The position numbers and the translations under genes are program-made. From Candidatus Lambdaproteobacteria bacterium (GTDB lineage: Bacteria > SAR324 > JACQKK01), in assembly GCA_016199125.1 (NCBI GenBank), contig JACQHH010000143.1:1-35970 (forward strand): a DNA stretch of 35,970 bases, read 5' to 3'. Under the pieces are notes generated by a model. The model did not search any database, was not told where the DNA came from, and worked only from the letters and a program-made list of their open reading frames with translations. Of this stretch, positions 1 to 35,970 are shown one piece after another. The first letter of the stretch is position 1. Every line of letters begins with the position of its first letter.

Positions 1-51
1 GCGCCAGCCGCCGGAGAGCTGCAGATTGGATCGTTCCAGGATCTCGTTCAT
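1..51 (-). CDS. actF: ActF, alternative complex III membrane subunit (5' fragment, cut by window edge)
   Basis: Only the first 17 codons are inside the window (MNEILERSNLQLSGGWR). The ATG overlaps the stop of the upstream actE gene (ATGA), and a GGGAGG-like ribosome site sits just before it inside actE, so translation is probably coupled. Identity is inferred from position: in alternative complex III operons the gene after the monoheme cytochrome ActE is ActF, an NrfD-family integral membrane protein paralogous to ActC. No membrane segment of it is visible here, so the call rests on context alone. Confidence 0.55.
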   Translation of the reverse strand, partial: MNEILERSNLQLSGGWR

Positions 52-668
52 TGGGAGCCTCCCTGGCCGAACTGCGGGCTCTTCATGTAATTCACCATGT
101 CCCAACGATCCTGTTGCGTTGTTTGAAATCCGTAGGGCGGCATCAGCGGCCCGCCGTAGAGGGCCTTGTTGTAGAGGTGCGGCTCGCTGAGCAACGGGAT
201 GAGACCGGTGATCGGCGGCGCGGGCATGCCCCGCTGCGCGACGGGCGTGTTGGCTTCGCCGGCCAGGCCGTGGCACACAGAGCAATACGTCTCGTAGATG
301 AACCTGCCGCGCCGGATGGATGCCGGCGTGGCCTTGGTGGGGTTGAGCGGCTCCAGATCGCGCTGCAACTGCCCGCCGACCAGGGCCGTGGCCTCGATGA
401 ACGCCTCGCTGCCGGTGCGCGGCACGGAATCCTGCGGAAACTCCTGGAGCGTGCCCTCTTCCTGCGGCTTGAGTGACGGCTGGTTGAACATGTCCAGGTA
501 GAAGGGGTAACTGCGCCCGTCAAACCACGGGCGGGCAAGGTCATAACCCTGGTAGTCGGGGCGCATGGCCCCGGCGGCCCAGGCGATCGCCGCGGCGGCG
601 CCCATCAGGACCAGGGCGACCACGCCGCCGAGCAGGATGGCTTTGGAGGGTTTGCGTTTAAAATTCAC
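48..668 (-). CDS. actE: ActE, monoheme c-type cytochrome of alternative complex III
   Basis: Predicted 206-residue membrane-anchored cytochrome c that would carry electrons within or out of the quinol-oxidising alternative complex III on the periplasmic side. A hydrophobic N-terminal segment (AILLGGVVALVLMG) is followed by a periplasmic domain with one heme-binding CSVCHG motif near residue 128 and a late Met (VNYMKSPQ) that could be an axial ligand. I chose the GTG at 668 because GGAGGAG lies seven bases upstream; the ORF track start is further upstream inside actD, and an ATG at 686 is also possible. It overlaps the end of actD by 11 bases and the start of actF by 4, so the operon looks translationally coupled. 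No lipobox cysteine is present, whereas I recall ActE being lipidated in some bacteria. Confidence 0.85.
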   Translation of the reverse strand: MNFKRKPSKAILLGGVVALVLMGAAAAIAWAAGAMRPDYQGYDLARPWFDGRSYPFYLDMFNQPSLKPQEEGTLQEFPQDSVPRTGSEAFIEATALVGGQLQRDLEPLNPTKATPASIRRGRFIYETYCSVCHGLAGEANTPVAQRGMPAPPITGLIPLLSEPHLYNKALYGGPLMPPYGFQTTQQDRWDMVNYMKSPQFGQGGSQ

Positions 669-1185
669 GAACCAGCTCCTCCACATGATGGTCACGCATG
701 ATCTTCTCCACCGACTCCGCATCGCCGCGGTCGCAGCGCACGACCACGCCGAAGCGATCGTTGGAGAAGCGCCCGTAGTTCTTGAAGGCCTTCGAGGCGG
801 GCATGCGCTTGCGGGCCAGGTCGAAAAATCCCATCACGAACACGCCGATGGCCGTGGAGATTCCGCCCAGCAGCACCATCAGCTCGAAGGCGAAGATGGT
901 ATAGGGCGGAATGCTCACGATGGGCTTGGAGCTCACCGGCAGCACCCAATCCAGGGACATCCACGAGGTCATGGCATAGCCGAAGAACACGCCCAGGCCG
1001 CCAAAGAGCAGGGTCACGAAGGGAATGCGGCTCTGCGGCTCGCCCATGGCATGGTAGATCTCATGGTGCGGAAAGGGCGAAAGCACGCTCAGGTCCTTGC
1101 CGGCTTCCCGCAGCGCGCTGATGGCACCCGTGGCGTCGTCCATGTACTGGAAACTGCCCCAGATGCCGGAAAATGATTTACCCAT
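658..1185 (-). CDS. actD: ActD, DUF3341 membrane subunit of alternative complex III
   Basis: Predicted 175-residue protein with an N-terminal soluble part (GIWGSFQYMDDATGAISALREAG), two central membrane helices (FVTLLFGGLGVFFGYAMTSW and TIFAFELMVLLGGISTAIGV) and a C-terminal cytoplasmic tail. This is the DUF3341 (ActD) layout, and in known complexes ActD packs against the NrfD-type subunits and has no cofactor. The ATG at 1185 is preferred to the GTG at 1197 used by the ORF track, because the AGAGG ribosome site lies ten bases before the ATG but touches the GTG. It follows actC by 21 bases and overlaps actE. Confidence 0.88.
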   Translation of the reverse strand: MGKSFSGIWGSFQYMDDATGAISALREAGKDLSVLSPFPHHEIYHAMGEPQSRIPFVTLLFGGLGVFFGYAMTSWMSLDWVLPVSSKPIVSIPPYTIFAFELMVLLGGISTAIGVFVMGFFDLARKRMPASKAFKNYGRFSNDRFGVVVRCDRGDAESVEKIMRDHHVEELVREF

Positions 1186-1206
1186 GGCCGTCTGCACCTC
1201 TTGCCG

Positions 1207-2577
1207 TTAATGATGGGCCGCAGGGTTTCGGCGAGGCGGCTCCAACCCTTCCTTGACCTCCGCGATGGCCATGCTGGGCATGGCGCGGATGAAGGCCGTG
1301 AACAGGGTGAAGAACATTCCGAAACTGCCAAGTGTGATGCCGAATTCAACGATGGTCGGGTGGTAGCTGCCCCAGTTCGCCGGGTTGAAGTCGCGTTGCA
1401 GCGAGCTCACCACGATGTTGAAGCGCTCGAACCACATGCCGACGTTGATCAGCACCGAGATGATGAACAGGGCGATCACATTGTTGCGAATCTTGAACCG
1501 CCACAAGGGCAAGGGGCTGATCACATTACAGAACACCATGATCCAGAACGCGAAGTTGGGCACCCCGAAGTCGCCCTTGTGGAAGAACGGCGACCCGTCG
1601 CCGATCTCCCCGAAAGGTCGGAAGTAGAACAGCCCCCGCTCGTAGGGCACGCCGCTGTAGTAGGCGATGAAGAACTCCGTGGTGTAGGCGTAACCCACGA
1701 TGATCGAGGTGAACAGGATCACCTTGGCCAGACTCTGCATCACGTGATGGGTGATGTACTTCTCCAGCCCGAACACCGTGCGCAGCGGAATGCAGATGGT
1801 GAGCACCATGGCCAGGCCAGAAAAAATGGCCCCGGCCACGAAGTATGGCGCGAAGATGGTCGTGTGCCAGCCGGGAATCAGCGACATGGCGAAGTCCCAG
1901 GACACGATCGAGTGCACCGAGAACACGAGGGGCGTGGCCAGCGCCGCCAGCAACAGGTAGCCGCGGGCGTAGTGCAGCCACTGCTGGTAGGAGTTGTTCC
2001 AGCCCAGCGCCAGTTGCCAGTAGATCAGCTTGCGGATGCCCTTGGCATTGTCGCGCATGGCCGCCAGATCGGGCACCAGACCGACCACGAAGAACGTCAC
2101 GGAAATGGTGAGGTAGGTGGAGACCGCGAACACGTCCCACAGCAGCGGCGATTTGAAGTTGACCCACAGCATGCGCTGGTTGGGATAGGGAATCAGCCAG
2201 TAGGCCAGCCACACGCGCCCCACGTGAATCAGCGGGAACAGGCCGGCGGTCATCACGGCGAACACGGTCATGGCTTCGGCGGCGCGGTACACCGGCGCCC
2301 GCCAGGGCGCGCGGGTGAGAAAAAACACCGCCGAGATCAGCGTGCCGGCATGGCCGATCCCGATCCAGAACACGAAGTTGGTGATGTAGACGCCCCAGCC
2401 CACCGGGTGCGAAATGCCGCTCAGGCCCAGGCCCACGTCGATCTGGATGGCCCAGCTCAGGGCCCCGATGCCGAACGCAATCACGAACCCCACCAGCAGC
2501 AGGTAGTAGGCCGGTTTGGGCCGCACCAGGGTGCGGAGCATGTCCGCATTGACATCCGCGTAAGTGACGCTACTCAA
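1207..2577 (-). CDS. actC: ActC, NrfD/PsrC-type quinol-binding membrane subunit
   Basis: 456-residue polytopic membrane protein of the NrfD/PsrC family, with about ten hydrophobic helices from YYLLLVGFVIAFGIGALSW to GSFGMFFTLFTAF. In alternative complex III, ActC provides the quinol-oxidising site next to the iron-sulfur chain of ActB and may form a proton path. A recognisable family stretch is IGIGHAGTLISAVFFLTRAPWR near residue 70. The TTG start is supported by a perfect AGGAGG six bases upstream, inside the end of actB, and by the gap of a single base after the actB stop. The ATG at codon 13 is a weaker alternative. Quinone binding is a family inference. Confidence 0.92.
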   Translation of the reverse strand: MSSVTYADVNADMLRTLVRPKPAYYLLLVGFVIAFGIGALSWAIQIDVGLGLSGISHPVGWGVYITNFVFWIGIGHAGTLISAVFFLTRAPWRAPVYRAAEAMTVFAVMTAGLFPLIHVGRVWLAYWLIPYPNQRMLWVNFKSPLLWDVFAVSTYLTISVTFFVVGLVPDLAAMRDNAKGIRKLIYWQLALGWNNSYQQWLHYARGYLLLAALATPLVFSVHSIVSWDFAMSLIPGWHTTIFAPYFVAGAIFSGLAMVLTICIPLRTVFGLEKYITHHVMQSLAKVILFTSIIVGYAYTTEFFIAYYSGVPYERGLFYFRPFGEIGDGSPFFHKGDFGVPNFAFWIMVFCNVISPLPLWRFKIRNNVIALFIISVLINVGMWFERFNIVVSSLQRDFNPANWGSYHPTIVEFGITLGSFGMFFTLFTAFIRAMPSMAIAEVKEGLEPPRRNPAAHH

Positions 2578-2578
2578 C

Positions 2579-5500
2579 TCAAGCCTCCTTGTGGCCGTCT
2601 TCCAGGGTTACTTTGCGCAGGTAGGTGACTGCGGGCCGGTTTTGCAGGTCCGCCAGCACCTCGTATTGCCGCACGCGATGGGCGCCCTCTTCGCGCTGGG
2701 CCTTCCGGGAGACCTCGCTGCCCGGATCGCGCAGGTTGCCGAAGGTCAGGGCGCTGGTGGGGCAGGTCTGCACGCAGGCCGGCGTGATCTCGCCATCGTG
2801 GACAATGCGGCCTTCGCTGCGGGCCTTGTCCTTGGCGCGGGTGATGCGCTGCACGCACATGGTGCATTTTTCCATCACGCCCTTGGAGCGCACCGTCACG
2901 TCCGGGTTGAGCTGCAGGTGCAACGGCGCATCGTGCAGGTATTCGAACCAGTTGAAGCGGCGTACCTTGTAGGCGCAGTTGTTGGAGCAGTACCGTGTCC
3001 CCACGCAGCGGTTGTAGATCTGCGCGTTGAGGCCCTCGGGGTTGTGATACGTGGCGTACACCGGACAGACCGGTTCGCAGCCGGCGTTTTCGCAGTGCTG
3101 GCAGAACATGGGCTGCACCAGCGTGCGATAGCTGTCTCCCGCGCCTTCCAGGAAGCGCTCCACGCGGATCCAGGACATCTCGCGGCCCAGGGCCACGCGC
3201 TCGCGCCCCACCACCGGGACGTTGTTTTCCGCGTAGCAGGCGGCTACGCAGGCCGAGCAGCCGGTGCAGCGGTCGCTGTCCACGGTCATGCCCCAGCGAT
3301 AGGGGTCGTAGTAGCCCGGGGTTTGCTCGCGCTGCGGGTAAAAGAAGTTGCGCCGGGCGGCCCCTTCGCCGTGCTCGCCACCATGGGCCGCCGCGGGCGG
3401 TTCGCCCTTGGCCACCTGGGCCAGGGTCATGCTCTGGATGATGCCGCGGTCCATCTGACGCGGACTGCCGTCGGTCTGCACCAGTTGGGCCTGCTGGCCG
3501 GTGCCTTTCACGGCGACGCGCGTGGCGAGCAAGGCCAGGTCGCCCCCGGCCGCATCGGTGTGGGCCGGCAGCAGCGTCATCACGTTCACGCCCACGTCGT
3601 CGGCATGGCGCCCGGAGCGGCTGTGACCCTGGCCCATGGGAATGGCGATCACGTCCGGATGTACGCCGTAGTGCAGGTAGGCGGCGGTCTCCACTTCGCC
3701 ATAGGGCGAGCTGACCTTGATGCGCTCCCCGTGCCGGATGCCCAGCCGCTTGGCGGTCTCGGGATTGATGTCGGCCCACGAACCCCACACCACCTGCGAA
3801 ATCGGATCGGGAATTTCCTGCAGCCAGGGCTTGTTGGCCCCGCGCCCGTCGCGGTGCCGCAGGGACGCGGTGGGCAGCAGCACCAGCCCTTCGCCTTCGA
3901 ATGCCGGGGGCGCCGCGGGCACCTCCAGCCCGCGCAGGTTCAGCCGCACGGAGCCCGAGAAGGTGACCTGTTGAAACACGCCGCCGTTCTGCAACGCGGT
4001 GCGCCAGAACGCGGCGAAATCGCCCCGCTGTCCTGTCTGGCTCTGCACCTTGGCCCAGGCGGCCTTCAGGTAGTCCTGGTAGGTCGGGGTCTCCTTGAGC
4101 CCGGCCATGCCCAGCGTCGCAGCCACGGAGAGCAGCGTGTCCTCGGCCGCCTTCACGGGAAAGACCGGCGCCATCACCGGCTGCATCAGCCCGTAGACGC
4201 CCGTTTGCGGGAAAGCATCGCCCCAGCGCTCCAGGAACGTCAGACCCGGCAGCACCAGGTGCGCCGCGTGCGTGGTCTCGTCCCAGGCCGAGGAGAGGCT
4301 GACCACGGTTTTCACCTTGCCCAGGGCCTCGGCCATGCCCGCCGCGGGTGGCAGCGCATAGAGCGGATTGGCGCCGTCCACGATCAGCAGGTCGATCTCG
4401 CCGTTGCGCATGCGGTTGATCAGCGCCAGCACGTCGGCATGGGGCGACGAGGGATCGATGCGCTGATTGGCGCCGAAGACCACCGTCTTGCCCAGGTTGC
4501 CGGCGACATAATTGAGCAGATTGACCGCCACCTGCAGGCCCGCCGCGTTGCCGGTGGCCGCGGGCGTGCCGCCGGCCAGCACCAGCGACGGCTCGGCGGA
4601 GGCGATGGCTTTGGCCAGCGCCTTCAGGCGCTCGGCGTCGATGCCGCTGTGACCTGCCGCGCGCTCGATGCCGAAGGGCTGCAGCACACGCTCCAGCTCG
4701 CCGGCCTCGACGCCCGGAATTTTGCGGCGGTTGGCCTCGAACACCTCGCGCGCCAGCCCCAGCGCCACCTCGGCTTCGCTGCCCGGGGCAATGTTCAGCC
4801 ACTCGTCGGCATTGGCGCCGGTGAGGGAGACATGCGGCCCGATGTGCACGAATTTGCCCTTGCGGGCCGCCTTGTCGTCCACGGCGTGCATGGCGGCGAA
4901 CTCGCGGTTCTGCCGCACGGGGCTGAGCCAGGTTTCCAGGAAATCGCTGCCGAAGTTGACCAGCAACTGGGCCTGATCGATGCGGTACTGCGGAATTTCC
5001 GCCCGTGAAAAGACCATCTGGCCGGCGGCCTTGATGGCATTCTGCCCCAACGTGTCCAGCACCACCTTGGGCGAGGCGCCCAGCCCGGCCAGCCACTTGT
5101 CCAGGAATTCGCCGCGGCTGCCCATGGCCGAGTCGGTGATCAGCGCAATGCGCTTGCGCTCCATGACGCCCTGCAAGGCGGCCAGAAACGCGGCTTCCGC
5201 ATCGGCCCAGGTCACGGCCTGCCACGCTTCGGCCTGCCGGCGCATGGCCGACGCGATGCGTGCCGGGTTGTAAAGCGTTTGCAGCGACGACTGCCCGCGG
5301 ATGCACAGCGTGCCCCGATTCACCGGATGGTCCGGATTCCCCTCGGCCTTGATGGCTCGCGCTTCCCGCGTCTTGATCACCATGCCGCACGCCGCCGGAC
5401 ATTCGGCGCACGTGGTGGCGTATTCCACCGGAACACCGGGCGTGAACTCGATGTTCGAGGGCGGCACGAGATAGGGGATCAACTTCTCCGGCGGGTCCGC

Positions 5501-5581
5501 GCACGCCGCCACGGCCGTGGCCGCACCGCCGGCCGCCAGCACTTTGAAGAAGTCGCGTCTGCGAAATCCGTTGTCCGTCAA
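2579..5581 (-). CDS. actB: ActB, iron-sulfur subunit of alternative complex III
   Basis: 1000-residue two-part protein. The first ~700 residues resemble molybdopterin oxidoreductases. The last ~280 form a four-cluster ferredoxin domain with CTGCSACVAACY, CQHCENAGCEPVCP, CVGTRYCSNNC and CTMCVQR...CVQTCP. This is the PsrB/NrfC arrangement that takes electrons from quinol at ActC to the heme subunits. The N-terminus has a Tat motif (RRRDFFK), a hydrophobic run and a possible lipobox (VAAC), so export in folded form and lipidation are likely. A Cys set CAECPAACG...C near residues 57-92 resembles the FS0 ligands of true molybdoenzymes. In characterised ActB proteins this domain is reported to carry no molybdenum. 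The start is TTG with GGAG seven bases upstream. Confidence 0.93.
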   Translation of the reverse strand: MTDNGFRRRDFFKVLAAGGAATAVAACADPPEKLIPYLVPPSNIEFTPGVPVEYATTCAECPAACGMVIKTREARAIKAEGNPDHPVNRGTLCIRGQSSLQTLYNPARIASAMRRQAEAWQAVTWADAEAAFLAALQGVMERKRIALITDSAMGSRGEFLDKWLAGLGASPKVVLDTLGQNAIKAAGQMVFSRAEIPQYRIDQAQLLVNFGSDFLETWLSPVRQNREFAAMHAVDDKAARKGKFVHIGPHVSLTGANADEWLNIAPGSEAEVALGLAREVFEANRRKIPGVEAGELERVLQPFGIERAAGHSGIDAERLKALAKAIASAEPSLVLAGGTPAATGNAAGLQVAVNLLNYVAGNLGKTVVFGANQRIDPSSPHADVLALINRMRNGEIDLLIVDGANPLYALPPAAGMAEALGKVKTVVSLSSAWDETTHAAHLVLPGLTFLERWGDAFPQTGVYGLMQPVMAPVFPVKAAEDTLLSVAATLGMAGLKETPTYQDYLKAAWAKVQSQTGQRGDFAAFWRTALQNGGVFQQVTFSGSVRLNLRGLEVPAAPPAFEGEGLVLLPTASLRHRDGRGANKPWLQEIPDPISQVVWGSWADINPETAKRLGIRHGERIKVSSPYGEVETAAYLHYGVHPDVIAIPMGQGHSRSGRHADDVGVNVMTLLPAHTDAAGGDLALLATRVAVKGTGQQAQLVQTDGSPRQMDRGIIQSMTLAQVAKGEPPAAAHGGEHGEGAARRNFFYPQREQTPGYYDPYRWGMTVDSDRCTGCSACVAACYAENNVPVVGRERVALGREMSWIRVERFLEGAGDSYRTLVQPMFCQHCENAGCEPVCPVYATYHNPEGLNAQIYNRCVGTRYCSNNCAYKVRRFNWFEYLHDAPLHLQLNPDVTVRSKGVMEKCTMCVQRITRAKDKARSEGRIVHDGEITPACVQTCPTSALTFGNLRDPGSEVSRKAQREEGAHRVRQYEVLADLQNRPAVTYLRKVTLEDGHKEA

Positions 5582-5614
5582 GGGATCGCTCCGAATAGAG
5601 AAGCCAAATGATCG

Positions 5615-6283
5615 CTACTTATGACAGGTCAGGCAGTCGGTCAGATGCGGCCGATAGTGGCCCTTGGGGGTTTTGGCGTTCTTGAGAAACGCGCTGCCCT
5701 CGCTGGCCGGTTCCGCGCGCTTGCGCTCCATCATCCCGGGAATCGTGAGGTGGCATTGCAGGCACCAGCCCATCGTACCGAAATTCGCATCCTGCTTCAC
5801 GGTCGTGGGCATGGTCTCGATGGGCCCGTGGCAGGTCTGGCACTGCACGCCGTTGGGATAGACCTCGTTGTTGGCCGTCACGTGCTTGAAATGCGCAAAG
5901 CGCACGAAATCCGGCACGTCGAAGATCTTCACCCAGGGAATGGGCGTCTGGTCCGTCCAGTACTTGACCACCTTCTGCACTTCCATGAGCTGCTGCCCGA
6001 CCAACTGGTGGCAGCCCATGCAGATGCGCACCGGCGGCACGCCCGCCACATCGGAGCGGCGTGCATAAATGTGGCAGTATTCGCAGGAAATCAGGTCCTG
6101 TCCGGCATGAATCTGGTGGCTGAAGCGGATCGGCTGGGGTCCCGCGGGGATTTGCGCCACTTTCGCGTCCGTCAGCAGCTCCACCTGCGCCAACGCCAGG
6201 GCGGGCATCCACAAGAGGGCCACCAGCACGCCGAACGCCAATGCACAGGAAACCCTCTCAAACGCAATGCGGTGATATTTCAT
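5615..6283 (-). CDS. actA: ActA, pentaheme cytochrome c of alternative complex III
   Basis: Predicted 222-residue exported multiheme cytochrome, first gene of the operon. Five CxxCH motifs are visible in order: CEYCH, CMGCH, CQTCH, CLQCH and CLTCH, the last at the extreme C-terminus. Five hemes match known ActA. The N-terminus is a signal peptide or anchor (ALAFGVLVALLWMPALALAQ). I placed the start at the ATG at 6283, with CAGGGA six bases upstream; the longer track ORF adds 29 residues that do not look like coding sequence. actB follows after 33 bases. No strong promoter can be picked upstream. Confidence 0.92.
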   Translation of the reverse strand: MKYHRIAFERVSCALAFGVLVALLWMPALALAQVELLTDAKVAQIPAGPQPIRFSHQIHAGQDLISCEYCHIYARRSDVAGVPPVRICMGCHQLVGQQLMEVQKVVKYWTDQTPIPWVKIFDVPDFVRFAHFKHVTANNEVYPNGVQCQTCHGPIETMPTTVKQDANFGTMGWCLQCHLTIPGMMERKRAEPASEGSAFLKNAKTPKGHYRPHLTDCLTCHK

Positions 6284-6857
6284 GTAAATCCCTGGATGAT
6301 TCGACCTGATCGTCATCACGCACGGAAACGCGCCGCCCCGAATGGCCACCATCCCCCTCAGATGGCTCACTCAGCGCATCCGTTGCATTGCTTGGCTCGT
6401 GGGCACGGTTGCCGGATTGTCGATCTCCGATTTCTCGGCGGGAGTCGAGCAGTCGGTGTCGGACATACCAGTCTGCTCTCGTCGGTAGATCAGTTGCGTC
6501 CGTCAGCGTCAGTGGCTGTACGGTCCTGCGTGTCACGGAAGATCACTAAAAAACATATTCTTCCGAGAATTGCAATGGCCGCCCGGGCGTCCGGGGGAAA
6601 AAAGATTGCCCCGATTCGCGCGCGCCGTGCCAGCGCCAACCCGCCCCCGGCGGGCATCAGCGGCGGACGAGCACGGTTGCGGAACACATGCAGTGAAGCG
6701 GTTCGGCTGTCGCCGCGGGGCGTGCGCAACCCCCGGCCAGGCAGCCATGCGGACAGACGCAACTTGTACCGGGAAATGCCTCGTGTGGCCCGTTGTGCCG
6801 CGCGCGGCGCAGCCGGAACCGGGCCCATCGCGGCCGGGCCGCGATGTGGGGAAGCGT
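6284..6857. other. 574-base gap upstream of the act operon
   Basis: No convincing gene on either strand; the track ORFs here are shadows with no recognisable content. It must hold the act operon promoter. On the minus strand TTGCAA is followed after 17 bases by TTTTTA in the only AT-rich patch (around 6545-6575), but the -10 match is poor and I do not call it. The right end holds the hairpin listed separately. Confidence 0.5.
6826..6846 (-). terminator. Perfect 9-bp hairpin after the PilZ-like gene
   Basis: CATCGCGGC and GCCGCGATG form a perfect nine-base-pair stem around a three-base loop. It begins 11 bases after the PilZ-like stop codon in the minus direction. There is no T-run, so it is either a 3'-end stabilising or pausing hairpin or an unusual terminator in a GC-rich genome. 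Confidence 0.5.
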
Positions 6858-7220
6858 TCAGGCCTGCGGCCGCTCCGCTTCCTCGGCGATGAATTCGAGC
6901 AGTTCGGGGGAAGCGTGCAGGAAGCGCGCGCGCACGGCGAACAGGCCCGGCTCGGCGGGCACCGGTGCGCAATGCACCACCTCTGCGTCGACCATGATCG
7001 AGCCGCGGCAGAGAATCACTTCCAGCACCTTGCCGCCGGGAATGGGCGCCGGTGCGCGGAAGGCAATGCCGTTGGCGTGCAGCGCGATGCCTTCCATTTC
7101 GTCGCCGTACTTGGGCCGCACGACGACGGATTGGGGATAGGGTTTGGGAAATGCGGTTTGCGCGGCGCCGCGGCGGCTTGGCGTCGCCTGCGCCGCGGGC
7201 TGCTGTGTTGAAGGGGTCAT
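6858..7220 (-). CDS. Small PilZ-like domain protein
   Basis: Predicted 120-residue cytoplasmic protein. After a Pro/Ala-rich N-terminus of about 30 residues, the core (GIALHANGIAFRAPAPIPGGKVLEV, then DAEVVHC and AVRARFL) fits the beta-barrel pattern of PilZ domains, which often bind cyclic di-GMP. The N-terminal RxxxR ligand motif is not clear, so binding is doubtful. The ATG at 7220 is chosen because upstream sequence in the longer ORF is Arg/Pro-rich and unlike coding sequence; the ribosome site (AGGTGG) is close to the ATG. It is followed by a strong hairpin and lies between the respiratory operon and the reductase gene, with no evident functional link. It could instead be an unrelated small beta protein. 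Confidence 0.5.
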   Translation of the reverse strand: MTPSTQQPAAQATPSRRGAAQTAFPKPYPQSVVVRPKYGDEMEGIALHANGIAFRAPAPIPGGKVLEVILCRGSIMVDAEVVHCAPVPAEPGLFAVRARFLHASPELLEFIAEEAERPQA

Positions 7221-7447
7221 GACCACCTGGATATCGGGGACGTTGCGCGCTGCAACCCCCCACCGGGGCACGGATTGCCCCGGCCGGCGACGCGCCTGTT
7301 CCCATCGCCCATGCAAGCCTGAGCCCAATGGAGCGTGACCAGGGCTCGGAGCGGAGACGGGCCGCCTGCCGATCATGCTCATCAAGGCGGCGGGGTGCCG
7401 GTCGGCGTGGGAGATCGGCGCATCCGGAGGCGATGCCGGGCTCTTCG

Positions 7448-8848
7448 CTAGCCGCCGAGCGCGGCCAGCATGTCGCCCACGGTGCTGAACTTGTCGCGGG
7501 GCTTGCCCTGTTTCTTGCCGGCGGCCATCTCCAGGGCATCCAGGCGTTTCCAGTCGTTGAAGGACACGTAGCGCACGCCCCGCTTGGCCAGCAACTTGGG
7601 CAGCGTATCCGGCGATCCCTCGATATCCCGGCCGGACGCCAGGGCCGTCACGTCGTCGAGCATGCGCCTGACCGTGGCGATGGAATCGGGCTTGTTGGTG
7701 CCGATCACGCCCGACGGCCCGCGCTTGATCCAGCCGGCCACATACAGCCGCGGGATGGGCTGCCCCGCACCCGGCTCCAGCACGCGCCCGTCGGCGTTGG
7801 CGATGATGCCGGCCTTCTCGTCGAACGGCATGCCGGGCAGAGCCGAACCGCGATAGCCGATGGAGCGGAAGACCATCTGCACGGGCAGCACCTCGGTCTC
7901 GCCCGTCCCGCGGGCGCGCACGGTGCCCTTGTCATCCTTGACGAGCTCGTTCTTCTCGATGCGAATGCCTTCCACCCGCTGCGTGCCCAGGATTTCCGTG
8001 GGGGAGACGAAGAAGCGCGCGCGGATTTTCTTCTCCTTGTCGCCCTCACCGGCGGCAATCTGGCCGGTGAGAATCTCCACGTTGCGCTTGTGTACCGGGT
8101 CCTTGGCGCCGTCGAGGAACTCCTGGCTGATGGGGTCCAGCGACAGGTCGGGCGGGTGCACCACCAGATCGGCGACCTCCATGCTGCACAGCTCGCGAAT
8201 CTCCGGGTTGGTGAAGGCGGCCTGCGCCGGGCCACGCCGCCCCAGCAGGTAGATGGTCTTGACCGTGCTGCGCTTGAGCGCGTCCAGCGCATAGCCCGCG
8301 ATGTCCGTCACTTCCAGCTCGGCGATGGAGCGTGCCAGGATGCGCGTGACGTCCATGGCCACGTTGCCGTTGCCGATCACCGCCACGCTCTGCACCTGGT
8401 CCAGCGCGAAGCTCAGGTCGCGGTAGTCCGGGTGCGCGTTGTACCAGCCCACGAAGATCGTGGCCGGATAGCTGCCGGGCAATTCCTCGCCGGGAATGCC
8501 CATCCTGTTGTCCGTCTCGCAGCCCGTGCAGAACAGCACCTGATGATAGTGGGCCAGCAGGTCCTCGCGCGTGACGTCGCTGCCGAACGTGACGTTGCCG
8601 AAGAAGCGGAAGCGCGGCCGCGCGGCGGTGCGCTCGTAGAGCTTGATCACCGATTTGATCTTCTGGTGATCCGGCGCGACGCCCCCGCGCACCAGGCCGT
8701 AGGGCGTGGGCAGACGGTCGAACATGTCCACGCAGACCTGCGGCTGCTCCTGCCTGAGCAGCTCTTCCGCCGCGTAGAAGCCCGCCGGCCCCGACCCGAC
8801 CACCGCCACGCGCAGCGGATTGCCCGCGCTACCGATCTGTTCTGCCAA
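7448..8848 (-). CDS. fprA: Ferredoxin/adrenodoxin-type NADP+ reductase
   Basis: 466-residue flavoprotein of the adrenodoxin reductase/FprA type, close to the family's usual length. Visible motifs: the FAD-binding VVGSGPAGFYAAEELL at about residue 15, the family signature RLPTPYGLVRGGVAPDHQ near 50, the NADP-binding VIGNGNVAMDVTRIL near 155, and the C-terminal YVAGWIKRGPSGVIGTNKPDS that closes over FAD. It would move electrons between NADPH and a ferredoxin. The TTG start at 8848 has a perfect AGGAGG seven bases upstream, while the ORF extension to 8902 is Arg/Gly-rich and lacks a ribosome site. No ferredoxin gene is adjacent. Confidence 0.9.
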   Translation of the reverse strand: MAEQIGSAGNPLRVAVVGSGPAGFYAAEELLRQEQPQVCVDMFDRLPTPYGLVRGGVAPDHQKIKSVIKLYERTAARPRFRFFGNVTFGSDVTREDLLAHYHQVLFCTGCETDNRMGIPGEELPGSYPATIFVGWYNAHPDYRDLSFALDQVQSVAVIGNGNVAMDVTRILARSIAELEVTDIAGYALDALKRSTVKTIYLLGRRGPAQAAFTNPEIRELCSMEVADLVVHPPDLSLDPISQEFLDGAKDPVHKRNVEILTGQIAAGEGDKEKKIRARFFVSPTEILGTQRVEGIRIEKNELVKDDKGTVRARGTGETEVLPVQMVFRSIGYRGSALPGMPFDEKAGIIANADGRVLEPGAGQPIPRLYVAGWIKRGPSGVIGTNKPDSIATVRRMLDDVTALASGRDIEGSPDTLPKLLAKRGVRYVSFNDWKRLDALEMAAGKKQGKPRDKFSTVGDMLAALGG

Positions 8849-9017
8849 TGCCGATCCTCCTGATCCGTTGCCGCCCCGGCGCCATGCCCTGGCCCGGCGC
8901 AAGTTGCTCAGTCTGCAAGTTGATTTCCACTGTGGCTACAACCCACTAACCAAATCCCGCGGGTTTGGCAATCCGCGACCCGGCCCCGTGTCCGCGACGC
9001 CGACCGTGCCGGGGAAC

Positions 9018-9036
9018 GCCCTGCTGCGCGCAGGGC
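9018..9036. repeat. 7-bp inverted repeat between the response regulator and fprA genes
   Basis: GCCCTGC and GCAGGGC form a perfect seven-base-pair stem around a five-base loop, 64 bases after the response-regulator stop. It lacks a T-run. It may help end that transcript, or it may be chance in GC-rich sequence. Confidence 0.3.
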
Positions 9037-9099
9037 AGGGCCCGCGCATCCGCGGACACCCCGGCCGGCCATGGTCTGCAAGGATGGTGTGGCGGGGCC

Positions 9100-10035
9100 T
9101 CACACGCCCGGAGGGTGCTTGTGTTTCACCGCGGTGACCACGTTGCCGCCGTCACTGAAGCGCAGCTCGTCCATGAACATCTGCGCCAGCAGAATGCCCC
9201 GGCCGCTGGGCTTGAACAGGTTGGCCGGGTCGGTGGGATCGGGAATGCGGGACACGTCGAACCCGGGCCCTTCGTCCTCGATGCGCACCACGGCCTTGGA
9301 GTCGCTGACGGTGGCCACGATCTTCACCACGCGGTCCTGGAACGGCAGGGCGTGCTTGCGCCGGGCGATCTCATCCAGATAGTCCGCTTCGCTGCTGGAC
9401 TTGAGCTGGATCTTCGTGTCGCCGGCCATCTCCAGGTTGCCGTGCTCGATGGCGTTGATGATCAGCTCCATCAGGCCCAGCGCCGTGTTCTGCCGCGTGT
9501 CCTCGTTGCACACGCCCATGGACTCGAACACGCGCACGAGCCGGAAGGCGATGGTGCTCGCCAGCTCCAGGTCGTTGGGAATCAGGTAGGTCAGGTTGTC
9601 GACGCCCACCAGGTAGGTGTCGGTCTCCCGTTCGCGCAGTTGCTTGCGGCGATCCTCCTGCAGCAGGATGTAGCGCTCCGCCTCGGTGCGGATGGCGTGC
9701 TCCAACTCGGCGAAATCGTAGGGCTTGCGGAAGAAGTTGCGCGCCCCCAGGCGCATGGCCCGCACCACGTCGTCGTAATCCCCGTGCCCGCTGACCACGA
9801 TGAATCCCAATTCGGGGTTCTTGGCGCGGGCATGGCGGATCAGCTCGAAGCCATCCACGTTGGGCATGCGGATATCCGTGACGACGATCTGCACCTGGTC
9901 GTTGGAATCCAGCAGGTGGGCGGCAACCAGGCCATCGGGAGCCAGAAAGATATTGAATTTGTTTGCAAATCTTCGCTGGAAGGTGGCGCGGATGCCTTCT
10001 TCGTCGTCAACGAATAGCACGCTGATGGACTCCAT
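9100..10035 (-). CDS. Response regulator receiver fused to an anti-sigma-like HATPase domain
   Basis: 311-residue signalling protein. Residues ~5-120 are a receiver domain with the acidic pair (VDDEE), phospho-acceptor Asp in VVTDIRMPNVDG, the Ser of VVSGHG and the Lys of FRKPYDF. After a charged linker comes an ATPase domain of the RsbW/SpoIIAB type: N-box LMELIINAIEHGN, ATP-lid motifs RIEDEGPGFD and GRGILLAQ. There is no phospho-acceptor His box, so it is not a histidine kinase; the family logic is receiver-controlled serine kinase or anti-sigma activity. The start ATG has a weak site (AGG eight bases upstream). No anti-anti-sigma or sigma gene is nearby, so its partner is unknown. Confidence 0.85.
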   Translation of the reverse strand: MESISVLFVDDEEGIRATFQRRFANKFNIFLAPDGLVAAHLLDSNDQVQIVVTDIRMPNVDGFELIRHARAKNPELGFIVVSGHGDYDDVVRAMRLGARNFFRKPYDFAELEHAIRTEAERYILLQEDRRKQLRERETDTYLVGVDNLTYLIPNDLELASTIAFRLVRVFESMGVCNEDTRQNTALGLMELIINAIEHGNLEMAGDTKIQLKSSSEADYLDEIARRKHALPFQDRVVKIVATVSDSKAVVRIEDEGPGFDVSRIPDPTDPANLFKPSGRGILLAQMFMDELRFSDGGNVVTAVKHKHPPGV

Positions 10036-10581
10036 ATCCCAAGCCTGGACGAGAATGTCTGGTGTGCTGGAAGCATGCGCAAAGCGCCGCGCCAACTTGG
10101 CGGCGCGTCGGGGCCACCGGGCGCCACACGCAACGGATCGACAGCGGGAGCGGGTGCCTGCGCCCACGGCGCCGCACGCGTCCCCTGGCCTGCGCTCCAC
10201 AATCATTAACCTACTAACGCACGGCGCGCCACTTTCGTTGCCGGTGGGAACCATCGGGCGTGGGCAACGCCCTGGGAGCATGCGCTCCGCGCGTCTCACG
10301 GGCGCCCGTTGCGGGCGGTGCCTGTTTTCCGTGCGCGGTGAATGTGCTACGGTGGCGCAACTTTCCAGGGCAGAACGTCACGGCGACCGCGCGGCCAGGC
10401 CGCGTGCGTCCAAGGCGACTTTCGGGGCAGACCCCATGTGCGGATTGTGCGGCGTGTTGCCTGAGCTCTTCCTAAAAACTCCGCCCGCGACACGTACCGG
10501 GCGCCCGGTCGCCACAGCGGCCGCGGCGCACGACCCGGCGCCACACGGCTCCCGCCGCACCGCCCACCCGGGGAGCGCCCC
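10036..10581. other. 546-base divergent gap between the response regulator and recN
   Basis: This must hold the two divergent promoters, but none is convincing; TTTTCC-17-TACGGT at about 10324-10352 is a weak candidate for recN. GGGCGT/ACGCCC at 10256-10272 is a six-base-pair inverted repeat. A 50-codon ORF from 10437 to 10588 starts MCGLCGV, overlaps the recN start by seven bases and has no clear homology beyond that; see findings. Most of the region looks non-coding. Confidence 0.4.
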
Positions 10582-12273
10582 GTGCTGACCCGTCTGGCCA
10601 TTGCCAATCTGGCCACGATTGCATCGATCGCCATAGAGTTCGAGGCGGGATTCACCGTGCTCACCGGAGAAACCGGCGCGGGCAAGTCCATCATGATCGA
10701 CGCCATCCGTCTGGTGCTGGGGGGCAAGGCCGTGCCGGACATGATCCGCACGGGCGCCGAGCAACTGACCGTGGAAGCCGCCTTCGACGTCTCGGCCCAG
10801 CCCGCCGTGATCGCCGCCGTGCAGGCCCAGGAGATTCCCCTGGCCGGCGAGCTGATCCTGCGGCGCGTGGTCAACGCTTCCGGGCGCAGCCGCGTGCTGC
10901 TCAACGGCAGCCAGATCACCATGGCCCAGCTCGAGCAGATCGCCCCCTATCTGGTGAACATCCACGGACAGCACGACAACCAGATGCTGCTCAATCCGGC
11001 CACGCACCTGGACTTCCTCGACGGCTTCGCCGATCTGGCCGGTCCGCGCGACCGCTTTGCGCAAACATTCCGCCAATATTCCGCCGCCCGCCGCGAGCGC
11101 GAGGAGCTGCAGAGCGCCGCGGAACGGCAGCAGCGGCGCGCCCAGGAGCTGAGCAACCAGATCGAGGACATCCAGGCCGCCAGCCCCAGCCGGGAAGAGG
11201 AGGCGGCGCTGCAACTGGAGCTGAATCAGCTCACCCACGCCGAGCAGTTGCTCACCCTCGCGGGCACCTTCGGCCAGGGACTCTACGAGGCCGAGGACGC
11301 GCTGGTGGGGCGGCTGGGCGACCTCACGCACACGCTGGCGCAGGCCGCGGCCATCGACCCCACCCTGCAACCCCAGGTGGCCCAACTCGAACCCATCCGC
11401 ATCCAACTGGAGGAACTGCACCAGGCGGTGCGGCGCTATGCGGCCGGCCTGGAGACCGATCCGCTGCGCCTGGACGCCGTGCATGCGCGTCTGGCCGTGC
11501 TGGAGCGGCTCAAGCGGCGCTTCGGAGGCAGCATCGCAGCCGTGCTGGAGACCCTGCAGCGCAGCAGCCAGGAGCTGGAGGCGCTGGAGCAATCGGACGC
11601 GCGGCTGGCGGCCCTGGAGCGCACACTGGGCGAACTGGCCAAGGCCTTGCATCAACATGCACAAACCTTGACGGCACGACGCACCAGACACGCGGCCAGG
11701 CTGAGCGAGCGCATCATGGCGGAGCTGAAGCAACTGGGCATGCAGAACGTGACCTTCGACCTGCGCCTGCAACCGGTGGGCAGCGGCGGCGGCGCGCCGC
11801 AATACGGCGTGCGTGGAGCGGAAAGCGCCGAGTTCCTGCTCAGCACCAACCCCGGTCAGACGCCGCGACCGCTTTCGCGCATCGCCTCGGGCGGAGAACT
11901 CAGCCGCACCATGCTCGCCCTGAAGACCATCCTGGCCCAGGCCGACCCGACCAGCGCGCTGATCTTCGACGAGGTGGACGCCGGCATCAGCGGCGCCACG
12001 GCGGAAATCGTCGGGCGCAAGCTGCGCGCCCTGGGCCGCACGCACCAGGTGCTCTGCGTGACCCACCTGCCGCAGATTGCCGCCCAGAGCGACCACCACT
12101 TCCGCGTCAGCAAGGCCGTGCGCCAGCGCGAAACCTTCACCACGGTGGCGGTGCTGGACGGCGACGAGCGCGTGCGGGAGGTGGCGCGCCTGCTCAGCGG
12201 CCTGGAAGTGAGCGACAAATCCCTGGCCTCGGCCGCCGAGCTGGTGGGCCGCGCCCAGGAATCGCCCGCGTAG
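10582..12273 (+). CDS. recN: DNA repair ATPase RecN
   Basis: 563-residue SMC-like repair protein acting on double-strand breaks. The N-terminal half-ATPase has Walker A GETGAGKS near residue 32 and a QHDNQMLLNP segment near 130. Two Glu/Gln/Ala-rich coiled-coil arms fill residues ~165-380. The C-terminal half-ATPase has the ABC signature SGGELSR and Walker B LIFDEVDAGISG, followed by CVTHLPQIAAQSDHH. Length matches the family. The GTG start has GGGGAG six bases upstream. It is followed after 92 bases by fliJ on the same strand, so recN may lead the flagellar transcript; NAD kinase, often next to recN, is not here. Confidence 0.95.
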   Translation: MLTRLAIANLATIASIAIEFEAGFTVLTGETGAGKSIMIDAIRLVLGGKAVPDMIRTGAEQLTVEAAFDVSAQPAVIAAVQAQEIPLAGELILRRVVNASGRSRVLLNGSQITMAQLEQIAPYLVNIHGQHDNQMLLNPATHLDFLDGFADLAGPRDRFAQTFRQYSAARREREELQSAAERQQRRAQELSNQIEDIQAASPSREEEAALQLELNQLTHAEQLLTLAGTFGQGLYEAEDALVGRLGDLTHTLAQAAAIDPTLQPQVAQLEPIRIQLEELHQAVRRYAAGLETDPLRLDAVHARLAVLERLKRRFGGSIAAVLETLQRSSQELEALEQSDARLAALERTLGELAKALHQHAQTLTARRTRHAARLSERIMAELKQLGMQNVTFDLRLQPVGSGGGAPQYGVRGAESAEFLLSTNPGQTPRPLSRIASGGELSRTMLALKTILAQADPTSALIFDEVDAGISGATAEIVGRKLRALGRTHQVLCVTHLPQIAAQSDHHFRVSKAVRQRETFTTVAVLDGDERVREVARLLSGLEVSDKSLASAAELVGRAQESPA

Positions 12274-12365
12274 CCCGCCTCCGGCGCAAGGTCACCGCGC
12301 GGCGCGCCGTCATGCGGCACCCAACGGCGCGCGGCAAACCCCCAACCCCCAGCCTCAGGCACCCC

Positions 12366-12806
12366 GTGTTCCGATTCAGCCTGCAGACCGTGCTCGAGGT
12401 GCGGGAACGCCAGGAAAAGATCAAGTACAAGGAATTCAGCCAGGAGCTGATCCGCCGCCAGACGCTGCAGGCCCGCATCGAAGCGCTGCACCAGGATCTG
12501 GCGCGGGCCGGGCGGCACACCGACGAGGTCCGCCGCCGGGGGACATCGGCCCAACCCCTGCAACTGCACGAGCACTTCCGCAACCGGGTCAATGCCGAGA
12601 TCGCCGTGCTGCTCGATCAGTTGCGTCAGCAGGAGCAGGCCGTGGAGGCCAAGCGGCGCGAGCTGGTCAAGGCACGCCAGGAGCATCGCACGCTGGAAAT
12701 CCTGAAGGAGAAGGAGTTTGGGCGGTATGAGATGGAGCTCAACCGCAGGGAGCGCGCCATCATGGACGAGGTCGCTTCCAACAACCACTTCAACCCGCGC
12801 GGTTGA
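12366..12806 (+). CDS. fliJ: Flagellar export chaperone/stalk protein FliJ
   Basis: 146-residue, almost entirely helical coiled-coil protein. It opens with FRFSLQTVLEVRERQEKIKYKEF, the typical FliJ N-terminus, followed by long charged heptad-like stretches to the end. FliJ sits in the type III export ATPase ring with FliI. The GTG at 12366 is chosen because FliJ proteins begin a residue or two before FRFSLQ; the ORF track start at 12312 adds a Pro/Arg-rich tail without features. An AGG lies six bases before the GTG. fliI is not in the window. Confidence 0.85.
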   Translation: MFRFSLQTVLEVRERQEKIKYKEFSQELIRRQTLQARIEALHQDLARAGRHTDEVRRRGTSAQPLQLHEHFRNRVNAEIAVLLDQLRQQEQAVEAKRRELVKARQEHRTLEILKEKEFGRYEMELNRRERAIMDEVASNNHFNPRG

Positions 12807-12828
12807 TGAACCCGGGACGATTCATAAG

Positions 12829-13440
12829 ATGCTGAAATCAAAAGGGTACAAACGCCTCGTGGCCTTGGCCGCGATTTTTTTCCTGCTCGCCGCCGCGCCG
12901 GGGCCCGGATATAGCATGTCCAGGATCAAGACCTGGGTGAACCGAGTTCGCCCGGGCACCTTTCCGGAATTGGAAGCCGAAAAGAGCAAAGAGCCGAGTC
13001 CTGCTCAACCATCCGAAAAAGCCAGGGAGGCACTCACGGAGACGGAGCGGCAGATTCTGCTGAGTCTGATGGAGCGCAAGCGCCAGTTGGACGAGCGGGA
13101 TCTCCTTCTCAATCAACGGGAAGAACAGCTCCGAGTGCTTCGCGACAACATTCAGCATCAGGTCGCGGAATTGAAACGGCTTCAAGGCGAGATCGAAGCC
13201 AGCATTGAAGCGAGAAAAGCGCTGGATGCGGAAAATCTGAACAAGGTCGTCAACCTGTACAACGGAATGGATCCCAAGCGGGCCGCGGAACAATTTCAGA
13301 CCCTTGATCCCAAGGTTGCCGTGCGGATCCTGTTGACCATGAATCAGCGCAAGGCTGCGGCGCTCCTGGAAGAGCTTCCTCCAGCGCAGGCGAAACGCAT
13401 CACGGAAGAAATCGTGAGCCGAGCCCCCGGCACCAACTGA
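12829..13440 (+). CDS. motE: MotE-like flagellar chaperone (MgtE-N-like domain)
   Basis: Predicted 203-residue exported or membrane-anchored protein. A signal/anchor segment (LVALAAIFFLLAAAPGPGYS) is followed by a charged coiled coil (residues ~80-145, REEQLRVLRDNIQHQVAEL...) and a C-terminal helical domain (LYNGMDPKRAAEQFQTLDPKVAVRILLTMNQRKAAALLEEL). That domain is like the N-terminal intracellular domain of MgtE. This layout is that of MotE, which stabilises the motor protein MotC in alphaproteobacteria, and of related proteins beside fliJ in other genomes. The start ATG is 22 bases after fliJ. Its codon use looks less GC-biased than its neighbours. Role inferred from domain order and position. 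Confidence 0.7.
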   Translation: MLKSKGYKRLVALAAIFFLLAAAPGPGYSMSRIKTWVNRVRPGTFPELEAEKSKEPSPAQPSEKAREALTETERQILLSLMERKRQLDERDLLLNQREEQLRVLRDNIQHQVAELKRLQGEIEASIEARKALDAENLNKVVNLYNGMDPKRAAEQFQTLDPKVAVRILLTMNQRKAAALLEELPPAQAKRITEEIVSRAPGTN

Positions 13441-13495
13441 TCGTCACCGTTGCAGACAGGATTTGAGCGATCTGTTCCCAAGGAAAGGGAATTGA

Positions 13496-15004
13496 GTGAT
13501 CGCGGGAATCATCAACTCCGCCGGCATCAAGGAAGACCCGCCGGCGACGATGAACGCCCCATCCGGAAGCAGCCGCGGTTTTGACCGTGCGCTGCGGCAA
13601 GCCTCGAACCGGCCACCGGCCCAACGGGCGGCCACGGAGCAGCAACGCAGCTCCGGTTCCGATCCTCAGGTGCGCCAGAAGTATGGCGCCGCGGCCAAGG
13701 CCGCCCAGGGCTCTCCTTCGAGCCAGGGCGCGAACGGCGCGGAACCACCTGGGGACGCGGAAAATATTGCCTCGCCCGAGTCCAGGGGCGAGGAAAATAT
13801 TGCCCAGTCCCAAGGCAAGGACGAACAATCCCTCAAGCCAGGCGTGCAGGTGGGCACCGATGCGACGGCCAGTCTGGCTGCCGTGGCACCGGCGCTGACC
13901 CTTGTGCCGCAGAGCGCCGATGGCGGCAGTACGGACGTGCAAGCGGGCGCCGCAAGCCCGGCAACGCCGTCCGTTCAGGCCGACGCGTTGCAGTTCAACG
14001 CCGACACGGAGGGCTCGCAGATCGTATCGCGCCCTGGCATCAGCGCGCAGATCGGCGGCGCGGCCTATCGCCTCACGCAACACGGCGGCAGCGAGGCCCA
14101 GTTCGCGGCCCAGGCCGGGCAGACGCCCCAGTCGGGCGCCGTGGTCCTGCCCCGGGGCATGGCGCTGCAGGAGGCGGTGCCCGAAACCGCGCCCAAGCTG
14201 ACCCCACCCAAGGACGACACCACCACGCAACTGCTGAACCTGGCTCGTCAGCCGGTGGCGCGCGCGCCCATCGCGGGCGCGCTGACGCCACAGCAACTGG
14301 TGCAGCAGACCCTGGTGCAGGGCGATGCGCAGACGCGCAACCAGCTCATGATGACCTACGGGCTCAACCAGAGCCCGCAGTTGGCGGCGGGCAGCACGCC
14401 GTTGCCGCAAATGGGCATCCTGGGCCAGCCGCGCTTCTTCGGCGATGCGCCGCTGACCACCAGCCTGCGTCAGAGCGCCGAAACGCGCGAGGGCTCCACG
14501 GCGACTCTGCCGGGACCCGTGCAGTTGCCCCTAGCCCCCGCGGGCGTGGCCCAGGCGCAGGGCGCAGGGGCCGCGGTACCCAGCGAGCACATGCTGGAGC
14601 GCATGGTGCACGAGGCACGGTTGATGCTCGGTGGAAACCGCAACGAGGCCAGCTTCAAGCTGCATCCGGAACATTTGGGCGAAGTCACCATGAAGGTCAC
14701 CCAGCACGACGGCGTGATCAAGCTGGATCTGACCGTCCACAATCACGCAGTGAAGACCCTGATCGAATCCCAGATGGATGAGCTCCGGCAGCGCCTGAGC
14801 GCAGAGCACCTGGGCGGGGGGGAATTCACCTTCAATGTCAACGTCAACCAAAACGATCACCAGCCCCGCGAGGGGGTGCTGACGCAGGCCGCCGACAGCA
14901 TGGCGCCGCTGGGCCGCAGGCCCGCGGAGCCCGGCCCGGCCGCCAACCTGCCGCCCAGGCTGCGTCCCGTCTGGGGCCTGGCCGGCACGGGAATCTACGC
15001 CTGA
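13496..15004 (+). CDS. fliK: Flagellar hook-length control protein FliK
   Basis: 502-residue protein with a long, low-complexity Ala/Gln/Pro/Gly-rich N-terminal part, as expected of the molecular ruler. A conserved C-terminal Flg_hook domain covers about residues 360-460 (EASFKLHPEHLGEVTMKVTQ, then MDELRQRLSAEHLGGGEFTFNVNV). FliK senses hook length and switches export specificity. The GTG start has AGGGA five bases upstream. It lies between motE and flgD. Two copies of GGAAAATATTGCC, listed separately, make an in-frame ENIA repeat near residue 90. Confidence 0.88.
   Translation: MIAGIINSAGIKEDPPATMNAPSGSSRGFDRALRQASNRPPAQRAATEQQRSSGSDPQVRQKYGAAAKAAQGSPSSQGANGAEPPGDAENIASPESRGEENIAQSQGKDEQSLKPGVQVGTDATASLAAVAPALTLVPQSADGGSTDVQAGAASPATPSVQADALQFNADTEGSQIVSRPGISAQIGGAAYRLTQHGGSEAQFAAQAGQTPQSGAVVLPRGMALQEAVPETAPKLTPPKDDTTTQLLNLARQPVARAPIAGALTPQQLVQQTLVQGDAQTRNQLMMTYGLNQSPQLAAGSTPLPQMGILGQPRFFGDAPLTTSLRQSAETREGSTATLPGPVQLPLAPAGVAQAQGAGAAVPSEHMLERMVHEARLMLGGNRNEASFKLHPEHLGEVTMKVTQHDGVIKLDLTVHNHAVKTLIESQMDELRQRLSAEHLGGGEFTFNVNVNQNDHQPREGVLTQAADSMAPLGRRPAEPGPAANLPPRLRPVWGLAGTGIYA
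13759..13804 (+). repeat. Two direct copies of GGAAAATATTGCC inside fliK
   Basis: The 13-base AT-rich word occurs at 13759-13771 and 13792-13804, 33 bases (11 codons) apart, and encodes ENIA twice. It stands out against GC-rich surroundings and looks like a small in-frame duplication in the ruler region. Confidence 0.6.
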
Positions 15005-15027
15005 CCATCGAATAGGAGTCGCGCCAC

Positions 15028-15804
15028 ATGGATGTACGAGCCAATACCGAGACCGCGTTGCGCCAGGCCGGCACGTCGCTGGCCAATGCCACCAGCGCAC
15101 CTGCCCCCGGCGGCAAGGACAAGCTGGGCAAGGACGATTTCCTCAAGCTGCTCATGGCGCAGGTGACCCATCAGGACCCGCTGAATCCGATGGATTCCCA
15201 GGGCATGATGAATCAGCTCACCCAGATGGGCGCGTTGGAGCAGATGGTCAATCTCAATGCGGGCGTCGGCAAGCTCAACGAAGTGCAGGCCGATATCGCG
15301 CGCTCCAGCGCCTACACGTTCCTGGACAAGGACGTGGCGGTGCGGGGCGGCGGCGCCAGCGTGGAGGCGGGGACGCCCACCACCCCGGTCATCTTCGAGC
15401 TGCCCTCGGAGGCTGAGCAGGTGCAGGTGAACGTGCTCGACACCCAGGGACAGCCGGTACGGCGGTTGGAACTGGGACGCTACGCGGCCGGCAACCACGA
15501 GGTGCGCTGGGACGGCAAGGACGATGCCGGCATGCCCGTGGCCGACGGCAACTACCGCTACGAGGTCTCCGCCACGGCCGGCGACGCCGCTCCGCTGACG
15601 GTGGACATGTTCAGCCGCGGCAAGGTGGCGGGCGTGCGCTTCAGCAACGGGCGCAGCCTGATCAAAGTCAATGGCCGCGAAGTAGACATTCGCGACGTGG
15701 TCGAGCTGTCCAACCAGTCGCAGCGGCTCTTCGGCGAGCGCAAGCCCCTGCCGCTGCAACAGAATTTCAGGCTCATGCCGCCCATCAAGGAGCCGCAGCG
15801 CTAG
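15028..15804 (+). CDS. flgD: Flagellar hook cap/scaffold protein FlgD
   Basis: 258-residue scaffold for hook assembly. The N-terminal FlgD signature is clear: KDDFLKLLMAQVTHQDPLNPMDSQGMMNQLTQMGALEQM at about residues 36-75. It is followed by the FlgD Ig-like/Tudor region (VNVLDTQGQPVRRLELGRYAAGNHEVRWDGKDDAG) and the C-terminal RGKVAGVRFSNGRSLIKVNGREVDIRDV. The ATG is supported by AGGAG nine bases upstream. It starts 23 bases after fliK and precedes flgE, the standard order. Confidence 0.93.
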   Translation: MDVRANTETALRQAGTSLANATSAPAPGGKDKLGKDDFLKLLMAQVTHQDPLNPMDSQGMMNQLTQMGALEQMVNLNAGVGKLNEVQADIARSSAYTFLDKDVAVRGGGASVEAGTPTTPVIFELPSEAEQVQVNVLDTQGQPVRRLELGRYAAGNHEVRWDGKDDAGMPVADGNYRYEVSATAGDAAPLTVDMFSRGKVAGVRFSNGRSLIKVNGREVDIRDVVELSNQSQRLFGERKPLPLQQNFRLMPPIKEPQR

Positions 15805-15980
15805 CCGCTGCCGCCATGGGCGGAGCGCCGGTCACATGGATGTGCACGCCGGAATCAATGAACTGAACGACCCGACCGCATGGAACGGTGGGTCCATCCA
15901 AACGGATTTGGTATCGCCGCTGCAGGAGCCGCCCAGGCGGCCTGGCCGCGCGATTCCTCAGGAAAGAGAAGAGGGTTTCT

Positions 15981-17447
15981 ATGTTCGCATTGAATTCCGG
16001 CGCGAGCGCCTTGAATGCATACGGCGAGGGCATGACCGTGGTGGGCTCCAACATCGCCAACGTGAACACGGTCGGCTACAAGTCCAGCCGCGTGAATTTT
16101 CAGGACATGCTCGCCACGCAGGTGCGCGGGGCCAAGCAGACGATCGGCAAAGGCGTGTCGATCGCCAGCGTGCAGGGTGAATTCACGCCCGGCAGCCTCG
16201 AATCTTCGACCCGCATCACCGACCTGGCCATCGAGGGCGATGGCTTCTTTACGCTGCGGGACGAATTCGGCCGCACGTTCTATTCCCGTGCCGGCAACTT
16301 TGACTTCGACAAGGAGGGCGTGCTGGTGGCGCCATCCGGCGAGAAGGTGATGGTGCAGGACATCAACCGCGTCACGGGCGAAATCCAGGGCTTCGCCAAG
16401 CAGGCCAAGATGGTGGGCCTCACCAGCCCGCCCACGGCCACCGGCGACGGCACCAACAACACCGGCGTGCGGATCGCGGCCAACCTCAACGCCGAAGTCA
16501 CCGTGCCCGCGGTGCCTTTCGATCCCACCAACGTCCAATCGGAAATGTTCAACTTCTCCACCAGCGCCATCGTGTACGACGAGCGCGGCGGGGAGCACGT
16601 GATGAACATCGTGTTCCGCAAGATGGCCGACACGCCGCAGCAGATCGATGCGGCTACTGGCCAGCCCATCCCCGGCAGCGGATCGCGCAACCAGTGGCAA
16701 TGGTACGCCGTGTTCAACGCGGGCGAGTTCCAGGGCAACCCGGAGCAACTCGTGGCGCTGGGCGGCGGCTTCTTGCGCTTCGCGGACAACGGGCGCCTGC
16801 TGGAAAGCACCAACGGCCAGTTCGTGGCCGCCGGCCCCGGCCAGGTGGGACCCACCGGTCAGCTCATTCCGCCCGGCCCGCCGCAACTGGTGCGCCGGCC
16901 GCTCAACGAGGGCGTGCCCGTCCCGCAGATCGTGGTGCCCTTCTTCGAGACGCCGCAGACCATCGGGCTCAATTTCGGCCTGGGCTCGAATCCGTTCGAC
17001 CCCACCGATGGGCGCACGGGCCTGGACGGCATCACCCAGTTCGCGGCGGAATCCAAGGTGAGCAAGCTGGAGGCCGATGGCGGCAAGGTGGGCAACCTGG
17101 AGGGCTTCGACATCACCGCGGCCGGCATTATCAACGGCCACTTCGACAACGGCGCCATCCAGCCGGTCTATCGCCTGGTGCTCACGCGCTTCCAGAACAA
17201 CCCCGGCCTGCTGCGCCAGGGCGACAACAAGTTCGCCGAATCGCTGACCTCCGGGCGGCCGGTGGTGGGCAACCCCAACGACGGCACTTTCGGCAGCGTG
17301 CGCTCGCAGAACCTGGAGAAATCCAACGTGGATCTCTCCACCGAATTCGTGCGCATGATCGAAACCCAGCGCGGATTCCAGGCCAACGCCAAGTCCATCA
17401 CCGCCAGCGACGAGATGCTGGCCGACTTGGTGGCCATGAAGCGCTAA
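15981..17447 (+). CDS. flgE: Flagellar hook protein FlgE
   Basis: 488-residue hook subunit. The N-terminus MFALNSGASALNAYGEGMTVVGSNIANVNTVGYKSSRVNF is the conserved rod/hook helix D0. LEIEGDGFF-type sequence (LAIEGDGFFTLRDEFG) follows near residue 80, and the C-terminal helix LEKSNVDLSTEFVRMIETQRGFQANAKSI completes the D0 pair. Length and the central variable domain fit FlgE better than FlgG or FlgF. The ATG at 15981 has AGAGGG seven bases upstream; the track ORF start at 15888 adds an Arg-rich stretch lacking homology. The gap of 176 bases after flgD holds nothing I recognise. Confidence 0.92.
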   Translation: MFALNSGASALNAYGEGMTVVGSNIANVNTVGYKSSRVNFQDMLATQVRGAKQTIGKGVSIASVQGEFTPGSLESSTRITDLAIEGDGFFTLRDEFGRTFYSRAGNFDFDKEGVLVAPSGEKVMVQDINRVTGEIQGFAKQAKMVGLTSPPTATGDGTNNTGVRIAANLNAEVTVPAVPFDPTNVQSEMFNFSTSAIVYDERGGEHVMNIVFRKMADTPQQIDAATGQPIPGSGSRNQWQWYAVFNAGEFQGNPEQLVALGGGFLRFADNGRLLESTNGQFVAAGPGQVGPTGQLIPPGPPQLVRRPLNEGVPVPQIVVPFFETPQTIGLNFGLGSNPFDPTDGRTGLDGITQFAAESKVSKLEADGGKVGNLEGFDITAAGIINGHFDNGAIQPVYRLVLTRFQNNPGLLRQGDNKFAESLTSGRPVVGNPNDGTFGSVRSQNLEKSNVDLSTEFVRMIETQRGFQANAKSITASDEMLADLVAMKR

Positions 17448-17480
17448 GCCTGAGCGCTTCCGCAGCGTAGCGACCCTCCA

Positions 17481-17502
17481 AGGGAGGCCCCCGGGCCTCC
17501 CT
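17481..17502. terminator. Strong hairpin between converging flgE and murE
   Basis: AGGGAGGCCC and GGGCCTCCCT form a perfect ten-base inverted repeat around CC (about eight pairs with a six-base loop in practice), 33 bases after the flgE stop. A weak pyrimidine run with TTT follows. It lies between convergent genes and could serve both. Confidence 0.6.
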
Positions 17503-17559
17503 GCCTTTCCCCTCCCCGACTGTTCCGCATTGCCTCCGGCGTGTACCGGGTGTCCCTGG

Positions 17560-19068
17560 TTACTGTTGCGCGGCCCAGCGGCGCACCTGCTCGCGGTCGT
17601 CGAAGGGCAGCCGTTTGCCGCCGATCTCCTGGTACGGCTCGTGGCCCTTGCCGGCCAGCAGCACCACATCGCCCGGCCGGGCCCGGCCCAGCAGATGGGC
17701 GATGGCCGCGGCGCGATCCTCCATCGCCTCCACGCGTCCGGCCCGCGCGGGAGGAACCCCCGCCAGCACGGCGTCGATGATGGCGCGCGGGGACTCGCCG
17801 CGGGGATTGTCCGAGGTGACCAGCACCACATCGGCCAGTTCCGCGGCCACGGCGCCCATCAGGGGACGCTTGATGACGTCGCGTTCGCCGCCACAGCCGA
17901 ACAGCACCAGCACCCGGCCCGTGGCCACCTCCCGCGCGGCGCGCAGCACATTGTCCAGCGCATCCGGCGTGTGGGCATAATCCACCACCGCGGTGAATCC
18001 GCCGGGCACGGGCACGCGCTCGAAGCGTCCCGGCGCGCCGGTGCAGCCGGGCAGCGCGGCGGCCAGCGCGACGGGCTCCGCGCCCGTGGCCATCAGCAGG
18101 CCCACCGCGGCCAGCATGTTGGACACGTTGAAGTGCCCGGCAAGCGGAAGCGCGAAGTCGCAGCGGGCGCCCTCCACGACCAGCACGCCACGGCTGCCGC
18201 CCGCACTCGTCTGCAGCCGTTCCACCGCCAGCGCCGCGCCCGGCCGCCCCTGGCAGGAAAAGCCCAGCCGGCGCATGCGTGGATGCTCGGCCGCCAGCGC
18301 CGTGAACAGCTCGATCCCCACCGGATCGTCCAGATTCAGCACTGCACAATCCAGGGGGTATTCCAGGAACAGGCGCGCCTTGTCGCGGCCGTACTGGGCC
18401 ATGCTGCCGTGAAAATCCAGGTGATCCTGGGTCAGGTTGGTGAAGGCCCCCGCGTGGAAATGCAGCCCGTGCGTGCGGCGCTGGGCCAAGGCGATGGAGC
18501 TGACCTCCATGGCCGCCGTGCCCACCCCCCGGGATACGCATTGGGCCAGAAACGCCTCTATTTCAGGGGCTTCCGGGGTGGTGCGCTCGCCGGGGGCGCG
18601 CTCGGCGCCGATGCCCATGCCCAGGCTGCCAATCACGCCGCATTCCCGCCCCAGCGCGGCGCAAAGCTGTTGCACCAGGTAGGTCACCGTGGACTTGCCG
18701 TTGGTGCCAGTGACTCCCAGCAGGTGCAAGGCGCGCGAGGGGTGTCCGTAGACGGCTGCGGCCAGCTCCGCCAGGCTCTCACGCCCAGGCCGCACCAGCA
18801 GCAACGCCGTACCGGCCAGATCATTCCGCGCGGCCAGTGTGGCATAAGTCGCGGGGTCGGAGACCGCCAGCGCGCCCGGGCGCCGCGTCAGGACCTGGGC
18901 GATGAAGTCGTGTCCGTCGAAGCGCTCCCCCACCAGGGCGAAGAAGCCCTCCCCCGCCGCCACGCGCCGCGAATCGCAGTGCAGCGCCGCCAGGGGCTTG
19001 GCGCCGGCCGGAATGCGGCGCTGCAACACCGCCTGCAGAGTGCCTAGTGACGCCAGCGCAATGGCCAT
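17560..19068 (-). CDS. murE: UDP-MurNAc-tripeptide synthetase MurE
   Basis: About 502-residue cytoplasmic ligase adding the third residue to UDP-MurNAc-L-Ala-D-Glu. Visible: substrate-binding CDSRRV near the N-terminus, ATP loop GVTGTNGKST, the EVSSIALAQRR segment, carbamylated-Lys region (QYGRDKARLF), and the C-terminal SDNPRGESP. The DNPR motif marks meso-diaminopimelate as the added amino acid. Start is uncertain: the ATG at 19068 gives the usual ~30 residues before DSRR and leaves the tRNA promoter outside the gene, but has no clear ribosome site; a GTG at 19116 would add 16 residues. It stands alone, away from other mur genes in this window. Confidence 0.93.
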   Translation of the reverse strand: MAIALASLGTLQAVLQRRIPAGAKPLAALHCDSRRVAAGEGFFALVGERFDGHDFIAQVLTRRPGALAVSDPATYATLAARNDLAGTALLLVRPGRESLAELAAAVYGHPSRALHLLGVTGTNGKSTVTYLVQQLCAALGRECGVIGSLGMGIGAERAPGERTTPEAPEIEAFLAQCVSRGVGTAAMEVSSIALAQRRTHGLHFHAGAFTNLTQDHLDFHGSMAQYGRDKARLFLEYPLDCAVLNLDDPVGIELFTALAAEHPRMRRLGFSCQGRPGAALAVERLQTSAGGSRGVLVVEGARCDFALPLAGHFNVSNMLAAVGLLMATGAEPVALAAALPGCTGAPGRFERVPVPGGFTAVVDYAHTPDALDNVLRAAREVATGRVLVLFGCGGERDVIKRPLMGAVAAELADVVLVTSDNPRGESPRAIIDAVLAGVPPARAGRVEAMEDRAAAIAHLLGRARPGDVVLLAGKGHEPYQEIGGKRLPFDDREQVRRWAAQQ

Positions 19069-19074
19069 GGGCTG

Positions 19075-19104
19075 TTGACAAGAATCGGTCGGAATCTCTA
19101 ACGT
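19075..19104 (+). promoter_or_regulatory. Sigma-70-like promoter for tRNA-Gln
   Basis: A perfect -35 TTGACA (19075-19080) is followed after 18 bases by TAACGT (19099-19104, three of six to consensus). The mature tRNA begins 23 bases later, a usual distance. The weak -10 is partly offset by the perfect -35. Confidence 0.55.
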
Positions 19105-19127
19105 GAAAGCCTCCACCAGCGCGACTC

Positions 19128-19199
19128 TGGGGCGTAGCCAAGCGGTAAGGCAGCGGGTTTTGATCCCGTCATTCCTAGGTTCGAATCCTAGCGCCCCAG
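19128..19199 (+). tRNA. tRNA-Gln (anticodon TTG)
   Basis: A complete 72-base cloverleaf. Acceptor stem TGGGGCG pairs with CGCCCCA, D-arm AGCCAAGCGGTAAGGC, anticodon stem GCGGG/CCCGT with loop TTTTGAT giving anticodon TTG (19160-19162), T-arm CTAGGTTCGAATCCTAG, discriminator G. It closely matches the E. coli tRNA-Gln pattern. CCA is not encoded, so the 3' end must be added by nucleotidyltransferase. Confidence 0.97.
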
Positions 19200-19251
19200 C
19201 TTTCCTGGTCGCATGTCGGCGGCCCGTGGCGCCCTTGCGCCGGCCCCGCGG

Positions 19252-21414
19252 CTAGGGAAAGACCCGCCGCTGGCTGGTGCCTTCCAGCATGAAGAACATG
19301 GATTCCTTGACGGCCTCGCCGGTCTCCAGAAACGTGGTCAGGCCCGTCACGCCGTCGTAGGGCGGCATCTTCAGCAGCGCCTGCGCCAGAGCCCGCCGCG
19401 ACCGCGTGTGGGTCTGTTCCACCAGCTTCTCCAGCATGTTCAGGGTGTCGTAGCCGATGGCGGTGTAGTAGGTCGGCGCGCGGTAGTTGAGCCGGTGGCC
19501 GTACATCAGGAAGTGCCTGTTGCGGAAGTCCTGGCTCTGCACATCCTTGCCCGAGCGGTCATAGGAATCGACGAATACCGCGTTGCGCAGCTTGCCTTCG
19601 GCCGCCACCAGAATGGACTCCGCATTCCAGAAGCGATTGCCCAGGATCATCACGCGCTCCGCGTCCACCGTCACGGGGTAGGAGGCGATGACGCGCAGAT
19701 CGGCCGCGCTGTTGGGGCCGATGGGGACGAAGATCGCATCGAAGTCGACGATCGGATCCGGCCGCCGGTCGCCCACGGCATCCAGCAGGGCGGTGTCGGC
19801 CGCGTCCAAAGGCCGGTTGAGCCCGGTAATTTCCTCGAAGATGCCCTTCAGGTCGGACTGTCCGTCGCGGTCGCCGGAGATGTCATAGCCCGCCACGGCC
19901 ACGATGTGCCCGCCCCGCGCCGCCACGTTGTCCCAGAACAGCCGCATCATGCGCTCCCCATAGCGCGAAGCGGGGTAGAGCAGCACAAAGCGCCCGGCGT
20001 GCAGGTAGTCCATGGCAAAGGCCACCAGGTGAGCGATTTCCTCCTCCTCGCTCTTGCTGTGACGGAACACGTAGCCGCTGCGCGGGGGCAGATCCAGCGA
20101 CACGGACAGCGAGATCAGCGGCACGTGCTGGTCCGCGGCCTCCTCCACCGCCGCCTGGGATTCGTTGCGTGCGATGGGCCCGATGATGCCGATCACGTGC
20201 TGGTCCTGCACCAGCTCGCGCACGCCGCGCCGCACCAGCTCCGGATCGTTGCGCGTATCGCGGATCACCAGCTCGTAGCCCCGCGCCGGGTCTCCGCCGG
20301 ACGGCGGCACGGCGGCCTGCGGGCGGTCGGCCATGATCAGCCGCTCCAGGCGCCCCTCGCCCTCCTGCGGCGTGGGGGGACGGCGCGACAAGGCCAGGCG
20401 CAGGCCGTCGAGCACCTCCCCGGCCAGCACGCGCAGGGCTGCGCTGCTGGAACCCAGGGGCAGCAGCACGCCGATGCGCTGCGGCACGGTGGTCACCGTA
20501 TCCTCGATCTCCTCGCGCGCCGTGCGCAGCGCCTTCTGTGCCGCGGAGGAGACGGCCTCCCCGGAGCGTTGCAGGCGCTGGATGGCCAGCAGGGCGTCCC
20601 CGTGGCGCCCCACGTTGATCAGCACGCGGATGCGCAGGAAGGGCAACTGCGCCGTCAGCCAATCCGGCCTGGTCTGCTGCGCGACGAAGGCCTCCAGCGC
20701 CTCCACGCTCTGCAGCCGCTCCAGCAGGTCCAGGATTTCCGTGTCGCTGGCGGCCAGGGCCGGCAGGCGGTCGCGCTCCAGCAGCAGGAATTCGGCGGCG
20801 CGGGCATAGTGCTGCTGCCGCGTGGCCGACTCGGCGTGCATGCGAAAATAGCTGGACTGCACGCTGGCCGGCAAGGCGTCCAGGGCTGCATCGTCGAAGA
20901 AGAACGACTCTTCCAGGGGCTTGCCCTGCCGGAACAGCGCCTGCGTGAGGTAGAAAAACGCCCAGGGGAAATTCGGATCGTCCGGATGGCGCTCCACGAA
21001 TCCGCGGGCGAGGCGCTCCTGCTCTTCGGCGGCCATGATGCGCTCGCCGGCGCGCAGCAGGTAGGCCAGATGCCTGCGGTAACGCGCGGCGCCGTCTGTG
21101 CCGTCGGCGGCGCCCCGCTGCAATTGCCCCAGCAGCACCCGCAGCAATACATAGGCCTGTTCGCCCTGGCCCCGCTCCACCAGCTCGTACAGCGCATCGG
21201 GCAGCGGCGCGGGCAGCGGCTCGGTGGGCAGCAGCGCCAACTCCGGCTCGAAGGGCAGGTAGCGCATGCTCTCCGGATCGCGGGCGGGCGGGCGCTGACT
21301 GAGCAGGCTCTGCGCACCCGCGGGCGCGGCGGCGGCCCCCAGGGCCAACAGGCCCAGCAATGCCCCGGCCAGCAGGGCCGCCAGGCGCCGGCGATGTCGT
21401 GCATCGAGCATCAT
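19252..21414 (-). CDS. LpoA-like periplasmic penicillin-binding-protein activator
   Basis: 720-residue exported protein. It has an N-terminal signal peptide (AALLAGALLGLLALGAAAAPAGAQS) and a helical, TPR-like region of about 300 residues (FYLTQALFRQG, RIRVLINVGRHGDALLAIQRL). A C-terminal type I periplasmic-binding fold follows (QRIGVLLPLGSSSAALRVLAGEVLDGLRLAL, GIIGPIARNES). This domain order matches LpoA/LppC. Unlike E. coli LpoA it has no lipobox cysteine. It is the last gene of a three-gene operon; its ATGATG overlaps the surA-like stop. A branched-chain amino-acid-type binding protein is the alternative. Confidence 0.7.
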   Translation of the reverse strand: MMLDARHRRRLAALLAGALLGLLALGAAAAPAGAQSLLSQRPPARDPESMRYLPFEPELALLPTEPLPAPLPDALYELVERGQGEQAYVLLRVLLGQLQRGAADGTDGAARYRRHLAYLLRAGERIMAAEEQERLARGFVERHPDDPNFPWAFFYLTQALFRQGKPLEESFFFDDAALDALPASVQSSYFRMHAESATRQQHYARAAEFLLLERDRLPALAASDTEILDLLERLQSVEALEAFVAQQTRPDWLTAQLPFLRIRVLINVGRHGDALLAIQRLQRSGEAVSSAAQKALRTAREEIEDTVTTVPQRIGVLLPLGSSSAALRVLAGEVLDGLRLALSRRPPTPQEGEGRLERLIMADRPQAAVPPSGGDPARGYELVIRDTRNDPELVRRGVRELVQDQHVIGIIGPIARNESQAAVEEAADQHVPLISLSVSLDLPPRSGYVFRHSKSEEEEIAHLVAFAMDYLHAGRFVLLYPASRYGERMMRLFWDNVAARGGHIVAVAGYDISGDRDGQSDLKGIFEEITGLNRPLDAADTALLDAVGDRRPDPIVDFDAIFVPIGPNSAADLRVIASYPVTVDAERVMILGNRFWNAESILVAAEGKLRNAVFVDSYDRSGKDVQSQDFRNRHFLMYGHRLNYRAPTYYTAIGYDTLNMLEKLVEQTHTRSRRALAQALLKMPPYDGVTGLTTFLETGEAVKESMFFMLEGTSQRRVFP

Positions 21415-22451
21415 GGCGTCAGCACGCGAATGTCGGCCTCGGCGCGCAAGCGCTTGAAATACGCCTGCAGCTCCTTGGCGCGGGCCTCGCCGGCAAGCTG
21501 GTCGTGAATCCGGTTGGCGGTCACGGAATCCATCCGCTCGCAATCCACGTTCTGCCGGGCACGCTCCCCGAACACCTTGACGATATGGTAGCCGAATTCG
21601 GTGTGCACCGGCTCGCTGACGGTGCCCACGGGCAGGCCGAAGGCCGCATCCTCGAAGGCCTTGACGAATTGCCCCCGTGAAATGAACCCCAGGCGTCCCC
21701 GGTTGCGCGCCACGGCGGGATCTTGCGATTCGGCCGCCGCCAGCGCTTCGAAGGGGGCGCCGTCCAGCAGCCGGCGGCGGATCTCGCGCGCCTTGTCCAG
21801 AGCCTGGGGGTCCTGGCCACGCACCAGGATGTGCCCCACATCGATTTCCCGGGAATCGTGGTTCTGGCGCCGGCATTCGGCGGCCACCTCCTCGCGGGGG
21901 ATCGCGATATTGGCGTACACCTCGCGCTGCAACACGCGGCGGGTGAGGATATCCTTGAGCACGTAGTCCTTGAGCTGGTCCTCGGCGTACTGCCGGGCCG
22001 CGACGGGATCGCGGCTGATGATGGCGTCCACGCGTCCCTGCAACTCCTCGTCGCTGACCGTGATCTTCAGGTCGCGGGCGCGGCTTTCCAGCAGCAGGCG
22101 CTGCACCAGCTCATCGACAACGTCGTTGTCCAGCGTGGACAACAGGCTCTCGCGCTCGGCACCGCTGTACTGGGCAGTGATCTGGGCTAGGCGCAACTCG
22201 CGGTACGAGGTCACCTCGCGCGCGGTGAGCATGCGCTCGTCCACCACGATCTGCACCCGATCCACCAGTACGCGCGGTGCGGCGAGCGGCGCGGCGGGCG
22301 CCCAGGCCAGCACCACGGCGGCCAGCAACAACGCGCCCGGTACGGCCGGCACGGCCCATCGCCGACGCGCGGGCGGGCGGCGGCCCAGAACGGACGCCCG
22401 CGGGGCCGAGCGTGGGGCCCGCGCGGTCTGCGGCACGTGGCAGGGCATCAT
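21411..22451 (-). CDS. surA: SurA-like periplasmic peptidyl-prolyl isomerase
   Basis: 346-residue exported chaperone/isomerase. A long Arg/Pro-rich N-terminus leads to a signal segment (VPGALLLAAVVLAWAPAAPLAA). A SurA N-terminal helical domain follows (VDRVQIVVDERMLTAREV, then LDNDVVDELVQRLLLESRARDL). One parvulin domain comes next (IDVGHILVRGQDPQALDKAREIRRRLLDGAPFEALA, GRLGFISRGQFVKAFEDAAF, TEFGYHIVKVFGER). E. coli SurA has two parvulin domains; here there is one. Outer-membrane protein folding is the likely role. Both ends overlap neighbours. Confidence 0.85.
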   Translation of the reverse strand: MMPCHVPQTARAPRSAPRASVLGRRPPARRRWAVPAVPGALLLAAVVLAWAPAAPLAAPRVLVDRVQIVVDERMLTAREVTSYRELRLAQITAQYSGAERESLLSTLDNDVVDELVQRLLLESRARDLKITVSDEELQGRVDAIISRDPVAARQYAEDQLKDYVLKDILTRRVLQREVYANIAIPREEVAAECRRQNHDSREIDVGHILVRGQDPQALDKAREIRRRLLDGAPFEALAAAESQDPAVARNRGRLGFISRGQFVKAFEDAAFGLPVGTVSEPVHTEFGYHIVKVFGERARQNVDCERMDSVTANRIHDQLAGEARAKELQAYFKRLRAEADIRVLTP

Positions 22452-23338
22452 GGCCGGGACGCCTCCGCGGTCGATTGACTGCGCAGGGCCTGGGCCCGCT
22501 GGCGCAGGCGCGTGAGCGGAAATTCGCGCATATTGGGATCGTAATCCATGTCTTTCAGCACGGAGCGCTTGAACAGCCTCCCGTTCAGCAGAAACAGCAC
22601 GCTGCGTGGAAACACTAGGTTGCGCGACTCATCGGTTTGCTCACCGAAAATCATGTAGGGGCCAAACTCGATGCGCAGCTCGGCGATGTGGTTGCCGCCC
22701 AGGGCCACCGATTCCACGCGCAGGGGGAGATAGTCCACCGCATCCACCCACACGGCCTTGCCGTGCGCTTCCTGGAGCCCGTACAGCACGTTGCCCTTGG
22801 GCGTGCGATTGATCGTCACCCTCTGGGGTAGAATGCCCCATGTCGTGGCGCCCTTTTCCCAGGCGCTGCGCGATTCACCCAGGAACGGCAGGAAGGGGTG
22901 CAGGATGTCCACGGTTTCGAACTGGCGCACCGCATCCAGGTTGACGGAAGTTTCACCAAAGCCTTCGTCATAGTAGTAGTGGAGAGGTTTCCCTTCCATA
23001 TCAAAGGTTTCAATAGCCAGAAACCCACGCCGCAGCCAGTACACGCGCTGGCGGAAGCCCCAGGCCGGCATGACGGCCGGCTCGCGGTCCGTCTGTTCTT
23101 GCGAGGCCTCGGCGATGACCCCAGGCTGAGCATCGTAGACCATGTTTTCCAGGGACAGGATGGCCCCGGCATAGACCGAGGAACGCTCCAGGATGCGCGT
23201 ATAGATTTCTCCCAGCGTGGGCTCGTAGGCCCACGCGGGACTGGCTGAGAAGCCGCACAGCAGCGCAATGCCCAGCGCCGCGGCGGCAGTGCCCGCCCAC
23301 AAGCGGCCGCCCCCAGGCGGGGCACGCCGGGGCGGCAT
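22448..23338 (-). CDS. Unknown exported protein, possibly LolA-like fold
   Basis: About 296 residues, function not recognised. After an N-terminal signal peptide (WAGTAAAALGIALLCGFSASPAWA) comes a mostly beta-type sequence with recurring strands (GFRQRVYWLRRGFLAIETF, ATTWGILPQRVTINRTPKGNVLYGL, HIAELRIEFGPYMIFGE). That pattern is reminiscent of LolA/LppX-type lipoprotein carriers. Start is unclear: I use the ATG at 23338 for a compact signal peptide, but ATGs further upstream (e.g. 23464) remain open in frame. Its stop is embedded in the ATGATG start of surA, so it belongs to the envelope operon and probably acts in the periplasm or outer membrane. Confidence 0.6.
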   Translation of the reverse strand: MPPRRAPPGGGRLWAGTAAAALGIALLCGFSASPAWAYEPTLGEIYTRILERSSVYAGAILSLENMVYDAQPGVIAEASQEQTDREPAVMPAWGFRQRVYWLRRGFLAIETFDMEGKPLHYYYDEGFGETSVNLDAVRQFETVDILHPFLPFLGESRSAWEKGATTWGILPQRVTINRTPKGNVLYGLQEAHGKAVWVDAVDYLPLRVESVALGGNHIAELRIEFGPYMIFGEQTDESRNLVFPRSVLFLLNGRLFKRSVLKDMDYDPNMREFPLTRLRQRAQALRSQSTAEASRP

Positions 23339-23970
23339 GGGCGCATGCGCCCTGCCGGCCGCGGTGCTCCGCGCCGTTGCGGGGCGTCGCAAAAGCATCC
23401 TGGGCCGGCGGAGAGGGGCGAAGCGGAATGGGCGGGCAGGGCTGATGGGCTGACGAACATTCATGCTGTGCGCCACGACGGTCGGGTCCGGCAGCCGCAT
23501 CGACGGCCGCTCGTCCCCCGCGGGACGGCCCGGGAGATTCAAGGGAAACTGATCGGCGACAACGGGCCTTTCCTGTTGCCGGAGACGCCAGGTTCGGTCA
23601 TCGTAACATATCTGCCGCGGTTTTTTCGGGGCCGGGGAACATGCACGGATATTGACCGCAGTAGCCCATTCACGGGTGCGATGACGGTTCGGCATGGCTC
23701 TCCCCGGGCCCTCCGGATTGCGGAACGATGCCCGATCCAGGCGCAAGCGGCGTGTCGCACCCCGTGCCGATTGCCCCGCGCACCCTCAGCCCGTGACGCA
23801 GCCGACGACCGTCACGCTGGTGCGGACGTGTGCACGAGCCGCCGGCGCACGAAGAGCGCGGTGCCGGTGCAGTGCTATTGACGCGCCGGAATTGATCCCG
23901 GTTCAATTGGCGCCGCCGCGGGCTGCGTCGCGCGACGGCCCCTCGCCGGACCACCCTCGGAACGAGCACG
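23339..23970. other. 632-base divergent gap between the envelope operon and hemC
   Basis: Up to ~130 bases on the left may still be the 5' end of the unknown exported gene. The rest shows no supported gene; the track ORFs are shadows. Promoters for both directions should lie here. A minus-strand TACGAT at about 23605 could be a -10, but it has no matching -35, and I call none. Confidence 0.4.
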
Positions 23971-24924
23971 GTGAACCTGCCACGCAAGATCAAGGTCGCC
24001 TCGCGCGCCAGCGCGTTGGCCATGCAGCAGACCCGCACCATCATCGCCTGGATCGCGGCGCGGCATCCCGCGCTGGAATTCGAGATCGTGGAGATCACTA
24101 CTCACGGGGACCGCTTCCAGAGCACGCCCATCACGCAAATGGGCGAAAACGTGGAACGCGGCATCTTCAACACGGCGCTGGAAGAAGCCGTGCTCGACGG
24201 CCGCGCCGACCTGGCCACCTGCTCCTTCAAGGACGTGGAATCCGATCTGCCGGCGGGCCTCTGCGCCGTGTCGGTGGGCCGGCGCGAGGATCCGCGCGAC
24301 GTGCTGGTCACGCGCCACGGCAAGGGGCTCGCCCGACTGCCTCCCGGTGCCGTGCTGGCCACCAGCAGCCCCCGCCGCACCAGCCAGCTCCGCGCCTTCC
24401 GCGCCGACCTGCAGTTCCGCCCCCTGCGCGGCAACATCACGACGCGCGTGGAAAAGTCCGTGCGGGAGTTCGACGGCGTGATCCTGGCGGCCGCGGGCCT
24501 GTTGCGGTTGGAGTTGCAGGGACACATCCAGGAATACATCGATACGGGCATCCTGCTTCCCGCGGCGGCCCAGGCCGCCCTGGGCTGCGAATACCTGGCC
24601 GGGCGGGAGGACATGGCGCAGATCGTGGCGGGCATCCAGGACGCGGACACCGAGCGCTGCGTGCGTGCGGAAAAGGCGCTGATGATCGGGCTCAGCGGCG
24701 GCTGTTATGCGCCGATCGGCGTGCTGGCCACCCTGCGCGACGGCCGCTTCGACATGGCCTGCCGCGTCGTGTCCCAGGACGGCACCCAACGCGTGGAGGA
24801 GCGCCAGACGGGCACCGCAGCCGAATCGTCACGGGTGGTGCAGGCGCTGGTGGAGCGTCTGATCGCCCGCGGAGCCCGGGAGATCATCGATCGCACCCGC
24901 GCCAGCCTGCTGGGGCAGGCCTAG
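23971..24924 (+). CDS. hemC: Porphobilinogen deaminase HemC (divergent)
   Basis: 317-residue homologue of hydroxymethylbilane synthase, which joins four porphobilinogens in tetrapyrrole synthesis. Conserved: VASRASALA at the N-terminus, Lys-Asp of FKDVESDLP (catalytic Asp), SSPRRTSQL and RGNITTRVEK arginine motifs, and the dipyrromethane-attachment Cys in LSGGCYAPIG near residue 235. Odd: the usual HSxKD reads CSFKD and the usual F(T/V)KELE reads FNTALE. Start is GTG with a weak site. It stands alone; hemD does not follow. It ends 10 bases before the ppsA-like stop. Confidence 0.88.
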   Translation: MNLPRKIKVASRASALAMQQTRTIIAWIAARHPALEFEIVEITTHGDRFQSTPITQMGENVERGIFNTALEEAVLDGRADLATCSFKDVESDLPAGLCAVSVGRREDPRDVLVTRHGKGLARLPPGAVLATSSPRRTSQLRAFRADLQFRPLRGNITTRVEKSVREFDGVILAAAGLLRLELQGHIQEYIDTGILLPAAAQAALGCEYLAGREDMAQIVAGIQDADTERCVRAEKALMIGLSGGCYAPIGVLATLRDGRFDMACRVVSQDGTQRVEERQTGTAAESSRVVQALVERLIARGAREIIDRTRASLLGQA

Positions 24925-24945
24925 CGCCGCGGACCTACGCGGCGC
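24924..24945. terminator. Perfect hairpin spanning the stop codons of hemC and the ppsA-like gene
   Basis: GCGCCGCG and CGCGGCGC form an eight-base-pair perfect stem around a six-base loop. The stem begins at the last base of the hemC TAG and covers the ppsA-like stop (24935-24937). It could act on both transcripts; there is no T-run. Confidence 0.5.
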
Positions 24946-27358
24946 CCTCGGCCTCCAGGAACCACTGCCGCGCCTCCATGAACACGTCCGGCCGCACGGC
25001 GACGTAGCTGGCCTTCTTGAAGGCGGGCTGCTCGGCGAAGAACTTCAGGTTGCCGGGGGCGATGTTGGTCAGCCCCATGGGCTTCCTGGCTTTCTTGGCC
25101 GCGCTGACGGCGATGGTCACCAGTTGCACCACCGCCGGATGCCGCTCGGAGTAGAACTCCAGCAGGGTGTTGCTGCGGTCCATGCCCTGGGCCAACTGGG
25201 CGGTTTCGCCCACGTCCAGGATGAAGCCGTCGAACTTGTCGGCCAGCTCGCCCACCACCATGGCCTGCGCGGGCGTGCGGCAGAGCAGCAGCACCGCCAG
25301 CCCTTGCTGGCCCTGTTGCAGTCCGGCGTCGGCCAGCAGTTCCAGGGCCGTGTCCGCCTCGCGGGCGCTCTGGGCGCCGGGGACCACCACCGCGATGTTG
25401 TCGAGGCCCATCTCGTTGCGCGCGCGGGCCAGGGCGCTCACCTCCAGCTTGAAGGCCTCCTCGTAGTCCAGCTCATGGAAGCGCGCCGCGCCGCGCAGGC
25501 CCAGCATGGGATTCGCCTCGCCGTAGCTGAACTGCTTGCCGCCGATCAGCGCATCGAGCTGACGCGTGGGGCTGTCCGGCAGCAACACGTGTACCGGCTT
25601 GGGATAGACCGCCGCGGCGATCTGGCCGATGCCCTGGGAGAGCCGGTTCACGAAGTAGACGCTCTTGTCCGGGTAACCGCGCGAGACCTCGTCGATCTGC
25701 TTGACGATGGCCTCGTTTTCGCCGTTCTTCTTCCAGTTCGCATAGTCGCGGGCAGCCAGCGGATGCAGCTTCACCTCGTCACGGATCAGCTCGTCCATGC
25801 GCAGCAGGCCAATGCCCTTGATGGGGTAGCGCGATTCGGGAAAGGCCCGGTCGGAGTCGCTCTGCTGAAACATCATCTTGACCTTGGGCATCTCCAGCTC
25901 TTCGATGCGGATGGTCTCTTCCTTGAAGGGCAGCACGCCCTCGTAGACCACGCCCTTGCTGCCCCCGGCGCAGGACACGGTGACCGCCTTTCCGCCCGGA
26001 ATGCTGCGGGAGCCGGAGCCCGTGCCCACGATGCAGGGAATGCCCAGCTCGCGCGAGATGATGGCCGCGTGGCAGGTGCGCCCGCCCTGGTCGGTGACAA
26101 TGGCCGACGCGATCTTCATGATCGGCACCCAATCCGGGTCGGTCATCTCGGTGACCAGCACCTCGCCTTGCTTGAAGCTCTCGATGTCCTTGGCGCTCTT
26201 GATCACGTGCGCCGGGCCCGTGCCGATGTTGTCCCCCACGGCCATGCCCTGGGCCAGCTCCTTGCTGGTCTTTTCCAGCACGATGCGGCGGATCACGCCC
26301 GTCTCACGGCGCGAAATCACGGTCTCCGGGCGGGCCTGCACGATGAACAGGTCGCCAGACTGCCCGTCCTTGGCCCACTCCATGTCCATGGGCTTGTAAT
26401 AGCCGGCCTCGGCGGAATAGTGCTCCTCGATGATGCAGGCCCACTTGGACAGCACGAGCACCTCGTCCTCGGTGAGGCAGAATTTCTCGCGTTCCGCCTG
26501 GGGCACGGGCACGTTGGCGGTGCCTTTGCCCTTGGACGGATCCACGTAGATCATCTTCTGCTGCTTTTCCCCCAGGTGTGCGTAGATGATCGAGCGGTGG
26601 CCCTTGTGCAGCGTGGGCTTGTGCACATACCACTCGTCCGGGTTGATGGAGCCCTGCACCACGTTCTCTCCCAGGCCGTAGCCGGCCGTGACATACACCG
26701 CGTCCTTGAAGCCGCTCTCCGTGTCGATGGAGAACATCACGCCCGCCGCCGCCAGGTCGCTGCGCACCATCTTCTGCACCGCGATGGAGAGCGCCACGGA
26801 AAAATGGTCGAACTGCTTTTCTTCGCGGTAGGCGATGGCCCGGTCGGTGAACAGCGAGGCAAAACAGTTGCGGCAGGACTGCAACAGCGCCGCATACCCC
26901 TTCACGTTGAGATAGGTGTCCTGTTGCCCGGCGAATGAGGCATCGGGCAGGTCTTCGGCGGTGGCGCTGGAGCGCACGGCGGTGTCCACCTGCGTGCCGT
27001 AGCGCCGGCACAGCTCATCGTAGGCGTCCTTGATGGCCTGCTCCAGGTCCGCGGGCAGCGGCGCGCTGCGGATCAGCTCGCGGATGCGCCCGCCCGTCTC
27101 GGCCAATTGCGCCAGGTTGTGCCGGTCAAGCGCCTTGAGCAGCCGCTCGATCTCGCCGCGGATGCCGCTGGAATCCACGTAATACTCGTAGGCGTAGGCG
27201 GAGATGGCATAGCCGTCCGGCACGCGCACCCCTTTTTCCGTAAGGTTCGCGAACATCTCGCCCAACGACGCATTTTTGCCGCCGACGATGGGCACGTCTT
27301 TGATGCCCAGGTCGGAAAACCAGTAGATCAGCTGCTTCGATTTGGATTTGCTCGCCAT
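24935..27358 (-). CDS. PEP-synthase-like phosphotransferase with a degenerate C-terminal barrel
   Basis: 807 residues, full PpsA length. The ATP-grasp domain is very well kept (VGGKNASLGEM, AVRSSATAEDLPDASFAGQQDTYLN, MVRSDLAAAGVMFSIDTESGF, QARPET), as is the swivelling domain with catalytic His (TDQGGRTCHAAIISRELGIP). The C-terminal PEP/pyruvate barrel aligns along its length (ANPMLGLRGAARF, ALARARNEMGLDN) but has lost active-site motifs. Compared with E. coli, VRLSDFK reads VLLPDSP, PFVRT reads PGAQS, CEIPSN reads CRTPAQ, GSNDMTQ reads DVGETAQ and GICGQ reads GLTNI. It may phosphorylate another substrate. The ATG at 27358 has AGGTGG eight bases upstream. A 129-residue unknown gene lies 61 bases upstream, probably in the same operon. 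Confidence 0.85.
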   Translation of the reverse strand: MASKSKSKQLIYWFSDLGIKDVPIVGGKNASLGEMFANLTEKGVRVPDGYAISAYAYEYYVDSSGIRGEIERLLKALDRHNLAQLAETGGRIRELIRSAPLPADLEQAIKDAYDELCRRYGTQVDTAVRSSATAEDLPDASFAGQQDTYLNVKGYAALLQSCRNCFASLFTDRAIAYREEKQFDHFSVALSIAVQKMVRSDLAAAGVMFSIDTESGFKDAVYVTAGYGLGENVVQGSINPDEWYVHKPTLHKGHRSIIYAHLGEKQQKMIYVDPSKGKGTANVPVPQAEREKFCLTEDEVLVLSKWACIIEEHYSAEAGYYKPMDMEWAKDGQSGDLFIVQARPETVISRRETGVIRRIVLEKTSKELAQGMAVGDNIGTGPAHVIKSAKDIESFKQGEVLVTEMTDPDWVPIMKIASAIVTDQGGRTCHAAIISRELGIPCIVGTGSGSRSIPGGKAVTVSCAGGSKGVVYEGVLPFKEETIRIEELEMPKVKMMFQQSDSDRAFPESRYPIKGIGLLRMDELIRDEVKLHPLAARDYANWKKNGENEAIVKQIDEVSRGYPDKSVYFVNRLSQGIGQIAAAVYPKPVHVLLPDSPTRQLDALIGGKQFSYGEANPMLGLRGAARFHELDYEEAFKLEVSALARARNEMGLDNIAVVVPGAQSAREADTALELLADAGLQQGQQGLAVLLLCRTPAQAMVVGELADKFDGFILDVGETAQLAQGMDRSNTLLEFYSERHPAVVQLVTIAVSAAKKARKPMGLTNIAPGNLKFFAEQPAFKKASYVAVRPDVFMEARQWFLEAEGAA

Positions 27359-27419
27359 CGACACACCCACCTTTGTTGAATTGGCCGCCGCGCACCCGCG
27401 GCAGCCGGGGAGGACACCC

Positions 27420-27809
27420 TCAGGAGATCTTACCATCCTCCACGAGTTTATTGATGGCGGCCTCCATCTCGTCCACGTCCTCGACATAGGGAATGCCGAA
27501 CTCGTCGCAGATTTTCTTGTGCACCGCCCAGAGCTGGGAGTGCACGGAGTTGGGCTTGGTGGAAACCAGGATGTCCTCGTCCTTGGAATCCATGTAGGTG
27601 TTCAGCCCCTTGATGATCTGCGAAAAATGATCCTTGAACTTGTCCTCCGAAATGTCCACCAGCGACTTGGCGGTCTTCAGCGCCATGTTCATGTAGTTCT
27701 GGCTGGACTCGAAGTCCTTGTTCTGCAAGTCAGTAATTCCCTGCTTGATGCACTTGTTGAGGCGATTGAACAGCTTGAGGTTGCGAACCGTATAGAGGGT
27801 AGCTGCCAT
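27420..27809 (-). CDS. Unknown 129-residue protein upstream of the ppsA-like gene
   Basis: I do not recognise a family. The protein is probably cytoplasmic and mainly helical: N-terminal helix MAATLYTVRNLKLFNRLNKCIKQGITDLQNKDFESSQNYMN, further amphipathic helices (TAKSLVDISEDKFKDHFSQIIKGLNTYM) and an acidic C-terminus (VEDVDEMEAAINKLVEDGKIS). No signal peptide or metal motif. The ATG at 27809 has a perfect AAGGAG eight bases upstream, which makes it a real gene rather than a shadow; the longer track ORF extends beyond this. It probably shares a transcript with the ppsA-like gene, so it could be a partner or substrate. Confidence 0.75.
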   Translation of the reverse strand: MAATLYTVRNLKLFNRLNKCIKQGITDLQNKDFESSQNYMNMALKTAKSLVDISEDKFKDHFSQIIKGLNTYMDSKDEDILVSTKPNSVHSQLWAVHKKICDEFGIPYVEDVDEMEAAINKLVEDGKIS

Positions 27810-28334
27810 GACCGATGCTCCTTGGGCTTCGTGGTTCGTACGCAGACGGCGCACAGCGGGGAAAGCGACTTGTCAGGTTCAGATTGATTTTTGTGTCGTA
27901 TCCTGGGTAACCATAGGGGCGTGTGAAAAGCAACCGCGCCCAGTGAACATCGCTGCGAGGCGCCTCCGGCAGCCTCACCTCCACGCACCGTCCGCGGCGC
28001 TGCCGACGCTCGTGCCCCGCTGCGGCGGTCGAGGGCGTCGCGATCTTGGCACAGCGACGCAACCATCCGGGAGACGACCGGCGGGCGCGTCCAGGTCTCC
28101 GGCCGCAGCGTGATGCACGATGCGTTTTTGCTTGTTGAACTCCCGCCAGTTGTTAGAATCATCAATGAAATAGCAACTAGCGCCAGGGGCGTCAAAGCCA
28201 AAGTCGAGGCTGGTCCAAGGGGTTGCACACCGTAACGAGGGGCATCGCGGCGGCCAGGCAGCGCACCCCCGCGCAACGATCGATGACGGCGCAACGTGCG
28301 CCCGGCTTGTGCAGAAAGAAAAAGAGGGACGTGC
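27810..28334. other. 525-base divergent intergenic region
   Basis: Separates the ppsA-like pair from the plus-strand operon. Apart from the plus-strand promoter candidate listed separately, I see no gene. The minus-strand gene must have its promoter within the AT-richer part (about 27870-27935), but no well-spaced -35/-10 pair could be found. The middle (27950-28110) is GC-rich and featureless. Confidence 0.45.
28132..28159 (+). promoter_or_regulatory. Candidate sigma-70 promoter for the unknown gene and guaA
   Basis: TTGTTG (28132-28137), 16-base spacer, TAGAAT (28154-28159, five of six to TATAAT), in a locally AT-rich stretch. The -35 matches only three of six. It would give a 5' leader of about 170 bases before the gene at 28335. 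Confidence 0.4.
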
Positions 28335-28595
28335 ATGGACATTGGTAAAAAGATCCACGTCAAGGTGAGTCCTTTTCAGTTGCGGGTGCTCGGGGGAACA
28401 TTCAACGTCACGGAGCTGGTCATGGAGAAGGGCCAGTCCAAGGACGAGTTTCAACAGCACTTGAAAGGCATTCCCTCGGATCGCTGGTTCGTGATGTTGG
28501 CCGAGGACGATGAGCAGGCGCCCGACACCCTGGCGATCATTGACGACGAGTTCGAGTTCCAGATTTATGCGATCGGCAGCTTCCAGAATGAATAG
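28335..28595 (+). CDS. Unknown 86-residue protein upstream of guaA
   Basis: I do not recognise it. It is a small, acidic, soluble protein (MDIGKKIHVKVSPFQLRVLGGTFNVTELVMEKGQ..., ending DEFEFQIYAIGSFQNE) with alternating hydrophobic residues suggesting a beta-rich fold, and no signal peptide. The ATG has AGAGGGA five bases upstream. Codon use is plausible for a real gene. The GMP synthase gene begins 12 bases after its stop, so the two are probably co-transcribed. The start of the ORF track (28296) adds 13 residues without a ribosome site. Confidence 0.75.
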   Translation: MDIGKKIHVKVSPFQLRVLGGTFNVTELVMEKGQSKDEFQQHLKGIPSDRWFVMLAEDDEQAPDTLAIIDDEFEFQIYAIGSFQNE

Positions 28596-28607
28596 GATCG
28601 CCGGTCG

Positions 28608-30413
28608 ATGAGTCATGACTACATAGCGATTCTCGATTTCGGCGGACAGTATGCCCACCTGATTGCCAAACGCATCCGCCACCTTGGCATTTACACCCGC
28701 ATCTTCTCGCCCATGGCGTCGGCCGCCGAGCTGACCGCAGCCAAGGGCGTGATCCTCTCCGGCGGGCCGCAATCGGTCTTCGGCGAGCAGGCCGTCCCCT
28801 TCAACGACGAGATTCTCCAACTGGACAAGCCCATCCTGGGCCTGTGCTACGGGCACCAGTTGCTGGCCCAACGCTTGGGCGGCACCGTGCGCAACATGGG
28901 GCGTGGGGAATATGGCAAGACCACGCTGCGCCTGGACGAAGGGCCCGCCTCGCCGCTGCTGGCGGGCGTGGACGGCGAGCAGTCGGTGTGGATGAGCCAC
29001 GGGGACACCGTCGTGGCGCCGCCGCCGGAATTCCTCACCCTGGCCCACACCGCGCTGTGCCCCGTGGCCGTGATGCAGCATGCGTCGCGGCCGCTCTTCG
29101 GCCTGCAATTCCACCCCGAGGTGACCGACACGCCCTGCGGACGGCAGGTGCTGGCCAACTTCGCGCGGCTCACCGGCGCCGCCGGCGGCTGGAGCATGGC
29201 CCAGTACATGCGCGAGGCCATCGAGGATTGCCGCGCGCAGGTAGGCGCGCGCTCGGTGCTCATGTTTCTCAGCGGTGGGGTGGATTCCACCGTGGCCTTC
29301 GCCCTGCTCGTGCGCGCGCTGGGCCAGGCCCGGGTGCGCGGCCTGCTGATCGACACCGGCTTTCTGCGCAAGCACGAGGCCGCGGAGATCATGGCCCGCT
29401 ACGCGCAACTGGGCTGGCACAACGTGGACCTGCACGATGCCAGCGAAGTGTTCCTCCAGTCCGTGCAGGGACTGGTGGAGCCCCAGGCCAAGCGGCAGGC
29501 CATCGGCGAGACCTTCCTGCGCGTGCGCGACGACTTCCTGGCGCGCATGGCCCTTGACCCGGCACAGTGGCTGCTGGGCCAGGGCACGCTGTATCCGGAC
29601 ATCATCGAATCGGGCGGCACGGCGCACGCCGACGTGATCAAGTTCCACCACAACCGCGTGCAGGGCATTGCCGAAATGATCGCCGCCGGGCTGGTGGTGG
29701 AGCCGCTCAAGGAACTCTACAAGGACGAGGTGCGGGCCTTGGGCGCCGAGCTGGGGCTGCCCGAGGACATCGTATGGCGGCACCCGTTTCCCGGGCCCGG
29801 GCTGGCCATCAACGTGCTGTGCTCCGCCGGCGAGGCACCGCCCGCCGCGGCGGCCGGGGAGCCGGCGCTGGACGAGGTGCTGGCGGGCACCGGATATGCG
29901 GGGCGGCGCCTGGCCGTGCGCTCCGTGGGCGTGCAGGGGGACCAACGCACCTACACCACCCCGGCGGCCATCGTGGGCCCGCGGGACTGGGCGGCCCTGG
30001 AGGCCACGTCCATCCGCCTGACCAACGAAATCCGCTCGCTGAACCGTGTCGTCACGCTGCTGGCGCCGCAGGCACTGCCGACCCTGCGTCCCCGACGCGC
30101 CTACTGCACCAAGGACCGCCTGGACCTGTTGCGCGAGGCGGACGCGGTGGCCACTCGGACGCTGCGCGCGCATGGGCTGATGCGCATCATCTTTCAACTG
30201 CTGGTGATCCTGCTGCCCCTCTCGGCCAATGGCGATGGCGAATGCCTGGTGCTGCGTCCGGTGGTTTCCGAGGACGTCATGACGGCGCAGTTCGCGCGTA
30301 TCGACTGGTCGATCCTGAATCCCCTGGCCGATGAGCTGCTGCGCCTGCCCGGTATTCACGCGGTATTCTACGACGTCACGCACAAGCCCCCGGCCACTTT
30401 TGGCTGGGAATGA
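28608..30413 (+). CDS. guaA: GMP synthase (glutamine-hydrolysing), long human-type form
   Basis: 601 residues, about 75 longer than E. coli GuaA. Class I amidotransferase domain: nucleophile Cys in GLCYGHQLLA near residue 84 and FHPEV. ATP pyrophosphatase domain: PP-loop LSGGVDST near 223, GQGTLYPDIIES, and the WRHPFPGPGLAI signature. The C-terminal dimerisation region is extended: RSVGVQGDQRTYTTPAAI comes first, then DRLDLLREADAVATRTLRAHG and the end KPPATFGWE. That order resembles the two-subdomain human enzyme and not the compact bacterial one. It converts XMP to GMP. No guaB nearby; it precedes polysaccharide genes. The ATG has AGGAT nine bases upstream. Confidence 0.9.
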   Translation: MSHDYIAILDFGGQYAHLIAKRIRHLGIYTRIFSPMASAAELTAAKGVILSGGPQSVFGEQAVPFNDEILQLDKPILGLCYGHQLLAQRLGGTVRNMGRGEYGKTTLRLDEGPASPLLAGVDGEQSVWMSHGDTVVAPPPEFLTLAHTALCPVAVMQHASRPLFGLQFHPEVTDTPCGRQVLANFARLTGAAGGWSMAQYMREAIEDCRAQVGARSVLMFLSGGVDSTVAFALLVRALGQARVRGLLIDTGFLRKHEAAEIMARYAQLGWHNVDLHDASEVFLQSVQGLVEPQAKRQAIGETFLRVRDDFLARMALDPAQWLLGQGTLYPDIIESGGTAHADVIKFHHNRVQGIAEMIAAGLVVEPLKELYKDEVRALGAELGLPEDIVWRHPFPGPGLAINVLCSAGEAPPAAAAGEPALDEVLAGTGYAGRRLAVRSVGVQGDQRTYTTPAAIVGPRDWAALEATSIRLTNEIRSLNRVVTLLAPQALPTLRPRRAYCTKDRLDLLREADAVATRTLRAHGLMRIIFQLLVILLPLSANGDGECLVLRPVVSEDVMTAQFARIDWSILNPLADELLRLPGIHAVFYDVTHKPPATFGWE

Positions 30414-30510
30414 TCCGGCCCCGGCCCGCGCATCGTCTCCACCGGTGCGGTGCGGCGGGCCCGGGCTCCTGACGGGGACGGAAGCCACCTCAACGAGTCA
30501 TCACGCGGTC

Positions 30511-31818
30511 ATGGCACAGACAGTGGCACGACTCAGAGCATGGCTCCACGACGACCGCTTCCTGTGGTTCGTGCTCTGCGGCCTGTTCACCAAGTTCTGC
30601 ATCGTGCTGGTCACCTACAAGCCGTACTCCCTGGCCAAACTCTACCTGCCGCTGCTGCTGCTGCTGCTGGCGCTGAAATTGCTGGCCGAGGGGCGCCTGC
30701 GGGAGCTCGTGCAGCCGAAGTATCTTTCCGCGCTGGCCTTGTTCGCCGTGCTGGCCGTGCCGTTGGGCTACCTGTCCAATCCCCACGACTGGCGACTGTA
30801 CAGGGTCAACCTGCTGTCGCTGGCATCCTACCTGACGCTGTACGCGGGGGCGCTGGTCGCGGCCCGGTCGCAGCGCAACCGCCTGAGGCTGCTGGGCTGG
30901 GTGCTGGGCTTTTGCGTGCTGGGGGCGCTGTACATCTGCGTGCAGTGGCTCACCGGATTCACCTATACGCCCGGCCACGTGCGGGGCCCCGACGCCTTGA
31001 TACGGCCCTACGGGATCCTGGATGATCCGAACTATTCAGCCGGGCTGCTGCTGCTGGGGTTGGCCCTGACCGCCTGGTTTCTGCTGCGGCCCGGCCGGCG
31101 CGGCCCGTGGCTGCGCGCCGCGCTGCTGGGCGCGGCCGCGCTGTGCCTGCTGGGGCTCTATGCCTCCCAGTCCGCCGCGGCCTGGGGCTCGCTGGTCATC
31201 GGGCTCGCCGTGAGCGCCCTGGCCTGGCTCCTGTTCGCGCGCAAGGCATCGCGGCCCCGGACGCGGTTTCTGTTCTCCCTGGCCATGAGCGCGGCCGTGC
31301 TGGCGGTGTTCCTGCTATTCGTGTGGGCCTATGAAGCCGATCTGGCGGGGCTGGCGCGGCGCATCGAGGCGGTGAAGGCGAACAATGTCAGCGACCGCAT
31401 CGCCTCCTACCGCATGGCGCTGCACATGGCTCTGGACAATCCCTTGTTCGGCGCGGGCCCGTGGAGCGATTTCATTCCCGAGGTGAACCGCCGCTACGGG
31501 GCGCAGCGCTTTGTGATCATCCACAACACGCCGCTCTCGATGCTGGCCACCGCGGGCGCGGTGGGGCTGGGCGCGCTGCTGTGGCCCCTGCTGCTGGGCC
31601 TGTGGCGCACGGTGGCGCCGGCGGGGTCGGACGCGGCGCAGCGCTTTGCGCCGGGGCGCATGGTGGTGCTGGGACTGCTGCTGGCGATCCAGGCGCAGTC
31701 TTACAGCCTGCACATGGTCACGAGCATCCCGTTTTGGTTCGCGCTGACGTTGCCCCACCTGTTGCCCGCCGACGCGGCTGACAGCGGGGACGCACCATCC
31801 GGGGCCCGGGCCGGCTGA
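30511..31818 (+). CDS. O-antigen ligase/polymerase-like membrane protein
   Basis: 435-residue polytopic membrane protein with about eleven hydrophobic segments, including FLWFVLCGLFTKFCIVLV and a Leu run coded by six CTG codons (YLPLLLLLLALKLL). A large periplasmic loop carries the Wzy_C/O-antigen-ligase pattern (DRIASYRMALHMALDNPLFGAGPWSDF, then VIIHNTPLSMLATAGAVG). Such proteins polymerise or transfer lipid-linked sugar repeats. The ATG at 30511 is chosen as the last start before the first helix, but no strong ribosome site is visible, so the start is uncertain. It starts 97 bases after guaA and 44 bases before the epimerase gene. Confidence 0.75.
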   Translation: MAQTVARLRAWLHDDRFLWFVLCGLFTKFCIVLVTYKPYSLAKLYLPLLLLLLALKLLAEGRLRELVQPKYLSALALFAVLAVPLGYLSNPHDWRLYRVNLLSLASYLTLYAGALVAARSQRNRLRLLGWVLGFCVLGALYICVQWLTGFTYTPGHVRGPDALIRPYGILDDPNYSAGLLLLGLALTAWFLLRPGRRGPWLRAALLGAAALCLLGLYASQSAAAWGSLVIGLAVSALAWLLFARKASRPRTRFLFSLAMSAAVLAVFLLFVWAYEADLAGLARRIEAVKANNVSDRIASYRMALHMALDNPLFGAGPWSDFIPEVNRRYGAQRFVIIHNTPLSMLATAGAVGLGALLWPLLLGLWRTVAPAGSDAAQRFAPGRMVVLGLLLAIQAQSYSLHMVTSIPFWFALTLPHLLPADAADSGDAPSGARAG

Positions 31819-31862
31819 CCTCGCCGTCGCCGCTCCGCTGCACAAGACTTGCGAGACCTGAT

Positions 31863-32873
<1,011 letters not shown>

Positions 32874-32874
32874 G

Positions 32875-34161
32875 GTGACGCACAATCGCAAGCTTTCGGT
32901 GATCGGCCTGGGCTACGTGGGTCTGCCGGTGGCCGTGGCCTTCGGGCGGCAGGGTCACGTCGTGGGCCTGGACATCAACTCCCGCCGCGTCGCGGCGCTG
33001 CGCGCGGGCAGCGATTCGACCCATGAGGTGGCTCCGGAGGATCTGCGCGCGGCGGACATTCACTTCACCTCCGACCCGGCCGACCTGGCTGGGGCGGATT
33101 TTCACATCGTGGCCGTGCCCACGCCCGTGGACCAGGCCAAGCAGCCCGATTTCGGCGCCCTGATCGGGGCCTCCACGCTGCTCGGCAGGCAACTCAAGCG
33201 GGGCGACATTGCGGTCTACGAATCCACGGTCTATCCGGGCGCCACGGAAGAGATCTGCGTTCCCGTGCTGGAGCGCGAGTCGGGCCTGCGCTGCGGCGTC
33301 GACTTCAGCGTGGGCTATTCGCCCGAGCGCATCAATCCCGGCGACAAGCTGCACACGTTCACCAGCATCACCAAGGTGGTCTCAGGGTTGGACGCGGCGA
33401 CCCTGGACATCGTGGCCGCGGTCTACGGCAGCGTGGTGCAGGCCGGCGTGCACCGCGCCCCCACCATCCGCACGGCCGAGGCGGCCAAGGTCATCGAGAA
33501 CATCCAGCGCGACCTGAACATCGCGCTGATGAACGAGCTGGCGGTTATCTTCGACAAGTTGGGCATCGACACCCTGGACGTGCTGGCCGCCGCGGGCACC
33601 AAGTGGAATTTTCTCAATTTCCGCCCGGGACTGGTGGGCGGCCATTGCATCGGCGTGGATCCGTACTACCTCACGCACAAGGCGGAGAAGATCGGGCTGC
33701 ACCCGCAGGTGATCCTCTCCGGGCGGCGCATCAACGACAGCATGAGCCTGTTTGTGGCGAATCGCGTGATCAAGGGCCTCATCGCACAGGACGTGCAATT
33801 GCGCGGAGCCTCCGTGGCCGTGCTGGGGCTGACCTTCAAGGAAAACGTGCCCGACCTGCGCAACACCAAGGTGATCGACGTGGTACAGGCTCTGGAGGAA
33901 TTCGGTCTGCGGGTGCAGGTGGCCGACCCGGTCGCCGATCCCGCTGAGGCCCGCCATGAATATGGCATCGACCTGGTGCCGCTGGACAGGCTGCGCCCGG
34001 CCCAGGCCGTCGTGCTGGCCGTGGCCCACGAGCCTTTCCGCGGCGGCGGCTGGCCGCCGATCACGCGCCTGCTGCACGACGGCAAGGGCTTCGTGGCCGA
34101 CGTCAAGGGCATCCTGGACCCGGCCCAGACCCCGCCGGGTGTGGTACACTGGCGGCTGTAG
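32875..34161 (+). CDS. UDP-sugar dehydrogenase (TviB/WbpA type)
   Basis: 428-residue nucleotide-sugar dehydrogenase. Rossmann motif SVIGLGYVGLPVAVAFGRQG, VAVPTPVD, STVYPGATEE, YSPERINPGD, active Lys region EAAKVIENIQRDLNIALMNELA and catalytic Cys in GGHCIGVDPYYLTHKAE near 260, then LGLTFKENVPDLRNTKV. The PDLRNTKV and ERINPGD words fit enzymes that oxidise UDP-N-acetyl-hexosamines (WbpA/TviB) better than UDP-glucose dehydrogenase. The GTG at 32875, with GGAG nine bases upstream, is preferred to a GTG at 32851 inside the epimerase gene. It would make a uronic acid for the polysaccharide. Confidence 0.9.
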   Translation: MTHNRKLSVIGLGYVGLPVAVAFGRQGHVVGLDINSRRVAALRAGSDSTHEVAPEDLRAADIHFTSDPADLAGADFHIVAVPTPVDQAKQPDFGALIGASTLLGRQLKRGDIAVYESTVYPGATEEICVPVLERESGLRCGVDFSVGYSPERINPGDKLHTFTSITKVVSGLDAATLDIVAAVYGSVVQAGVHRAPTIRTAEAAKVIENIQRDLNIALMNELAVIFDKLGIDTLDVLAAAGTKWNFLNFRPGLVGGHCIGVDPYYLTHKAEKIGLHPQVILSGRRINDSMSLFVANRVIKGLIAQDVQLRGASVAVLGLTFKENVPDLRNTKVIDVVQALEEFGLRVQVADPVADPAEARHEYGIDLVPLDRLRPAQAVVLAVAHEPFRGGGWPPITRLLHDGKGFVADVKGILDPAQTPPGVVHWRL

Positions 34162-34184
34162 CCCCGCGCCGCGCTCGTGACCGA

Positions 34185-34200
34185 ACCGGCATTGGCCGGT
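34185..34200 (+). terminator. Short hairpin after the dehydrogenase gene
   Basis: ACCGGC and GCCGGT form a six-base-pair perfect stem with an ATTG loop, 24 bases after the dehydrogenase stop in a 149-base gap. A C-run follows and no T-run, so it is at best a partial terminator. Confidence 0.3.
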
Positions 34201-34310
34201 CCCCCCGGAGCCCGTTCCGGCCGCCGCCGGTTCGCGTGTGCCGGCACCCGTCCCGCCCGCCGCCTGGTCAGGCCTTTTGCGCGCTGTCCTTGGTACCGCA
34301 TAGGTGACAC

Positions 34311-35456
34311 TTGAGCCGTCTGCTCTACCTGGTCAACGATCTGGACTTCTTCCGCACCCATCGCCTGGCGCTGGCGCAGGCGGCGCTGGCCGAGAGCTGG
34401 GAAGTGGGCGTGGCCGCACCGTTTCACCCGGAAGCGGCGCGGCTGGCGCAATCGGGGTTCACGGTGCACACCATTCCGCTGGGGCGGCGCAGCATGAGCC
34501 CCCTGGCCGAGTTGCGCAGCCTGGTGGCCATCTGGCGTCTGCTGCGCCAGGAACGGCCCGATCTGCTGCACACCATCACGATCAAGCCCACCATCTACGG
34601 CGGCATTGCGGCCCGCCTGGCCGGCACGCCCCGCACCGTGGCCACGATCACCGGATTGGGCTACGTGTTCTCCCCCGGGTCGCCGCGCGCGTGGCTCTTG
34701 CGGAGCCTGGCGCGGGCCGCGTATCGCCTGGCCCTGCGCCGGCCGTCCGTCCGGGTGATCTTCCAGAATCCCGATGACCTGGCCCTGTTCACCGCGGACG
34801 GCATGGTCGCACCGAAGCAGACCGCGCTGGTGCTGGGTTCGGGCGTGGACCTGCAGGAATTCCGGCCTCAGCCCGAGCCGCCGCCGCCGGTGTGCGTGAT
34901 ACTGCCCTCCCGCCTGCTGTGGGACAAGGGTGTGGGCGAATTCGTGCAGGCCGCGCGGATGCTGCGCGAGCGGGGCGTCGCCGCGCGGATGGTGCTGGTG
35001 GGCCGTCCGGACCCGGGGAATCCGTCGAGCGTGGACGAGGCCCAGTTGTCCCGCTGGGCACAAGAAGGAGCCGTGGAATGGTGGGGTTTCCGCGGCGACA
35101 TGCCCCAGGTGCTGGCCCAGTCGCACATCGTGTGCCTGCCGAGTTACTACCGCGAAGGCATCCCGCGCGTGCTCATCGAAGCCGCCGCCTGTGGGCGGCC
35201 CGTCGTCAGCACGGACGCCCCAGGATGCCGCGAGATCGCCCGCGCAGGGGAAAACGGACTGCTGGTGCCGGTGCGCGATGCACCCGCCCTGGCCGATGCC
35301 CTGCAACGGCTCATCGGCGATCCCGCGTTGCGCCGCCGCATGGGTGCCCGGGGCCGGGAAATCGTCGAGCGCGAATTCGCCCTGCCCATCGTCATCGCCC
35401 AGACGCTGGCCGTCTACGAAGAGCTGCGCGCGGACGTGGAAACGGGTTCACGCTGA
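34311..35456 (+). CDS. Glycosyltransferase family 4 (GT-B fold)
   Basis: 381-residue glycosyltransferase of the GT-B fold. The N-terminal acceptor domain has LLHTITIKPTIYGGIAARLAGTPRTVATITGLGYVF, as in EPS glycosyltransferases of the PglA/WcaJ-neighbour type. The C-terminal donor domain has VLGSGVDLQEFRP, SRLLWDKGVGEFVQAARML and the EX7E motif in REGIPRVLIEAAACGRPVVSTDAPG. Nucleotide-sugar donor and acceptor cannot be read from sequence. The start is TTG with AGGTG five bases upstream. It is separated from the dehydrogenase by 149 bases and is likely part of the same polysaccharide locus. Confidence 0.88.
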   Translation: MSRLLYLVNDLDFFRTHRLALAQAALAESWEVGVAAPFHPEAARLAQSGFTVHTIPLGRRSMSPLAELRSLVAIWRLLRQERPDLLHTITIKPTIYGGIAARLAGTPRTVATITGLGYVFSPGSPRAWLLRSLARAAYRLALRRPSVRVIFQNPDDLALFTADGMVAPKQTALVLGSGVDLQEFRPQPEPPPPVCVILPSRLLWDKGVGEFVQAARMLRERGVAARMVLVGRPDPGNPSSVDEAQLSRWAQEGAVEWWGFRGDMPQVLAQSHIVCLPSYYREGIPRVLIEAAACGRPVVSTDAPGCREIARAGENGLLVPVRDAPALADALQRLIGDPALRRRMGARGREIVEREFALPIVIAQTLAVYEELRADVETGSR

Positions 35457-35512
35457 TCCGCGTCGCCGCGAGCCTCCCGGACGGGCCGGCGTGCCACCCG
35501 CGCCGATTTCGG

Positions 35513-35541
35513 TTGACGGCGACCCGCCGCCGATTTATCGT
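35513..35541 (+). promoter_or_regulatory. Sigma-70-like promoter upstream of the EPS regulator
   Basis: TTGACG (35513-35518, five of six) and TATCGT (35536-35541, four of six) are separated by exactly 17 bases. It is the best promoter match in the window. The next gene on the strand starts about 210 bases downstream. The 299-base gap (35457-35755) holds no gene. Confidence 0.6.
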
Positions 35542-35555
35542 TCATTTTGTGAACG
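35539..35555. promoter_or_regulatory. Perfect inverted repeat overlapping the promoter start (operator candidate)
   Basis: CGTTCA-TTTTG-TGAACG is a perfect six-base inverted repeat around five bases. It overlaps the -10 element and the likely transcription start, where a repressor would act. AT-rich centre and symmetry fit a dimeric winged-helix regulator. Confidence 0.5.
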
Positions 35556-35675
35556 CACGCGCCACGGACGGGTCCTGGGCAGGATGGATCGCCAGTGCGT
35601 TGCCTGCGCTGCTGTCACTGCGCGCGGGGCCGGGCGATCGCACGCGGGCGCTGCAGGGTTGCCGCAAGGTTCATC

Positions 35676-35691
35676 CGGGTGATGTCACCCG
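35676..35691. promoter_or_regulatory. Second perfect palindrome before the EPS regulator gene
   Basis: CGGGTGA-TG-TCACCCG is a perfect seven-base inverted repeat with a two-base centre, 64 bases before the regulator ATG. It could be an operator in the leader or form an RNA hairpin. Its sequence differs from the upstream palindrome. Confidence 0.4.
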
Positions 35692-35755
35692 CACAAATTG
35701 ACCCCCACAGGGCAAGGCCGCCGCGGCGCATGCGACGGTCGGCTGCAGAGTCGGC

Positions 35756-35970
35756 ATGGCAGAAGAACCGGATACTGTCACGTTGGAGTTGCTGCAGGAC
35801 ATCGAGCAGAACCGCTTCGAGTCCCAGCGGCAGTTTGCGGCCAAGCTGGGTATCGCCGTGGGTCTGGCCAATCTGTACATCAAGCGCTGCGTCAAGAAGG
35901 GCTGGATCAAGATCACCAGGGTGCCGCCGCGACGCTATGCGTATTACCTCACGCCCAATGGCTTCAGCGA
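35756..35970 (+). CDS. MarR-type EPS-associated transcriptional regulator (3' end cut)
   Basis: The first 71 codons of a winged-helix DNA-binding protein run off the window end. The helix-turn-helix is visible at residues ~16-52 (LQDIEQNRFESQRQFAAKLGIAVGLANLYIKRCVKKGWIKI), followed by the wing (RVPPRRYAYYLTPNGFSE). This matches the EPS-associated MarR family regulator as I recall it, which sits in exopolysaccharide loci. It is 299 bases downstream of the glycosyltransferase gene and is preceded by a promoter and two palindromes, so autoregulation is plausible. The ribosome site before the ATG is weak. Confidence 0.8.
   Translation, partial: MAEEPDTVTLELLQDIEQNRFESQRQFAAKLGIAVGLANLYIKRCVKKGWIKITRVPPRRYAYYLTPNGFS

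Follow-up and report, generated by a model that had tools for sequence, protein, structure and literature searches.

The 807-residue PpsA-like protein encoded in the window (the whole stretch of 35,970 nucleotides analysed here, which is one entire contig of a genome that is 73.5% complete) is probably an ATP-driven histidine dikinase that derives from PEP synthase and no longer makes PEP, and that would transfer its phosphoryl group to a different acceptor together with a 129-residue partner protein. This is favored by the fact that the kinase half of the protein reaches the canonical level of conservation and the barrel falls short of it, and that this combination is shared by a clade of nine genera. 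The coordinates of the features are collected in Table 1.

Table 1. Position and properties of the PpsA-like protein, its domains, its companion gene and the PPDK2 locus (positions refer to the window unless a locus is given).
Feature	Position	Strand	Details
PpsA-like protein	24935..27358	(-)	807 aa; rebuilt PEP/pyruvate barrel; full-length ORF
ATP-grasp domain	26297..27292	(-)	PF01326, residues 23-354 of the PpsA-like protein
Swivel domain	25961..26176	(-)	PF00391, residues 395-466; phospho-acceptor His430 within GGRTCHAAII
C-terminal barrel	24938..25888	(-)	residues ~491-807; PF02896 match 489-763; rebuilt pocket
Companion gene	27420..27809	(-)	129 aa; family not described before; helical bundle predicted
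PPDK2	L123:3503-6109 (G000:C194:8562-11087)	(+)	orthologues in L126-L129
Two paralogous ~620-aa proteins flanking PPDK2	L123:511-2382, 6328-8229	(+)	

The open reading frame starts at an ATG (27358) that is the conserved start codon among the orthologues, and it contains the domains PPDK_N, PEP-utilizers and PEP-utilizers_C. The homology to PEP synthase (PpsA; pyruvate, water dikinase) extends over the full length and the three domains, with full-length matches to the NCBIfam models TIGR01418 (892 bits, cut-off 740) and NF005057 (923 bits, cut-off 598), and the nearest solved relative is the PpsA of N. meningitidis (2ols). The protein shares with PpsA the domain order, the length, the residues of the ATP-grasp and swivel domains and the overall fold, but differs from it in the replaced active site of the barrel and in the presence of an extra small partner gene. 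Pyruvate phosphate dikinase (PPDK) belongs to the same superfamily and has the same kinase-half mechanism; nonetheless, the scores obtained for PPDK (TIGR01828, 81 bits versus a cut-off of 843) and for the rifampin phosphotransferase (RPH) family (289 bits, far short of the cut-off of 999) place the protein outside both. Elsewhere on the contig, a scan for RNA elements found a tRNA only, an NrfD-family membrane protein that is weakly DsrP-like (80 bits, cut-off 350) is encoded at 1210-2577 (-), and the flagellar genes fliK, flgD and flgE are located at 13496-17444.

The sequence-only reading had described the kinase half as intact, and this holds across the family, given that 91 of the 95 ATP-grasp residues and 32 of the 35 swivel residues that are invariant in canonical PpsA are kept in all nine members. 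Residues K28, R129, D325, E327, Q341 and R343 of the ATP-grasp domain, whose roles are presumed by homology to PPDK, are unchanged in nine of nine, and the phospho-His of the swivel domain is also in place. These kept residues suggest that His430 may be autophosphorylated by ATP.

For the barrel, the register was checked by alignment with 2ols and 20 canonical PpsA proteins; the canonical site is present in all 20 canonical homologues inspected. In PPDK and enzyme I, a Glu and an Asp bind Mg2+, an Arg binds PEP and a Cys acts as the acid, roles that are taken from general knowledge because a limited literature search returned no numbered residue source for these active sites. The Mg2+/PEP site of PpsA, made up of the barrel Arg, CE[IVL]P, SND and the catalytic Cys, was not found in the PpsA-like protein, in which R592L, E694R, N698Q, N717G, D718E, C764T and Q766I are among the changes. 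Only 36 of the 102 canonical-invariant barrel residues are kept in every family member and 32 such positions are lost in all nine; 14 canonical-invariant positions are fixed or nearly fixed to another residue (including R592L, E694R, N698Q, N717G, T720A, Q766I and N789R), with 10 of the 14 located at barrel strand ends. Across the nine members, Arg is fixed at the position of the Mg2+ Glu (E694R), Thr, Val or Ala stands at that of the catalytic Cys (764), Asn717 has been replaced by Gly (with Ser in one neighbouring alignment column), and one PEP-binding Arg has become Leu (R592L). At the level of motifs, the family has VLLxD where canonical PpsA has VRxSDFK, P[AGS][ACV][QH][ST] where it has PFxRT, and an invariant RTPAQ where it has E[IVL]P[SAV]N; SND is mostly replaced by VG[ED], and GQ[AG]P mostly by NI[AS]P.

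The five barrel substitutions quoted in the sequence-only reading are all real and in register with 2ols and the 20 canonical proteins. Its wording that every motif is changed was nonetheless slightly too strong, given that Arg520 and Arg622, which align with conserved canonical arginines, are retained, and that the change at the Mg2+ Asp of GSND, a position with Glu in the window and with Asp, Glu or Gly across the family, is partly conservative. Likewise, among the structural words said to stay, MDRSN is not stable, its Arg being lost in most orthologues. The possibility that the catalytic residues are preserved at shifted positions was not borne out, as no displaced copy of any lost barrel motif was found in these alignments. 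With its acid, Arg, Asn and Cys residues lost, the barrel presumably no longer makes PEP. It is very unlikely that the protein is still a PEP synthase with unusual active-site residues: it passes the equivalog cut-offs for this enzyme, and most members keep two conserved barrel arginines as well as an acidic side chain where canonical PpsA has the Asp, but the Mg2+ Glu, the Cys, the Asn and the PEP-binding Arg are replaced in all nine members, and a canonical-type PPDK is present.

The variant is found in nine of the ten genomes of one SAR324/Lambdaproteobacteria family, each from a different genus; the orthologues of the eight other genomes have 65-69% identity, and G003 (83% complete) is the only family genome without the variant. 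When a profile of the family barrel was searched against 383 genomes, the nine scored 474-540 bits and all other matches 267 bits or less. Whether a clade shares the same substitutions is answered by the tree of the kinase half, which separates the nine variants, all with these substitutions in common, from 20 canonical PpsA proteins as a single clade (100/100). The changed barrel is clearly not limited to a single genome.

In canonical PpsA the barrel is the most conserved part of the protein, with a mean identity of 60.1% versus 55.6% for the ATP-grasp domain; in the variant family it is the least conserved, with 56.6% versus 75.6-77.2% in the kinase half (75.6% for the ATP-grasp domain). 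Differences at codon positions 1, 2 and 3 of the barrel (0.32, 0.26 and 0.49, respectively) show that it is still under protein-coding constraint. On its catalytic face, the barrel is moderately enriched in invariant residues, with the strand ends read off the predicted model (25 of 72 versus 50 of 234; Fisher p = 0.018). The AF2 model of the protein has a pLDDT of 87.8 and a TM of 0.74 to 2ols, while the modelled barrel has a TM of 0.83-0.85 to the PpsA barrels 9dae and 8a8e, and the barrel is predicted to fold still. A pseudogene or a relaxed decay of the barrel, to which its identity below that of the kinase half could point, is extremely improbable in the face of open full-length frames in nine genera, new residues that are fixed or nearly so, coding constraint and an intact predicted fold; decay or an assembly chimera was rejected in view of the nine orthologues. 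The nine-genus clade, the coding constraint, the predicted fold and the PPDK of the family thus support the earlier proposal of a new acceptor or a regulatory pseudoenzyme, and not decay.

What this proposal had missed is a strictly co-occurring gene located directly upstream of the PpsA-like gene, on the same strand and 61 nt from its start in the window. This companion is present in all nine variant genomes, always adjacent and on the same strand, with gaps of 57-300 nt to the start of the enzyme. Its copies are 68-76% identical to that of the window, and 64 residues are invariant in the family, including the segment SVHSQLW.VHKKICD. Within the 383 genomes, the companion profile found nine of the nine variant genomes and none of the 374 others, bar one weak partial match (E=7e-4). 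The structure prediction gives a helical bundle with a pLDDT of 87. Nothing was found above the cut-off in Pfam (Casc1_N is subthreshold in six of the nine copies), in PHROGs or, for the window copy, in NCBIfam, and the best matches to the PDB by sequence (E 0.48) and by Foldseek (E 0.13; FliS and similar helical bundles are among the top matches ranking below it) were not significant. An undescribed 129-residue upstream protein that strictly co-occurs with the variant is what is new here. The strict co-occurrence and adjacency suggest that it interacts with the enzyme, and the two genes most likely form a module. Beyond it, guaA upstream and hemC downstream are conserved neighbours, which look like housekeeping synteny. 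A rather unlikely option is that the module works as a two-component ATP-driven phosphorelay from the swivel His to the companion, for example to its invariant His90 or His97; such a phosphotransfer system would be related neither to two-component kinases nor to the PTS.

The possibility of a second, canonical ppsA was not confirmed, as the search of the family genomes turned up no canonical copy; PPDK can fill this role. With the PPDK profile, all seven of the nearest family genomes yielded a PPDK, and those read (three complete and that of G000, whose gene is split across contigs C183 and C217) retain the canonical motifs. Judging from its sequence, the canonical-type PPDK is able to supply PEP in those family genomes that were examined, and its separate presence alongside the variant sets the latter apart from PPDK. 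PpsR (PF03618), another point of difference from PpsA, was not found in the 13 genomes searched, which speaks against regulation of the PpsA-like protein by PpsR. An ATP-fed replacement for PTS enzyme I that phosphorylates HPr could be envisaged given the homologous swivel and barrel domains and the presence of HPr in most family genomes examined. This is highly improbable, since the variant lacks the HPr-binding PF05524 domain, and the N-terminal domain of enzyme I occurs in separate, PtsP-sized proteins in all ten family genomes. With HPr in most genomes and this domain in all ten, a substitute for enzyme I is not needed.

A divergent PPDK paralogue (PPDK2) is found in all ten family genomes and in three genomes of one other genus of the same class. 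In the five read, the swivel His is kept, while the ATP-grasp and barrel motifs are altered: PPDK_N was not detected, VRSG of the ATP-grasp domain has become V[IVA]SP, and GTNDLTQ of the barrel has become GTHTLTQ or D-T/I-type variants. The two flanking ~620-aa proteins are 46-49% identical to each other, are conserved on both sides in the genomes read and have no Pfam or PDB match; a further ORF of ~350 aa, also with no Pfam match, lies between them. Given that PPDK2 is present in G003 and the three class-level genomes, where the PpsA variant is absent, the two are not strictly coupled.

For a dikinase with a different acceptor, the kept residues suggest that ATP would bind the intact ATP-grasp domain and phosphorylate His430. 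The swivel domain would then carry the phosphoryl group to a barrel unable to bind Mg2+-enolpyruvate, so that no PEP would be formed and the group would pass to another acceptor. Strict co-occurrence and adjacency point to the helical partner as a putative subunit, acceptor or regulator, and PEP synthesis would be left to PPDK. Phosphate is transferred from the swivel His to aromatic acceptors in HpeHI (PMC12167813), and in rifampin phosphotransferase a kinase half of the same kind is reported to serve another acceptor (PMC4844700). Both are small-molecule dikinases and resemble the variant in the use of an ATP-grasp domain and a swivel His for supplying phosphate to a non-pyruvate acceptor, but in the variant a PEP-type barrel located after the swivel domain forms the acceptor domain. 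The nearest precedent is VadK (Rv1127c, M. tuberculosis), described as a regulatory histidine kinase, in which a PPDK-type kinase half without a pyruvate domain has been shown experimentally to autophosphorylate on His and to affect metabolism (PMC13400623). Both proteins have kept a PPDK/PpsA-type kinase half without pyruvate chemistry; nonetheless, VadK derives from PPDK and has lost the barrel, whereas the SAR324 variant is of the PpsA type (TIGR01418), still has its barrel in a rebuilt form and is accompanied by a partner gene.

As proposed for VadK, the variant could be a regulatory pseudoenzyme that autophosphorylates, or does no more than bind ATP, and whose phosphorylation state or conformation would switch partner proteins; the barrel would then be a scaffold for docking, and no new substrate would receive a phosphoryl group. 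This is possible, and is given tentative credence here: it is consistent with the VadK precedent, the strict partner gene and the greater variability of the barrel relative to the kinase half, but the fixed new pocket residues (E694R, N698Q and the invariant RTPAQ) suggest a specific ligand or contact. Transfer to a different acceptor, which is preferred here, has to accommodate that there is no tie to a pathway, with guaA and hemC as the other neighbours, that the faster evolution of the barrel may also fit a merely structural or regulatory role, that the intergenic gaps do not prove one transcript, and that partner binding is putative.

The variant presents a central-metabolism enzyme with its acceptor site rebuilt, its ATP-using half retained and a strictly linked new partner protein. 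It parallels VadK but arrived there differently, starting from PpsA and retaining the barrel. NCBIfam equivalog models would label it (24938-27358) a PEP synthase even though the active site has been lost. Given that equivalog annotation misses this loss, metabolic reconstructions of SAR324 would read such proteins as gluconeogenic PEP synthase.
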